Position numbers and translations under genes: made by a program. From Methanocaldococcus fervens AG86 (GTDB lineage: Archaea > AGJL01 > Methanococci > Methanococcales > Methanocaldococcaceae): a stretch of 64,000 bases of DNA. The stretch is from contig NC_013156.1 in the NCBI RefSeq assembly GCF_000023985.1, positions 670,363 to 734,362 on the forward strand, given 5' to 3'. Under the pieces are notes generated by a model. The model was not told where the DNA came from and made no database searches. It worked only from the letters and a program-made list of their open reading frames with translations. Shown here one piece after another: positions 1 to 64,000 of this stretch (the stretch's first letter is position 1; the number at the start of each line of letters is the position of its first letter).

Positions 1-819
1 AACTGGAACCCCTATACAAACATCTCTAATTCCATCAAACTCCCCATCCACGTAGGCAGATAAGGTTAATAGCCTCTTTTCATTATTTACAATACACCTA
101 ATTACGTTCAAAATAGCTGCTGCTGGTCCAAATTCAGAACCTCCTTTTAATCTAATAATCTCCTCCCCCTTTGTTTTAACATCCTCTATAATCTCATCAA
201 TAGGCAAATCCTTGAATTTTTCAAATTTGTCTATTGGAATTCCTCCGATGGATGTAGCACTCAATAAAGGAACCATGGTGTCTCCATGCTCTCCAATAAT
301 TCTTGTCCTGACTTCATCAATATGAACTCCAAAGAATTTGGCAATAGCAACCTTAAACCTCAAAGAATCTAAGTGTGTCCCTAAACCAAAAACCTGATTT
401 CTTTCAAATTTTGAATCTACTAAAGCCTTATATGTCATCACATCTACAGGATTTGTTATAACGAATATCTTTGTATCACATATTTCAGCTATTTTTTTAG
501 CATAGTTACCAACAATTTTTGCATTTATTTTTGCTAAATCCATCCTACTCATTCCCTCTTTTCTTGGAACACCACTCGTTATTATTACAACATCACTTTC
601 ATCCACGATTTTCAAATTTTCATCACTGCTAACGTATATGTTTGCATCACTCCTCGTTCCTGCTAAGGCATCGTAAATATCCTCTTTTAATCCTTCTAAT
701 TTGTTTATTGAGTGTTCCCTCCCTATCAAAACCAAATCCTTCATAAAAGGTTCTTTGGCCAATAACAAAGCTGTTGCACTCCCAACTCTACCAGAAGCTC
801 CAATAATAGAAACTTTCAT
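1..819 (-). CDS. mdh: Malate dehydrogenase (partial, C-terminus outside window)
   Basis: NAD(P)-dependent oxidation of malate to oxaloacetate, cytoplasmic; in methanogens part of the incomplete reductive citrate branch. The reverse translation opens MKVSIIGASGRVGSATALLL, a Rossmann dinucleotide-binding motif, followed by VVIITSGVPRKEGMSR, the VITNPVDVMTYKAL segment and the catalytic-histidine motif IIGEHGDTMVPLLS. These are signatures of the lactate/malate dehydrogenase family. 273 codons are present; about 35-40 residues are missing at the window edge. I recall it as the MJ0490 orthologue. It lies just downstream of hcgC on the same strand (53-bp gap). An L-lactate dehydrogenase-like specificity cannot be excluded from sequence, but a methanogen enzyme of this type is expected to act on malate. 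Confidence 0.93.
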   Translation of the reverse strand, partial: MKVSIIGASGRVGSATALLLAKEPFMKDLVLIGREHSINKLEGLKEDIYDALAGTRSDANIYVSSDENLKIVDESDVVIITSGVPRKEGMSRMDLAKINAKIVGNYAKKIAEICDTKIFVITNPVDVMTYKALVDSKFERNQVFGLGTHLDSLRFKVAIAKFFGVHIDEVRTRIIGEHGDTMVPLLSATSIGGIPIDKFEKFKDLPIDEIIEDVKTKGEEIIRLKGGSEFGPAAAILNVIRCIVNNEKRLLTLSAYVDGEFDGIRDVCIGVPV

Positions 820-872
820 ACTATCCCTCAGAAGAACTTTTATTTTAATTTATTTTTAAAATAAAATAGAAA

Positions 873-1661
873 TTAAAGTTTTTCAACAAAAGAATAGATT
901 GAATTAACGTTATTTGATAATATTTCCTCAGCCTCATCTAACACATCATTTAAGGAACTTATGGTGATTGCTGGCTGTGAAATTTCAGATAAAAATTTGT
1001 GAATATCGTTTTCATGGAAGAGAATCCCTTCATAATACCTAAGATTTGGGATTGCATATAAAACTCCATCTAAAGATGTTATTTCTCTTGAGGCATCAAC
1101 TATTGTGTCAATTGTTAAAGTCATAGTTCCAGACGTTTTTGATACTTTTGCCTTTCTGTATGTTTTTAAAATTCCTACCTTTGCCTTCTCAATAAATGGA
1201 GCTACTCTTTTGTAGGTGTTATCAGCTTCATAAATATCAACATCAAAAACTCCCTTAGGGTCTTCAACAATAACAACTTTTGGATCAAACTTGGCTAAAA
1301 ATTCTGGCTCAATTCCCCCTAATCCAGTTAAATCAACAATTAAATCAGGATTTACCTCATTTTTCATAAACTTTAATTTAAATTCATTTAAACTCAAAAA
1401 TTCTATGCTGTTATTTGAGACAAATCCTTTCATAAATTCGTAGATATCGACCAAATAAACCTTTTCAGCATATTTTGATAACTTTTGAGCTACATAATTT
1501 CCCCACAAATAAACTCCAAATACCACAACCTCCTTAAACTCTTCTCCCTCCAAAAAATTTCTAATTGCATTATATTTTTTCTTAGCTATTTCAGTAATTA
1601 TATCAATAACTCTTGTTTTTGTATCAATTGTTTTTACTGTTTCAGTTATCCCATACTTCAT
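873..1661 (-). CDS. hcgC: HcgC, FeGP-cofactor biosynthesis methyltransferase
   Basis: DUF1188-family protein of 262 residues. HcgC is known as the SAM-dependent methyltransferase that methylates the pyridinol ring of the iron-guanylylpyridinol (FeGP) cofactor of [Fe]-hydrogenase (Hmd). Visible here are a Rossmann-like core (KEVVVFGVYLWGNYVAQ, then VYLVDIYEF) and an acidic-hydrophobic middle region (DLIVDLTGLGGIEPEF) typical of the family. I start at the ATG at 1661 because GGAGGTG lies just upstream; reading on to 1709 would add a hydrophobic 16-residue tail through that ribosome-binding site. It follows hcgB by 31 bp on the same strand, so the two cofactor genes probably form an operon. Family assignment is from recall of the M. 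jannaschii MJ0488-MJ0489 pair. Confidence 0.85.
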   Translation of the reverse strand: MKYGITETVKTIDTKTRVIDIITEIAKKKYNAIRNFLEGEEFKEVVVFGVYLWGNYVAQKLSKYAEKVYLVDIYEFMKGFVSNNSIEFLSLNEFKLKFMKNEVNPDLIVDLTGLGGIEPEFLAKFDPKVVIVEDPKGVFDVDIYEADNTYKRVAPFIEKAKVGILKTYRKAKVSKTSGTMTLTIDTIVDASREITSLDGVLYAIPNLRYYEGILFHENDIHKFLSEISQPAITISSLNDVLDEAEEILSNNVNSIYSFVEKL

Positions 1662-1692
1662 AACTCCACCTCCAAACGAAAAAATATAAAAA

Positions 1693-2160
1693 TTAAATGT
1701 CAATTCCAATCCTCTTTAAAGCCTCAATTAGCTCTTTTTTTATTCTCTCCTCAATATCCTCCTTATGAATAACTGATGAAGGAGATAAAGCCGCTGTTAA
1801 AACTCTTCCCTTCTCATCCAATATTATAAGCATAGAACCAGAGCCAGGAACTCCCAATCTTCCTCTCGCAATGTATAAATCAGCTTTTTCAGTATCAACA
1901 GCCATTAATCCTTTGTTTAAAGCTGGCATTCGCGTTAAATCAGCAAATCTTGTATCTATGTTAAGCATTTTTATCTCTGCATTACAAATTCTTAACATAA
2001 TATCTCTTATTACTTTAAATTTCTTTTGATTGTTTGTAGCAACAACAATTTTTTTTGCATTAATTATCTTTTCCTGAATTTTCTTTACTTCTTCTCTTTT
2101 ATCTCCTCTTCTTGTATTGTTGATTGATTCGATGAATGCATTTTTAATTATTTCTTCCAT
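1693..2160 (-). CDS. hcgB: HcgB, FeGP-cofactor guanylyltransferase
   Basis: DUF3236-family protein of 155 residues. HcgB joins GMP to the pyridinol precursor of the FeGP cofactor of [Fe]-hydrogenase. The sequence has the family segments KKIVVATNNQKKFKVIRDIM, MPALNKGLMAVDTEKADLYI, and the glycine-rich ARGRLGVPGSGSMLIIL followed by LSPSSVIH. I choose the ATG at 2160, preceded by GAGGG. An in-frame upstream start at 2214 would read 18 residues out of the intergenic hairpin repeat at 2170-2226, so that extension is probably not coding. It is downstream of pheS and upstream of hcgC, on the same strand. Confidence 0.85.
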   Translation of the reverse strand: MEEIIKNAFIESINNTRRGDKREEVKKIQEKIINAKKIVVATNNQKKFKVIRDIMLRICNAEIKMLNIDTRFADLTRMPALNKGLMAVDTEKADLYIARGRLGVPGSGSMLIILDEKGRVLTAALSPSSVIHKEDIEERIKKELIEALKRIGIDI

Positions 2161-2169
2161 TTTAAGCCC

Positions 2170-2226
2170 TCTTATATAGAGATGTTTTGATGAAACTTTT
2201 TCTAAAAGTTTCACTAAAAGGTTGTT
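2170..2226 (-). repeat. Intergenic hairpin element, short copy (terminator-like module)
   Basis: The pheS-hcgB spacer contains a 9-bp perfect stem at 2192-2212 (GAAACTTTT, loop TCT, AAAAGTTTC), followed by the CTAAAAGGTTGTT end that recurs at 22.6, 44.6 and 20.3 kb. The pheS stop codon (2225-2227) abuts this constant end. The same hairpin follows the pcm stop codon at 22.58 kb, so a 3'-end hairpin or terminator role is possible, but this is inference. Confidence 0.65.
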
Positions 2227-3667
2227 AGACTCTCTTCAACCAGTCTAAATCGTTCTTATGCAAATCCCTAATATCAGTTAATCCACATCTCAACATAGCC
2301 AACCTACTAAACCCTATACCCCATGCTAAAACTGGTTTTTTGATGCCTATTGGATCCAAAACTTCAGGCCTAAATATTCCTGCCCCCAAAATTTCCAACC
2401 ATCCTTTTCCTTCTAAATAAACCTCTGCCTCCAATGATGGCTCAGTAAATGGGAAATAAGCTGGTCTAAATCTAACCTTCTCAAAACCTAATCTATTCAA
2501 AAATTCTTTTAAAACGCCAATTAAGTTGTTGAAATTAACGTTATCATCCATTATAATTCCTTCACACTGATAAAACTCTGGTAAGTGTTTATAATCAATA
2601 GCCTCATTCCTAAAAACCCTATCTATACAAAATACTTTATGTGGCTTGTTTTTTTCATCATCTGACAATGAAGCTAAATATCTTATAGATGATGCAGTTG
2701 TGTGAGTTCTTAAAATCAATCTCTTTGAAACATTTTCATCAAATTTATATTTCCAGCATCTTTCATGAACCTCTCTGACCTTATCCAATAAATCTTCTGA
2801 AATATCCCCAACTTTTGGATATTTTAAGAAGAAAGTGTCTTGCATCTCTCTTGCTGGATGGTCTTGTGGCTCAAAGAGCATGTCAAAGTTCCAAAACTCT
2901 GTTTCAACTATTGGACTTTTAACCTCTTTAAATCCCATTGCTAATAAAATCTCTTTAACCTCTCTGATAATTCTTGTTAATGGATGGATTTTAGCCGGAT
3001 ATACTGGCTTTGTAGGAACTTTAACATCATAAGGTCTGATATAAGCTTTTTTCCACTTTCCACTTATTATTATATCTCTTGTTAGCTGAGTTATCTCCCC
3101 TTCAATCTCAATAGGTTCTTTTATAAACTCTTTTCCTTTTTCAGTTAATTTTATCTTTATTTCTTTCTCCTCATCAAAATCTACATATCCTCTCTTTTTT
3201 AAAATCTCTATGATTTTCTTTTCCTCTTCGCTAAAGTTGTCAAAATATTTATATTCTTTAATTTTTTTCAACACTTCTTCTTCAACATCTTCGTAATCCA
3301 AGTTATCGAAAATAATTTTTCCTTTTTCAATCTTTGCTATTCCTTTTCTTTTTATGGCTCCCAAAGCTGCGTTAATCTCCTCTTTTGGTAAGATATCTTT
3401 TAAGTTTTTAATTTCAATTTCGTTTTTGTTTTGCTGTTTTAAATATTTGGCAATTTTCCTCTCTGGAAAATCCTCTTCATTGATAACCTTTACTATTTTC
3501 TTAACCTTCTCTTCTGTTTCAGCCAAACCCTTCCCTTTCAGCCATAGAGAAACTCTCAAAATCTTCTCTTTTGGCATAAATCTTTCTAATTCATTTAAAT
3601 CAAACTCTTCCCTGTTGTTATCTTGGAAAATCTTTAACAACCTCTTCTCATCTATGTGAAGTTCCAT
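2225..3667 (-). CDS. pheS: Phenylalanine--tRNA ligase alpha subunit
   Basis: Class II aminoacyl-tRNA synthetase subunit that charges tRNA-Phe as an alpha2-beta2 enzyme with PheT (not in this window). The 480-residue chain has the archaeal/eukaryotic-type N-terminal winged-helix region (about residues 1-190). The catalytic domain shows [19 protein letters not shown] (motif 1 region), [20 protein letters not shown] (motif 2) and [19 protein letters not shown] (motif 3). The start at 3667 ([11 protein letters not shown]) is favoured because GGTGAT lies just upstream; a GTG at 3676 would add three residues. It heads a same-strand run with hcgB and hcgC, and is divergent from the radical SAM gene. 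Orthologue of MJ0487. Confidence 0.95.
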
Positions 3668-3781
3668 AATCATCACCGCATATTCAAAATTATTATGTTT
3701 TTATAATAGCTATTTCCTTAATAAATAGATAACTCTACATCAAATTGATATTAAATGTTAGTTATTGGTTTGGGGATTGTT

Positions 3782-4738
3782 ATGTTTAACGATGAAGACA
3801 TTAAAATAATCGATGAAATTTATAAAGAAGGCTATTTATTCGCTCAATATGGAATATATGTAAAGAAAAAATTTAAAGAGAGGATTTTTAAGATTCCAGT
3901 TGATATTGGGCTTGGATGTCCACATAAAAAAAATGGAGGGTGTATTTTTTGTCCAGAAATGGGAAGGCCGATATCAGTTAAATACTGCAATGCAAAAATC
4001 CCACTAAAAGAACAGATTGAAAAACAAATGGAAAATCAAAAAAAGAAAGGATTTGAAAAATTTCACATCTACTTCTATCCTGGAACTAACACATATGCGC
4101 CAGCAGAAAAATTAAAAGAAATCTGGGATTTTTGTTTATCGTATGAGGATGTTATTGGATTGTCTATAGGAACCAGGCCAGATTGCTTAGAAAAAGAAAA
4201 ACTTGATATATTAAAGGAGTATGTTGAAAATGGCTATGATATATGGATAGATTTGGGCATTCAAAGTATGCATCAAAAAACACTTGAGATTTTAAATAGG
4301 GGGCATAACGTATCTGACACAATAAATGCAATAAAAGAATGCCATAAAAGAGGGATAAAAGTTTGTGGACATATTATTTTAGGATTGCCAGGAGAAAGTT
4401 GGAAGGAAATGATGGAGACGGCAAAAATATTATCTTTATTGGGGGTTGAATCAGTTAAGATTTACCCGTTAGTGGTTATTAAAAATACAAAATTGGAGGA
4501 GATGTATTGGATGGGAGAGTATAGAACTTTAGACGAAAAACAGTATGTGAATTTGGTTTGTGATTTTTTAGAGCATTTATCTCCTTATGTATTAATTCAA
4601 AGGCTTTCAAAGGATAAGGTTCCAGGAGAGATTAAAATTTCTCCAGAATGGGACTTAAATAGGTTTAAAGTTATGAACAGAGTAAATGAGATATTGAAAA
4701 AAAGAGGTAGCCGACAGGGAGCAAAATTTTATTTCTAA
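3782..4738 (+). CDS. Radical SAM protein, YhcC-like (TIGR01212-type)
   Basis: Predicted cytoplasmic radical SAM enzyme of 318 residues; the substrate is unknown. The cluster-binding cysteines lie in GLGCPHKKNGGCIFC (C46, C54 and C57 from the chosen start), a spacing unlike the usual CxxxCxxC and typical of the YhcC/TIGR01212 group related to Elp3. Downstream are FYPGTNTYAP, GLSIGTRPDCL and WIDLGIQSMHQKTLEILNRG, the expected TIM-barrel strands. GGGGAT precedes the ATG at 3782; an ATG at 3755 would add nine hydrophobic residues and cannot be ruled out. Divergent from pheS, with the 3' end about 45 bp before CRISPR array 1. Confidence 0.85.
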   Translation: MFNDEDIKIIDEIYKEGYLFAQYGIYVKKKFKERIFKIPVDIGLGCPHKKNGGCIFCPEMGRPISVKYCNAKIPLKEQIEKQMENQKKKGFEKFHIYFYPGTNTYAPAEKLKEIWDFCLSYEDVIGLSIGTRPDCLEKEKLDILKEYVENGYDIWIDLGIQSMHQKTLEILNRGHNVSDTINAIKECHKRGIKVCGHIILGLPGESWKEMMETAKILSLLGVESVKIYPLVVIKNTKLEEMYWMGEYRTLDEKQYVNLVCDFLEHLSPYVLIQRLSKDKVPGEIKISPEWDLNRFKVMNRVNEILKKRGSRQGAKFYF

Positions 4739-4783
4739 AAATTTCTTTTCTATTTTTATTTTATTTAATTATTCATATAACTA

Positions 4784-5892
4784 ATTTCCATACCGTTCCG
4801 ATCTGATTTTAACCCGAACGACACTAAGATATTGTGGTTTGATACAACAGTATTTCCATACCGTTCCGGTCTGATTTTAACTGTAACATTGGATTGTAAA
4901 GTTACAAAAACTAACATATTTCCATACCGTTCCGGTCTGATTTTAACATTGAAGAAATATCCGTTAACTGCAGGAAGAGAGTAATGTTTATTTCCATACC
5001 GTTCCGGTCTGATTTTAACAATATGTTATTAAACAGCTAAGAAGTGAGTATGATAAATTTCCATACCGTTCCGGTCTGATTTTAACCCACTATAAACAGC
5101 TGTAAGCTCTATACTATCATCATTTCCATACCGTTCCGGTCTGATTTTAACTTTGTTTAAGCTTCTCTTTCTTCTTTATAGCCTTTTCAGCATTTCCATA
5201 CCGTTCCGGTCTGATTTTAACTGGTTATAATACACACTCGCTCAGGTATGCGTTCATTACTATTTCCATACCGTTCCGGTCTGATTTTAACTATTTGCTC
5301 TATGTGCTGTAATGTTGCCGATTCATTTCCATACCGTTCCGGTCTGATTTTAACTCTACATAAACTTTTGCAGTCAGAAATCTCGCTTCTGATTTCCATA
5401 CCGTTCCGGTCTGATTTTAACAAAAATCTCTCAGAGAAAATAAAAGACCTGCCGTTGCATTTCCATACCGTTCCGGTCTGATTTTAACTTAAATTCCAGC
5501 CTCTTCTCCTTCTTCTTTAACTCCTCCATTTCCATACCGTTCCGGTCTGATTTTAACAATTATATACCAGATAATGAAACAAGAAAAGAGTATGATTTCC
5601 ATACCGTTCCGGTCTGATTTTAACGGAAAAATAGCCAAGATAGATGTAGGAACAAGCAACTAATTTCCATACCGTTCCGGTCTGATTTTAACTTGGGATT
5701 ATGGTCCTTACTATCTACCAAGACCCTTAGAGGATTTCCATACCGTTCCGGTCTGATTTTAACTCATTAGCTGAAAAGCTGAAAGCACTTAAAAAGGCAA
5801 TTTCCATACCGTTCCGGTCTGATTTTAACACCTTGCAGTCATCAAATTCAAATACGCCTTCAATTTCCATACCGTTCCGGTCTGATTTTAAC
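4784..5892 (-). CRISPR. CRISPR array 1 (17 repeats, 16 spacers)
   Basis: Seventeen 30-nt repeats start at 4784, 4852, 4918, 4990, 5057, 5122, 5192, 5262, 5325, 5392, 5459, 5528, 5595, 5663, 5734, 5800 and 5863, with spacers of about 33-42 nt. Read on the minus strand each repeat begins GTTAAAATCAGACC and ends GGTATGGAAAT, resembling the ATTGAAA-like 3' end of archaeal type I repeats that forms the crRNA 5' handle. The leftmost repeat carries one change (GATC for GGTC in the printed strand), as expected for the old, leader-distal end. The leader is on the right (5893-6280). I saw no repeated spacer in this array, and no cas gene lies in the window. Confidence 0.98.
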
Positions 5893-6280
5893 AGGGCAAT
5901 TATTTGAGATAAGTATATTTTTAGCATTCTTAATATTTATGCTTTTCGTTACCTTATAAGTCGAAGGGTATTTAACCTCATTCATTTATATACCTCTGCA
6001 TACATATAAATTTTGCTTATTAGACTTAAAAAAGAATTTTAAAGCAATTATTTTTTAAAATAATAATTTTTTATTGTGGAAATCATACTTCAAAATAATT
6101 GACCAAAAACTCTTAAAAATTCCATATAATTTAATTAATCTAAATACTTAAAATTTCTAAAATAAACTTCCCTGTGAAATTCAATAAAAATTTCCAAAAT
6201 AGAAAAATAAGTTATAAAAACTAATTATTTCGAAAATAAAACTCTTTCAGCGAGATAAACACAATTTAAATATTTAAATT
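5893..6280 (-). promoter_or_regulatory. CRISPR leader 1 (long-repeat segment)
   Basis: AT-rich, gene-free segment whose reverse complement aligns nearly throughout with the leader of array 2 (46870-47255). Shared landmarks in order from the outer end are TTTATCTCG, GAGTTTTATTTT, TTTAGATTAATTAAATTATA, TTTCCACAA, a TATA-like ATTTATATG (6004-6012, minus strand), CAGAGGTATATAAA, CCCTTCGACTTATA and ATACTTATCTC next to the first repeat. It corresponds to the roughly 400-bp long repeat described beside the short repeats of M. jannaschii. It probably holds the pre-crRNA promoter and the signal for spacer acquisition. Confidence 0.85.
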
Positions 6281-6369
6281 TAATAAAAAACAAAGAATAA
6301 GAATTAAAGCATAATATTATAAAAGTTAATGCCATATCACAACATCAATAAATTGAAATGAGGGGGAAT

Positions 6370-6930
6370 ATGATTATTGGAATATTAGCAATTCAGGGAG
6401 ATGTTGAAGAGCACGAAGAGGCAGTAAAAAAAGCAGGATATGAGGCAAAGAAAGTTAAAAGAGCTGAAGATTTGGAAGGGATCGATGCGTTAATAATCCC
6501 AGGAGGGGAGAGCACAACCATAGGAAAGTTGATGAAAAAATATGGTTTATTAGAAAAAATAAAAAATTCTGATTTGCCAATATTAGGGACATGTGCAGGG
6601 ATGGTTTTGTTGTCAAAAGGTACTGGAATTAATCAAATTTTATTGGAATTGATGGATATAACGGTTAAAAGAAATGCATATGGAAGGCAGGTTGACAGCT
6701 TTGAAAAAGAAATAGAATTTAAAGATTTAGGAAAAATTTACGGTGTATTTATAAGAGCTCCAGTAGTAGATAAGATTTTAAGTGATGATGTTGAAGTTAT
6801 AGCAAGAGAGGGAGATAAAATAGTTGGAGTGAAACAAGGAAAGTATATGGCATTATCCTTCCATCCAGAACTTTCCGAAGATGGATATAAAGTTTATAAG
6901 TATTTTGTTGAAAACTGCGTAAAAAAATAA
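6370..6930 (+). CDS. pdxT: Pyridoxal 5'-phosphate synthase glutaminase subunit
   Basis: Class I glutamine amidotransferase that supplies ammonia to PdxS for pyridoxal 5'-phosphate synthesis; cytoplasmic. The chain opens [19 protein letters not shown]. It has the glutamine-binding GGESTTIG, the nucleophile in [11 protein letters not shown] (C75), and the His-Glu pair in SFHPELSED (H165, E167), so the catalytic triad is complete. Length of 186 residues is normal. I start at 6370 because GAGGGGG lies between it and an earlier in-frame ATG at 6358. pdxS is not adjacent. It follows CRISPR leader 1. Orthologue of MJ1661 (recall). Confidence 0.95.
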
Positions 6931-6993
6931 AATCTTTTTTACCAAATTTAATTTATTTTATTTTTCAATTTTACTAAAAGATTGCGTGAAATT

Positions 6994-9273
6994 ATGACTG
7001 CATTAATAATATGTGAAAAGCCCAGTGTTGCTAAAAAAATAGCAAACGCTTTAGGAAAAGCTAAGAAAAAAAGCATTGATGGAGTTCCATACTACGAATT
7101 AGAAAGAGATGGGAAAAAAATCATTGTTGCGAGTGCTGTTGGACATTTATTTACTTTAGTTGAGAAGGAAAATAAAGAATTTGGAACCTATCCAGTTTTT
7201 GATGTAAAATGGGTGCCCGCAAGCGTTGATAAAGGAAAAGAGTATGTAAATAAATACATAAAAGCATTAAAAAAACTGTCAAAAGAGGCAAATGAGTTCT
7301 ATGTAGCAACAGATTGGGATATTGAAGGGGAGTTAATAGGTTATCATGCATTAAAATATTGCTGTGGAAGAGAAAAAGCAAAAAGGATGAGATTTTCATC
7401 ATTAACAAAAAAAGAGATCGTTAAAGCTTTTGAAAATCCTGATGAAATTGATTATGGGTTAGTTGATGCTGGGGAGAGCAGGCATATTGTAGATTGGTAT
7501 TTTGGTATAAATTTGTCAAGGGCTTTAATGAATGCCATAAGGGCAGTGAATAGATGGAAAACAATGAGTATTGGTAGAGTCCAAGGTCCTGCATTAGCTT
7601 TTTTAACCGAAAGAGAGTTAGAAATTAAAAAATTTGTCCCAAAACCATATTGGGTTATTGAAGCTCTATTAAAGGATAATTTAAAAGCTATACATGAAAA
7701 GGAAAAATTTTGGGATGAAAAGGAAGCAAAAAATATTTATGAAAAAATAAAAGATGAAAAAACTGCCAAAGTTTTAGAAGTAAAGAAAACAAAAAGAAAG
7801 ATAAAGCCCCTTCCACCATTTGATTTGGGGACTTTACAGAGAGAGGCTTACAGCTATTTTAAAATATCTCCAAAAGAAACGCAAGAAATTGCCCAAAATT
7901 TATATGAAAAAGCTCTTATTAGTTATCCAAGGACAAGCTCTCAAAAACTTCCAAAAGATAGGAAATATTTAGAAGATATTTTAAAAATAATAAAAGAGCA
8001 TCCAATTTATGGAAAATGGGTAGGCAGAATTTTAAAAGATAATTTAAAACCAGTTGGGGGAAAGAAAGAAGATCCTGCACATCCTGCCATACATATTGTA
8101 GATGTCCCAAAGGAAGAACTTTCTGAGAAGGAGAAAAAGATTTATGATTTAATTGCAAGAAGAACTTTAGCTGCATTTTGGGATAACGCAGAGAGAGAAT
8201 ATTTAAACATAAAAATTGACATTAAAGGGGAGATATTTAAGCTATCTGGCTCAAGGACTGTAAAAGAAGGTTGGCATGAAATTTACTACTTCCCAAAATT
8301 TGATGAAGTTGAGCTACCTCCATTAAAGAAAAACGATATAATAAATATTGAAAAAATAACGATAACGAGAAAAGAAACCCAGCCACCAAAAAGATACACT
8401 GTCGCAAGCATAATTAAAGAATTAGAGAAAAAAGGATTAGGAACAAAGGCTACAAGGGCAGAGATTGTAGATAAATTAATAAAAAGAGGTTACGTTGTAG
8501 ATGAAGGTTCTTTAAAAGTAACTGACTTGGGAATTTCAGTAATTGAAACGTTAAAAAGATTCTGTCCAGAAATTATTGATGAAAAGATGACAAGAGATTT
8601 AGAGGAGAAGTTAGAAAAAATACAGTTTAGGAAAATTAAGAAAGATGATGTTTTAGAAGAAGCAGAAAAGAAATTGAGGAAGATATTGGAAGAATTTAAA
8701 AAGAAAGAGAAAGATATTGGAACTTATCTTATAAAAAACTTAGATTCCACAAATAAAAAAGCAAAAATTGTAGGAAAATGTCCAAAATGTGGGGGAGATT
8801 TAATTTTAATTAGATACAATAAAAGCAGGTTTGTTGGTTGCTCTAACTATCCTGAATGTGATGTAAAATACTCTCTACCAGATAAGGGAAGAATAAAAAT
8901 TCCAAATAAATCTTGTGAAGCTTGTAAATCACCTATCTTAAAAATCGGAGACAAGGAGGTTTGTATTAATCCAGAATGTCCTTTAAAATATGTTGAAGTT
9001 AAAGAAGAAAATAAAAAATGCCCTAAGTGCGGAGGGGATTTAATTTTAAAGAAAGGGATTTACGGAGCTTTTTATGGCTGTTCCAATTATCCAAAGTGTA
9101 AATATACTGAGCCGGTAAATAAAAAAGAGAAAGAAGTTGTTGGCAAGTGTCCAAAATGCGGGGGAGATTTAGTAATTAGAGAAGGGAAATTTGGGAAATT
9201 TGCTGGCTGTTCAAACTATCCAAAATGTAAATACACAGAAAAACTAAAAATAGTCGAAAAAGAAGAAAAATAA
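6994..9273 (+). CDS. topA: DNA topoisomerase I (type IA)
   Basis: Relaxes negatively supercoiled DNA by single-strand passage. The 759-residue protein starts with the TOPRIM domain (ALIICEKPSVAKKIANALG; acidic DWDIEGE). It carries the active-site tyrosine in LISYPRTSSQ (Y311) and the EIVDKLIKRGYV region. It ends with four cysteine clusters from about residue 590: three of the form CPKCGGDL...GCSNYPxC and one CEACKS...CINPEC, which are zinc-finger DNA-binding modules. Start at 6994 follows GTGAAATT; a TTG at 6982 is less likely. A short hairpin-repeat-like CTAAAAG precedes it. Orthologue of MJ1652. Confidence 0.95.
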   Translation: MTALIICEKPSVAKKIANALGKAKKKSIDGVPYYELERDGKKIIVASAVGHLFTLVEKENKEFGTYPVFDVKWVPASVDKGKEYVNKYIKALKKLSKEANEFYVATDWDIEGELIGYHALKYCCGREKAKRMRFSSLTKKEIVKAFENPDEIDYGLVDAGESRHIVDWYFGINLSRALMNAIRAVNRWKTMSIGRVQGPALAFLTERELEIKKFVPKPYWVIEALLKDNLKAIHEKEKFWDEKEAKNIYEKIKDEKTAKVLEVKKTKRKIKPLPPFDLGTLQREAYSYFKISPKETQEIAQNLYEKALISYPRTSSQKLPKDRKYLEDILKIIKEHPIYGKWVGRILKDNLKPVGGKKEDPAHPAIHIVDVPKEELSEKEKKIYDLIARRTLAAFWDNAEREYLNIKIDIKGEIFKLSGSRTVKEGWHEIYYFPKFDEVELPPLKKNDIINIEKITITRKETQPPKRYTVASIIKELEKKGLGTKATRAEIVDKLIKRGYVVDEGSLKVTDLGISVIETLKRFCPEIIDEKMTRDLEEKLEKIQFRKIKKDDVLEEAEKKLRKILEEFKKKEKDIGTYLIKNLDSTNKKAKIVGKCPKCGGDLILIRYNKSRFVGCSNYPECDVKYSLPDKGRIKIPNKSCEACKSPILKIGDKEVCINPECPLKYVEVKEENKKCPKCGGDLILKKGIYGAFYGCSNYPKCKYTEPVNKKEKEVVGKCPKCGGDLVIREGKFGKFAGCSNYPKCKYTEKLKIVEKEEK

Positions 9274-9294
9274 AAAAATAAATATGGTGGAATA

Positions 9295-10452
9295 ATGGTT
9301 AAAAAACTTTATGTTGATTTTGGAGGATATTCAGCTATAGAGAAAGGAAATTTAATTATTCCGAGGGACAATATATTAAATAAAGAAGACTTTGACAGTA
9401 TTGAGATTGGAGATGTTGTTGATATTTATTCAAAAAGAGGAAAATTCTTAGGAAGAGGTTTTAAAAACCCAAGAGAAGTAAGGATAATGACTTTAAGAAA
9501 GGAGGAGTTGGATGAAAATTACATAAGGGAAAAGATAATTAAGGCAAATGAATATAGGTTAAAATTAGGGTTTAAAGACACTTATAGAATGGTTTATACA
9601 CAATCTGATTGGCTGAATGGGTTGGTTATTGATAAATATAACGATATAGCCACAGTTCAGATATTCAACTATGGTATTGAGAAGATGAAAGATGTTGTTG
9701 TTGAAACTCTCTTAGATTTAGGCATTGACAGCATATATGAAAAAAGTTCTGGGAGAAATAGAAAGAGGGCTGGACTACCAGAAGTTGAGGGTATATTAGC
9801 TGGAGAAAAAACAGAAACAATTATTCAGGAAGGTGAAGCTAAATTTAAAGTTAGATTTGATGGGCAAAAGACGGGATTTTTCTTAGATCAGAGGGAGAAT
9901 AGGTTGGAGCTTGAGAGGTTTGTAAAAGAGGGGGATAGGGTTTTAGACATCTGCTGTTATACTGGGGGGTTTTCAGTTCATGCGGCAATAAGGGGAGCTG
10001 AGGTTGTAGGTGTTGACTTATCAAAAAAAGCATTAAAAACTGCAGAGGAAAACATGGAGCTGAATAATATTCCAAAAGATAAGTATGAGTTTATCGAAGG
10101 GAATGCCTTTGAAGTTATGAAAGAGTTTATAGAAGATGGAGAAAAATTTGACGTTGTAGTTCTAGATCCCCCAGCATTTGCTCAATCAAAAAAGGCGTTA
10201 AAATCCGCTATAAGAGGATATCACATGTTAAATAGATTTGGGGCTAAATTGGCTGATAGGTTGTTAGTTACCTGTTCATGCTCTCAGCCAGTAGAACCAG
10301 ATGCATTTAAAGCTTTAGTTATAGATGCATGTTTAAAGGCAAAAAAATGGGCTAAGATTATAAAGTATGGCTCACAAAGTCCAGATCACCCAATAACCTC
10401 TAAAGGAACAGAGTATCTAAAATGTTTGTTTTTAAGTGTAGAGGAGATTTAA
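9295..10452 (+). CDS. RlmI-like rRNA/RNA methyltransferase (PUA + SAM domain)
   Basis: Predicted SAM-dependent RNA methyltransferase of the RlmI/YccW group (C5-cytosine class), 385 residues. The N-terminus (about 1-75) looks like a PUA RNA-binding domain (SIEIGDVVDIYSKRGKFLGRG). A central region with GLVIDKYND and GFFLDQRENR is followed by the SAM fold: VLDICCYTGGFSVHAA (motif I), VVGVDLSKKAL, VVLDPPAFAQSKKAL (motif IV) and TCSCSQPVEPDAF (catalytic-cysteine region). GGTGG precedes the ATG; 21 bp separate it from topA, so co-transcription is likely. Orthologue of MJ1649 or MJ1653 in my recollection. The base it modifies is not shown by the sequence. Confidence 0.88.
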   Translation: MVKKLYVDFGGYSAIEKGNLIIPRDNILNKEDFDSIEIGDVVDIYSKRGKFLGRGFKNPREVRIMTLRKEELDENYIREKIIKANEYRLKLGFKDTYRMVYTQSDWLNGLVIDKYNDIATVQIFNYGIEKMKDVVVETLLDLGIDSIYEKSSGRNRKRAGLPEVEGILAGEKTETIIQEGEAKFKVRFDGQKTGFFLDQRENRLELERFVKEGDRVLDICCYTGGFSVHAAIRGAEVVGVDLSKKALKTAEENMELNNIPKDKYEFIEGNAFEVMKEFIEDGEKFDVVVLDPPAFAQSKKALKSAIRGYHMLNRFGAKLADRLLVTCSCSQPVEPDAFKALVIDACLKAKKWAKIIKYGSQSPDHPITSKGTEYLKCLFLSVEEI

Positions 10453-10489
10453 TTCTATAAAGTTGCAGTATAACTATAATCAGACTTAT

Positions 10490-10748
10490 TAAGAAACATT
10501 ATGAAACGTTCATCTCCATAATTTAATCCAAGAGGCATTGCCAAGCGAAGCGAGGCAATACATGCATAGAGGCATAGCCTCTATCAGATGAAATCCTACG
10601 GATTTCATTACTCGCCTATTGGCGATTGCCATACTCCAGAGCGGGGCTTCACTATGTTCAGCCCCACTTTAATCCAAGAGGCATTATGAAGGGCTGAAAG
10701 CCCTTCCTTAATGCATCCGTTTTGGTCAAGCTTTTACTAAAAGGTTGG
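10490..10748 (+). repeat. Intergenic hairpin mosaic element, copy A
   Basis: Gene-free stretch built of successive hairpins: ATTGCC...GGCAAT, AGAGGC-ATA-GCCTCT, GATGAAATCC-TAC-GGATTTCAT, GGGGCT...AGCCCC and GAAGGGCT-GAA-AGCCCTTC. It ends in CTTTTACTAAAAGGTTGGGG. Blocks such as AAGAGGCATTGCC, GAGGCAATACATGCATAG, GAGGCATTATGAAGGGCT and CTTAATGCATCCGTTTTG recur in copy B (20.1 kb), and the last two in copy C (22.6 kb). Its GGGGTGG terminus supplies the ribosome-binding site of the gene starting at 10759. No ORF. Confidence 0.8.
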
Positions 10749-10758
10749 GGTGGAAAAA

Positions 10759-11343
10759 ATGAGATACATTGCTTATAAAATATATCCAGAAGAGTTTTTG
10801 AATAATGAAGTAATTGATAACGCTTTAATTATAGATGGAAGAAAAGTAAGGAGAGTTAGAATTTTGGGGAAAGTTGATAACATAAGCTTTGGAAACATTG
10901 TATCTTTTTATGTAGATGGAGCTAATGTTAGATATTTTGAAGAAAAGCCGTTGTACATTGAAGAGGGAGATATAGTAGATGTCATTGGAAGACCGAGAAC
11001 ATATGATGGAGAAAAATATGTTATGGCTGAAATAGTTAGAAAGAGGGATGAAAGATGGATAAAACTTAGAGATTTAGAAATTAAAAAGACGAGAAAGTAT
11101 TTATTAGAAAGAGCTGAGCCGTTTGAAGAAAGTTTGGAAGAGGAGATATACGCTGAAATTTTAAATCCTGATGTTATAAAAGATAAGATCTTAGCCCTCA
11201 TTGATAAATTTGGAGAAATCACTTTTGAGGAGTTATCTGGAATGGTTAATATTCCGGATGAAGAATTAGAAAAGTATTTATCTGAGTTAAAAGAATCAGG
11301 AGATATATTTGAACCACGACCAGGAGTTTATAAAACTTTGTAA
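10759..11343 (+). CDS. OB-fold nucleic-acid-binding protein, RPA-like
   Basis: A 194-residue protein probably related to the small RPA-associated OB-fold proteins of euryarchaea (COG3390-like). The N-terminal half contains an OB-type barrel (RVRILGKVDNISFGNIVSFYV, then YIEEGDIVDVIGRPRTYDG). The C-terminal part (about 130-194) resembles a winged helix (GEITFEELSGMVNIPDEELE... GDIFEPRPGVYKTL). These suggest single-stranded DNA or RNA binding; the role is inferred. The ATG at 10759 follows GGGGTGG from repeat copy A; GTG at 10750 is the alternative. It is followed by hpt 28 bp downstream. Confidence 0.75.
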   Translation: MRYIAYKIYPEEFLNNEVIDNALIIDGRKVRRVRILGKVDNISFGNIVSFYVDGANVRYFEEKPLYIEEGDIVDVIGRPRTYDGEKYVMAEIVRKRDERWIKLRDLEIKKTRKYLLERAEPFEESLEEEIYAEILNPDVIKDKILALIDKFGEITFEELSGMVNIPDEELEKYLSELKESGDIFEPRPGVYKTL

Positions 11344-11371
11344 ATTTAAAAATAATAACTGAGGTGAAACA

Positions 11372-11923
11372 TTGTTATTAGAAGAAACATTAAAATCATG
11401 TCCAATTGTTAAAAGAGGAGAGTATCATTATTTCATACATCCAATAAGTGATGGAGTTCCAGTAGTTGATCCAAAATTGTTGAGGGAAGTTGTAACAAGA
11501 ATAATAAAGATAGGAAACTTTGAAGATGTTGATAAGATAGTTACTGCTGAAGCAATGGGAATTCCTTTAGTAACAACGCTTTCATTATATACTGATATAC
11601 CTTATGTGATTATGAGGAAGAGAGAATATAAATTACCAGGAGAAATTCCTGTTTTCCAATCAACTGGCTATAGTAAAGGACAACTTTACCTAAATGGAAT
11701 AGAAAAAGGGGATAAGGTTGTTATTATAGATGATGTCATCTCCACCGGAGGAACATTGATAGCAATAATTGAGGCGTTAAAAAAAGCTGGAGCTGAAATA
11801 AAAGATATAATTTGCGTTATTGAAAGAGGTGAAGGAAAAAAGATAGTTGAAGAAAAGACAGGATACAAAATTAAAACTTTAGTTAAAATTGACGTTGTTG
11901 ATGGAAAGGTAGTTATTTTATAA
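11372..11923 (+). CDS. hpt: Hypoxanthine/guanine phosphoribosyltransferase
   Basis: Purine-salvage enzyme converting hypoxanthine or guanine plus PRPP to the nucleotide. The 183-residue chain carries the PRPP-binding signature [17 protein letters not shown] (about residues 116-132). The N-terminal [21 protein letters not shown] and [11 protein letters not shown] are typical of the archaeal HGPRTase/GfcR-related subfamily. The start appears to be a TTG at 11372, with GAGGTGA six bases upstream; no ATG is suitably placed. Orthologue of MJ1655. An adenine-specific function is less likely given this subfamily. Confidence 0.88.
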
Positions 11924-11978
11924 CTTTGCTTTTTTTAAACTATTTTAATTTAGCTGACTAAGTAAGACCGGTGGTTAA

Positions 11979-12605
11979 ATGGACATAAGGGAAATTAGGC
12001 CAACCAAAATTATATGCGTTGGTTTAAACTACATAGACCACGCAAAAGAGCTGAATATGGAAATTCCAGAATACCCAATAATATTTTTAAAACCTACTTC
12101 TGCAATCATATATAATGAAGATTGCATCATAAAGCCAAAAATCTCTAAGAGAGTAGATTATGAAGTCGAATTAGCCATAGTTATCGGAAAAAAAGGAAAA
12201 AATATTAAAAAAGATGAAGCTGATGACTACATAATGGGCTATACAATTTTAAACGATGTAACTGCAAGAGATATACAGCAGAAGGATGGGCAGTGGACAA
12301 GGGCTAAATCTTTTGATACATTCTGTCCAATAGGGCCGAGAATTGTTAAAGACATTGATCCAATGAACTTAAACATAGAATGTAGAGTTAATGGAGAAAT
12401 AAAGCAGAAATCAAACACAAAAAACATGATTTTTGATGTCTATGAACTCGTTGAATTTGTTTCTTCAATAATGACTTTATATCCTGGAGATATAATATCT
12501 AGTGGCACACCTCCAGGGGTTGGTGAGTTAAAAGCTGGAGATGTCGTAGAATGCGAAATAGAAGGTATTGGGATATTAAGGAATTACGTTAAAGACGAGG
12601 AGTAG
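11979..12605 (+). CDS. Fumarylacetoacetate hydrolase family protein
   Basis: FAH-superfamily enzyme (COG0179), 208 residues. The family includes hydrolases, isomerases and oxaloacetate decarboxylases acting on 2-keto acids with a bound Mg/Mn ion. Motifs seen: ICVGLNYIDHAKEL near the N-terminus, the metal-binding VDYEVELAIVIGKKG, GYTILNDVTARDIQ, WTRAKSFDTFCPIGP and SSGTPPGVGELKAGD. Start follows GGTGG. The exact substrate cannot be read from sequence; the family name hydroxyhepta-diene-dioate isomerase is often transferred without evidence. Orthologue of MJ1656. Confidence 0.85.
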   Translation: MDIREIRPTKIICVGLNYIDHAKELNMEIPEYPIIFLKPTSAIIYNEDCIIKPKISKRVDYEVELAIVIGKKGKNIKKDEADDYIMGYTILNDVTARDIQQKDGQWTRAKSFDTFCPIGPRIVKDIDPMNLNIECRVNGEIKQKSNTKNMIFDVYELVEFVSSIMTLYPGDIISSGTPPGVGELKAGDVVECEIEGIGILRNYVKDEE

Positions 12606-12654
12606 CTATTTTTCTTTTTTATTTTTATTTCAAAAGATTATACGGTGATGTAAT

Positions 12655-13653
12655 TTGTTCTCCATTCCTCATCCTGGAAATTTTGAATCCTTAAAAATTA
12701 TTGTAGACGAAATCAACAAATTCAAAAAAATAAATAAAAAGTTTAGAAAGGAGAGTTTTGAAGTTTACATGGGATTTCCAGAGTTTATAGGAACTGGAAG
12801 GGCTACATTATACAAGCCAAGCTTTGAAGATTTAGCTAAGCAAGTGAATTATGCAAAGAAAAACAATATCAGATTTGAGGTAGTTATAAACGCCTCATGC
12901 ATTGGAGGAATTCATCTAACTCCAAAAGGCATTAGTTATATAAATTGGATTTTTAGCCAGCTAAAAAACATTGGTGTTGATAGTGTTGCCTTATCAGACC
13001 CTTATTTAGTTGATTTAGCTAAAAGTAATGGATTGGATGTTAATGTCTCATGCATTGCCTTAGTTGATAGCTTAGATAAAGCCATGTTTTGGGATGAGAA
13101 GGAGGTTTATGCAATAACCTTAGACAGCTCAATAAACAGGCATTTTGATATAATAGAAGAGATTAAAGAAAATGTGAGCTGTAGGTTAAAGATTTTGGTA
13201 AATGAAGCCTGTCTATATAAATGCCCTATGAGGATACAGCACTTCAATTTCTTCTCCCATGCAAACGCCCAAAACATCCCTGCTTTGGATGACTATTATT
13301 ACAACAAATGTATAAACTTAAGAGTTAAGAAAAAAGAGCTAATAGTAAAAAGCCCTTTCATAAGACCAGAAGATTTAAAGCATTATAAAGGTTTAGTTGA
13401 TATATTTAAAATATCAGGGAGGAGTCATCCAATTGGCTGGATAAAGAGAGTTTTAAACGCCTATTTAAACGAAAAATGGGAAGGAAATTTAATGGAGTTG
13501 CTGGATTGTCCAAGAGAGTTAGAACATTTCTATTATTTAGATAATAGGGCTTTAGATGGGGCTGTTGAGCATTGGAAATCATGCAATAAATTATGTAGTA
13601 AATGCAATTTTTGTAAAGAGTTGGCAGAGAATGCTTTAAAGGTGAAAAATTGA
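12655..13653 (+). CDS. Peptidase U32-like protein (UbiU/UbiV/TrhP relatives)
   Basis: 332-residue protein resembling the U32 group (COG0826), whose characterised bacterial members are iron-sulfur proteins in RNA or quinone hydroxylation. It has VVINASCIGGIHLTPKGISYI, a TIM-barrel-like pattern, NEACLYKCPMR (two cysteines) and a C-terminal cluster CNKLCSKCNFC. The cysteines could hold an iron-sulfur cluster. It begins with TTG at 12655, preceded by GGTGATGTAAT; the intervening ATG runs straight into a stop. It overlaps the next gene by four bases. Substrate unknown. Confidence 0.7.
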   Translation: MFSIPHPGNFESLKIIVDEINKFKKINKKFRKESFEVYMGFPEFIGTGRATLYKPSFEDLAKQVNYAKKNNIRFEVVINASCIGGIHLTPKGISYINWIFSQLKNIGVDSVALSDPYLVDLAKSNGLDVNVSCIALVDSLDKAMFWDEKEVYAITLDSSINRHFDIIEEIKENVSCRLKILVNEACLYKCPMRIQHFNFFSHANAQNIPALDDYYYNKCINLRVKKKELIVKSPFIRPEDLKHYKGLVDIFKISGRSHPIGWIKRVLNAYLNEKWEGNLMELLDCPRELEHFYYLDNRALDGAVEHWKSCNKLCSKCNFCKELAENALKVKN

Positions 13654-14009
13654 AAAATAAAATTTTGAAAGATAGGGATGAAATTGAGAAGTTTTTTATA
13701 AAGCTATTAGGTAGGGAAATTTTTATTTCTGAGATGGATGTTTTTGCCTCAAGATGTGGCTGTGTAGGGATTATGATATCTGTTAGGGGGCTTTTTATTG
13801 ATGATGTTGAAATATTTAAAGAGAAGATTTTAAATAAATTGGAGGAGTTAGCTAAAAGCTATAATATAAATGCGGATTGGATATTTGTTAGGGTATTGCC
13901 TGGAAGTGATGATGTAATAAATATTGGAGTTAGAGAGCTTTGTGATGTTTGTAAGGGAGAGTATAAATTTAAAAAACCAAGACCTGATTTAATCAGCCTA
14001 AAGTTTTAA
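13650..14009 (+). CDS. Conserved small protein of unknown function
   Basis: 119 residues with no family I can name. It has a CGC motif (FASRCGCVGIMISV) and a CDVC motif near the end (RELCDVCKGEYKF), which could bind a metal together. The middle is a mixed alpha/beta pattern (FKEKILNKLEELAKSYNI, DWIFVRVLPGSDD). The TTG start overlaps the TGA of the U32-like gene, and AGGTG lies upstream. It is therefore probably translationally coupled to that gene and may act with it. Confidence 0.7.
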   Translation: MKNKILKDRDEIEKFFIKLLGREIFISEMDVFASRCGCVGIMISVRGLFIDDVEIFKEKILNKLEELAKSYNINADWIFVRVLPGSDDVINIGVRELCDVCKGEYKFKKPRPDLISLKF

Positions 14010-14052
14010 TTTAATTTTTAATTAATTCAATAAACATAATTGGGATGATATG

Positions 14053-15672
14053 ATGAGATTTGATACAAAAAAGGTTTTAGAATTGGCAGAAAAAGATTTT
14101 GAAAAGGCGTGGAGAGAGACAAAGGCATTGATTAAAGATAAACATATAGATGAAAAATATCCAAGATTAAAGCCATTGTATGGAAAGCCACATCCTGTAA
14201 TGGAAACAATTGAAAGATTGAGGCAAGCATATTTAAGAATGGGATTTGAGGAGATGATTAATCCAGTTATCGTTGATGAATTAGAGATTTATAAGCAGTT
14301 TGGTCCTGAGGCAATGGCAGTTTTAGATAGGTGCTTTTACTTAGCTGGTTTGCCAAGACCTGATGTTGGTTTAGGTAATGAAAAAGTTGAGATTATAAAA
14401 AAATTGGGGATAGATGTAGATGAGGAAAAGAAAGAGAGCTTAAGGGAAGTTCTCCATTCATACAAAAAAGGAGTTATAGATGGGGATGATTTAGTATTTG
14501 AGATAGCTAAGGCATTAAATGTAGATAATGAAATGGGATTAAAGGTTCTGGAAACTGCATTTCCTGAATTTAAAGATTTAAAGCCAGAGGCTACAACATT
14601 AACGTTGAGAAGCCATATGACATCCGGATGGTTTATTACATTGAGCAGTTTAATAAAAAAGAGAAAACTTCCTTTAAAGTTGTTTTCAATTGATAGATGC
14701 TTCAGAAGAGAGCAGAGGGAAGATAGAAGCCATTTAATGGCTTATCACTCTGCATCATGTGTTGTTGTTTGTGAAGATGTTAGTATAGATGATGGAAAGA
14801 TAGTAGCTGAGGGGTTGTTAGAGCAGTTTGGATTTACAAAATTCAAGTTTAGGCCTGATGAGAAAAAGAGCAAGTATTATACTCCAGAAACTCAGACAGA
14901 GGTTTATGCATACCATCCAAAATTGGGAGAGTGGATTGAAGTAGCGACCTTTGGAGTTTACTCACCAATTGCCTTATCAAAATACAACATAGATGTGCCG
15001 GTTATGAACCTCGGTTTAGGTGTTGAGAGGTTGGCTATGATTATTTATGGTTATGAGGATGTTAGAGCAATGGTTTATCCACAGTTTTATGAATACAAGT
15101 TGAGTGATAGAGATATAGCAGGAATGATAAAGGTTGATAAAGTTCCTATATTGGATGAGATTTACAACTTTGCCAATGAGCTTATTGATGTTTGCATAGC
15201 TAACAAAGATAAAGACAGCCCATGCTCAGTGGAAATTAAAAAAGAATTTAACTTCAATGGAGAAAAAAGAACTGTTAAGGTTGAGATATTTGAAAATGAA
15301 CCAAATAAAAAGCTTTTGGGCCCTTCAGTATTGAACGAGGTTTATGTTTATGATGGAAATATCTATGGCATTCCTCCAACATTTGAGGGCGTTAAAGAGC
15401 AGTATATCCCAATTTTAAAGAAGGCTAAAGAAGAAGGAGTTTCTACAAACATTAGATACATAGATGGGATTATCTATAAATTGGCTGCCAAGATTGAAGA
15501 GTCTTTAGTATCAAATGTGGATGAATTTAAGTTTAGGGTTCCGATAGTTAGGAGCTTGAGTGATATAAACTTAAAAGTTGATGAATTAGCTTTAAAACAG
15601 ATAATGGGTGAAAATAAGGTTATAGACGTTAGAGGACCAGTCTTTTTAAATGCCAAAGTTGAAATAAAGTAA
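14053..15672 (+). CDS. sepS: O-phosphoserine--tRNA(Cys) ligase (SepRS)
   Basis: Class II synthetase that charges tRNA-Cys with phosphoserine, the first step of cysteine formation in methanogens lacking CysRS; SepCysS completes it. 539 residues. The motif 1 area is HPVMETIERLRQAYLRMGFEEM. Motif 2 is FSIDRCFRREQREDRSHLMAYH and motif 3 is VMNLGLGVERLAMIIYGYEDV. The TLRSHMTSGWF segment is typical of SepRS. The C-terminal region (about 370-539) is the anticodon-recognition part. Two adjacent ATGs at 14050 and 14053 share the same upstream GGGATGAT. Orthologue of MJ1660. Confidence 0.95.
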   Translation: MRFDTKKVLELAEKDFEKAWRETKALIKDKHIDEKYPRLKPLYGKPHPVMETIERLRQAYLRMGFEEMINPVIVDELEIYKQFGPEAMAVLDRCFYLAGLPRPDVGLGNEKVEIIKKLGIDVDEEKKESLREVLHSYKKGVIDGDDLVFEIAKALNVDNEMGLKVLETAFPEFKDLKPEATTLTLRSHMTSGWFITLSSLIKKRKLPLKLFSIDRCFRREQREDRSHLMAYHSASCVVVCEDVSIDDGKIVAEGLLEQFGFTKFKFRPDEKKSKYYTPETQTEVYAYHPKLGEWIEVATFGVYSPIALSKYNIDVPVMNLGLGVERLAMIIYGYEDVRAMVYPQFYEYKLSDRDIAGMIKVDKVPILDEIYNFANELIDVCIANKDKDSPCSVEIKKEFNFNGEKRTVKVEIFENEPNKKLLGPSVLNEVYVYDGNIYGIPPTFEGVKEQYIPILKKAKEEGVSTNIRYIDGIIYKLAAKIEESLVSNVDEFKFRVPIVRSLSDINLKVDELALKQIMGENKVIDVRGPVFLNAKVEIK

Positions 15673-15796
15673 AATAATAAAAAGTAAAATCAAATCTTTT
15701 TAATATTTTTAAAATAAAAATAAAAGCAAAAATTTTTGAAAATTTTTTAATCTGTAAATTATACTAAAAAATAAAAAATTGTAAAATATTGCCAAT
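15673..15796. terminator. Convergent intergenic region with oligo-T runs
   Basis: AT-only spacer between sepS (plus) and rps19 (minus). It holds T-runs on both strands (CTTTTTAATATTTTT after sepS; AATTTTTTATTTTTTAG after rps19). These fit archaeal oligo-T termination; no hairpin or gene is seen. Confidence 0.5.
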
Positions 15797-16255
15797 TTAC
15801 TTGATTGGAACGAACATTGAGCTTCTTGTAGCTCCCATACCTGGGCTTCCGTGCTGAACTGGTTTTCTTGTTAATGAGAATTCTCCTAAGTAGTGTCCTA
15901 TCATTTCTGGAGTTATCTTAACTTCAACGAACTCTTTTCCGTTGTAAACTCCAAATGTTAATCCAACCATATCTGGTGTAATAACGAAATCTCTACAGTG
16001 TGTTCTTATAATTCTTGGTTCTTTACCTTTGTTTAATAATCTTCTTGCTTTTTTAATCTTCATAGCTAATTTTTTCTGCTGTGGAGTTAAACCTCTCAAT
16101 AATGTTCTTCTCTGTCTTGCAGGTAATAACTTTGCAAACTCTCTCAATGGCATTTGTTGAAGCTCTTCTAATGTGTATCCTCTATATCTAAATTCTACTT
16201 TTCTTGAAATTACTTGTTTTTTCTTTTTAATTCTTCTTCTCCTTGCAGATGCCAT
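15797..16255 (-). CDS. rps19: 30S ribosomal protein S19
   Basis: Small-subunit head protein next to S13, binding 16S rRNA. 152 residues, archaeal/eukaryotic S15e-type length. Landmarks: [51 protein letters not shown] and the C-terminal [20 protein letters not shown]. The ATG at 16255 follows AAGGTGA; a GTG at 16264 would add MTY. It is the last gene of this five-gene operon, whereas in many archaea rpl22 and rps3 would follow. Orthologue of MJ0180. Confidence 0.97.
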
Positions 16256-16316
16256 ATAAGTCACCTTAAATTATTTTATGTGTTTTATTTAATTTAAAAT
16301 TAATAAATTAAAGAAA

Positions 16317-17045
16317 TTATTTCCTGACTCCAGTTCTTCTTGCAGATATATGTCCAACTTTTCTTCCTGGTGGAACTTTCTTTCTTGAGACAGTAGTTGG
16401 TTTTCCAGTGTGTTGGTGTCTTCCTCCACCGAATGGGTGATCTACCGCGTTCATTGCGACTCCTCTAACTCTTGGCCACTTAACTGCCTTAGCTTTCATT
16501 GCGTGGTATTTCTTACCAGCTTTGACAAATGGCTTCTCTTTTCTTCCTCCACCAGCAACTACTCCAATTGTAGCTCTACACATTGAGTGTAAAGCTTTGA
16601 TATGTCCTGATGGTAATTTAACGTAAGTTCTGTCTCCATCGTGTGTCAATATGTGAGCGTAGCAACCTCCAGCTCTAACCAATTTTCCTCCATCTCCAGG
16701 AATTGTTTCTATATTAAAGACAGGGATCCCTTCTGGAATAGATCCTAATGGTAATATGTTTCCTGGTTTTATTTCTGCTGAAACTCCACACTCAATAACA
16801 TCTCCAACTTTCATACCTTCTGGAACAACCAACAATCCCTCTTCTCCTGTTTCATATTCAACCTTTGCAACTGGAGCACTTCTTCCAGGGTCGTGTAATA
16901 TATCAACGATTTTTCCTAAAACTTTTCCTTTTCTCTCTAATTCATCAAATTTTCTGTATTTTGCCTCTCCCCTTCTTTTGTGTGAAGGGCAGGTATATGT
17001 TGGAGTTCCTCTACCTCTTCTTTGAGAAACCAATCTTTTTCCCAT
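16317..17045 (-). CDS. rpl2: 50S ribosomal protein L2
   Basis: Large-subunit protein at the peptidyl-transferase and subunit interface. 242 residues from MGKRLVSQRRGRGTPTY. It has the RNA-binding domain, KLPSGHIKALHSMCRATIGVVAGGGRKEKP, and the conserved VAMNAVDHPFGGGRHQ loop whose histidine is near the catalytic centre. The ATG at 17045 lies just after GGTGGTG; the upstream in-frame GTGs are part of the ribosome-binding site. Operon member between rpl23 and rps19. Confidence 0.97.
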   Translation of the reverse strand: MGKRLVSQRRGRGTPTYTCPSHKRRGEAKYRKFDELERKGKVLGKIVDILHDPGRSAPVAKVEYETGEEGLLVVPEGMKVGDVIECGVSAEIKPGNILPLGSIPEGIPVFNIETIPGDGGKLVRAGGCYAHILTHDGDRTYVKLPSGHIKALHSMCRATIGVVAGGGRKEKPFVKAGKKYHAMKAKAVKWPRVRGVAMNAVDHPFGGGRHQHTGKPTTVSRKKVPPGRKVGHISARRTGVRK

Positions 17046-17097
17046 CTTCACCACCACATATAATAGATTTTTAAGTGTTTCAATTTATTTATTAAAT

Positions 17098-17358
17098 TTA
17101 GTAGATTCCTAAACTTGCTGCTATTTTACTTGCATCATATCCTTCCTTCAACTTAACATAAGCCTTCTTTTCCCCTTTTGGTGTAATTAATGTGTTTACC
17201 TTTTCAACTTCTACATCAAACAACTCCTTCATAGCTCTCTTTATATCCTCTTTTGTAGCTCTCCTGTCAACATAAAATACTAATTTGTTTTCTTCTTCAA
17301 TCATTCTAACAGTTTTTTCTGTAACTACTGGCATTTTTATTACATCAAAGGCATCCAT
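17098..17358 (-). CDS. rpl23: 50S ribosomal protein L23
   Basis: Large-subunit protein at the peptide exit tunnel, a docking site for SRP and chaperones. 86 residues, normal for archaea. Typical segments: [51 protein letters not shown] and [19 protein letters not shown] precedes the ATG. It is 25 bp after rpl4. Confidence 0.97.
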
Positions 17359-17383
17359 CTTTATCCCCTTGTTTCCGCTTTAT

Positions 17384-18142
17384 TTATTCAAATCTCTCTT
17401 TTAATTTCTCTAATGCACTTTCAGTCCATACAGTTAATCTTCCAGCAACTCCCCCAGGAGCTAAGTGTATAATTCCTAAATCCTTAGCTGTTATTACATC
17501 AACTCCTGGTAAGTTTCTTGAAGCTAATATGGCATTACATTTGTCCCCAACAACGACTAAAACACTTCTTGGTTTTTTGTATCTTCTTCCTCTCATCTTA
17601 CCTTTTCCAGCTCTAATTTTAATTCCATTCTTGGCTCTTATAACGTCACTACTAATTCCCAATTTTTCAAATACAGCAAATACATCCTTTGTTTTTTGTA
17701 ATTCTTCAAATGAGCTTTCGACAACTATTGGAAGGTTTTCATTGTCAAATACATGTCCTCTTTCTTTAACTAACTCAGGGTTTGCTGTAGCAGCTATTGC
17801 ACTTTTTATTGCCTTAATTCTTTCTTTTTTATTTACTCTCTCCCATAATATTTTTTCAACTTTTGGAGGGTGAGCTCTTCTTCCACCAACTGCCTGTGGT
17901 ACTCTTGCAGCCCATCCTTGTGGAACTCTATCTACTCTTGCTCTACCGTGCCCTTTACCTATGTTCTTAGCACTTGTTCTCATTCCTGCCAATGGGTCTG
18001 AACCTTTTGGCTGTAATCTTGCCGTAAATGCAGATAAGAAAGCTCTTCTAATTAAATCTGGTCTGTATTCTTCTTCAAAAACTGCTGGTAAATCGATTTC
18101 TTTTACAGCCTCTCCATTTAAATTATAAACAACTGCCTTCAT
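17384..18142 (-). CDS. rpl4: 50S ribosomal protein L4 (L4e)
   Basis: Early 23S-binding large-subunit protein with a tunnel-lining loop. 252 residues. It opens [22 protein letters not shown]. The extended loop is [30 protein letters not shown], and [19 protein letters not shown] and [18 protein letters not shown] follow. In some methanogens L4 also autoregulates its operon; nothing in this sequence proves that here. It lies 40 bp after rpl3. Confidence 0.97.
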
Positions 18143-18182
18143 TATTATCCACCTTCTCTCTCCATTATTTAAAGTGTTTTAT

Positions 18183-19190
18183 TTATTTACCTTGTTTTGA
18201 TGTTGTACTTATGTATGTTATTTCAGGTACTTTGACTAATGGCTCTTGTGGTCTTATAGCACTTCTCAATACAATTAACCTCTTTGCAGGTCCTTGAACT
18301 GAACCTTTCAATACAACGTAGTTGTTTCTTATAACCCCGTAGTGTAAGAATCCTCCTTTTGGAGTTATTTCCTCTCCATTATTTCCAATCTTTAATATTC
18401 TCTTGTTGTATTCTGTTCTTTGGTGGTATCCCATTTGTCCAGGCATTGGAACTGTCCACATGACCATCTTTGGTTGCCATGGACCAATTGAACCAACGTG
18501 TCTTCCAACTCCTTTTCTTGCATGCTTACCGAACTGTATTTTAACTCCCCATCTTTTAACTTGCCCTTGGAATCCTTTACCTTTTGTTACTCCAATTGTA
18601 TCAACTAATTCCCCTTCTTGGAACACATCGGTAATGTTTAATTGCTTACCTAAAATCTCTTTAGCGTAATTTAATCTCTCCTCAATATCTTTTCCTCCTA
18701 TTCTAATCTCTAATATCTCAGGTTTTTTCTTTGGAAGGCATGTTAATTTTGGATTTGTATGAACCAATACCCTAACATCTTCGATTTTATCTTTTATTGC
18801 TTCTAAATCTTCAACTGTCTTTCTTTCTTCTTTTTTAGGAAGTTTGATTTTTCTTTCCAATTCTTTGTCTAAGTTGTCTGCCCAAACTTCTGTTAATGTT
18901 GTTAAGTAGTTTCTTTCATTTCTTCCATAAACTCTTATAGCACATACATTGATTGGAGGAGCTTCTAATACTGTTACTGGTGTAAATACTTCCTGTCCAG
19001 CATTTGGGCTTTTTGGGTTATCTTCTTTAATAAATGCATGGGTCATTCCTGCTTTGTATACTGGGAATGCTTGTAATCTTACGTTGTCTTCTTCTGGCCA
19101 GCTTCTAATTCTTGGAACTGGTCTTTTAGCTCTTTTTCTTGGGCTGAAAGCCAATGAACCTCTTCTTGGTCTATTAATATTCAATCCCAT
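18183..19190 (-). CDS. rpl3: 50S ribosomal protein L3
   Basis: Large-subunit assembly protein near the peptidyl-transferase centre. 335 residues, archaeal/eukaryotic length, with [17 protein letters not shown] at the start. The core is [38 protein letters not shown] and [28 protein letters not shown] lies seven bases before the ATG. First gene of the operon rpl3-rpl4-rpl23-rpl2-rps19. Its promoter region begins beside the inverted-repeat element at 19274-19376. Confidence 0.97.
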
Positions 19191-19273
19191 AATCTAACCT
19201 CCAGCATATTATTGATATCTCTAAAAACTATTATTTTTGTGTTTATTTAATTTGATAATTTTTATAATTTTTC

Positions 19274-19376
19274 GCAAACCTGTCATTGCCCTGTTCGGGC
19301 TTTTCAGGTTTGCATTGTAGGACTTTCGCATAAAATTTTTATTTTTAAATTTTATATATAACTGCGAAAGTCCTAC
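19274..19376. repeat. Two inverted-repeat pairs between rpl3 and the translin-like gene
   Basis: Pair 1: GCAAACCTG at 19274-19282 with its complement CAGGTTTGC at 19305-19313, enclosing GCCC-TGTTC-GGGC. Pair 2: GTAGGACTTTCGCA at 19317-19330 and its exact complement TGCGAAAGTCCTAC at 19363-19376, separated by 32 AT-rich bases. The 32 bases include TTTTATATATAA, a possible TATA element for the plus-strand gene at 19459. The G+C-rich arms stand out from the AT-rich surroundings. Function unknown: a small mobile-element remnant or a structured regulatory/termination region. Confidence 0.75.
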
Positions 19377-19458
19377 TGCATTATGATTATTACAACAAAA
19401 GAAGAAGATGTATAAACAAATACTAACATATTGGGTATATAAAATTTTTGGTGATAAT

Positions 19459-20064
19459 ATGGAGGAGGTAAATTACCTAATAAACTATCTTGCAAATAAA
19501 GATTCAGTTAGAGAGGAGATTTTAAAGCTTTCCAGGGAAATTGTAAGAGATTGTGCAATGTTAATAAGAAAAATTCACAAATCAGATGATAAAGATGAAT
19601 TTAAAGAAAGATTAGATGAGATTTCCGAAAAAATTAAAAAGTTAAATAGTTTAGCAACATTTCCGGAGTTTGTTAATTATCTATCAACTCCTCAGCAGGA
19701 GTTCGTTGAAGCTCTCGCATTGTATATGGTAAAATTCAACAATAAAATCCCTAGTTTCAAAGAGCTTGATTTTATTAAAGAGGAGAACTATATTTTAGGA
19801 TTAGCCGATGTTATTGGAGAATTGAGGAGAGAAGTTTTAGAGGAGATGAAAAACGATGATGTGGAAGAGGTTGAAAGATACTTTAAATTTATGGAGGAAC
19901 TATATGAATTTTTAATGAACTTTGATTACTACCACGTTGTAGACAATTTAAGAAGAAAGCAGGATATAAGTAGAGGGATATTGGAAAAAACCCATGGAGA
20001 CATCGTTACATTTATCCAAAACCTTAAACTTAGGAAAGAATTAAAAAATATACAAAATCCTTAA
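19459..20064 (+). CDS. Translin-family protein
   Basis: 201-residue helical protein of the translin superfamily (COG2178). Eukaryotic members bind RNA or single-stranded DNA and, with TRAX, cut RNA. Seen are long helices with EEILKLSREIVRDCAMLIRKIH, TPQQEFVEALALYMV, ILGLADVIGELRREVLEEM and NFDYYHVVDNLRRKQDISRGILEKTHGDI. This E..RRE..DNLRRKQD pattern contains the acidic residues typical of TRAX-like catalytic sites. The ATG at 19459 follows GGTGAT; 17 more residues could be read from 19408 but through that site. Orthologue of MJ0175. RNA processing is inferred from the family. Confidence 0.82.
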   Translation: MEEVNYLINYLANKDSVREEILKLSREIVRDCAMLIRKIHKSDDKDEFKERLDEISEKIKKLNSLATFPEFVNYLSTPQQEFVEALALYMVKFNNKIPSFKELDFIKEENYILGLADVIGELRREVLEEMKNDDVEEVERYFKFMEELYEFLMNFDYYHVVDNLRRKQDISRGILEKTHGDIVTFIQNLKLRKELKNIQNP

Positions 20065-20089
20065 TTTATATTATATACTTTAAAGTTTG

Positions 20090-20365
20090 ACTTTACTTCG
20101 TTCAGCCCCACTGTAATTAAGAGGCATTGCCGAGCGTAGCGAGGCAATACATGCATAGGGCTTCGCCCTATTGCTATACCCAGAGCGGAGTTGCCTTTGG
20201 CAACTCCACTTTAACTAAGAGACATTATGAAGGGCTTTAGCTCCTCCTTAATGCATCCGTTTTGATCAACGCACCATAGGACTCACGCCCTATTGGTATA
20301 CCCATAAGTTTTGATCAACCTTTTCTTAAAAGGTTGTTCGAGCAACCTTTTACTAAAAGGTTGTT
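20090..20365 (+). repeat. Intergenic hairpin mosaic element, copy B
   Basis: The 310-bp gap between the translin-like gene and pelA holds no ORF. It contains hairpins related to copy A: ATTGCC...GGCAAT, ATAGGGC-TTC-GCCCTAT, GAGTTGCC-TTT-GGCAACTC, and two tandem AACCTTTT-NNN-AAAAGGTT stems (20321-20339 and 20346-20364) around GTTCGAGCAAC. Shared blocks with copy A include AAGAGGCATTGCC, GAGGCAATACATGCATAG and CCTTAATGCATCCGTTTTG. The AAAAGGTTGTT end lies against the pelA 3' end. Origin unknown; it resembles dispersed palindromic repeats. Confidence 0.8.
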
Positions 20366-20374
20366 ATAAAAGTT

Positions 20375-21418
20375 TCATTCAATTGGGAATCTTAATAAGC
20401 CAGCTATTCCCCCCAATGCCTTTAATTGCTTTCCAGCATCGTGTTCAGATGAAACTATAACTACTTTCCCTCCCATCTCTTCAGCAGCATCAATGATTTT
20501 CTCAATCTCATGATTTCTAACTAAGCTATCTGAAACTAAAAGTGTTTCTATAGCCGAATATTCTAAAGCTTTTTTTACCTCATCAATACCATAAACAGCC
20601 AAACCTTTTTTGGCTATCTCTTCTAAAAGCTTTTCTATCAACTGGGTCTCTTTTGCAACTCTTGATTCTGCATAAATTCTATTGATAATCCCTCTTTTAA
20701 TAACCTCATTTAATCCAGCCCTTGAGGTTGTTGATACACTTTCAACTACAATCTTATTTTTAAGCTCAGGATATTGAGAGGATATAAAGTTATAAAAGCT
20801 ATTTTTTGCAAATCCAGGACCTGCAACTAAGATATTATCAACATCATACTCCATTAAAACCTTCGCTATCTCATGATAATATTCTTTTTTTAACTCTTCA
20901 TTAATTTTGTAATCCAATTTTTTTGATGTGTGGGATTTTATTGAGCAAATTTCTTTTATGCTGTAATCCCTAACTTCAAAGATATCCGCCTCTTCATCAT
21001 CCATAACAACTACTAAAACCTTTGGTCTTTTAGATGATTCTATTGCTTCTTTTATCCTCTCTATTTGCCATTTTTTCCAATTTTTTTCAATTGAAAGCTC
21101 ATCAAATGGTTTAATCTCAATAGTATGATGACTGCCGAGAGGAACATCATCTGGCCCATGAATTATAGTTCCCAAAATTCTAACCCTTTTTGTGTTTTCA
21201 TCAAATTCCACATTTTTTACCTCAATTCCTAAAAACATTTTTCTCTTAGCTCCTCTATCTGCCCTAATAACATCCCCTTTATCTTGCACCCTTCTTTCAG
21301 TTACTGCAAATACTTTATCACCCTCTTCAATAATATTATATAAAACCCATAAATCATCCAAATTTTCGGGCATAAGCTTTATAATTTGTTTCTGTGGAAT
21401 TTCTTCTATAATCTTCAT
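20375..21418 (-). CDS. pelA: Pelota (Dom34) ribosome-rescue factor
   Basis: Splits stalled ribosomes together with aEF1A/ABCE1 in archaea. 347 residues in the three-domain Pelota arrangement. An Sm-like N-terminal domain includes EGDKVFAVTERRVQDKGD. The central eRF1-like domain has ILVAGPGFAKNSFYNFI and SVSTTSRAGLNEVIKRG, and no GGQ motif, as expected for Pelota. The C-terminal domain has EYSAIETLLVSDSLVRN and GGIAGLLRFPI. GGAGGGAT precedes the ATG. The 27-bp gap to tfx suggests one transcript. Orthologue of MJ0174. Confidence 0.95.
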   Translation of the reverse strand: MKIIEEIPQKQIIKLMPENLDDLWVLYNIIEEGDKVFAVTERRVQDKGDVIRADRGAKRKMFLGIEVKNVEFDENTKRVRILGTIIHGPDDVPLGSHHTIEIKPFDELSIEKNWKKWQIERIKEAIESSKRPKVLVVVMDDEEADIFEVRDYSIKEICSIKSHTSKKLDYKINEELKKEYYHEIAKVLMEYDVDNILVAGPGFAKNSFYNFISSQYPELKNKIVVESVSTTSRAGLNEVIKRGIINRIYAESRVAKETQLIEKLLEEIAKKGLAVYGIDEVKKALEYSAIETLLVSDSLVRNHEIEKIIDAAEEMGGKVVIVSSEHDAGKQLKALGGIAGLLRFPIE

Positions 21419-21445
21419 TGTCTATCCCTCCATTGTAAAATCTAT

Positions 21446-21853
21446 TTAGCCTCCGATGTCCAAATCCCCATTTTCGAGGATGTATATTTTAAATTTCTTC
21501 TTAACTGTTCTTTTTTCTATAAATCCAGAAGCATTTTCTTTTATAAATTCAATTAGCTCTAAAGTATTGTATTTTACTTTTATATCTTCTTCATCTGCTT
21601 TTTTAAATACAATATCTGGAACATCTAAAACGTCAGTTCCTTCTTTAATTTCAATGAATATAGGAGCCATTATTCTATTGTAAATTTTTATTGTATTGTA
21701 TGCCTTTTTTACGTTTTCTTTTGCCCTCTTTTCAATCATACTTATATTCGCCCTGCTCGTTCCAAACATCTTTGCTATCTCTTCTTGAGTTAATCCTTTC
21801 TTCCTAAGCTCTAAAACCTTAATTTGTGTTTCTGTTAAAAATGACTCCTCCAT
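21446..21853 (-). CDS. tfx: Tfx-family DNA-binding regulator
   Basis: 135-residue transcription factor of the archaeal Tfx family; the M. thermautotrophicus member binds the promoter of molybdenum formylmethanofuran dehydrogenase. The N-terminal helix-turn-helix is ETQIKVLELRKKGLTQEEIAKMFGTSRANISMIEKRA (about residues 7-43). The C-terminal half holds APIFIEIKEGTDVLDVPDIVFKKAD and a basic EKRTVKKKFKIYIL. The ATG at 21853 follows AGGTGGTG; GTG at 21865 is the alternative. Orthologue of MJ0173. The target in this organism is unknown. Confidence 0.88.
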   Translation of the reverse strand: MEESFLTETQIKVLELRKKGLTQEEIAKMFGTSRANISMIEKRAKENVKKAYNTIKIYNRIMAPIFIEIKEGTDVLDVPDIVFKKADEEDIKVKYNTLELIEFIKENASGFIEKRTVKKKFKIYILENGDLDIGG

Positions 21854-21934
21854 GTTCAACACCACCTACGTTAATGTAACTATCTATAATTAACTTTATA
21901 TAAGCATTTAATATAAATTATAATTGGTGGAATC

Positions 21935-22588
21935 ATGAATTTAGAGGAGCAAAAAAAAGCTGTTATTGAAAAGTTAATCAGGGAGAGGTATATAAAAAGT
22001 AAAAGGGTTATTGATGCCTTATTAAAAGTTCCTAGAGAGGAGTTTGTCCCCGAACATTTAAGAGAATATGCTTACGTTGATACACCATTAGAGATTGGTT
22101 ATGGACAGACGATCTCAGCCATTCACATGGTTGGAATGATGTGTGAGCTTTTAGATCTAAAGCCAGGGATGAAAGTTTTAGAAATTGGAACTGGATGTGG
22201 GTATCACGCAGCAGTAACTGCCGAAATCGTGGGGAAAGATGGTTTAGTTGTCAGTATTGAAAGAATTCCAGAGTTGGCTGAAAGAGCGGAGAGAACTTTG
22301 AGAAAGCTTGGATATGATAATGTTATTATAATAGTGGGGGATGGAACTTTAGGTTATGAACCATTAGCCCCTTACGATAGAATATATGCAACTGCAGCAG
22401 GTCCAAAAATTCCAGAACCGTTAATAAAGCAGTTAAAAGACGGAGGAAAGTTATTAATGCCTGTTGGTAGATATATGCAAAAATTGGTTTTGGTTGAGAA
22501 GAAAGGGGATGAGTTGATAGTAAAAGACTGCGGTCCTGTAGCATTTGTTCCTTTAATTGGTAAAGAAGGATTTCCATCAACCTTTTAG
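21935..22588 (+). CDS. pcm: Protein-L-isoaspartate O-methyltransferase
   Basis: SAM-dependent repair enzyme that methylates isoaspartyl residues in aged proteins, useful at high temperature. 217 residues. Motifs: [36 protein letters not shown] (substrate pocket), [20 protein letters not shown] (SAM motif I), and [18 protein letters not shown] (motif II region). The stop codon (TAG) lies within the constant end of repeat copy C. Divergent from tfx. Orthologue of MJ0172. Confidence 0.96.
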
Positions 22589-22670
22589 TGAAACTTTTAG
22601 AAAAAGTTTCATCAAAATGGATGCATTAAGGAGGGACTAAAGCCCCTCATAATGTCTCTCCAAAACCAAT
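22577..22670 (-). repeat. Intergenic hairpin element, copy C
   Basis: Between the convergent pcm and mscS genes. It starts CAACCTTTTAG, goes through the hairpin GAAACTTTT-AGA-AAAAGTTTC, and continues with the block ATGCATTAAGGAGGGACTAA and CCTCATAATGTCTCTC. These are the reverse complement of the right half of copy B. The first about 39 bases are identical to the minus strand of the element at the pheS 3' end. Confidence 0.75.
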
Positions 22671-22704
22671 AAAAATGGAAATGGTTTTCTTCTCTTTATA
22701 GTTT

Positions 22705-23739
22705 TTAATTATCCTTCTCTAAATAAACTGTATAAGTTGGAAACGCCATCCCTATGCCTTCTTTATGAAACTCCTGCTTTATTTTTATATTTATTTCATT
22801 TAATGCGTTTAAGAAGTAGTCATACCCTTCATTCCTAATAAAATATTCAACTCTAAAGTTCAAAGACCAGTTTCCATATTCAGTAAAATGAACCCTTATT
22901 GGCTCTACTGTTGCTGGATGTGATTTAATTATATCCAATAAAATCTCTCTTGCTCTGATTAATTTCTCTGGTGGTGTGTCATAGGTTAAGCCAATGGTAG
23001 TTAAAACCCTCCTCTTCCTACGTTCTGATAAATTCTCTATTTTTTGGGAAAGTAAATCCCTATTTGGAGTTATCACTAAAGAATCATCGAATGTTCTAAT
23101 TTTCGTGCTTCTTATCCCAATCTCCTCAACAATTCCCCAAACATCACTTCCTTTAATTATTATTTCATCCCCTATTTTAAATGGTCTATCAAACGCTAAA
23201 ATAAAGCCGGCAATCAAATTTTCAATTGTTTCTTTTGAAGCCATTGCTACAGCCAAACCACCAATACCCAAACCTGCAATTAACGACGTTACATTATAAC
23301 CCAAATTTCCCAATATGAATATTATTGCAAAAGAGAAAATAACTATCGTTGTTATTTGCTGTAGTGGTTTTATAATACTGCTTGCTATAGTCGAGCCAAA
23401 TTTACTAACCATAGATATTAAATATTTCTCAATAAAGGTGTTTATCAACTTATTCATTAAATAGGCAATAAAGAGGATAGTTACAACCATAAAACCTTTA
23501 TCTAATATGGTGTGTATATTTTCTGGAAGTGGTAACACTTTAAAGGCTAAATACATACCGATAAGTATTATGCCAACGGATATTGGCATTTTTAAAGCAG
23601 ATATATAGCTCTTTATAGTTTTACGCCTATCTTCTTTATTTAGAATTGTAACATCTATTATCTTTTTTACTAACATTGAAATAACAACTGAAGAGACAAA
23701 TATTATTAACGCTATTATGTGATTGCTTGTTATATCCAT
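22705..23739 (-). CDS. MscS-family mechanosensitive channel
   Basis: Membrane channel opening under membrane tension to release solutes. 344 residues: an N-terminal membrane segment (about 5-25), further hydrophobic helices near 52-70, 80-100 and 130-155, and the pore-lining TM3 LIAGLGIGGLAVAMASKETIENLIAGFILAFDRPF. The beta domain follows (GDEIIIKGSDVWGIVEEIGIRSTKIRTFDDSLVITPNRDL) and an alpha/beta tail ending AFPTYTVYLEKDN. It is a clear paralogue of the channel at 25625-26674. Faces away from the ligase gene. Confidence 0.93.
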   Translation of the reverse strand: MDITSNHIIALIIFVSSVVISMLVKKIIDVTILNKEDRRKTIKSYISALKMPISVGIILIGMYLAFKVLPLPENIHTILDKGFMVVTILFIAYLMNKLINTFIEKYLISMVSKFGSTIASSIIKPLQQITTIVIFSFAIIFILGNLGYNVTSLIAGLGIGGLAVAMASKETIENLIAGFILAFDRPFKIGDEIIIKGSDVWGIVEEIGIRSTKIRTFDDSLVITPNRDLLSQKIENLSERRKRRVLTTIGLTYDTPPEKLIRAREILLDIIKSHPATVEPIRVHFTEYGNWSLNFRVEYFIRNEGYDYFLNALNEINIKIKQEFHKEGIGMAFPTYTVYLEKDN

Positions 23740-23844
23740 AAATCATCACTCAGCAATTTTGTAATATAAATGATTTTAACCTAAAACACAAATAATTTTT
23801 ATGATTATGGTTAAATTATTAATTTATTAATCTGTGGTGAAACA

Positions 23845-25566
23845 ATGCTTTGGAAAGAGGTTTGTGAGATATTTAACAAAATTGAAAAAACCACGAAAAG
23901 ATTGGAAAAGAGGGACTATTTTATAAAATTAATTGATATGGCTAAGGAGAAAGGTAAGCCGGAGGATTTAAAAAAGATTTGCTATATGGCGATAGGAAGA
24001 GTTTATCCTGAATACGATGAAAGAGAGCTCGGAGTTGGAGAAAAACTCCTAATAAATGCAGTTACCTCCATTGGAATTAACAAGGATGAATTATTGGAAA
24101 AAATTAAAGAGACAGGAGATATTGGGTTAGCTATAGAACAGTTAAAATCAAAAATTAAACAGGCATATCTATTCTTTCAACCCCTAACAGTAGATGAAGT
24201 TTATGAAACTTTGAGGAGAGTTGGAGAAATAGAGGGGGAGGGCTCTCAAAAGAAAAAGTTGAGGTTGATAAGCAGTTTATTTTTAAGGGCTTCACCAATA
24301 GAGTGTAGATATTTGGCAAGGCTAATACTGGAAGATATGAGGATAGGAATGAACGTTCCAACCATATTAGATACATTATCATTATATTTCAACGTCCCAA
24401 GGGAGAAATTGGAGAAGATATATGCAATAACCAACGATATTGGTCTTTTAGCTGAAAAGTTGCTAAAAGGAGATTTGGAAAGTGATGAGTTGAGATTAAA
24501 ATTATTTAGACCAATAAAGCCAATGTTGGCTCAATTAGCTCCTTCAATTGAAGAGGCATTATTGGAGATGGGTAGGGCACAATTTGAAACAAAATACGAT
24601 GGGGCTAGAGTGCAGATACATAAAGAGGGCAATAAGGTTAGAATTTACAGTAGAAGGTTAGAGGATGTTACAAATGCACTTCCAGAGATTGTTGAGGCAG
24701 TTAAAAAAATTGACGTTGAAAGGTTGATTGTTGAAGGGGAGTGTGTGGCTATAGATAAAGAAACTGGAAAGCCAAGGCCGTTTCAGGATATATTAAGAAG
24801 GTTTAGAAGGAAGTATGATATTGGAAAAATGATGAAAGAAATAAACTTAAGGGTTTATTTGTTTGATATCCTTTACAAAGATGGTATATCATTTATAGAT
24901 GAGGAATTTGGAAATAGAAGGAAAGTTTTAGAGGAAATTATTGGTTATGAGAATGATTGGAGAACTGAAAAAGAGAGGATAGAGAAGGAGCTTAAATCAG
25001 ATAAAATAATAGACATATCTTATAAATTAGTTACAAACGATGCAAAAGAGGCAAGAGAATTTTACAATTGGTCTCTATCCATTGGACACGAGGGAGTTAT
25101 GATTAAAAACTTGAAAGCCCCTTACACTCCAGGAAGTAGGGTTAGAACGATGTATAAATTCAAGCCAACTCTTGAGAGTTTAGATGTTGTCATAACAAAG
25201 GCAAAGAGAGGGATGGGGAAGAGAAAAGATTGGTATGGGTCATTTGAGATAGCTGTTAGAGATGAAGAAGGAAATCTCTATCCCATAGGGCATGTTGGAA
25301 CTGGATTAACTGAAAGCGATTTAGAGATGTTGAAGGAGGAGATTGATAAGATAATAATTAGAGATTTAGGAGAAGAGGTTGAAGTAGAGCCAAAGATAGT
25401 TGTTGAAGTTGCCTATGAAGAGATTCAAAAATCTGATAAATATCCTTGTGGCTATGCTTTAAGATTCCCAAGGGTTGTAAGGTTTAGATTTGATAAAGGG
25501 AAGGATGATATAAACACCATAGAAGATGTTAAGAGGATTTATGAGATTCAAAGGAGTAGAAAATAA
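23845..25566 (+). CDS. lig: ATP-dependent DNA ligase
   Basis: Seals nicks in replication and repair. 573 residues: an N-terminal DNA-binding domain (1-220), then the nucleotidyltransferase domain with FETKYDGARVQIHKEG (motif I, adenylated lysine K250). Motif III-type FDILYKDG, motif IV EGVMIKNLKAPY and motif V VRTMYKFKP follow. The C-terminal OB domain carries YPCGYALRFPRVVRFRFDK (motif VI). GGTGA precedes the ATG. Orthologue of MJ0171. Confidence 0.97.
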   Translation: MLWKEVCEIFNKIEKTTKRLEKRDYFIKLIDMAKEKGKPEDLKKICYMAIGRVYPEYDERELGVGEKLLINAVTSIGINKDELLEKIKETGDIGLAIEQLKSKIKQAYLFFQPLTVDEVYETLRRVGEIEGEGSQKKKLRLISSLFLRASPIECRYLARLILEDMRIGMNVPTILDTLSLYFNVPREKLEKIYAITNDIGLLAEKLLKGDLESDELRLKLFRPIKPMLAQLAPSIEEALLEMGRAQFETKYDGARVQIHKEGNKVRIYSRRLEDVTNALPEIVEAVKKIDVERLIVEGECVAIDKETGKPRPFQDILRRFRRKYDIGKMMKEINLRVYLFDILYKDGISFIDEEFGNRRKVLEEIIGYENDWRTEKERIEKELKSDKIIDISYKLVTNDAKEAREFYNWSLSIGHEGVMIKNLKAPYTPGSRVRTMYKFKPTLESLDVVITKAKRGMGKRKDWYGSFEIAVRDEEGNLYPIGHVGTGLTESDLEMLKEEIDKIIIRDLGEEVEVEPKIVVEVAYEEIQKSDKYPCGYALRFPRVVRFRFDKGKDDINTIEDVKRIYEIQRSRK

Positions 25567-25624
25567 TTTTATTTTATTTTTAAATTTTTATCTTTATGAA
25601 ATTTTTATATGAGGTGATGAAATA

Positions 25625-26674
25625 ATGGAAATTTTTGGAAATGACATTTACAATATAGTTATTTTCATTGCTATAATTGTGTTAGGTGTCTTTGTTGGAA
25701 AAATTGTGGATGTAGTGGTTAAAAATTACCTCAAAAAAATTATAAGCAAAACAAAAACAAAATTTGATGATATAATATTAGACGCCCTTGATGTGCCAAT
25801 TATTGTATTGGTTATAACAGCGTTCTTTTATTTTGGATTGAGATTTTTAGTTCTTCCTGATCATGTATTTAAGCTAATGGATGAAGCGGTAAAGGTTGTT
25901 GTTATCCTTTCAGCCACTTACTTTGCAGTTAAATTTATAGATGGGATATTTGAGCATTATTTAATTCCATTAACTGAAAAAACAGAAACTGAGTCGGATG
26001 AGCATATAGTAAAGCCATTAAAGAAAATTGTAAAAATATTGACAATAATCCTTGGTATATTAACCGCTCTAAGCTCAGTAGGTTATGATATAACTGCTTT
26101 ATTAGCTGGTTTAGGGGTAGGGGGTTTGGCTGTAGCATTAGCCATGCAAGATACAATAAAAAACTTCATTGCTGGAATTTTAATATTGATGGATAAACCT
26201 TTTAGCATAAATCATTGGATTAAAGTTGATGATGTTGAGGGAATTGTTGAGGAGATTGGAATAAGAAGCACAAGGATAAGAACTTTCGACCACACGTTAA
26301 TAACAGTCCCAAATTCAAAGTTATTGGATTCAGCCATTGAAAATTTAACTGTTAGAGATAGAAGGAGAGTTTTAACAACAATTGGCTTAACTTACAACAC
26401 TCCTGTTGAAAAAATTAAAAAAGCTAAGGAGATAATAAAAGATATCGTTGAAAATCATCCAGCTACTCTTCCACCGTATAGGATTCATTTTACTGAATAC
26501 GGAGATTGGTCTCTAAATTTGAGGGTCGAATATTTTGTTAGAAATATAAGCTTTGAGTACTTTTTAAATGCTGTTGATGAAATAAACTTAAAAATAAAAG
26601 AAGAGTTTGAAAAAGAAGGTATAGAAATGGCATTCCCAACATATACTGTTTATTTAGAAAAAGACAATAGTTAA
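25625..26674 (+). CDS. MscS-family mechanosensitive channel (MscMJ type)
   Basis: 349-residue tension-gated channel, matching the biochemically studied M. jannaschii MscMJ (MJ0170) in length and context. Hydrophobic N-terminus (NIVIFIAIIVLGVFVGKIV), more helices at about 55-75 and 90-105, and the pore helix LLAGLGVGGLAVALAMQDTIKNFIAGILILMDKPF. The cytoplasmic domain has VDDVEGIVEEIGIRSTRIRTFDHTLITVPNSKLL and the shared tail AFPTYTVYLEKDN. GAGGTGATGAAATA precedes the ATG. Convergent with minD (5-bp gap). Confidence 0.94.
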   Translation: MEIFGNDIYNIVIFIAIIVLGVFVGKIVDVVVKNYLKKIISKTKTKFDDIILDALDVPIIVLVITAFFYFGLRFLVLPDHVFKLMDEAVKVVVILSATYFAVKFIDGIFEHYLIPLTEKTETESDEHIVKPLKKIVKILTIILGILTALSSVGYDITALLAGLGVGGLAVALAMQDTIKNFIAGILILMDKPFSINHWIKVDDVEGIVEEIGIRSTRIRTFDHTLITVPNSKLLDSAIENLTVRDRRRVLTTIGLTYNTPVEKIKKAKEIIKDIVENHPATLPPYRIHFTEYGDWSLNLRVEYFVRNISFEYFLNAVDEINLKIKEEFEKEGIEMAFPTYTVYLEKDNS

Positions 26675-26679
26675 TTTTA

Positions 26680-27456
26680 TTAAATTTTCAAAAATCTTTT
26701 AATCTTGTCTATAAAGCTTTCTTTTTTAAACACCTTTTCTTCTTCAATATAAATAGGATCTCCTGCTATCATTGAAGCTAACTTCATATAGGCTTGAGAG
26801 GCTGGTGATTTTTCCCTATATTCAATAACACTCATCTTTTTTAATGCTGCTGCCCTAACGCTCTCATCTTCTGGAACCTCTACCAAAACCTTACCTTTTA
26901 TTAACATCTCTATTTCATCCCTCCCCAATTCACCAAAATCTCTACCAACTCTATTTAATACAACTCCCATTAATGGAGTTCCAGCCATTTCAGCACTTTC
27001 TTTTAACCTAACCGCATCGACAATTGAGAACATCTCCGGAGTTACCACAAGTAAAAGCCTATCTGCAACAGCAAGATGCGTAGCCATCTCTCTATTCAGC
27101 CCTGCAGGGGCGTCTATAATTACATAATCAAAATCATCAGCCACCTCATTAACAACATCTGGAAGTAAATCAATATCTGATTTTTTATAACCTTCTAAAG
27201 ATAAGCTTGTTGGCAATACATAAACTCCAGTTTTATGCCTATAAATTGCATCTCTAACATCAACCTCCCCACTTAAAACTTCATGTAAAGAGGGCTTTTT
27301 CTTTTCCATATTAAACAAAATTCCTAAATTAGCCATTGATATATCTCCATCAATTGCTAAAACCTTTTTTCCAAATTTAGATAATGCCACTGCCAAAGAT
27401 GCAGAGGTTGTAGTTTTTCCAACACCTCCTTTTCCAGAAGCCACTGTAATAATCAT
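26680..27456 (-). CDS. minD: MinD/ParA-family ATPase
   Basis: Deviant Walker A ATPase of 258 residues. It has GKGGVGKTTTSASLAVAL (P-loop, residues 8 on), LAIDGDISMANLG (switch), DYVIIDAPAGLNREMATHLAVADRLLLVVTPE (Walker B) and VLNRVGRD. A basic, hydrophobic C-terminal helix (KKESFIDKIKRFLKI) resembles the MinD membrane-targeting sequence. MinC/MinE are not nearby. Archaeal MinD homologues have been linked to positioning of motility and other structures; the role here is inferred. Last gene of a ttuA-rpa-minD run (23-bp gap). Orthologue of MJ0169. Confidence 0.85.
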   Translation of the reverse strand: MIITVASGKGGVGKTTTSASLAVALSKFGKKVLAIDGDISMANLGILFNMEKKKPSLHEVLSGEVDVRDAIYRHKTGVYVLPTSLSLEGYKKSDIDLLPDVVNEVADDFDYVIIDAPAGLNREMATHLAVADRLLLVVTPEMFSIVDAVRLKESAEMAGTPLMGVVLNRVGRDFGELGRDEIEMLIKGKVLVEVPEDESVRAAALKKMSVIEYREKSPASQAYMKLASMIAGDPIYIEEEKVFKKESFIDKIKRFLKI

Positions 27457-27479
27457 AATATCACTTAAATTTTTTATTT

Positions 27480-29417
27480 TTATTCCATCTCTTTCAATAT
27501 CTTTATTTCTTTTTCAACATCCACATCACTAACTCTTCTAACAACCATAATTAACTCATCATTCTCCTCCCTAACATTTCCATATAAAACAAACTCCTCT
27601 CCTAATATTTCATCCTCTACCATTTCCATATTTAAATTTTTTAACTCCTCCCTATTCATCTTTAACATTCTCTCCACTCTTTTATCGTAAGTTCTACAAA
27701 GTAAAGTCCCTGTTCCATCATCCAAGACAAAATTTAATCTTAAAATCTCATCTGGTTCAACATCCCCACAAATGGGGCAGTTATAAACCCCGTCAATCTC
27801 TACAACCCTCTTTTTACAGTTTGGACATAGGTAGAGGAATAAACTGTCGCTCAATATTTTAACAACAGCTCCTCTAACTTCAACCGTTTCCCCATCCTCA
27901 ACATCAGCTATAAACTTCCTATTGCTTTTTATCTCAACCCCCTCAGGATTTACAATTATCCTTCCATATCTTCCAACAGCCAAATCTATGTAATCCCCTC
28001 TCTCCTTGGCATAGGCATGTAATACCTCAACTATATCTCCCTCTTTAATATCCATCTCAGCCAAATCATCCCACAAACTCAACCTTATCCTTCCAGTCCC
28101 ATCCTCCAACATTAAATTTCTTACCTTTCTAATGTTATCGTCAAATTCAATCTCATTAATGCCATAATCCTCAACAACCTGAGCTATTAAATTTATATCG
28201 TTCCAGTCAACTTCTCTATTGTATATATCCTCAATTTTGCAGTAGTTTATCTCATACTCTGGGGCTTCAATACTCTCATCTTTAATAACTTCAGTCTCAG
28301 CAGTTGCAACTAAATCAGCTTTTTTATTGCCTTCCCTATCATAATATGTTTTTACCCTACAGTTTGTTATCCTGACCAAATCCCCTTCTTTTATATTTTC
28401 CAATAAAGCTGTTTTTCCTCTCCAAAATGAAACTCTAACCCTTCCAGTGCCATTATCCAATAAAACTTCCTGAACTTTTGCTATATCCCCATCTAAATTA
28501 ACACTCCTCTTACTACTTATAGCTACAACCCTCCCCCTAACAGTAACTAACTCTCCATCTTCATGTTTTGGTAAATCTTCAACATTCACTTCCTCGCTCT
28601 CAATTTTTTCTCCTTTTTTTAATATCTCTACACTACTTGCCGTGCATTCCAATCCTCCATAGTAACCCTCTCTTATGTAACCTCTAACTCTAACGTAATC
28701 CCCTTTATTAACATCAATCTCTGTTAGTTCATCCCATAAGGTAACTCTAATACTCCCTGTTTCATCTTTAACAATAAAGGATTTTAATCTTCCTAAACTT
28801 CCATCTGATTTTTTAAATTCTTTTATTGGAAGAGCTGATATAACTTCCCCCTCAAACGTTGCCGTCATTCCAGGGCTTAGCTCACCTATATCATATATTT
28901 CTTTAATCTCTGGGAGTTCTCCCTCATATTTTTCCAATTTTTTAATGTTTGTTTCAGATGTTGAGCTAAGTTCCAACCTATTCCCCCATTTTCTTGCCCT
29001 TGCTCTCGTTATTTTTAATATATCTCCAATATTAATATCCATCTCAGCCAAATCATCCCATAAAGTCATTGCAATCGTTCCAGATTTATCTGCTATAACT
29101 ATCCTCCTATACTTCCCTTCACTTCCATCCTTCCTTTTAAATGTCTTTACATCAGAGACGTCTGTAACTACCCCAGTTATTTCAACATTTATCTGACCTT
29201 CCTCAATATCTTTAATTAAAAACTCCTCTACTTCTTTTTTATCAATATCCACACCATGTTCTTTTGCAATCATCATTAAGGCAGCATCTTTTAACAATAT
29301 TCCTCCAAATTCTTTAATTTTTTCTTTAATCATTTCATCTAATTCCTCTTCACTAATGTTTAATGCTTCAGCAACTTTCTTTTTAAGTTTTTTAAATTTT
29401 TCATAATCACCTATCAT
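27480..29417 (-). CDS. rpa: Replication protein A (single-stranded DNA-binding)
   Basis: Single-polypeptide archaeal RPA, 645 residues, the length I recall for MJ1159. Several OB folds are recognisable from repeated blocks: [78 protein letters not shown], and [29 protein letters not shown]-terminal zinc finger [24 protein letters not shown] leads into the last OB domain. I start at ATG 29417 after GGTGGT; the in-frame start at 29459 would overlap the upstream gene. 14 bp after the ttuA-like gene. Confidence 0.95.
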
Positions 29418-29431
29418 AATTACCACCAAAA

Positions 29432-30343
29432 TTAAATTTCTTTCAACTTTATAAGCCATGAGCAGACCTTACAAATATCTCCACTACATGGATACCCACA
29501 AATCTTACATTTTTTAACCTCTTCTTTAACATCTATGTATTTCAAAAGCTTTTCATAGCCCCTTAATATGCTAAACTTAACTCCCGGCTTATCTTCTTCC
29601 AAAACTTCAATAACCTTTTTCATTCTATGCCTATAAGATAAAGATGAATATGGGCAGGGTTCTTTTTGATACTTTATATTAACTATATCAGCATACAGCC
29701 TAACCTCATCCTCTGGAATTAATTTTAACGGCTTAATTCTCTTAACAAATCCTTCTCCTTCAAACTCCTTACCAAACTGAATTATATTTTTTATATTTCC
29801 TTCAACGTAGTTCATTAAGATTGTTTGGCAGAAATCATCCAAATTATGCCCAATAGCCAAATAATCACAACCTTCTTTTAATGCATACTTATTTAGCAGA
29901 TATCTCCTAACAACTCCACAAAAAGAACATGGTTTTCCAATATTTAATTTAGTTAGGTAATTGTTTTTTACGATTTCGTCTAATGTATGGCCAATTTCAT
30001 CTCTAAATTTTATAACCTTTAACTCTAATCCCTGTTCTTTACAAAAATCTTTAATATACTCTTTAGCTTTTTCTCTAAATCCTTCTATCCCTTCATCAAC
30101 GAAAAAACAAATTAATTCAGCGTTTGGGATGTGATTAAAAAGTTTTTTTAAAATATATGCCATAGCTAAACTATCCTTCCCTCCACTAATTCCAATACCT
30201 ATTTTGACATCATTTCTTATAACTTCTTTTCCTAAAACCTTTTTCGCCCTCTTTTCAACATCTTTTTTAAAACACTCCTTACATAAATACTTATTTGAAT
30301 ACCTTTGATAATAAAACGCCTCATTTCCACAGCTGCATATCAT
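29432..30343 (-). CDS. tRNA 2-thiolation protein, TtuA/TtcA family
   Basis: PP-loop ATPase that thiolates tRNA uridine (TtuA: position 54; NcsA/Ctu1: position 34). 303 residues. N-terminal zinc finger [24 protein letters not shown]-loop [27 protein letters not shown], a third cysteine in [16 protein letters not shown], and a C-terminal zinc finger [16 protein letters not shown]. The CxxC...C set matches the [4Fe-4S] ligands known in TtuA/NcsA. TtuA versus NcsA cannot be settled by eye. ATG at 30343 follows GAGTGG. Orthologue of MJ1157. Confidence 0.85.
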
Positions 30344-30395
30344 AATTCCACTCAACGATTTTGCATAATAAATAATTTAGTAACAATCAAAAACA

Positions 30396-30415
30396 AAAAG
30401 CGTATATATAATTTA
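30396..30415 (+). promoter_or_regulatory. Promoter-like TATA element for the double zinc-ribbon gene
   Basis: AAAAAGCGTATATATAATTT fits a BRE/TATA pair, about 65-80 bp upstream of the ATG at 30479. The spacer also separates it from the divergent ttuA-like gene. Confidence 0.5.
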
Positions 30416-30478
30416 GTATGTATAGATATTTTTTAATGTATTTGGTACTTAGTGGGGTAGCAACATTTTGGTGATTTT

Positions 30479-30838
30479 ATGGATAAGTGGGTGTTGAAAA
30501 AATTGACAGAATGTTTCAATTGTAAGAAAGAAGTAGACCAAATAATAGAGATTTATGCAAATCAGGCATTTGTTAAGTGTTCTAATTGTGGTGCTACAAG
30601 ATATTATATTTTAAGGAGGGTGGGGGTTGAAGATGAAAGCATAATTGAAGAAGAAAAAAAGAAAGAACACAAATATGAGCCATGGTTTTTAGAAAAAAAT
30701 GCTGTTTGCTTTAATTGTAAAAAAGAGGCAATACAGGATATAGCAATAACAGAGACAAAAATGATTGTTAGATGCAGAAACTGTGGATTCACAAGGATTT
30801 ATCAGTTCCATATATTGGAAATTCCAGAAAATAAATAG
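30479..30838 (+). CDS. Double zinc-ribbon small protein, function unknown
   Basis: 119 residues composed of two copies of the same unit. Unit 1 is LTECFNCKKEVDQIIEIYANQAFVKCSNCGATRYYIL; unit 2 is NAVCFNCKKEAIQDIAITETKMIVRCRNCGFTRIYQF. Each has CxxC...CxxCG, so each should bind one zinc. A charged linker (about 50-68) joins them. Such ribbons occur in nucleic-acid- or protein-binding adaptors; no function can be assigned. GGTGAT precedes the ATG. It sits alone upstream of cdc48, which has its own promoter. Confidence 0.8.
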   Translation: MDKWVLKKLTECFNCKKEVDQIIEIYANQAFVKCSNCGATRYYILRRVGVEDESIIEEEKKKEHKYEPWFLEKNAVCFNCKKEAIQDIAITETKMIVRCRNCGFTRIYQFHILEIPENK

Positions 30839-30870
30839 TCAGGCAGGTTGTGTCATAAATATGAACAAAA

Positions 30871-30886
30871 CCGAAAAATTTATATA
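30871..30886 (+). promoter_or_regulatory. Strong BRE/TATA promoter of cdc48
   Basis: CCGAAAAATTTATATA is a near-ideal archaeal BRE plus TATA box, 69 bp upstream of the cdc48 ATG. The ribosome-binding site is CTGGAGGGATTCGT before the start. Confidence 0.7.
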
Positions 30887-30939
30887 GAACTTCAACGGCA
30901 TATTATTTCTTGTAGGAAAATTATTATACAAAAGTATAA

Positions 30940-33666
<2,727 letters not shown>

Positions 33667-33723
33667 ACCTTCAATCTTCAATTTTCTTTTTTTATTTTAG
33701 TGGATGTATAAAAATAAAACAAA

Positions 33724-35139
33724 TTAGATGTTATATCTTTCAGTAATAGCCAACATATCATCAGATATTTTTTGTGTATCTTGAGTCATTTTTCTTACAT
33801 CTTTAATAATTGCATTAAGTTCTTCAACAGATGCGTTTAACTCTTCTGCAGTAGCAGCAAATTCTTCAGACATAGCAGCAATATCTTGAATATTTTTCGC
33901 TATCGTATCTACTCTTTCTTTGGTTTCTTCTGTATTCTTTAGTATTTCTTTTAATTTATTAACTGTTAAATCAACGGCTTCTTTAATTTTTAAGAATGAA
34001 TTATTAACTTCATCTACAGCAATAACTCCCATATCTACAGCATCTTTACCTTTATTAGCTTGTTCAATAGATTTTTCTATGAGATCGTGCAATGTATTAA
34101 TCTGTTTATCTATATTCTCTACAGCCTTTCTTACTTCCTCAGCTAAGTTTTTTATCTCCCCTGCAACAACTGCGAAACCTCTTCCTGCCTCTCCAGCCCT
34201 TGCAGCTTCAATGGAAGCATTTAAAGCCAATAAACCAGTTTGCTCGGAAATATCCTTAATTAAAGTAGTAATTTCATTAATTTTCTTTGACTCTTCACCA
34301 AGTTTTTTCATAACTCTTGTCAATTCATCAATAACATTTGCAGTAGTTTGCATAACTTCAATAGCATGCTCTACTTTTTTGAGAGCTGTTTCCGATGCAT
34401 TGTTAACTTCATTTATTGAATCAACTCCATCATTTGCGCTTTCTAAAACTTTTTCAGAGAACATTCTTATATCTTCGAGATCGTTAGATGATTCTTGGAT
34501 TTTATTTGATAGATCAGCTGCAGCTGTAGCTACCTGCTCCGCTGCAGTTGCTATTTGATCCGTAGTTGATGAAACATTATCCATATAATCAGCTAGTTTT
34601 TTTAATTCAGCATTTAATAGATCTATTTGCTCACTCATGTCCTTTATAGCATTTGCAAGATTTTTTATAGACTTATTTATTGCATTTTGAATTTTTTCCC
34701 ATTTTTTATCAAGAGTTATTCTAACGTTATAATTCCCCTTACATAACTCGATCATAATTTTTGAAATTTCATTAAGCGTTTTTTCCATTAATTGCTCATG
34801 TTCTTTCATACTTTTTTCTTTTTCTTTAATATCTGACGCCATTTTTAACATTGCATTATACAATTGTCCTAATTCATCTTTGGAGAATTTTATCTTTATT
34901 TTTGCATCATAATTCCCACGATCAAATTCATTAACTAAGGTTGTCAGTTCTTCAACATACCTCAGAATCATTCTTCTTGAAATATAGACTGCAAATATTG
35001 CCATAACTATAGCGGAAATTGTTAAATACGGAACCATAGTATAATCTTGTGTGGTTAGTGCTATAATGATTACCGTTATTATCATCTGTACTATCAAAGG
35101 TATGATGGTCATAAGAGGGATTTTGTACTTTAATAGCAT
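33724..35139 (-). CDS. Methyl-accepting chemotaxis protein, no external sensor
   Basis: 471-residue transducer. Two transmembrane helices (about 8-30 and 35-54) are joined by only a few residues, so there is no extracellular ligand domain. A HAMP domain follows ([22 protein letters not shown]), then a second HAMP-like segment ([26 protein letters not shown]). The long signalling coiled coil has the hairpin tip [31 protein letters not shown]. It would sense membrane or cytoplasmic cues and drive CheA/CheW, none of which are in the window. I recall that M. jannaschii itself lacks chemotaxis genes, so this gene marks a difference. Divergent from the YgiQ-family gene. Confidence 0.92.
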
Positions 35140-35313
35140 ATTCTCCCCTTCTTTTAATTAGTTGGTTATTGTAAATTTAATGTTATCTGTGAATTAATAT
35201 TGTAAATTATTAGTGTAATTAATTAAATTACTTTAGTTTATATATTTTTTTAACATATTTAATGAACCTGTTATTAATTTATATTATACAAAATTTCTAA
35301 AGTGTGATATTTT

Positions 35314-37125
35314 ATGTTTTTACCAACAACTAAGGAAGAAATGAATACATGGGGTTGGGAAGAGTTGGATGTCATCATCGTTACTGGAGACGCATATGTC
35401 GACCATTATTTATTTGGAGCTTCTGTTGTTGGAAGATATTTGGTAGAGAATGGTTATAGAGTTGGCATTATTGCACAGCCAGATTGGAAAACTTTAGATG
35501 ATATTAAAAGATTGGGAAAGCCAAATTACTTTTTTGCAGTAACTGCGGGAAATTTGGACAGTATGTTAGCCCATTACACGCCACAGAAGAGATTGAGAGA
35601 TTTTGATTCAATGTCTAATGAAGGGATAAGAAAGAGGCCAGATAGAGCTACAATTGTTTATACCAATTTGATAAAAAGAGCTTTTAAAGGAGTTCCTATA
35701 GCATTGGGAGGGATTGAAGCATCTTTAAGAAGATTTTCCCACTACGATTATTGGGACAACAGAGTTAGGAAGAGTATTTTAATTGATTCAAAGGCAGATA
35801 TTTTAATGTATGGGATGGGAGAGAAAAGTATTTTAGCAATAACCAAAGCATTGGAGAGTGGAGAAAACATAAGAGATTTGGAAATTAATGGAACCGTAAT
35901 AAGAGCTAATAAGAAAAAGTTAGAGGATATAAAAGAAAGATATGACGTTAAAGAGCTACCTTCCCATGAAGAAGTTGTAAATAGTAAAGAAAAATACGCT
36001 GAAATGCATAAAAAGCTAATGACAATGGATAAGGTAATCTATCAAAAAGTAGGAAATCAGTATTTAATTCAATTTCCACCAGTTTATTTAACTGAGAAAG
36101 AGATGGATAAGATATATGAGATGCCTTTTGAGAGGAAAGCTCATCCCTCCTATTCCTATGTTCCAGGAATCGTCCCAGTTCAGTTTTCTGTTGTAACACA
36201 TAGGGGATGTTTTGGAGGTTGCTCTTTTTGCTCAATACTGCATCACCAAGGTAAAGTTATCCAAAATAGGAGTGAGAAGAGCATATTAAAAGAAATTAGG
36301 AAATTATTGAATCATGAAGATTTTAAAGGAGTTATTCAGGATGTTGGAGCTCCAACGGCAAATATGTACAGGATGGGATGCAAAAAGGGTTTGGCTGATA
36401 GATGCCCAAAGAATTGCCTATATCCAGAGCCGTGTGAAAATCTAATTATAAATCATAAGTCATTAATTAAGCTCTATAGGAAGATTAGAGATATTGTTGG
36501 AGATGAAGTAAGGGTTTATGTTAGAAGTGGAATTAGATACGATTTAATAATGTATGATGAAAAATACGGAGAGGAGTATATAAAAGAGCTCTCCAAATAC
36601 CATGTTTCTGGAAGATTGAAAGTAGCTCCTGAACATATATCTAAAAAAGTTTGCAAAGCAATTCAAAAGCCAGATGGAAGATTATTTAAGAAATTTTTAG
36701 ATAAATATAGGAGGATTGCTGAAAAAGTCAATGGAATAAAAGAAGTTCTTCCGTATTGGCTCATTGCCCATCCAAACTGCTCCATTAAAGAAATGATTGA
36801 ATTGGCAGAATTTATTCATAAAAATAACTGCTACTCAAGGCAAGTTCAGGTTTTTACTCCAACACCTATGACTTTATCAACAACTATGTACTATACTGGC
36901 ATAAATCCCATAACTAACGAGAAGGTTTATGTTCCTTATACGTATAGGGAAAAGAAGATTCAGAAGGCAATCTGCTTATACAGAGAGGAAGAAAATTGGG
37001 AAAAGGCTTTGGAAGGATTTAAAATGGTTGGATATAAGGGAATTATTTACAAGTGGATTATGGAACAGAAGAAAATGAAAAAAGATAAAAGTAAATCAAA
37101 AAATAAAATAAAAATGGATAAATAA
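35314..37125 (+). CDS. YgiQ family radical SAM protein (UPF0313)
   Basis: 603-residue radical SAM enzyme with unknown substrate. N-terminal half: WEELDVIIVTGDAYVDH, PNYFFAVTAGNLDSM and IALGGIEASLRRFSHYDYWDN. The cluster motif is RGCFGGCSFCSILHHQG (CxxxCxxC, about residue 299). Downstream are QDVGAPTANMYRMGC and YVRSGIRYDL. It has a lysine-rich tail (KKDKSKSKNKIKMDK). Twelve bp before the HD gene, so likely co-transcribed. Orthologue of MJ1155. Confidence 0.9.
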   Translation: MFLPTTKEEMNTWGWEELDVIIVTGDAYVDHYLFGASVVGRYLVENGYRVGIIAQPDWKTLDDIKRLGKPNYFFAVTAGNLDSMLAHYTPQKRLRDFDSMSNEGIRKRPDRATIVYTNLIKRAFKGVPIALGGIEASLRRFSHYDYWDNRVRKSILIDSKADILMYGMGEKSILAITKALESGENIRDLEINGTVIRANKKKLEDIKERYDVKELPSHEEVVNSKEKYAEMHKKLMTMDKVIYQKVGNQYLIQFPPVYLTEKEMDKIYEMPFERKAHPSYSYVPGIVPVQFSVVTHRGCFGGCSFCSILHHQGKVIQNRSEKSILKEIRKLLNHEDFKGVIQDVGAPTANMYRMGCKKGLADRCPKNCLYPEPCENLIINHKSLIKLYRKIRDIVGDEVRVYVRSGIRYDLIMYDEKYGEEYIKELSKYHVSGRLKVAPEHISKKVCKAIQKPDGRLFKKFLDKYRRIAEKVNGIKEVLPYWLIAHPNCSIKEMIELAEFIHKNNCYSRQVQVFTPTPMTLSTTMYYTGINPITNEKVYVPYTYREKKIQKAICLYREEENWEKALEGFKMVGYKGIIYKWIMEQKKMKKDKSKSKNKIKMDK

Positions 37126-37137
37126 AATTGGGAGAAG

Positions 37138-38496
37138 ATGAAAGTTATTAGAGACTCTATTCATAAGGATATATACTTAAGTGAAGATGAATTAAAGGTT
37201 GTTGATAGTGAAGAGTTTCAGAGATTGAGGAATATAAAACAGACTGGTTTAACATACTTAGTTTATCCCTCAGCAAATCATACAAGGTTTGAGCATTCTT
37301 TAGGAACTATGTTTATCGCATCAAAAATAGCGGAAAAGATTGGCGTAGATGTTGAACTTACGAGAGTCTCAGCTTTGTTGCATGATATTGGACACCCTCC
37401 TTTTTCTCATACATTGGAGATTTGCGGGTACAACCACGAAAAATTTGGAAAAAAGAAGATTAAGCAAATGGAATTAGATAATTTCTCAAAAAATGAGATA
37501 ATTAAAACTCTAAATAGAAGAAATTTGGAAGGAAAAATAATCTCTGGAGATGTTGATGCTGATAGAATGGATTATTTGCTAAGGGATAGCTATCACACAG
37601 GAACAGCTTATGGAATGATTGATTTACCAAGAATTTTGAGGAGCATAACGACCTTTGAAAGTTTTGGGAATATTAAAATTGGAATATTAAAAAAGGGCAT
37701 TCAAGCCATTGAATCGTTGTTGGTTGCGAGGCATCAGATGTATTCGGCTGTTTACATGCATCCGACCGTTAGGATAGCAGATACAATGATGAAAAGGGCT
37801 GTGATAAAGGAAATAAAAGAGGGAAATTTAAATATTAAAGATTTATCCAACATGGATGATATTGCGTTGGTGTCATTTTTAAGAAACTCTGAAAACTATC
37901 TGATGAAGAGGATAGATAAAAGAAACCTTTATAAAAATCTAATAACATATAGCTATTTTGATTTAAATCCTATAGAAAAATGGATTTTTATTAATTTAGA
38001 TGAAAAACAAATATTGTCATTGGAAAATAGGTTTTATGAAAAATTTGGGTGCGATATATTTATTGATATTTATCCAATTCCTAAGATGGAGGAGCATAAT
38101 ATTTATATAATCTCAGATGAAGGCGTTAAGAGGTTGGATGAGGTTTCTCCATTAGCTCAAAGCTTAAAGCCTTCTGAGATGAGGTTGTGGAACGTCTCAA
38201 TCTACGCCCCAAAAGAGAAAATCAAAGAACTCAAAGAGAGTGATATAAAGGATAAAATAAACAAAATTTTGAATGAATTTGATGCAAAAATTGAAAGTAA
38301 ATTAATTGACATTTTAAAAGAACATGGGAAAATAATTGGAAAAAGAAGGTTTTTAGAGATTGCCAAAGAAAGAGGGGTTTCTCCAAGAGAGTTTTATTCT
38401 GAATTGCATAAATTAATATTCTGCGGTTTGATTAAAGAAAGATTTAATGGGAAGAAATATAGTTACTGTTTAAACAGTTTTGTAAAATTTAAATAA
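37138..38496 (+). CDS. HD-domain phosphohydrolase (dNTPase/SAMHD1-like)
   Basis: 452-residue HD hydrolase. HTRFEHSLGTMFIASKI and ALLHDIGHPPFSHTLE give the metal-binding histidines and the HD pair. SGDVDADRMDYLLRDSYHTGTAYG supplies the final aspartate and the family motif. These match COG1078 enzymes, some of which hydrolyse dNTPs. The C-terminus (from about 385) looks like a winged helix (HGKIIGKRRFLEIAKERGVSPREFYSELHKLIFCGLI). GGGAGAAG precedes the ATG. Substrate is inferred only. Orthologue of MJ1154. Confidence 0.88.
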   Translation: MKVIRDSIHKDIYLSEDELKVVDSEEFQRLRNIKQTGLTYLVYPSANHTRFEHSLGTMFIASKIAEKIGVDVELTRVSALLHDIGHPPFSHTLEICGYNHEKFGKKKIKQMELDNFSKNEIIKTLNRRNLEGKIISGDVDADRMDYLLRDSYHTGTAYGMIDLPRILRSITTFESFGNIKIGILKKGIQAIESLLVARHQMYSAVYMHPTVRIADTMMKRAVIKEIKEGNLNIKDLSNMDDIALVSFLRNSENYLMKRIDKRNLYKNLITYSYFDLNPIEKWIFINLDEKQILSLENRFYEKFGCDIFIDIYPIPKMEEHNIYIISDEGVKRLDEVSPLAQSLKPSEMRLWNVSIYAPKEKIKELKESDIKDKINKILNEFDAKIESKLIDILKEHGKIIGKRRFLEIAKERGVSPREFYSELHKLIFCGLIKERFNGKKYSYCLNSFVKFK

Positions 38497-38518
38497 GGTT
38501 TATTAGATATTAAAATTA

Positions 38519-38580
38519 CATTTATCTCGTTGAATGAGTTTTATTTTTTAAATAAATATTTTTTAGATTTTATTTTTAAG
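38519..38580 (+). repeat. Orphan CRISPR-leader (long-repeat) fragment
   Basis: About 60 bp match the outermost part of both CRISPR leaders: ATTTATCTCG, then GAGTTTTATTTTTTAAATAA, then the T-rich TTTTTTAGA...TTATTTTT. A run of 21 bases is identical to leader 2 (46912-46932 area). No CRISPR repeat follows. It lies in the 147-bp gap between the HD gene and the convergent trmO-like gene. Confidence 0.65.
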
Positions 38581-38643
38581 TAGGAATTTACACGATAAAT
38601 ATGTTAGATTTTAAAAATTATCATCTTTAAATAAAAAGTAAAA

Positions 38644-39021
38644 TTATTTTGGACAATCTAACTCCTCTGAAAATATTTTTATGTCAATTATTGGAGTTTC
38701 ATCAAATGCATCAATTTTATCAATGAAAATTTTACTTCCCTCAATTTTATGAATTTTTACTGTATATTTTCCAATTGGATTAGGCCGATATGGAGAGCGA
38801 GTAGCAAAAACTCCTTTTAATGGATTTCTTATATTTCCTTTTGGATGAACTTTTAAAATCTTCCTTTTTTCTTCATCATCACTTTTATGAAACCAGAGTA
38901 ATAAAATAATGTAATCCCCATCTTTTAGCCCGTATAATCCCTCTAAAAACTCCTCAAAAATATTTAAGATTGTGTAACTTTCATCTTGCTTTACAACTCC
39001 AATAGGTTTTAAAACATACAT
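38644..39021 (-). CDS. TrmO/TsaA-like tRNA methyltransferase (UPF0066)
   Basis: 125-residue member of the TsaA/TrmO family; E. coli TrmO N6-methylates t6A37 in tRNA using SAM. Signature ATRSPYRPNPIGKYTVKIHKIEGSKIFIDKIDAFDETPIIDIK (residues about 72-114) is the conserved SAM-binding and dimer region. GLKDGDYIILLLWFHKS is typical of the first half. Its start codon overlaps the tatD stop (TAATG), with GGAGG upstream, so translation is coupled. Orthologue of MJ1583. Confidence 0.88.
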   Translation of the reverse strand: MYVLKPIGVVKQDESYTILNIFEEFLEGLYGLKDGDYIILLLWFHKSDDEEKRKILKVHPKGNIRNPLKGVFATRSPYRPNPIGKYTVKIHKIEGSKIFIDKIDAFDETPIIDIKIFSEELDCPK

Positions 39022-39761
39022 TACAACCTCCTCCTGAAAAATCTACATGTATTTTTGTAGATGGTATTTTTTACCTCCTCAACATCCATTTCTTTAATTT
39101 TTGCTATCTCTTCAACAACCAATTTAACATTTCTTGGCTCATTTTTAGCTCCCTTAATTGGAGACAAATAAGGGCTGTCTGTTTCGGTAGTTAGGTATTC
39201 CAAATCTAAGCTATCAACAAGCTTTTTATGATGTTCTGAAAAGCAGATTAACGTTGAGATGGATATTAAACCTCCTTCTTCCCCAATTTTCTTTGCCAAC
39301 TCTATATCCCCACTGTAGCAGTGAAACATAATCTCTACTTTATCTTTAGCTATTTCAAATATTTTCTCCTCAAATCCTCTTGCATGAACTACAATTGGCT
39401 TATCAAGCTCTTCTGCCAATGTTAAAAATTTTTTAAATATCTCCTCCTGCCTTTCATAGTTTTCATCTTTAATATCCATCCCAATCTCTCCAACGGCTAA
39501 AATCTCATCTTTATTGTTTCTAATTATGTTATAAACTTTATTTACTACTTTATCGTCAGCTTTAACTCTTGAAGGATGGTATCCAAGGGTTAAATAAATA
39601 CCATATTTCTTCTTAAATTCTAAAGCTCTTAAACATCCCCCTAAACTCGCTCCACTTGTAACTATTATCACATTCTCCTTTTTAGCCCTCTCAACAACCT
39701 CATCCCTATTTTTATTAAATGCCTTATCCTCTATATGGCAGTGAGCATCAACATAAAACAT
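39021..39761 (-). CDS. TatD-family metal-dependent hydrolase
   Basis: 246-residue amidohydrolase-fold enzyme of the TatD nuclease group. Metal ligands: FYVDAHCHIED (HxH), AVGEIGMDIKDENY (glutamate), PIVVHARGFEEKIF (histidine), MFHCYSGDIELAKKI (histidine), and LTTETDSPYLSP (final aspartate). ATG 39761 follows GGTGG; reading from 39848 would cross the divergent promoter of the DUF362 gene. Family members are DNA exonucleases; this one is uncharacterised. Orthologue of MJ1582. Confidence 0.9.
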   Translation of the reverse strand: MFYVDAHCHIEDKAFNKNRDEVVERAKKENVIIVTSGASLGGCLRALEFKKKYGIYLTLGYHPSRVKADDKVVNKVYNIIRNNKDEILAVGEIGMDIKDENYERQEEIFKKFLTLAEELDKPIVVHARGFEEKIFEIAKDKVEIMFHCYSGDIELAKKIGEEGGLISISTLICFSEHHKKLVDSLDLEYLTTETDSPYLSPIKGAKNEPRNVKLVVEEIAKIKEMDVEEVKNTIYKNTCRFFRRRL

Positions 39762-39826
39762 AGAACCACCTATAAATAACTGAAATGCAAAATTATTTTT
39801 AAGATATTTAAATTTAGGGGATGGAT

Positions 39827-40897
39827 ATGGAAAAGGTGTTTTATGCAATAAGGGAAGATTATAATTCCTTAGACAACAAAATATTGGATTTAACTTTTAA
39901 ATCTTATGATTTGAATAAGTTTGATAAAATCTTAATAAAGCCAAATATTCTTGGACCCTATCCGCCAGATAGGGCTGTTACAACACATCCAAAATTCTTA
40001 GAGTGGGTTATAAAATATTTAAAGAATAATTTTGACGGAGAAATTGTTGTTGGAGAATCTTCCGGATATTCTACAAGAAAATCATTTAGAGTTTCTGGAA
40101 TTGAAGATGTTTGTATAAAATATGGTATAGAGTACATCCCATTTGAGAGGGATGGGTATTTGAAGGTAAAAATCCTTGATAGGGAACTGCCAATCTCAAA
40201 AACTGTTGTTGAAAGCGATATGATAATAAACCTCCCAAAATTAAAGACGCATGTTTTGATGAAATTTACTGGGGCTGTTAAAAATTTATACGGCTGCATT
40301 CCTGGAGGGTTAAAGCCAAAGCTTCATGGGGATTTTCCGAAAGAAGAGGATTTTGCAAAACTATTGGTTGAGCTTTATAAGTTCATAACAAAAGATAGGG
40401 AAGTTGTTACAGTAATGGATGGAATTTGGGGAATGGAAGGGAACGGCCCAAGTAATGGGAAGCCAAAGCATTCAAAAATAGTTATAAGCTCAACTAATCC
40501 TGTTGCTGTAGATTTATTTGCTTCATATTACATTGGGTACAAGATGGATGATATTTTAACAAACAGACTACTTAAAGTAGATTTTGAAATAATAGACGTG
40601 GATAAAAATGAGATAAAATCCCTAAATGAAATAAAACCTATAAAATTTAAGAAACCAGCTACAGTTTTTTTGAATTCTATTCTTCCCCCTCAAATAATTA
40701 AAATAATATTTAACTTTACAATCCCAAAGCCAAAAATAAACAAAAGTAAGTGCTTAAGATGTAGAATTTGCGAAAAGGTCTGCCCAGTTAATGCGATAAA
40801 CAATCTAAAGATAGATAGAAAAAAATGTATAAACTGCTATTGCTGTCATGAGATGTGTCCTTATAATGCCATTGATTTGAAAAGGTTTGTTTTATAA
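39827..40897 (+). CDS. DUF362 protein with two [4Fe-4S] ferredoxin motifs
   Basis: 356 residues. The N-terminal DUF362 domain (about 1-290) shows KILIKPNILGPYPPDRAVTTHP, GEIVVGESSGYSTRKSF, INLPKLKTHVLMKFTGAVKNLYGCIPG and MDGIWGMEGNGPSNGKP. The C-terminus carries two clusters: CLRCRICEKVCPVNAI and CINCYCCHEMCPYNAI, the classic CxxCxxCxxxCP pattern. Its reaction is unknown; DUF362 ferredoxin proteins are often placed in electron transfer. GGGGAT precedes the ATG at 39827; an ATG at 39821 is nearly as good. Only 65 bp separate it from the divergent tatD. Confidence 0.85.
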   Translation: MEKVFYAIREDYNSLDNKILDLTFKSYDLNKFDKILIKPNILGPYPPDRAVTTHPKFLEWVIKYLKNNFDGEIVVGESSGYSTRKSFRVSGIEDVCIKYGIEYIPFERDGYLKVKILDRELPISKTVVESDMIINLPKLKTHVLMKFTGAVKNLYGCIPGGLKPKLHGDFPKEEDFAKLLVELYKFITKDREVVTVMDGIWGMEGNGPSNGKPKHSKIVISSTNPVAVDLFASYYIGYKMDDILTNRLLKVDFEIIDVDKNEIKSLNEIKPIKFKKPATVFLNSILPPQIIKIIFNFTIPKPKINKSKCLRCRICEKVCPVNAINNLKIDRKKCINCYCCHEMCPYNAIDLKRFVL

Positions 40898-40900
40898 AAA

Positions 40901-41896
<996 letters not shown>

Positions 41897-41898
41897 TT

Positions 41899-42243
41899 AT
41901 GGGATTGATCCAGATAATTGGAATTTTATTTGCATTGTTTGCCCTTTCAAGGGTTGTATTGCAATTGAAAAAGAGAACTATGAGTACTAACGAGGGATTA
42001 TTTTGGATTTTCATTTGGGTCTCTGTTATTATATTATTAATGTTTCCGGAATTCACCAGTTATGTAGCCAATATCTTGGGAGTAGGGAGAGGAGTTGATG
42101 CAGTCATTTATATATCAATTGTAGTCCTATTCTATTTAATCTATAGATTGTATGCCAAAGTAGATAACTTGGAAAGGCAAATAACCCACATAGTCAGAGA
42201 AATTGCTATAAGGGATAGGTATGAGCCAAAGAAAAGAGATTGA
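41899..42243 (+). CDS. DUF2304 membrane protein
   Basis: 114-residue membrane protein with three predicted helices: GLIQIIGILFALFALSRVVLQL (1-23), EGLFWIFIWVSVIILLMFP (about 33-52) and VIYISIVVLFYLIYRLYA (about 69-87). A charged cytoplasmic coil follows (KVDNLERQITHIVREIAIRDRY). DUF2304 members often sit beside glycosyltransferases in bacteria; no such gene is here. GGAGG precedes ATG 41899. Overlaps the next gene by 23 bp. Confidence 0.8.
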   Translation: MGLIQIIGILFALFALSRVVLQLKKRTMSTNEGLFWIFIWVSVIILLMFPEFTSYVANILGVGRGVDAVIYISIVVLFYLIYRLYAKVDNLERQITHIVREIAIRDRYEPKKRD

Positions 42244-42430
42244 ATTATTGATGTACGATGTTCTGCCATATATGGCAAATATGGAGTTTATCAGAGAATT
42301 ATTAGAAAGTGTTGATAGCTTAGAAGAGCTTGAAAAGAAAGCTAAAGAGTTGTTGGAAAAAGAAACCAACATAACTAAAAAAACTGATTTAAAAATATTG
42401 CTTGAAAAAATAGAGGAAAGGAAATCTTAA
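42221..42430 (+). CDS. Small acidic helical protein, function unknown
   Basis: 69 residues, highly charged and helical (ELLMYDVLPYMANMEFIRELLESVDSLEELEKKAKELLEK). No recognised motif. It begins at ATG 42221 inside the end of the DUF2304 gene, with TAGG upstream, implying translational coupling. A second start at 42251 would avoid the overlap but has no clear ribosome-binding site. Confidence 0.6.
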   Translation: MSQRKEIELLMYDVLPYMANMEFIRELLESVDSLEELEKKAKELLEKETNITKKTDLKILLEKIEERKS

Positions 42431-42448
42431 CTATTATTTTGGGATAGC

Positions 42449-43516
42449 ATGCTTCCAAATAAAAAAGCTTTAGAGATTATCAGGAAGTATATGAAAATAT
42501 ACAATGGAAAAAATGAAGAAAGTATTAAAGAGAGCTTGATTAACAAATTAAAAAAAGAAAATGTTTTGGTAGAAACGGAAGATAAAACCTACACTTTAAA
42601 GGCTGAAGATGAAGAAGAGATGATGCATTCAAAGGTTGGGGCTTTAAAAGAAGCTATTTACAAGTTTGCCAAACCTTCAAAAATTGAAAGTCTAAAAAAT
42701 CCGAGAGTTTTGGATTTATGTAGTGGTTTAGGCTATAATGCTGTAGTGGCACTACATTATAATAAAGATGCAGAGATTGATATGGTTGAAATTTGTGAAG
42801 AGGTTTTATTTTTAACCTTATTTTTAGATATCCCATATAAAGAGCATGAAATTGTAAAAGATAAGGTTAGAGAGTATTTTTTAAATAAAATTGGTATAAA
42901 GTACAAATCAGATTACAATAACGTTAATTTATACGTTGGAGATGCTAGAAAGTTTATAAAAGAAAATAATAAAAAATACAACGTGGTTTTTCATGACGCA
43001 TTTTCACCAAAAAGAGATCCAACTCTATACACATACGATTTTCTAAAAGAAATTTACAAAAAAATGGAAGATAACGGAGTTTTAATCTCTTACTCTTCAG
43101 CCATTCCTTTTAGAAGCGCTTTAGTTGATTGTGGTTTTATAATCTCTGAGGGAGAGAGTGTTGGAAGGAAGAGGGGAATAACGTTGGCATACAAAAACCC
43201 AAATTTCAAACCAAATAGGATTAACGAGGTTGATGAAAGAGTTATAGCCTTATCAGTTATTGCCTTACCTTATAGAGATAGAACGTTAAGCTCAACCAAG
43301 GATGAGATAATTAAAAACAGAGAGGAGAGGAGGGAAAAATTAAAGGAAAAATTAATTAAAATAAATAAATATCTATCAACAAAACAAATAAAGAAGGGTA
43401 AAATCCCAGAAGAAGTTTTAAAAATTCAAAAAGAAGATTTAAATTCATCAGAACTAATTAAAAAAATGAGATTGAAATTTTTTGGAAATATAGCTGATAA
43501 AATTTTTATAAATTAA
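42449..43516 (+). CDS. Predicted SAM methyltransferase (MnmC/spermidine synthase-like)
   Basis: 355-residue Rossmann-fold protein related to COG4121 enzymes. VLDLCSGLGYNAVVALHY is SAM motif I, IDMVEICEEVLF motif II, NLYVGDARKFIKE the next acidic loop, and VVFHDAFSPKRDPTLYTYDFLKEIYKKMEDNGVLISYSSA the catalytic region resembling the MnmC methyltransferase domain. A basic helical C-terminus (from about 275) may bind nucleic acid. GGGATAGC precedes the ATG. It converges on thiI with a four-base overlap. Substrate unknown; tRNA is plausible. Confidence 0.75.
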   Translation: MLPNKKALEIIRKYMKIYNGKNEESIKESLINKLKKENVLVETEDKTYTLKAEDEEEMMHSKVGALKEAIYKFAKPSKIESLKNPRVLDLCSGLGYNAVVALHYNKDAEIDMVEICEEVLFLTLFLDIPYKEHEIVKDKVREYFLNKIGIKYKSDYNNVNLYVGDARKFIKENNKKYNVVFHDAFSPKRDPTLYTYDFLKEIYKKMEDNGVLISYSSAIPFRSALVDCGFIISEGESVGRKRGITLAYKNPNFKPNRINEVDERVIALSVIALPYRDRTLSSTKDEIIKNREERREKLKEKLIKINKYLSTKQIKKGKIPEEVLKIQKEDLNSSELIKKMRLKFFGNIADKIFIN

Positions 43517-44634
43517 ATAAGTTTTACATTTTCCTTTATTTTCTTAATATCCTCTGGTTTAGCTATAGTTTTTGGATGTTTTGGAAGGTAAGGGCATTTT
43601 ATTTCTTTTTCTGTTGATATTTCATAAGTTCCGATCTCTTTAGCTATCTCCACAATATCATTTTTATCCAAACCAATTAAAGGTCTTAAGATTGGGTAAT
43701 TTATCCCTTCACTTATAACTCTCAAATTCTTTAATGTTTGAGAAGCTACTTGCCCTAAATTATCTCCAGTAACTATGGCATCACAATCTAAATATTTGGC
43801 ATACTTTTCAGCAACCTTTAACATCCTTCTCTTACAGAATATGCAAGTATAATTTTCTTTTTTAATGCTCTTTAGCTTTTCCACGATATCTTTTATATCA
43901 TTTGTGTAATCATAAACAACAAACTCCAACTCAGTATCGTAATCACTTAAAACCTCTGCAATTCTTCTAGCCTTATTTAACCCCTCTTCACTCATCTTCA
44001 AATGTAATAAAACATCCCTACACCCTCTCCTAATCATCATAAATGCAGCTACTGGGCTATCTATACCATCAGACACTAAGCAGAGAACCCTCCCCTGACT
44101 ACCTGCTGGCAATCCTCCAAGACCTTCATATTTTTCTGTAAATATGTAAGCTCTATCCATCAAAATCTCTATTCCTAAAATAATTTCTGGATTTTCTAAA
44201 TCAACTTCCAATCCAAGCTTTTCTACAACAGCTTCCCCCACCTTTTTATTTACATCTACTGAAGTAAATGGAAATCTTTTATTACTTCTCTTTGTTTTAA
44301 CCGCAAATGTTACTTTCTCTTTGCCTATAGTGTTTAATTTTTTCCTCATAATTTGAACTCCATAATTTACAATCTCATTAATGTCCAATGGGCATTCATA
44401 AACTGGGCTGTAGGAAACAATACCTGAAACTTTTTTCAATAATTTTAATGCCAAATCTTCCTTATCCTTTGTATTTACCTTAACTAATAATCTCCTATGT
44501 AAGATTTCAACATCTGCATCAATTTCATATTTTCTAAGCAATTTTATAATATTCTTTCTCAATATTTCCTCTAAATTTTTTCTAATTGGGTCTGATTTCA
44601 ATCCAATTTCTCCATATCTAACCAATATATCCAT
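43513..44634 (-). CDS. thiI: tRNA 4-thiouridine synthetase
   Basis: Adenylates and thiolates U8 of tRNA. 373 residues. An N-terminal ferredoxin-like and THUMP domain (1-170; VRYGEIGLKSDPIRKNLEE, FAVKTKRSNKRFPFTSVDVNKKVGEAV) leads to the PP-loop CLVSDGIDSPVAAFMMIRRG. CIFCKRRMLKVAEKYA contains two cysteines, and VTGDNLGQVASQTL is conserved. It lacks the C-terminal rhodanese domain of E. coli ThiI, as in other methanogens. Orthologue of MJ0931. Confidence 0.93.
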   Translation of the reverse strand: MDILVRYGEIGLKSDPIRKNLEEILRKNIIKLLRKYEIDADVEILHRRLLVKVNTKDKEDLALKLLKKVSGIVSYSPVYECPLDINEIVNYGVQIMRKKLNTIGKEKVTFAVKTKRSNKRFPFTSVDVNKKVGEAVVEKLGLEVDLENPEIILGIEILMDRAYIFTEKYEGLGGLPAGSQGRVLCLVSDGIDSPVAAFMMIRRGCRDVLLHLKMSEEGLNKARRIAEVLSDYDTELEFVVYDYTNDIKDIVEKLKSIKKENYTCIFCKRRMLKVAEKYAKYLDCDAIVTGDNLGQVASQTLKNLRVISEGINYPILRPLIGLDKNDIVEIAKEIGTYEISTEKEIKCPYLPKHPKTIAKPEDIKKIKENVKLI

Positions 44635-44637
44635 ACT

Positions 44638-44740
44638 CTCACCAACAACCTTTAGAAGAAACTTTTAGAAAAAGTTTCATCAAAACTGATGCATTCAGCC
44701 CTTCATAATACCTCATTAGTCATTATATGCATGTTTGTAA
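44638..44740 (-). repeat. Intergenic hairpin element, copy D
   Basis: Between thiI and cbiC. It reads CAACCTTTAGAAGAAAC, the stem AAACTTTT-AGA-AAAAGTTT, ATCAAAACTGATGCATTCAG and CCCTTCATAATACCTCATTAG. It matches copy C and the right half of copies A and B with deletions. No ORF. Confidence 0.7.
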
Positions 44741-44747
44741 TTTCATT

Positions 44748-45386
44748 TTAAGCTCTTTTATCTTTTGCATAAGCGATAATTCCATTAATTATGGCAACAG
44801 CCACTGGCGTTCCTCCTTTTGGGCCAATAGTTGATATACTTGGAATCTCTACTTTTCTCAAAGCTTCTTTTGATTCCGAAGCTTGAACAAATCCAACTGG
44901 AACGCCTACAACTAATTTTGGCTTTATACATTCTTCTTTAATTAATCTTATAACTTCAAAAAGTGCGGTTGGTGAATTTCCTATAACTACAACCCCTCCA
45001 TCTATATAATCCTTAGCCAATCTCATTGAAGCTACTGCCCTCGTTATCCCTTCTTTTTTAGCAATTTCATAAACATCTGGATGACTTATAAAGCAATAAA
45101 CATTGTTGTATCTAATTCCAGCCTTAATCATATTCACATCGACAACTATTGGCTTCCCTTCTTTTATAGCTTTAATTCCCTCTTCTATTGGATTATTTTT
45201 AAAAACTAAAAGTTTCGCATACTCAGGGTCTGCAGTTGCATGAACTACCCTTTCAATAATTCCCATCTCCTTCTCATTAAATTTTATCTCATCCCCTAAA
45301 ACTTCTTTTATTTTATTCCTAACAATTTCTCTTGATTTATTTGCTATATCCAATCCTTCTTTTGAAATAGCCCCCATAAAATCCAT
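44748..45386 (-). CDS. cbiC: Precorrin-8X methylmutase / cobalt-precorrin isomerase
   Basis: Moves the C11 methyl to C12 to form (cobyrinic) hydrogenobyrinate-type rings in anaerobic B12 synthesis. 212 residues. Signatures: ISKEGLDIANKSREIVRNKI, ERVVHATADPEYAKLLVF (catalytic histidine), VDVNMIKAGIRYNNVYCFISHP, VVIGNSPTALFEVIRLI and GVPVGFVQASESKEAL. ATG 45386 follows GGTGAT; the in-frame start at 45431 would add a hydrophobic AT-derived leader. Downstream of purB. Orthologue of MJ0930. Confidence 0.94.
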   Translation of the reverse strand: MDFMGAISKEGLDIANKSREIVRNKIKEVLGDEIKFNEKEMGIIERVVHATADPEYAKLLVFKNNPIEEGIKAIKEGKPIVVDVNMIKAGIRYNNVYCFISHPDVYEIAKKEGITRAVASMRLAKDYIDGGVVVIGNSPTALFEVIRLIKEECIKPKLVVGVPVGFVQASESKEALRKVEIPSISTIGPKGGTPVAVAIINGIIAYAKDKRA

Positions 45387-45442
45387 AAAATCACCAAAAA
45401 TGTAAATAATAAATAAAAATAGGAAAAACAAGATAATAAGCT

Positions 45443-46789
45443 TTATTTATTCCTCAATGTTTTTATAACTTCATCTACAATTTTTGGAGCTAAGCCGATA
45501 TATGTTTTTGGATCCATGAGCTCTTCTAATTCTTCTTTTGTTAAATATTTCATAACTTCTTCATTTTCCAATAAAACATCTTTTAAATGCCTCTTTTCTT
45601 CATAAGCCTTCATTGCACACTGTCTAACAACTTCGTGTGCTGTTTGCCTACCCATTCCTCTCTTAGCTAATTCAATCATTATTCTCTCAGCCATTATAAG
45701 CCCTTTTGTTAAGTTTAAGTTTTTCTCAACGTTTTCGATATTAACTTTTAATTTTTTAATCCCTTTAATTGCCAAAGTTAAGATATGATCTGTTAAAACG
45801 CAAACCTCTGCAAATATGCACCTCTCAGCTGATGAATTTGTTAAATCTCTCTCTTCCCATAACGGAATGTTGTCCATCTCGGCTATACATAGAGATTTTA
45901 TAACCCTTGATAAACCGCAAATTTGTTCAAATGTTATTGGATTTCTTTTATGAGGCATCGTTGATGAACCAGTTTGTTTTGTTGGGTCGAACTCTTCCTC
46001 TAACTCTCCAATCTCTGTTCTTTGCATACTTCTAACAGTAACACCAATCTTGTTTAATGTTTGAGCAATTAAAGCCAGTAAAGCAATGAATTCAGCATGT
46101 CTATCTCTTTGAATAACTTGATTTGAAATTAAAACTGGTTCCAATCCCAAAATCTCTGCAACTCTTTTATGCACTTCTAAACCTTTCTCTCCCATAGCCG
46201 CCATTGTTCCAACAGCTCCAGTAATCATAGAAACGCAAATCCTTTTTTTAGCTTCTTTCAACCTTTCTAAATGTCTATCAATTTCAGCCGCCCATAGAGC
46301 AAATCTCATTCCATAAGTTGTAGGAATTGCATGCTGTCCATGAGTTCTTCCAATACAGACGGTGTATTTATGCTCTTCAGCCTTATCTAATAAGATATCT
46401 TTTAATTGCTTTAACTTATCCTCTATAATCTCAATTGATTCCTTTAATAATAAAGAGTTGGCAGTATCAACAATATCGTTTGATGTTGCCCCAAAGTGAA
46501 TGTATTCTCCAGCATTTCCTTCACAAACTTCAGCTAAAGCTCTAATCATTGCAACAACATCATGCCTTGTTTGTTTCTCAATTTCTTTAACTCTCTCCAA
46601 TTTCACGTATTTTGTTGATGCCTTTCTATTAATTTCTTCAGCAGCTTCTTTTGGTATTAAACCAAGTTCTCCTTGAGCTTTAGCCAATGCAGCTTCAACT
46701 TTTAACATTTTTTCTAACTTATTTTCTTCTTCCCAAACTCTTCTCATCTCAGGAGTCCCATATCTATAGTCAATTGGATGTACTGCCAT
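45443..46789 (-). CDS. purB: Adenylosuccinate lyase
   Basis: Eliminates fumarate in two purine-synthesis steps (SAICAR and adenylosuccinate). 448 residues, fumarase/aspartase superfamily. HPIDYRYGTPEMRRVWEEENK at the N-terminus, ETRHDVVAMI-type region (KQTRHDVVAMIRAL), GRTHGQHAIPTTYGMRFAL with a catalytic histidine, and the signature GSSTMPHKRNPITFEQICG. GGTGA precedes the ATG. Its 5' end lies about 80 bp from the conserved CRISPR leader. Orthologue of MJ0929. Confidence 0.97.
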   Translation of the reverse strand: MAVHPIDYRYGTPEMRRVWEEENKLEKMLKVEAALAKAQGELGLIPKEAAEEINRKASTKYVKLERVKEIEKQTRHDVVAMIRALAEVCEGNAGEYIHFGATSNDIVDTANSLLLKESIEIIEDKLKQLKDILLDKAEEHKYTVCIGRTHGQHAIPTTYGMRFALWAAEIDRHLERLKEAKKRICVSMITGAVGTMAAMGEKGLEVHKRVAEILGLEPVLISNQVIQRDRHAEFIALLALIAQTLNKIGVTVRSMQRTEIGELEEEFDPTKQTGSSTMPHKRNPITFEQICGLSRVIKSLCIAEMDNIPLWEERDLTNSSAERCIFAEVCVLTDHILTLAIKGIKKLKVNIENVEKNLNLTKGLIMAERIMIELAKRGMGRQTAHEVVRQCAMKAYEEKRHLKDVLLENEEVMKYLTKEELEELMDPKTYIGLAPKIVDEVIKTLRNK

Positions 46790-46869
46790 TTTTTCACCAT
46801 GATTGTATTTTGATTAACTTTAAATTAATGTTAATGATTTTTATAGTTTGATGAAGGGTTAAAATAAAT

Positions 46870-47255
46870 ATAAATATTTAGATAATATTTATCTCGATTA
46901 AAGAGTTTTATTTTTTAAATAAAGGTTTTTTATAGCTTATTTTTCGGTTTTAATGATTTTTAAGAAATTTCGAAGGGTAGTTTATTTTGATTATTTCAAA
47001 TATTTAGATTAATTAAATTATAAAGATTTTTGAGAGATTTTAGTTAATTATCTTTTAAGGCATATTTCCACAACAAATAAATTATATTTTAAAAAATAAT
47101 TGCTTTTAAAATTCTTTTTTAAGTCTAATAAGCAAAATTTATATATGTGCAGAGGTATATAAACAAATGGGGTTAAGTACCCTTCGACTTATAGGGTAGA
47201 GTAAAGCATAAATATTAAGAATGCTAAAAATATACTTATCTCGAGTAATTGTCCT
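46870..47255 (+). promoter_or_regulatory. CRISPR leader 2 (long-repeat segment)
   Basis: Gene-free AT-rich segment, homologous to leader 1 over its full length in inverted orientation. Conserved landmarks include TTTATCTCG, GAGTTTTATTTT, TTTAGATTAATTAAATTATA, TTTCCACAA, CAAAATTTATATATG (TATA at 47138-47146), GCAGAGGTATATAAA and CCCTTCGACTTATAG. ATACTTATCTCGAGTAATTG lies next to repeat 1. The TATA lies about 110 bp before the first repeat, suitable for pre-crRNA transcription. Length (about 386 bp) fits the long repeat described in M. jannaschii. Confidence 0.85.
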
Positions 47256-48218
47256 GTTAAAATCAGACCGGAACGGTATGGAAATTTTTAGAGGCGAAGC
47301 ATACCTCTAAACAATTGACTTTGTTAAAATCAGACCGGAACGGTATGGAAATCCAGTAACGTAAACTAATATCATGTGAATGAACATTATGTTAAAATCA
47401 GACCGGAACGGTATGGAAATTAAATGCAAATATAAAAAGTGATAATATGACAATGGAGTTAAAATCAGACCGGAACGGTATGGAAATTTTTAGAGGCGAA
47501 GCATACCTCTAAACAATTGACTTTGTTAAAATCAGACCGGAACGGTATGGAAATACGAATCTCGCAAGCGGCTTCAACCCTAATAACAGTTAAAATCAGA
47601 CCGGAACGGTATGGAAATTTTGAATTGAATCCAAAGAAAAGATTAAAGGAATATGTTAAAATCAGACCGGAACGGTATGGAAATAGCATTTTATCCCTCA
47701 TTTGTTAGTATTTCTAATACGTTAAAATCAGACCGGAACGGTATGGAAATAAAAGGGAGTTTTAAGCCAAATAATTTAGCAATAGAGTTAAAATCAGACC
47801 GGAACGGTATGGAAATCTGTATTTTTCAATTATCTCTACAATGTCAATATCGTTAAAATCAGACCGGAACGGTATGGAAATTCATTTTTGAATTTCTCAG
47901 CATCTCTTTCTTGTATGTTAAAATCAGACCGGAACGGTATGGAAATTATATTAAGATTACTTTCTTTGCCATGCCTTACCACCAGTTAAAATCAGACCGG
48001 AACGGTATGGAAATGATTTAATTGCCAAAGTGCCATTCTTTACGGACATCTATGTTAAAATCAGACCGGAACGGTATGGAAATTTTCATGCCATGATTTG
48101 GTTGCTTCATCATCTACATGTTAAAATCAGACCGGAACGGAATGGAAACATGAGGATTTTTTAAGCTTCTCATCATCTTTAAAGTGCTGTTAAAATCAGA
48201 GTCTTAGAGAATGAAAAT
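47256..48218 (+). CRISPR. CRISPR array 2 (14 good repeats plus one degenerate)
   Basis: 30-nt repeats start at 47256, 47323, 47391, 47458, 47525, 47589, 47655, 47721, 47787, 47852, 47917, 47985, 48054, 48120 and 48189. They are identical to array 1 repeats read on the other strand. The 48120 copy has two changes near its 3' end. The 48189 copy keeps only GTTAAAATCAGA and an ATGAAAAT-like end. This marks the right side as the old end and the left as the leader side. Spacers are about 34-40 nt; spacers 1 (47286-47322) and 4 (47488-47524) are identical over 37 nt. No cas genes nearby. Confidence 0.98.
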
Positions 48219-48305
48219 ATTAACACGCTAAAATAAAGATAGACTTTGAAGAAAACTAGCATTGTATTATAAAATAGACTCAAAATAAAATTAAACAATA
48301 AAAAA

Positions 48306-48743
48306 TTATTTGGATGATATAATTCTGGCTATTTTGTATGGAATCACTGCAAGCAATCCACATATTAAATATATGTTTAAATCATTAAAAATACTCCAAT
48401 CTGCCCAATCGTCAAAACCTAACAAAAATCCTATGGCATTAGCTATTAAAAGCAATAAAGCTATAATTCCAATACCTAAACCCACTATTGAAGCAGTAAA
48501 TAAATAAGAAATCGCCCTTATATCTTCATTTACAGCCTTTTTTACTCCTAAAAGGTACGTTATTCCAACAGCAAGTAATGCCAACCCTCCAAAAACATCT
48601 CCAACAAATAAAGGCAATTCACTTTCAACACCAACTACTGAACAAATCCAAACTACAACCTCAATACCTCCAGAGAATAAAAATAAGAGTCCAAATACTA
48701 AAGATAATAAAGTTATATCTTTTTTTACCTCTTTTATATCCAT
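48306..48743 (-). CDS. Four-helix membrane protein downstream of feoB
   Basis: 145-residue integral membrane protein with about four helices: LLSLVFGLLFLFSGGIEVVVWI (10-32), LFVGDVFGGLALLAVGITYLLG (about 44-66), AISYLFTASIVGLGIGIIALLLLIANAIGFLLG (about 76-108) and NIYLICGLLAVIPYKIA (about 122-139). No known family motif. It is 10 bp after feoB on the same strand, so it is probably the third gene of the iron-uptake operon. An accessory role to FeoB (FeoC-like position, but unrelated in sequence) is inference. Confidence 0.75.
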   Translation of the reverse strand: MDIKEVKKDITLLSLVFGLLFLFSGGIEVVVWICSVVGVESELPLFVGDVFGGLALLAVGITYLLGVKKAVNEDIRAISYLFTASIVGLGIGIIALLLLIANAIGFLLGFDDWADWSIFNDLNIYLICGLLAVIPYKIARIISSK

Positions 48744-48753
48744 AAAATCTCAC

Positions 48754-50763
48754 CTAAAATATTAAATTTCCAACAACTGTAATTGTTAAAGCTACAATGT
48801 ATGCTAAAACCACTTCATAAACAAGGGCAAATATTGCCCACTTCCAACCAATCTCCTGTTTTATAACTGCTAATGTTGCTATACAAGGAAGGTAAATTAA
48901 ACAGAACGCCATGTATGCATAGGCAGAAACTGGAGTAAATGCATTAACAATTAAGTTTGATAAGCCCTCTTCACCAACTCCATAGAGCATAGCCAAGCTT
49001 CCAACTACTACTTCTTTAGCTACAACTCCAAACAGCAGGGCGGAGCAAGCTTTCCAATCCCATCCCATTGGGCTGAATATTGGAGATAAGGTTTTACCAA
49101 TAACTGCAACATAGGAGTTGGCAAGTATCTGAGGATTTTCCAAAGCTTCTACGCCCAAATATCCAGAAGGTCCATAAACAGAAAGAAGCCAAACCAATAT
49201 AACTCCAAATACAATGATTGTTCCAGCTTTTCTTAAAAAGGAATAAACCCTCTCCCAGGTATTTTTTAGGACTATATTTAAATGTGGAATTTGATAGGAA
49301 GGCAGTTCAACAATCAAATATGATGGAGATGTTTTAAATACAAACTTTCTAAATATCGCAGCTATAATCAAAGCCAATACTACCCCAAGTGCATACATAC
49401 TTAGGACTACAAGCCCTTGATATGCTGAAAAAAATGCTCCAGCAAATAAAGCATAGATTGGCAACCTTGCAGAGCAAGACATTAAAGGATTTATTAATAT
49501 AGTTAAAATCCTATCTTTCTCATTCTCCATGGTCCTTGTAGCCATTATCGCAGGCACATTACAACCAAAACCCATAACCAATGGAATAATCGCCTTTCCT
49601 GGCAAGCCAAATTTGTTCATAAACCTATCTGCTATGAATGGAATTCTTGCCATGTAGCCACTGTCTTCTAAGAAGGATAACGCAAAGAACAAGAATGCCA
49701 GTATTGGGAAAAATACTAAAACAGCCCCAACTCCTGAGATAATACCATCAGCTAATAAAGATGATATAAATTCATTAGATATGGAAGATTTTACGACCTC
49801 TGCTAAGAATGAGAATATATAATCAATCATGGCTGAAAATGGTCCTGAAACATCAAATGTGAATTTAAATAACATCCATAAAAATGGAATTAATAATAAA
49901 ATCCCAACTTTTTCATCAGTCAAAACATCATCAAGCATCTGTGTAGTTGTTAATTTACCAGATTTTTTCTTAACAACCTCTTCAACAATTTTATCAATAA
50001 CCTTGTATCTCTCCTCAACTATTCCCAATTCAGCCTCTCCATATTTTTTGGATAATTCTTTCATCATGTCATCTAAAATTGGCTTCAATTTACCCAAAAT
50101 ACTGCTGTTTTTTACAATATCCAACACATATTTATCATTTTCAAGTAGTTTTATAGCCAAGTATCTCAGATTATATTTTTTTAAACCCTCATCCTTTTCT
50201 AAAATTGAGATTATCTTTTTAATGTATGGTTCAAAGTGCGGATACCTAATTTCAGCTGATTTTTTATTTTTTACAGTTTCTAATATTGCCTTTTTTAAAT
50301 CCTCAATTCCAATCTTTTTAACTGCCGATATTGGAACTACTTTAATCCCCAAAATCTTCTCTAATTTATTTATATCAATCTCCATTCCTAACTTATTAGC
50401 TAAATCCATTTTATTTAAAACCAGTAATATATTAGCCCCCATTTCCATTAGCTGTAAAGTTAAATATAAATTCCTTTCTAAGGCGGTAGCATCAGCTATA
50501 TTAACAACCAAATCAGGTTTTTCATTTATTATGTAATCTCTTGCAATAATTTCATCAATGGAATCTGCTGTTAAGCTATAAACTCCAGGTAAATCAACAA
50601 CTTTAAATTTTTTTCCGTTATATTCAAATTCCCCTTCTTTTTTCTCTACAGTTACACCTGGCCAATTGCCGATATAAACATTTTCTCCAGTTAAAGCATT
50701 AAATAAGGTGGATTTACCAACGTTCGGGTTGCCAATTAAGGCTATCTCATATTTATCACTCAT
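48754..50763 (-). CDS. feoB: Ferrous iron transport protein B
   Basis: Fe(II) transporter of the cytoplasmic membrane. 669 residues. The N-terminal G domain has IALIGNPNVGKSTLFNALTG (G1), VVDLPGVYSL (G3) and VLNKMDLANKLG (G4). A linker domain (about 165-270) follows, and then the membrane core with two Gate motifs: DSGYMARIPFIADRFM...PLVMGFGCNVPAIMATR, and SCSARLPIYALFAGAFF. The start at 50763 overlaps the feoA stop by eight bases; an earlier GTG/ATG at 50781 lies within feoA. Orthologue of MJ0566. Confidence 0.96.
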   Translation of the reverse strand: MSDKYEIALIGNPNVGKSTLFNALTGENVYIGNWPGVTVEKKEGEFEYNGKKFKVVDLPGVYSLTADSIDEIIARDYIINEKPDLVVNIADATALERNLYLTLQLMEMGANILLVLNKMDLANKLGMEIDINKLEKILGIKVVPISAVKKIGIEDLKKAILETVKNKKSAEIRYPHFEPYIKKIISILEKDEGLKKYNLRYLAIKLLENDKYVLDIVKNSSILGKLKPILDDMMKELSKKYGEAELGIVEERYKVIDKIVEEVVKKKSGKLTTTQMLDDVLTDEKVGILLLIPFLWMLFKFTFDVSGPFSAMIDYIFSFLAEVVKSSISNEFISSLLADGIISGVGAVLVFFPILAFLFFALSFLEDSGYMARIPFIADRFMNKFGLPGKAIIPLVMGFGCNVPAIMATRTMENEKDRILTILINPLMSCSARLPIYALFAGAFFSAYQGLVVLSMYALGVVLALIIAAIFRKFVFKTSPSYLIVELPSYQIPHLNIVLKNTWERVYSFLRKAGTIIVFGVILVWLLSVYGPSGYLGVEALENPQILANSYVAVIGKTLSPIFSPMGWDWKACSALLFGVVAKEVVVGSLAMLYGVGEEGLSNLIVNAFTPVSAYAYMAFCLIYLPCIATLAVIKQEIGWKWAIFALVYEVVLAYIVALTITVVGNLIF

Positions 50764-50986
50764 CACTCTCCCTCTCAACAATTATCTTCATTGCTAAGCC
50801 CCTACCTATTGCTATATTACTTCCCCTTGCTGACACTATCACAGGACCGTTTTGATTTCTTACAACTTTTATTTTGCTCCTTATATTTATCCCCATACTT
50901 GAAAGTCTCTGCACAGCTCCATAACCAGCATTAATGCTTTTGACAACAACTTCTTCTCCTTCTTTAGCAAACGCCAATGGGTACAT
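50756..50986 (-). CDS. feoA: Ferrous iron transport protein A
   Basis: 76-residue SH3-like cytoplasmic partner of FeoB. MYPLAFAKEGEEVVVKSINAGYGAVQRLSSMGINIRSKIKVVRNQ followed by GPVIVSARGSNIAIGRGLAMKI is the standard FeoA pattern. ATG 50986 follows GTGGTGAT. It overlaps feoB and is divergent from the DtxR-family gene, which probably controls it through the palindrome at 51037-51054. Orthologue of MJ0567. Confidence 0.93.
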   Translation of the reverse strand: MYPLAFAKEGEEVVVKSINAGYGAVQRLSSMGINIRSKIKVVRNQNGPVIVSARGSNIAIGRGLAMKIIVERESDE

Positions 50987-51036
50987 AATCACCACAATAT
51001 TTATATATGATTAAATGATTTAACTATAACTAAAAG

Positions 51037-51054
51037 TTTTAACCTCAGTTAAAA
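51037..51054. promoter_or_regulatory. Candidate metal-regulator operator between feoA and the DtxR gene
   Basis: Perfect palindrome TTTTAAC-CTCA-GTTAAAA in the 108-bp divergent spacer. TATA-like elements lie on both sides (TTATATATG left; ATATAAGAGTATAAAAAC right). The half-sites resemble the A+T-rich inverted repeats bound by DtxR/MntR/MDR1-type repressors. A weaker TTAACTATAACTAAAA copy adjoins at 51020-51035. Confidence 0.6.
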
Positions 51055-51094
51055 TAAATAACATATAAGAGTATAAAAACTTTTCGGTGGCATT

Positions 51095-51472
51095 ATGACC
51101 CAAAGCATTGAAGATTACTTGGAAAAAATTTATTTATTTACTAAAGAAAATAATAGGCCCATAAAAACAACTGAATTGGCAAAATTATTAGATATAAAGC
51201 CATCAGCAGTAACAAACATGGCAAAAAAACTCCAAGAGTTGGGATATGTTAACTACGAACCATACGTTGGAATAACTTTAACAGAAAAAGGCGAAGATAA
51301 AGCTAAAGAAGTTTGGGACAAACATAAAACTCTTCGGATATTTTTAGAAAAATTCTTGGGGTTAGATGAAAAAACAGCTTCTGAAGAAGCATGTAAATTG
51401 GAACATGCATTGTCAGATAAAACCTTAAAAAAATTAAAAGATTTTATGGAAAAATTTAAAGATAAAGTTTAA
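51095..51472 (+). CDS. DtxR-family metal-dependent regulator
   Basis: 125-residue repressor. The N-terminal winged helix is TQSIEDYLEKIYLFTKENNRPIKTTELAKLLDIKPSAVTNMAKKLQELGYVNYEPYVGITLTEKG. It is followed by the dimerisation and metal-binding helices HKTLRIFLEKFLGLDEKTASEEACKLEHALSDKTLKKL; His and Glu residues of the EEACKLEH segment are typical metal ligands. It lacks the C-terminal SH3 domain of full DtxR, like MntR. GGTGG precedes the ATG. Its divergent position makes feoAB the likely target. Orthologue of MJ0568. Confidence 0.9.
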   Translation: MTQSIEDYLEKIYLFTKENNRPIKTTELAKLLDIKPSAVTNMAKKLQELGYVNYEPYVGITLTEKGEDKAKEVWDKHKTLRIFLEKFLGLDEKTASEEACKLEHALSDKTLKKLKDFMEKFKDKV

Positions 51473-52347
51473 TATCTCAATTTTTTCCCAATATTTTTCC
51501 CAAGCTCAATTGCCTTATCAATATCATCAATTTTACATTTTACTTCTCCAGAGGCAGTTTTTAGCTCATCCTCAATAACCACTCCAGCATTTAACTTTAA
51601 GACCTCATTTTTTTCATCATAAACCGCTAAAGCTCCAAATGGAACGCTACACCCACCTCCAAATTGATTTAAAGCGGCTCTTTCACAAGATGACCCCAAA
51701 TAAGTTTTTTTGTGGTTGATCTCTTTTAATATCTCTTTTATTTCCTCATCATCCCTTTTACATGCAACGGCTATAATCCCTTGAGCAGGAGCTGGAAGGA
51801 TGTTTAATCTCTTATAGTTAAAATCATCTAAATTAATCCCCAACCTTATTATTCCAGCTTCAGATAGGACTATAGCATCGTAAAGACCATCCTTCAATTT
51901 CTTTAATCTTGTATCTACATTTCCTCTCAGCAATTCAAACCTTGCATTAGGATACAGAAATTTTAAAAAAGCTCTCCTTCTTAAACTTGAAGTTCCTATA
52001 ATTATCTCGCTATTCTCATCAAAATCTACATTTTTATTCCAAATTAATAAATCGTAATAGCTGTCTCTTTCCAAAACAGCCCCAACCATTAAATTTTCAT
52101 TCCAAATAGTTGGAATATCTTTTAAACTATGAACAGCAATATCAATCTCGTTATTTAACATAGCTAAATCCAACTCCTTTGTAAATACCCCAATACCAAT
52201 GTCTGAAAGTTTTTTATTTAAAACCCTATCTCCAGTAGTTTTAATTATCTTTATCTCAACATCGTAGCCAAGATTTTTTAATAACTCAGCTACTTTATTT
52301 GCTTGATATAAAGCTAACTTACTACCCCTCGTTCCTATCCTAATCAT
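51469..52347 (-). CDS. hemC: Hydroxymethylbilane synthase (porphobilinogen deaminase)
   Basis: Polymerises four porphobilinogens into hydroxymethylbilane for sirohaem, F430 and B12. 292 residues. IRIGTRGSKLALYQANKVAELL at the start, HSLKDIPT with the catalytic aspartate region, IGTSSLRRRAFL, LRGNVDTRLKKL and LPAPAQGIIAVACK. The dipyrromethane cofactor cysteine lies in QFGGGCSVPFGALA. It overlaps the convergent dtxR-like gene by four bases. Orthologue of MJ0569. Confidence 0.96.
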   Translation of the reverse strand: MIRIGTRGSKLALYQANKVAELLKNLGYDVEIKIIKTTGDRVLNKKLSDIGIGVFTKELDLAMLNNEIDIAVHSLKDIPTIWNENLMVGAVLERDSYYDLLIWNKNVDFDENSEIIIGTSSLRRRAFLKFLYPNARFELLRGNVDTRLKKLKDGLYDAIVLSEAGIIRLGINLDDFNYKRLNILPAPAQGIIAVACKRDDEEIKEILKEINHKKTYLGSSCERAALNQFGGGCSVPFGALAVYDEKNEVLKLNAGVVIEDELKTASGEVKCKIDDIDKAIELGKNIGKKLRY

Positions 52348-52351
52348 AATC

Positions 52352-53023
52352 TCATTCCTTATCGACTAATTTCGCCTTTTTTATATTACAAACCCCCCAT
52401 GTTTCATGCCATTCAATCTCCGCCTCAATAACCTCTATCCTCTTCTTAAATACTGGGGAGTCAAAAACAAACGTTTCTGCCTCTCCACCTTCAAATGCCT
52501 TATTTATACCATATTTCTCACAAATTTTTAATAATTTATCAATGTTCTCTTCAGTTATTCTTTTTCCTAACCACTCTTTTCCCAATCCATAGGCATAAAC
52601 TCCAACAATCCTTACATCAAAAAGAGAACTTGTAGTTCTTAAAACCCACTCAGGATCTTTATGCCACAATGGAGAGAAAGACTTCAACCCCAACTCTTCA
52701 CAAATCCTATCAATTCTTGATTTTTGATAAACGCTTGCTATCGCTCCGCTAACAATTCCCTCAACATCCAACTTTTCAATTCCTTTTTTTAAATCCAAAA
52801 CTTCTTTTTCCTTCTCTCCCTTTGTGTATATTTTTACCAATGGAATGCCCGCAGCTTTAGAACTAAGTTCTGTTAAATGCACATTTGGTATATGAAACAT
52901 ATAACTCTCTTTGTTTTCACTCTCAACATTTACAAGGTATTTTACATTAAAGCCTTCTTTTAACGCCCAGTATAATGCGTAGTTTGAATCCTTTCCTCCA
53001 GAGTATAGAACTGCAACGTCCAT
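52352..53023 (-). CDS. Dph6-like ATP pyrophosphatase (diphthine--ammonia ligase)
   Basis: 223-residue PP-loop protein. [19 protein letters not shown] is the P-loop, followed by [17 protein letters not shown] and [23 protein letters not shown]. The family end motif is [23 protein letters not shown]. Eukaryotic Dph6 performs the last amidation step of diphthamide on EF-2; the archaeal homologue is presumed equivalent. AGGTGG precedes the ATG. Four bp before hemC. Orthologue of MJ0570. Confidence 0.88.
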
Positions 53024-53063
53024 TAAACCACCTAAAAATCTAAAAATAAATATAAAAATTAAA

Positions 53064-54089
53064 CTATGGGTTTAATCCAACTTCAAATAGCCCCTCTTTT
53101 TCATCAAATCCAAACATTATGTTCATGTTCTGTATTGCCTGTCCACTTGCCCCTTTAACCAAGTTATCTATTGCTGAGATAACCACTAACCTATTATGTT
53201 CATCAATCTCAAAGCCCCCAATGTCGCAGAAGTTTGTTCCTCTAACCCATGTTAATTTTGGAATCTCCTCTGAGAATATCCTAACAAAAAACTCATCCTT
53301 ATAGAATTTTTCATAAACTTTAATTATTTCTTCTCTATCAACATCCTTAGCTAAAAATGTATGTGCGGTTGTTAAAATTCCTCTTGTTATTGGAGCTAAG
53401 TGGGGGGTGAAGGAAACCTTTGCCTTCCCAAGTTTTTTTAACTCTTTTTCAATTTCTGGTGTATGTCTATGGGTTGTTATTTTGTATGGATTTATATTTT
53501 CATTTACATTTGGGAAATGTGTTATTTCAGTTGGATTTACTCCAGCTCCACTAACTCCTGTTTTTGAATCAAATATTATTCTCTCCTCTATAATCCCTTC
53601 TTTAACTAATGGAGCTACAGCTAAAATAGCTCCTGTTGGGAAACATCCTGGATTTGCAACAAGTTGAGCTTTTTTTATCTCCTCCCTATGCAGTTCAGGC
53701 AATCCATAGGCAATTTTTGTTTCTGGTAATCCTTTGTGCTTTATCTTATAATATTTTTCATATAAGCTTAAATCCTCAAATCTATAATCCCCACTTAAAT
53801 CAATAACTTTCATTCCCCTCTCAATAAAATCTGGAACTATGTCCATTGAAGCCCCATGAGGTGTTGCAGTAAATATTAAATCTGCTTCAACCTTATCAAC
53901 ATCTCCTGTAAAATACAGGTCTTTATATTTCTCAATGCCTTTTAAGTGTGGATGAATTTTAAAAACATGCTTTCCAGCTTCTTTTCTTGAAGTTATGTAT
54001 GTTACATTAACTTTTTCATGATTTGCCAGCAGTCTCAACAGCTCAGCTCCAGTATATCCAGTAGCACCAATTATTGCCACTTCCTTCAT
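53064..54089 (-). CDS. argC: N-acetyl-gamma-glutamyl-phosphate reductase
   Basis: NADPH-dependent third step of arginine synthesis (in some archaea also LysW-type substrates). 341 residues. NAD fold [59 protein letters not shown], the catalytic cysteine in [19 protein letters not shown], and [15 protein letters not shown] with the active histidine. GGTGA precedes the ATG. It follows lysA by 29 bp. Orthologue of MJ1096. Confidence 0.95.
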
Positions 54090-54118
54090 ATTTTCACCAA
54101 AAATAAAATAATTTAAAT

Positions 54119-55429
54119 TTATAACAAGTGTGGAGGAACTATATCCTTAGCAATTAAATCTGCATAGCTCTCCCTTTCTCTAATTAAAAACACTCCCTTC
54201 TTACTTGTTAAAACCATTCTTGGTCTTCCTCTTGCATTGTAGTTGTTTGCCATACTTATCCCATAAGCACCCACATCAAATATAGCCAAGACATCTCCAA
54301 CCTCTGGTTTATCAATTTCCCTATCTCTACCAAAGACATCACTACTCTCACAAAGCCCTCCAGCTATACTCACAACCTCTTTTTCATCTTTAACTTTACA
54401 ATTTATTATATGATGGTAAGCGTCATACATAGCTGGTCTCATCATATCGTTCATTCCAGCATCAACCATAACCCACTTTGTTATAGGAGTTTCTTTTATA
54501 TGGTGAACTCTTCCCAATAAATAACCTGCAGTGGCAACTAAACTTCTACCTGGCTCTAATATGAGATTTGGCATCTCTACCTTATCTTTATACTTCAACA
54601 TAGTGTTTATTATTGCATCGGCCAAATCTTTTTGTGTTGGCACTTTTTTATCCTTCTCATAAGGGATTCCTAAGCCCCCACCTAAATTAACATCTCTTAT
54701 TTCTATACCTTCTTCTTTTAATTTAACAACAAAATCCATAACTTTCTCTGTTGCCTCAATAAATGGACTTACATCTGTTAATTGGGAACCAATATGGCAG
54801 TGAACTCCAACAACATTTACATTATCCATTTCTAAAGCCATTTTTATTGCCTTTAAGGCTATTCCACTCTCAACATCCAAACCAAATTTATTTTTCTTTA
54901 AACCTGTTGAAATCTTTGGGTGAGTTTTTGGATCTACGTTTGGATTTATTCTAAAAGCTACATTTGCCACTTTTCCAAGCTCTTTTGCTGTTTCATTTAT
55001 CAAAATTAACTCACTTATGCTATCAACATTAAAAGCCCTAATATTTGCCTCAATTCCCATTATAATCTCTTCTTTTGTCTTACAGTTTCCATTAAAAACA
55101 ATTTTCTCTGAAGGAACATTTGATAACTTCGCTATATACAGCTCTCCACCACTTACAACATCTGCCCCACATCCTAATTTAGATAAAAGCTTTGTAATAG
55201 CCAAATTTGCATTTGCTTTATAGGCATAGGCAACAATAAACTCCTTTCCTGTTTCTTCTTCCCATCTTTTAAACGCTTCAATATATTTGTTATAATTTAT
55301 CTTTATCTGCTCCTCTGACATTACATATAAAGGTGTTCCAAACTTCTCTGCCAATTCAATTGCATCATAACCATCTATAAAGAATCTTCCGTCCTTTATT
55401 TCTACTGTATCATTGCCTAAAAATTTCAT
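54119..55429 (-). CDS. lysA: Diaminopimelate decarboxylase
   Basis: PLP enzyme for the last step of lysine synthesis. 436 residues, alanine-racemase fold III. The PLP lysine is in [16 protein letters not shown]. It also has [83 protein letters not shown] and the second-subunit cysteine motif [17 protein letters not shown] precedes the ATG. Orthologue of MJ1097. Confidence 0.96.
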
Positions 55430-55506
55430 AAAATCACCATCTTTTTATTATTTTTAGTAGGTTTTATAATTCTTTAACTTATTATTATTGTTTTTGATTA
55501 TTTATT

Positions 55507-55531
55507 TTTGCATTGGTGCAAACCTTTATAT
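55507..55531 (+). promoter_or_regulatory. hsdM promoter with overlapping palindrome
   Basis: TTTGCA-TTGG-TGCAAA (55507-55522) is a perfect inverted repeat immediately before CCTTTATATA (TATA, about 65-70 bp upstream of the hsdM start). The palindrome overlaps the BRE position, where a bound protein would block initiation. Confidence 0.5.
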
Positions 55532-55594
55532 ACAGTATTGTGGTACAGGTTATATAGTTAAAACATTAAAATAACTATCTAAGTTGGTGATACC

Positions 55595-57328
55595 TTGAAA
55601 ATTGAAAATGTTGAACCAAGGTTTTTGAAGGCATACAATATATTAATGGAGAAATTTGGACTGTTTCCATTTACATATGATATGGCTGAAAAGGTTCTTA
55701 AAGATAACTATGAAAATGTTAGTGAAGTTTTGTCTAAGTTGGTAGATGCTGGATTATTAGAGAGAAGAGCAAAAAAGGAAGATAAAAGAAAGAAGATTTA
55801 TAAGATAAAGCCATTGGGTAATGGAAAAATTGAAAAGGTAAGTAAAGATAAATTAATTAGCTTACTTAAACAAGGAGCTGATTTGATAAGAACGCATGTG
55901 GATTATAAAGTATTGTTATTATTTTTATTTTTTAAGGCGATTAGTGATAAATATCTATTAAAAGTTGCTGAATTAAAAGAAGAGTTTGAAGATTTGAATG
56001 AAGAGGATATTTATGTGTTGGCTAATGAGGAAATTTTAGAGCTTTATGATGTTGAGGGTAAAAAGTTGTATGTATGGCAGAATGTTGCCAATAATCCAGA
56101 GGATTTTATAACTGCATTAAATAAAATTGTTGAGATGAATAGAGAAAAATTGAGCGGGTTGGATGAGTTAATAAAAAGAACTGGACTCCCCACATTATTT
56201 GAAAATGAAAACAGGCAGATAGTTCAACATTTAATTAATTTATTTAGTAGGGCTGACTTTTCAGAGGCGTCTTATGATATATTAGGGGATGCCTATGAAT
56301 GGACTTTAAATTATTTTGCTCCAACAAAGGCAAAGGAGGGAGAGGTTTATACTCCTATTGAAGTTAGCAAATTAATTGCCCATTTGGTTGAGCCAAGAGA
56401 TGATGAAGTAATTTTAGACCCTGCGTGTGGTTCTGGTTCTATGTTGATAGAGCAGTATAGATTTGCAGGTAGTAATCCAAATATTGTATTGGTTGGACAG
56501 GAAAGGAATGACGTAACTGCTGTTTTAGCAAAGTTGAATTTTATACTGCATGGAATTAATTTAAAAGATGCTAAGGTGTTTATTGGCGACTCTTTACTAA
56601 ATCCAAAGTTTGAGAGTTTTATTAAAGAAGTTAAAAAAATAGATAAAGCTGATAAGGTTGTAGCAAATCCACCATGGAATCAAGATGGTTATGATGAAGA
56701 TACTTTAAAAGTTAATGAAAAGTATAATTATATTTACAAATATGGATTTCCAAATAAAAACTCTGCTGATTGGGCGTGGGTTCAACTTATAAATTATTAC
56801 ACTGAAAAAAAGGCAGGTATTGTATTAGATTCAGGAGCTTTGTTTAGGAGTGGGAGAGAAAAAACAATAAGGAAGAAATTTGTAGATGATGATTTAATTG
56901 AGGCAGTTGTTTTATTGCCTGAGAAGTTATTTTATAATTGTCCTGCACCAGGGATTATTTTAATTTTGAATAAGAATAAACCAGAAGAAAGAAAAGGAAA
57001 AATTTTGTTTATAAATGCCTCTAATGAATATGTTAAGCATCCAGAAGTTAAAAAATTAAATAAACTATCTGATGAGAACATTGAGAAAATAGCAAAGGCA
57101 TATAAGGAGTTTAAGGATGTTGATGGCTTTTGTAAGGTTGTAGATATTGAGGAGATTAAAAATAATGACTATAATTTAAATGTTTCCTTGTATGTTTTTC
57201 CAATTGAAGAGGATGAGGATATTGATTTAAATGAGGTCTATGATGAGCTTAATAAATTGCATAATGAATATTTGGAGAAGTTTGAGGTTGTTAAAGGTTA
57301 TTTAGAGGAGATTAAGGAGATTAAATAA
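55595..57328 (+). CDS. hsdM: Type I restriction system methyltransferase subunit HsdM
   Basis: N6-adenine DNA methyltransferase of a type I system. 577 residues. An unusual N-terminal winged-helix-like region (about 1-75; ILMEKFGLFPFTYDMAEKVLKDNYENVSEVLSKLVDAGLLERR) precedes the HsdM helical domain (about 80-250). The catalytic fold follows: EVYTPIEVSKLIAHLVEP, ILDPACGSGSMLIEQYRF (SAM motif), VVANPPWNQDGYD (NPPW active site, about residue 358) and LPEKLFYNCPAPGIILILN. The start is a TTG at 55595 after GGTGATACC. It is followed by hsdS 18 bp later. Confidence 0.95.
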   Translation: MKIENVEPRFLKAYNILMEKFGLFPFTYDMAEKVLKDNYENVSEVLSKLVDAGLLERRAKKEDKRKKIYKIKPLGNGKIEKVSKDKLISLLKQGADLIRTHVDYKVLLLFLFFKAISDKYLLKVAELKEEFEDLNEEDIYVLANEEILELYDVEGKKLYVWQNVANNPEDFITALNKIVEMNREKLSGLDELIKRTGLPTLFENENRQIVQHLINLFSRADFSEASYDILGDAYEWTLNYFAPTKAKEGEVYTPIEVSKLIAHLVEPRDDEVILDPACGSGSMLIEQYRFAGSNPNIVLVGQERNDVTAVLAKLNFILHGINLKDAKVFIGDSLLNPKFESFIKEVKKIDKADKVVANPPWNQDGYDEDTLKVNEKYNYIYKYGFPNKNSADWAWVQLINYYTEKKAGIVLDSGALFRSGREKTIRKKFVDDDLIEAVVLLPEKLFYNCPAPGIILILNKNKPEERKGKILFINASNEYVKHPEVKKLNKLSDENIEKIAKAYKEFKDVDGFCKVVDIEEIKNNDYNLNVSLYVFPIEEDEDIDLNEVYDELNKLHNEYLEKFEVVKGYLEEIKEIK

Positions 57329-57346
57329 ATATTTTTTGGTGATTTT

Positions 57347-58006
57347 ATGAAATTTTATAAAGAGGAGAATTTTAAAGAGATTGATGGGTTGAGAGTTCCA
57401 GAGGATTGGGATGTTGTTGAGTTGAAGGATGTTTGCAAAAAAATAAAAGCAGGAGGAACTCCAAAAACCAGTGTAAAAGAGTATTATGAAAGCGGAACAA
57501 TTCCATTTGTTAAAATTGAAGATATAACTAACTCAAATAAATATTTAACTTATACGAAGGTAAAAATAACTGAAAAGGGTTTAAATAATTCCAATGCATG
57601 GATAGTTCCGAAAAATTCTGTATTATTTGCTATGTATGGAAGTATTGGAGAAACTGCAATAAATAAAATAGAGGTAGCTACAAATCAGGCAATTTTAGGA
57701 ATAATACCAAAAGGGGAAGTTTTGGAGAGTGAATTCCTGTATTATATTTTAGCCAAAAACAAAAATTATTATTCTAAATTAGGAATGCAAACAACACAAA
57801 AGAATTTGAATGCTCAAATAGTGAAAACTTTTAAAATCCCTCTTCCACCAATAGAAGAACAGAAAGCAATAGCTGAAAGATTAAAATCTATTGATGAATT
57901 AATTGAAATAAAAAGAAAAGAAAAAGAACAATTAGAAAAAGCAAAAAAGAAAATCATGGATTTACTACTAACTGGAAAAATAAGAGTAAAAAATTTAAAT
58001 TCTTAA
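57347..58006 (+). CDS. hsdS: Type I specificity subunit HsdS, half-size
   Basis: DNA-recognition subunit with a single target-recognition domain. 219 residues against about 400-450 for ordinary HsdS. The recognition domain opens with LRVPEDWDVVELKDVCKKIKAGGTPKTS, and has IPFVKIEDITNSNKYL and SVLFAMYGSIGETAINK. The conserved helical spacer is PPIEEQKAIAERLKSIDELIEIKRKEKEQLEKAKKKIMDLLLTGKIRV. With one domain it probably works as a dimer and reads a symmetric bipartite site. The reading frame is closed and no second half follows, so it does not look like a recent truncation. GGTGAT precedes the ATG. Confidence 0.9.
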   Translation: MKFYKEENFKEIDGLRVPEDWDVVELKDVCKKIKAGGTPKTSVKEYYESGTIPFVKIEDITNSNKYLTYTKVKITEKGLNNSNAWIVPKNSVLFAMYGSIGETAINKIEVATNQAILGIIPKGEVLESEFLYYILAKNKNYYSKLGMQTTQKNLNAQIVKTFKIPLPPIEEQKAIAERLKSIDELIEIKRKEKEQLEKAKKKIMDLLLTGKIRVKNLNS

Positions 58007-58034
58007 AATAAATTTTTTATTTCAGGTGAATAAA

Positions 58035-61000
58035 ATGCCAATCCCCGAGATTTATGTCCATAGGAATATAGAAGGAAATTTAAATAAATTGGGTTGGAAA
58101 CCATTGGATGAATCATTTTATAATGAAGCATTTAACAACTACATAATAAAACCAATCTTAGAGGAGCAATTAAAAATTATAAATGACCATATAGAAGAAT
58201 ACAAAGAGGAATTTATTGAAAAAGCAATAAATAAGCTAATAAATGAGCAGAAACCAGAGAATATTTTGGACTATATTAAAAATGGGATATTAATAACATT
58301 AGATAAAGGAAGAAAAGGGCAAGTTTCTAATAGGGTTAAATTAATTGATTACAAAAATATTGAGAAAAATGTTTTTAACTATGCTCATGAACTAAAATTT
58401 AAAGGAAACGACAATATTATCCCAGATTTTACATTATTTGTTAATGGAATTCCCATAATTATTATAGAGGCAAAAAGAGAACTATCTGAAAAAGAAACTT
58501 ATGAAGAGGCAATAAATCAAATAAATAGGTATGAGAGGGAAGCTCCTAAACTATTCAGCTATGTGCAGTTTGCCATTGCCTATGGAGATGAAAAACTTTA
58601 TATTTCAACATACCCAAATGAAGAAAAAGAAGATAGATTTAAAAAGCCATACAAATGGAAAAATGTGAAAAAAGAGGAGGATATTTGGGATTTGTTAAAA
58701 AGGGAGAGGGTTTTAGATATAATAAAGAACTTTATATTTTTTAGTAAGGACAGGGCTGGGAGAAAAACTAAAATTATCCCGAGGTATATGCAATATTGGG
58801 CTGTAAAAAAAGCTTATGAGAGAATAATCAACTACCTAAACAACGAAGATTATAAAAATAGGGGCTTAATTTGGCATTGGCAGGGAAGTGGGAAAACCTT
58901 TGAAATTATTTATTTGGCGGAAATATTTTATAACGAATTTAAAAACAGAGACCCTATTGTTTTTATAATGGTAGATAGGAGGGAGTTGGAGAATCAGTTT
59001 AATGATGACATAATTGCCTTACAAAATATAACATTTAAAGAGAGTTTTAAAAGAATTGAAAGTATTGAAGAACTTAAAAAAGTTTTAAAAATAATAAAAG
59101 AGTCAGAAAAAAATATAAACATTTCAGGAAAGGGAGTTTATTTGGTTATGATGCACAAATTTGATAAAAATAAATTAAATGACTTTATAAACTCATTTGG
59201 CTCAATTGATAAAAAAGAAATTTTGATTTTGAGAGATGAAGCACATAGAACTGAATCAGGAAAATTTGCAACTCTAAGAAACAAAATTTTAAAAAATGCC
59301 ATTGCAATTGGTTTTACTGGAACTCCAATTCATAAAAAAGATGCAAGCACGTTTAAGGAATATGCCTACCCAAAAGAAGGAGAGTTTTACTTAGACAGGT
59401 TTTTTATTGAGGAATCAATAAAAGAGGGCTTTACCTTACCTCTAATTTGGAGAGTTGTTAAACCAGAAGATATAAAAGATATTTCAGAGGAAGAGATAAA
59501 AAATATTATAGAAAAATTGTTTGTTGATGAAGAGGATGCTGATAAGATTGTTGTATCCAAAAAGGAAATTGCTGAAAAGATAAAATTATCTGATTTATTA
59601 AAAAGTGAAAGTAGTATAAGGGAGGCATCCAAATATATAGCAAATAACATTTTAGAAGACACTGAGAACTTTAAATTTAAAGCGATGGTTATAGCACAAG
59701 ATAGGAAGTCATGCATTTTATTTAAAAAATATTTAGATAAATATCTTAAAGAAAAGATAAGGGACTACGATGAAAACTGGACTCAGGTTGTTATAACTTA
59801 TCAGCACAATGATGAGGTAGAAATTGAGAACTACAAAAAGATGATTGAAAATAGGTATAATAAAAATGTGGATGAATTAAATAAAGAATGGGCTGACAAG
59901 TTTAAAACTTCAAATGAGCCAAAAATTTTAATAGTCAATAAAAAACTATTAACTGGTTTTGATGCACCTATATTAAAAACTATATACCTCCACCAATTTC
60001 TTAAAGATTACTTATTACTCCAAGCATCCGCAAGGGCAAACAGACCAGCAAAAAATAAAAAATATGGGCTTATTGTTGATTTAACAGGAATATTAATTGA
60101 GAACTACAAAAAGGCAATTGAAAACTATAATTTATACAGAGATGAAGCAATAAATAAAGATATTTTAAACAACTTATTTGTTGAGACGTCAAAGATTTGG
60201 GAGAGTTTTTTAACAAAGTTGGATGAATTTAAAAAGTTATTTAACTCAATCGTTGGAATTGATTTTAATAATTTCATTGAAAACTTAAAAAAACATAAAG
60301 AGCCAGAAAAAGAATTTAAAAAGATTATAGCCAAAATTACCCTAAGCGATAAATTTGATTATTTTTATACAAAACTTAGAGAACTTATCCAATTATTTGA
60401 GGCAGTTGGAGCTTATGGGGAAAAGCTAAATTATTATGAAATGTATGAATGGTTAAAATTATTATCCGCTGGAATAAACAAGCAAACAAAGCCAAAGAGC
60501 TATAAAATTCCATACAATAGAATAAAAAAAGAATTAATAAAATACTTAGAGTTTGATACTTATAAGGACATTGCCTCAATCCCTCTGGACCTAAAACTAT
60601 TGAAGAACTTAAAAGAAGATGAATTTAATGTAATTGTTGCTAATATAATTTATTTTGCCTTAGACACCACTAAAAACAAAAAAGAGCCGATATATAGGAT
60701 TATATACAATAGAATAAAGGAATTGAAAAATGAATATATAACAAGAACCAAAAAGAGCGAGGAGGTAATTAACGAATTGATAAATTATTTAAATTCATTA
60801 AAAACCTATGAAGAGGAAGAAAAATCATTATCAAATTCAGATAAGGCATTAAAAAATATATTGTTCTATTTAAATTATATAAAAAATTGTAATATCAGAA
60901 AACTTCCATTAACTGAAAAGACCTTAAAAAATTTGGAAGATAAAAAATTAATAAAACCAAGTGATTTTGATAAAATTAAAAAATTCTTATTTATTGATTT

Positions 61001-61085
61001 GAGAAATGCAATTAAAGAAACTGAAAAAAGAAGAAAAATGTCAAACAAGATAGTTGAAGAGATTATTAAACCAATTTTTACATAA
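58035..61085 (+). CDS. hsdR: Type I restriction subunit HsdR
   Basis: DNA translocase and endonuclease of the type I complex. 1016 residues. The nuclease domain shows DNIIPDFTLFVNGIPIIIIEAKRE (PD...ExK, about residue 145). Motor motifs: GLIWHWQGSGKTFEIIY (Walker A, about 285), FIMVDRRELENQF, LILRDEAHRTESGKF (DEAH, about 402), GFTGTPIHKKD, LLTGFDAPILKTIYLHQFLKDYLLLQASARANRP (motifs V-VI). All key residues are present. I start at ATG 58035 after AGGTG. It ends nine bp before the metalloprotease gene. Confidence 0.96.
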   Translation: MPIPEIYVHRNIEGNLNKLGWKPLDESFYNEAFNNYIIKPILEEQLKIINDHIEEYKEEFIEKAINKLINEQKPENILDYIKNGILITLDKGRKGQVSNRVKLIDYKNIEKNVFNYAHELKFKGNDNIIPDFTLFVNGIPIIIIEAKRELSEKETYEEAINQINRYEREAPKLFSYVQFAIAYGDEKLYISTYPNEEKEDRFKKPYKWKNVKKEEDIWDLLKRERVLDIIKNFIFFSKDRAGRKTKIIPRYMQYWAVKKAYERIINYLNNEDYKNRGLIWHWQGSGKTFEIIYLAEIFYNEFKNRDPIVFIMVDRRELENQFNDDIIALQNITFKESFKRIESIEELKKVLKIIKESEKNINISGKGVYLVMMHKFDKNKLNDFINSFGSIDKKEILILRDEAHRTESGKFATLRNKILKNAIAIGFTGTPIHKKDASTFKEYAYPKEGEFYLDRFFIEESIKEGFTLPLIWRVVKPEDIKDISEEEIKNIIEKLFVDEEDADKIVVSKKEIAEKIKLSDLLKSESSIREASKYIANNILEDTENFKFKAMVIAQDRKSCILFKKYLDKYLKEKIRDYDENWTQVVITYQHNDEVEIENYKKMIENRYNKNVDELNKEWADKFKTSNEPKILIVNKKLLTGFDAPILKTIYLHQFLKDYLLLQASARANRPAKNKKYGLIVDLTGILIENYKKAIENYNLYRDEAINKDILNNLFVETSKIWESFLTKLDEFKKLFNSIVGIDFNNFIENLKKHKEPEKEFKKIIAKITLSDKFDYFYTKLRELIQLFEAVGAYGEKLNYYEMYEWLKLLSAGINKQTKPKSYKIPYNRIKKELIKYLEFDTYKDIASIPLDLKLLKNLKEDEFNVIVANIIYFALDTTKNKKEPIYRIIYNRIKELKNEYITRTKKSEEVINELINYLNSLKTYEEEEKSLSNSDKALKNILFYLNYIKNCNIRKLPLTEKTLKNLEDKKLIKPSDFDKIKKFLFIDLRNAIKETEKRRKMSNKIVEEIIKPIFT

Positions 61086-61094
61086 TGTGATAGA

Positions 61095-61451
61095 ATGAGA
61101 GATAAAATAAACGATATCCTAAATAATACAATAAGGGAGTTAAATCTAAATGATAAAAAAGCAGATATAAAAATAAAAATAAAGCCATTTAAAAGAAAAA
61201 TCGCCTCTATCTCATTGACTAATAAGACCATTTATATTAACAAAAATGTCCTTCCATACCTAACTGATGAAGAAATAAAATTTATTTTTGCTCATGAACT
61301 CTTGCATCTAAAATATGGAAAATACCACATAAATGAATTTGAAAATGAACTCTTATTTTTATTCCCAAACAAAGAAGAAATTTTAATAAACATCATAAAA
61401 AAGTTACTTAAATATAATAATTTAAATAATAACGCCCGGGAGGGGATTTGA
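61095..61451 (+). CDS. Small HExxH metalloprotease (YgjP/SprT-like)
   Basis: 118-residue protein with the zinc motif FAHELLHLKYGKYH (HExxH, residues about 66-70). It is preceded by IASISLTNKTIYINKNVLPYLTDEEIKFI, the strand-helix order of YgjP/DUF45 and SprT-like zincins. It is short; the third ligand may be the His or Glu in KYHINEFENE. Proteins of this kind are frequently found just downstream of hsdR in bacterial type I operons. Here it is nine bp after hsdR, with GTGATAG upstream of the ATG. Its last six or so codons lie inside the tRNA-Arg gene on the opposite strand. Function (possibly control or turnover of the restriction complex) is inferred. Confidence 0.75.
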   Translation: MRDKINDILNNTIRELNLNDKKADIKIKIKPFKRKIASISLTNKTIYINKNVLPYLTDEEIKFIFAHELLHLKYGKYHINEFENELLFLFPNKEEILINIIKKLLKYNNLNNNAREGI

Positions 61452-61507
61452 ACCCCTGACAACTGGCTCCGCAGGCCAGCGCCCTATCCTGGCTAGGCGA
61501 CCCGGGC
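61433..61507 (-). tRNA. tRNA-Arg (anticodon GCG)
   Basis: On the minus strand the sequence folds into a full cloverleaf. The acceptor stem is GCCCGGG/CCCGGGC. The D-arm is GCCT..GGGC, with loop AGCCAGGATA. The anticodon stem is CTGGC/GCCAG, around loop CTGCGGA (anticodon GCG). The T-arm is AGGGG-TTCAAAT-CCCCT. Discriminator base G; CCA is not encoded. No intron. It reads CGC/CGU arginine codons. The 3' end overlaps the metalloprotease gene by about 19 bases. Confidence 0.96.
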
Positions 61508-61568
61508 TCTACTATTAAAAAAGCTCTACTATCAAAAATTTAAAATTTTAAAATATAAAATTAAAAAT

Positions 61569-62276
61569 CTACTTACAAAGCTCTTTCAACTCTCTAACTA
61601 ACTCTCTATCTATTCTACCGTTATTTCTATCCCCTCCTTTACATACAGCCCCCCTAACACCAACGATATCAGTTCCAATCTCCTTTAATATAGGGATATG
61701 TTCCTTCTTTATTGAACCAGCTAAAGCACATTTCAACCCATAATCATGAGATTCTTGAACAAACTCTTCTAAAATTTCCTTGCTTTGGAAGTCAAACAAT
61801 GTTTTTCCATCTTTTACAGCAGTGTCTAACATTGCAACATCACAACCAGCATCCCTTGCAATCTTTGGAATTATTAATGGCTCAACCGCTCCAACCCTGT
61901 GGGCATCTGCATATCCGGCAGCAACAACTATTTTATTTTCATCAATATCCTTAACTGCCCTAACAACATTTTTCATTAATTCAACTCCTTCATAGTAATT
62001 TTTAACTCCATATAATCCAACTTTTATATAATCAGCTCCACTTATTGCCGCTCCAACTGCAGCTAAAGAGATGGTTCCTGGTTTGAATGGGACATCTCCA
62101 ACTGTTGCACTTACTAATAGCTCTTTTGGTGTTACTTCTCTAATTGCCTTAATCATCCATGGGAAGTTAGCCCCTAAGGAACCCTCTTTTGGATTTTTTA
62201 CATCTATGATATCAGCTCCTCCAGCTATTGCTTCTTTCGCCTCTTCAACGTCTATAGGACTTACCAATAGTATCAT
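61569..62276 (-). CDS. mfnB: 4-(hydroxymethyl)-2-furancarboxaldehyde-phosphate synthase
   Basis: Builds the furan ring of methanofuran from two glyceraldehyde 3-phosphates. 235-residue TIM barrel (DUF556). [39 protein letters not shown] holds the catalytic lysine region. [65 protein letters not shown] and [12 protein letters not shown] complete the barrel. AGGTG precedes the ATG. Orthologue of MJ1099. Confidence 0.95.
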
Positions 62277-62451
62277 AACGTTACACCTGTGATATTGATT
62301 TTAAAATTAAATAGGAGTTTCACAATTTTATACCTTTACTTCGGAACATGCAATTCATATAAATATTTACTCTTGTGCTTATTAACAACAATGCATATAA
62401 AAACTTAATGTTAATTATGGTTTTGTTATTACTTTTTTATATGGTGGAAAC

Positions 62452-63801
62452 ATGGGAAGATTATTTGGGACTTCTGGAATAAGAATGAAAAATTTATCTC
62501 CAAAAATTGCCTATAAAGTGGGATTGGCTATAGCTAAAAAATATAAAAACGTTGTGATTGGAAGGGATACGAGAACTACTGGAAAGTTGATTGAAACTGC
62601 TTTAACAGCAGGAATTTTAAATGGAGGAGGGGAGGTCACTACTATAGATATTGTCCCAACACCTGTTTTAGGTTTTAACGCAAGAAATTACGATGTTGGA
62701 GTTATGATTACAGCATCTCACAACCCTCCAGAATACAATGGAATAAAACTATTTAACAAAAATGGTTTAGCTTTTAACAAAAAAGAAGAAGATGAGATAG
62801 AGAAGATTATATTTAAAGGAGATTTTGTTGAAGTAGGATGGGATAAAGTTGGAAATATTTGGGAAGATTGCAGGGCAATAAGAAATTATATGGAATACAT
62901 TCTAAAAAATGTTGATATAAATGAAAAATTTAACGTGGTTGTTGATTGTGCAAACGCCTCTGCCTGCTTAGTATCCCCATATCTATTTACAGATGTTGGA
63001 TGTCATGTTATATCGGTTAATAGCCACATGGATGGAAGATTCATCGGTAGAATGCCAGAACCTAATGAAAAAAACTTAAAAAAGACAATGAATATGATTA
63101 AAGGTTTAAATGCTTATGGAGAGGGGTATATAGGCATAGCCCATGATGGAGACGCAGACAGGATGGTGGCAATAGATGAAAAGGGAAGGTTGGCTGATTT
63201 TGATAAGCTATTAGCTGCTTTTTCAAGATACATCGTTGAAAAAACTGGAAATAAAAAGATTGTTACAACAGTAGATGCCTCAATGATTATTGATGAATAT
63301 CTAAAAGATTTAGATGTTGAGATAATAAGGACAAAAGTTGGAGATGTGGCTGTTGCCGAGGAGATGATTAAAAACTCAGCTATTTTTGGTGGAGAACCTA
63401 GTGGAACATGGATTCATGCTGACATACATCTAACTCCAGACGGTATTTTAAGTGGATTGAGGATTTTGGAGATGTTAGAATTTTACAACAAAAGATTGTA
63501 TAAGATATTGGATGGAATCCCATCTTATATAAATTTGAGGGAAAAAATTCCATGTGAAGATGGTAAAAAGGAAAAAGTAATGGAATATGTTATTGAGAAT
63601 GGGGAGAGTTTGTTTAAAACAACTCCTGAAACAGTTGATGGGGCAAGATTTAATTTAGGAGATGGTTGGATTTTAATAAGACCTTCAGGAACTGAGCCAT
63701 ATATAAGAGTTAGAGTTGAAGCTAAAGATGGAATTTTAGCTAAGGAGCTGTTGGATAAAGGGATAAAATTGGTTAAAAATGCCTTAAGAGCGGTGAGTTA
63801 A
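62452..63801 (+). CDS. glmM: Phosphoglucosamine mutase (phosphohexomutase family)
   Basis: Converts glucosamine-6-phosphate to the 1-phosphate on the route to UDP-GlcNAc. 449 residues. GRLFGTSGIRMKNLSP, NVVIGRDTRTTGKLIE, the phosphoserine loop GVMITASHNPPEYNGIKLF, the metal loop GIAHDGDADRMVAID, sugar-binding IFGGEPSGTWIH and phosphate-binding RPSGTEPYIRVRVE. The M. jannaschii orthologue (MJ1100) was assigned phosphoglucosamine mutase activity as I recall. The next gene starts directly after its stop. GGTGG precedes the ATG. Confidence 0.92.
   Translation: MGRLFGTSGIRMKNLSPKIAYKVGLAIAKKYKNVVIGRDTRTTGKLIETALTAGILNGGGEVTTIDIVPTPVLGFNARNYDVGVMITASHNPPEYNGIKLFNKNGLAFNKKEEDEIEKIIFKGDFVEVGWDKVGNIWEDCRAIRNYMEYILKNVDINEKFNVVVDCANASACLVSPYLFTDVGCHVISVNSHMDGRFIGRMPEPNEKNLKKTMNMIKGLNAYGEGYIGIAHDGDADRMVAIDEKGRLADFDKLLAAFSRYIVEKTGNKKIVTTVDASMIIDEYLKDLDVEIIRTKVGDVAVAEEMIKNSAIFGGEPSGTWIHADIHLTPDGILSGLRILEMLEFYNKRLYKILDGIPSYINLREKIPCEDGKKEKVMEYVIENGESLFKTTPETVDGARFNLGDGWILIRPSGTEPYIRVRVEAKDGILAKELLDKGIKLVKNALRAVS

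Positions 63802-64000
<199 letters not shown>

Follow-up and report, generated by a model that had tools for sequence, protein, structure and literature searches.

Unmodified sites that arise in a host genome are a threat, exposing the host to its own Type I restriction enzymes. Control of these enzymes is understood to depend on ClpXP in Types IA and IB and to operate by assembly in Type IC (PMC12707154). The closest functional precedent for the locus described here is EcoKI, where ClpXP degrades HsdR during long-lived translocation, so that proteolysis of HsdR serves as host protection (PMC4231737); there the protease is a housekeeping AAA+ enzyme, whereas the enzyme predicted from our operon is a dedicated zinc protease that needs no ATP. 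A review of host-dependent restriction published in 2025 makes no mention of metalloprotease, metallopeptidase or SprT (PMC12707154).

A second point of comparison is the RRDM island of E. coli E2348/69 (RptR, hsdMSR, DarTG2 and an M48 peptidase; PMC12255303). The likeness lies in an M48-family gene downstream of hsdR and in the further defence genes that separate hsdS from hsdR; our operon differs in having neither RptR nor DarTG, in its half-size HsdS and in its minimal, 118-aa peptidase. In the passages that deal with the island, that paper characterises RptR and the island as a whole and reports no test of the peptidase, and it is in this one E. coli island that a pairing of hsdR with an M48 gene has previously been noted (PMC12255303).

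Half-size specificity subunits are a known working Type I variant, exemplified by EcoDXXI truncations and EcoR124NT, and paired half-size S subunits can act on symmetrical sites (PMC3874165, PMC3320862). EcoR124I (Type IC) has a TIGR00348-like HsdR, as our operon does, and its engineered half-S form, EcoR124NT, acts on a symmetrical site (PMC3320862).

For the protease, the nearest described protein is selecase, a metallopeptidase of Methanocaldococcus jannaschii whose monomer is active and whose dimer and tetramer are inactive (PMC10808063). This protein, MJ1213, has been described as a structure, an in vitro peptidase and a metamorphic protein; our literature search found no paper assigning MJ1213/selecase a biological role or linking selecase to restriction, and nothing about restriction in work on COG1451 and YgjP. 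A 2011 survey of defence islands reportedly may place COG1451 in the vicinity of Type I genes. Wss1 and Spartan (SprT), proteases that act on DNA-protein crosslinks, share a minigluzincin-like protease fold and remove DNA-bound proteins (PMC4559962, PMC5557861); unlike our 118-aa protein, they are eukaryotic and have DNA- and Cdc48-binding regions.

A four-gene Type I operon

In the window – the whole stretch of DNA analysed, 64,000 nucleotides from the genome of a Methanocaldococcus, a thermophilic methanogenic archaeon – the ORF listing contains four same-strand genes at 55595-61451, hsdM, hsdS, hsdR and a metallopeptidase gene (Table 1), as an earlier note on this DNA had claimed. HsdM is a gamma-class N6-adenine methyltransferase by its match to PF02384 (N6_Mtase), and its PDB matches are Type I M subunits. 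HsdR scores 768 bits against TIGR00348, and both the HSDR_N nuclease and the SWI2/SNF2 motor were found. HsdS has a single Methylase_S domain (Pfam) over its 219 residues, so that the earlier reading of one recognition domain holds, against the two target recognition domains (TRDs) expected of Type I. Judged from its sequence, the locus is a Type I restriction-modification system, with the half-size HsdS variant. Intergenic gaps are 18, 19 and 9 bp; the 28 bp previously given for the second applies only with the ATG start of hsdR, the GTG start giving 19.

Table 1. Features of the operon and its surroundings (window coordinates)
Feature	Position	Strand	Description
hsdM leader, 38 nt	55554..55591	+	inverted repeat ATAGTTA-N11-TAACTAT at 55554-55578; candidate operator
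hsdM	55595..57328	+	TTG start, 577 aa; N6-adenine methyltransferase, Type I; PF02384 381 bits
hsdS	57347..58006	+	219 aa; half-size specificity subunit, one TRD, mosaic; 1yf2/MJ0130 homologue
hsdR	58026..61085	+	1019 aa; restriction/translocase subunit; GTG start, or in-frame ATG at 58035
Metallopeptidase, minigluzincin/selecase type	61095..61451	+	118 aa; HELLH 61293-61307, third His codon 61326-61328
tRNA-Arg(GCG)	61433..61507	-	ARAGORN; convergent with operon, bounds insertion site

The operon had also been described as running into a tRNA gene. The metallopeptidase ORF does overlap the 3' end of tRNA-Arg by 19 nt, but the tRNA lies on the minus strand and the operon converges on it. Comparison of the site among relatives shows lysA adjoining tRNA-Arg, with no operon between them, in two genomes (G001 and G006), and for this reason the operon is most simply read as an insertion into a site empty in relatives. 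The contact with the tRNA is therefore incidental. A mobile element integrated at the tRNA was considered and rejected: a second copy of the tRNA-Arg end was not found at the left boundary of the operon, and no integrase was recognised by eye among the ORFs at 52000-64000.

A mosaic hsdS and recent compaction

The sister genome G011 carries the operon at the same site, with an HsdM protein 98% identical, a near-identical hsdR and a protease 99% identical to those of the window. Its hsdS, however, is full-length (388 aa) and is separated from hsdM by three small genes and from hsdR by two. The window hsdS is composite: its two ends closely follow those of the G011 hsdS (98.6% identity over 57353-57424, 99.5% over 57833-58014), while 57356-57878 (nucleotide breakpoints) is 88% identical to the region of MJ0130. 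At the protein level, residues 31-160 match the first TRD of MJ0130 at 121 of 130 positions and the C-terminus is of the operon's own HsdS type. The window hsdS is, by this pattern, a recent recombinant or mosaic. We take the G011 layout as older because it is shared with other relatives; on that footing one TRD and the cargo genes would have been lost recently. The compactness stressed in the earlier note is real in the small gaps seen here, but, since the sister operon has extra genes on both sides of hsdS, it appears, like the half-size HsdS, to be recent and peculiar to the window genome. The target of an HsdS homodimer is predicted to be a palindromic bipartite site.

The interval around hsdS is variable elsewhere. 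On G011 contig 36 (L234, 294-3427) hsdS is surrounded by five small genes, one of them nucleotidyltransferase-like, and MNT/HEPN-like genes also lie between hsdS and hsdR at loci L012 and L015, which marks the surroundings of hsdS as a cargo hotspot. In a protease-bearing operon of an Arcobacter plasmid (L115:345-5919), SLATT, DUF87 and RNA-binding-domain genes are inserted between hsdS and hsdR. The hsdS of the second M. jannaschii operon (L015:13179-14455) is split into two overlapping frames, whereas the PDB 1yf2 chain is full-length at 425 aa; this may be a sequence difference.

The metallopeptidase belongs to the selecase group

The fourth gene encodes a protein with HELLH at residues 67-71, on the scale of the minigluzincins (an HExxH motif in a domain of about 100 residues). 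It is 83% identical to MJ1213 (PDB 4qhf-4qhj, which we take to be the selecase structures) with the same HELLH-x6-H-x3-FE layout. A PDB search returned MJ1213 (E=5e-51), projannalysin (4jix, 6e-12) and proabylysin (4jiu, 2e-8), the matches covering the whole small domain. By these comparisons the metallopeptidase is the MJ1213 ortholog, a minigluzincin of the selecase group, i.e. a shortened YgjP/SprT-like protease; the original guess at a YgjP/SprT-like family was right and can be made more exact.

Pfam is ambiguous for this protein (M56, M48, YgjP and SprT). Its best Pfam match, M56/BlaR1, was rejected, as there is no membrane part and the solved minigluzincins match far better. Against PF01863 (YgjP-like) the window protein scores 21.6 bits, below the curated cut-off of 26 bits, and relatives at L014, L015 and L016 score 37-40 bits, above it; the profile is matched in its C-terminal half only, and it is through this half that close relatives pass.

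Several variants were seen among the homologues. The hsdR-linked protease of an Acidilobaceae MAG (G120; L056:4989-5357) has RELMH in place of HExxH, and is perhaps inactive, or perhaps reflects an error in the MAG. In G031 (L218) the YgjP-like gene after hsdR is split between two frames, one matching the N-terminal and the other the C-terminal half; the minimal form might have arisen through a split of this kind. In G035 (L059, ~7940-8209) a minigluzincin reading frame has no hsdR nearby and a neighbour that begins like an ATPase, and is possibly a remnant of a lost operon. At L014:6751-9813 (G008) the protease gene is intact and hsdR is broken by a stop or frameshift.

hsdR and the protease are paired in archaea and bacteria

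Within 36 genomes of the phylum, 14 of 18 YgjP-like loci lie, by coordinates, directly after hsdR. The archaeal survey that the earlier note had proposed was then run over 297 genomes, taking as hsdR the 68 genes above the TIGR00348 cut-off and as paired any YgjP-like gene on the same strand no more than 2.6 kb downstream of the TIGR00348 match. The association proved to be conserved: 38 of the 68 have a YgjP-like gene directly downstream, none has one upstream or on the opposite strand, and random placement would give 0.06. Reading the loci by eye adds three, two HExxH proteins missed by Pfam (G048 and G241) and the RELMH protein of G120, bringing the count to 41/68; four further hsdR loci run off their contigs. 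In most pairs the two genes either overlap (1-68 bp) or have fewer than 20 bp between them, the spacing of translationally coupled genes. About 40% of archaeal hsdR genes have no partner, so the protease is dispensable for Type I systems in general; M. jannaschii (G003) itself has two chromosomal operons with the protease, in one of which the gene directly after hsdR encodes MJ1213, and a plasmid operon without it. The neighbour common to all protease-bearing loci is HsdR, and the other genes between hsdS and hsdR vary.

By annotation, hsdR is followed by a SprT/M48/YgjP gene in plasmids of the bacteria Arcobacter, Klebsiella, Acetobacter, Mycolicibacterium, Methylocystis and Neotabrizicola, and likewise in plasmids of the archaea Haloarcula and Haloferax. 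Searching with the Klebsiella protease gene gave matches in 557 of 5,426 complete E. coli genomes (10%), and in nine of ten rows sampled across the ranking the match overlapped hsdR. This distribution bears on the proposal that in archaea, which lack ClpXP, a dedicated protease could provide an analogous control. A search for ClpP (TIGR00493) found none in any of the 14 Methanocaldococcus genomes but did detect it in bacterial controls, so that ClpXP-dependent alleviation is not available there. However, bacteria that have ClpXP, E. coli included, carry the pair as well, so the protease cannot simply substitute for ClpXP; the idea of an archaeal replacement was rejected, the presence of the gene following HsdR lineage instead.

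The protease is inherited with one HsdR lineage

When presence of the protease is mapped on a FastTree phylogeny of 72 HsdR sequences, only 3 changes are required, against a mean of 19.4 for shuffled traits (0 of 500 as low). Adding 15 more bacterial and haloarchaeal plasmid sequences (87 rows) leaves the count at 3 against 26.4 shuffled, and although the protease-bearing plasmid rows were found via the protease, their placement in the tree is independent of that. An IQ-TREE phylogeny without long branches and near-copies requires 2 changes against 22.2. The HsdR of EcoR124I, unlike that of the window, groups with protease-free operons. Pairwise distances of HsdR and protease are correlated (r=0.81; best of 2000 permutations 0.15). 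As common descent alone would raise r, this is evidence of joint inheritance of the two genes and not of contact between their products. HExxH and the third histidine are retained in 47 of 48 otherwise highly divergent proteases. The pairing thus appears to be a property of one large HsdR lineage that spans archaea and bacteria, the protease being present or absent according to the HsdR tree.

Possible targets of the protease

In the mechanism that we propose, HsdM2 and a homodimer of half-size HsdS would methylate the predicted palindromic site and HsdR would contribute translocation and cleavage. The minimal zinc protease, structurally akin to Wss1/Spartan, would then cut its own system's HsdR complex while this is engaged on DNA, sparing the host chromosome at unmodified sites (a built-in restriction alleviation), clearing long-lived complexes from DNA, or both. 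Engaged HsdR is the simplest substrate because the gene follows hsdR, is co-inherited with it, keeps its active site and encodes a fold that elsewhere removes DNA-bound proteins; these features are observed, and from them proteolysis in the cell, HsdR as its substrate and the benefit to the host are inferred. Counting against it are the presence of the lineage in ClpXP-bearing cells, the one RELMH member, the many archaeal hsdR genes that have no partner and the stand-alone YgjP proteins away from hsdR. To this reading, a Type I system of four genes in which the protease targets HsdR complexes bound to DNA, whether for control or for clearance, we give roughly even credence.

Alternatively, the protease could be an effector or counter-counter-defence, directed at phage or host proteins once restriction has failed or been inhibited. 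Its association with a defence system speaks for this, as do the other defence cassettes in the operons. However, it is tied to one HsdR lineage and not spread over defence systems, YgjP-like genes away from hsdR lie in ordinary neighbourhoods (L060, L061 and L064), and the autoinhibition of selecase by oligomerisation is in itself no hint of a phage trigger. We regard such a role as unlikely.

Still less likely, in our view, is a derepression switch in which the protease would cut a DNA-binding protein that regulates the operon (in our case the winged helix of HsdM, in E. coli RptR), after the manner of CapP/CapH or ImmA/ImmR. What suggests it in the window is the N-terminus of HsdM, for which an HTH-like domain had been claimed. 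Matches to winged-helix models (HTH_27/MarR) are weak (HTH_27 E=4e-4, residues 38-71); the single-sequence predicted fold of residues 1 to ~75 runs H-H-H-E-E, a winged-helix-like topology (mean pLDDT 72.5), and Foldseek matches are MarR-like, all with E of at least 0.03, the fold search giving no match with E <0.001. The claim stands in the softer form of a predicted winged-helix-like extension. Upstream, the leader with its inverted repeat sits between a TATA-like box (TTTATATA, 55525-55532) and the hsdM start. It is conserved in an alignment of five genomes, where the sequence further upstream diverges, and is kept although the genomic sites differ. Among 14 genomes the 7-bp inverted-repeat pattern (≤3 mismatches) is confined to the region upstream of this hsdM and turns up in 4 of them, with 0 hits for the reversed control. 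Autoregulation through extension and repeat may be inferred, and the RRDM island unites a repressor, RptR, with hsdMSR and an M48 gene, its authors citing CapP/CapH in discussing possible proteolysis of RptR in the passages on this point (PMC12255303). Yet HsdM lacks the extension in the protease-bearing operons of L062, L063 and L065, and the HsdM of the protease-bearing Klebsiella and Acetobacter plasmids is annotated at only ~508 aa; a winged helix on HsdM as general partner of the protease was rejected on this account. The neighbour in common is HsdR and no regulator, and in the same passages the RptR authors prefer a phage-derived trigger (PMC12255303).

A non-catalytic subunit with a chaperone-like role in keeping HsdR or its assembly stable would fit the gene order and overlap, as expected of co-translational assembly, and the loss of the first zinc histidine in one member; against the retention of the zinc motif in 47 of 48 very divergent proteins, we consider it distinctly improbable. 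That the protease is a hitchhiking housekeeping enzyme whose adjacency means nothing functionally is scarcely credible, for although many genomes have lone YgjP-like proteins and 80 of 118 archaeal loci are not beside a TIGR00348 hsdR, the number of adjacent pairs, their bias in orientation, their fidelity to lineage and the correlated divergence far exceed chance.

Returning to cleavage of DNA-engaged HsdR, a broader version holds that a major Type I lineage is inherently four-component, with a dedicated minigluzincin/YgjP protease that would sense and dismantle engaged HsdR; the role of selecase would then be restriction control, with its concentration-dependent fold switching setting the activity. 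This we put forward tentatively, at somewhat less than even credence.

Implications

That the pairing recurs through a large branch of restriction systems points to a protease of their own, which probably serves to control the nuclease or to remove it. If true, such a large lineage would represent a third way of controlling Type I enzymes. As 10% of complete E. coli genomes carry the pairing, the idea is testable in ordinary laboratory strains, and the pairing places selecase, a benchmark metamorphic protein, in a possible physiological setting.
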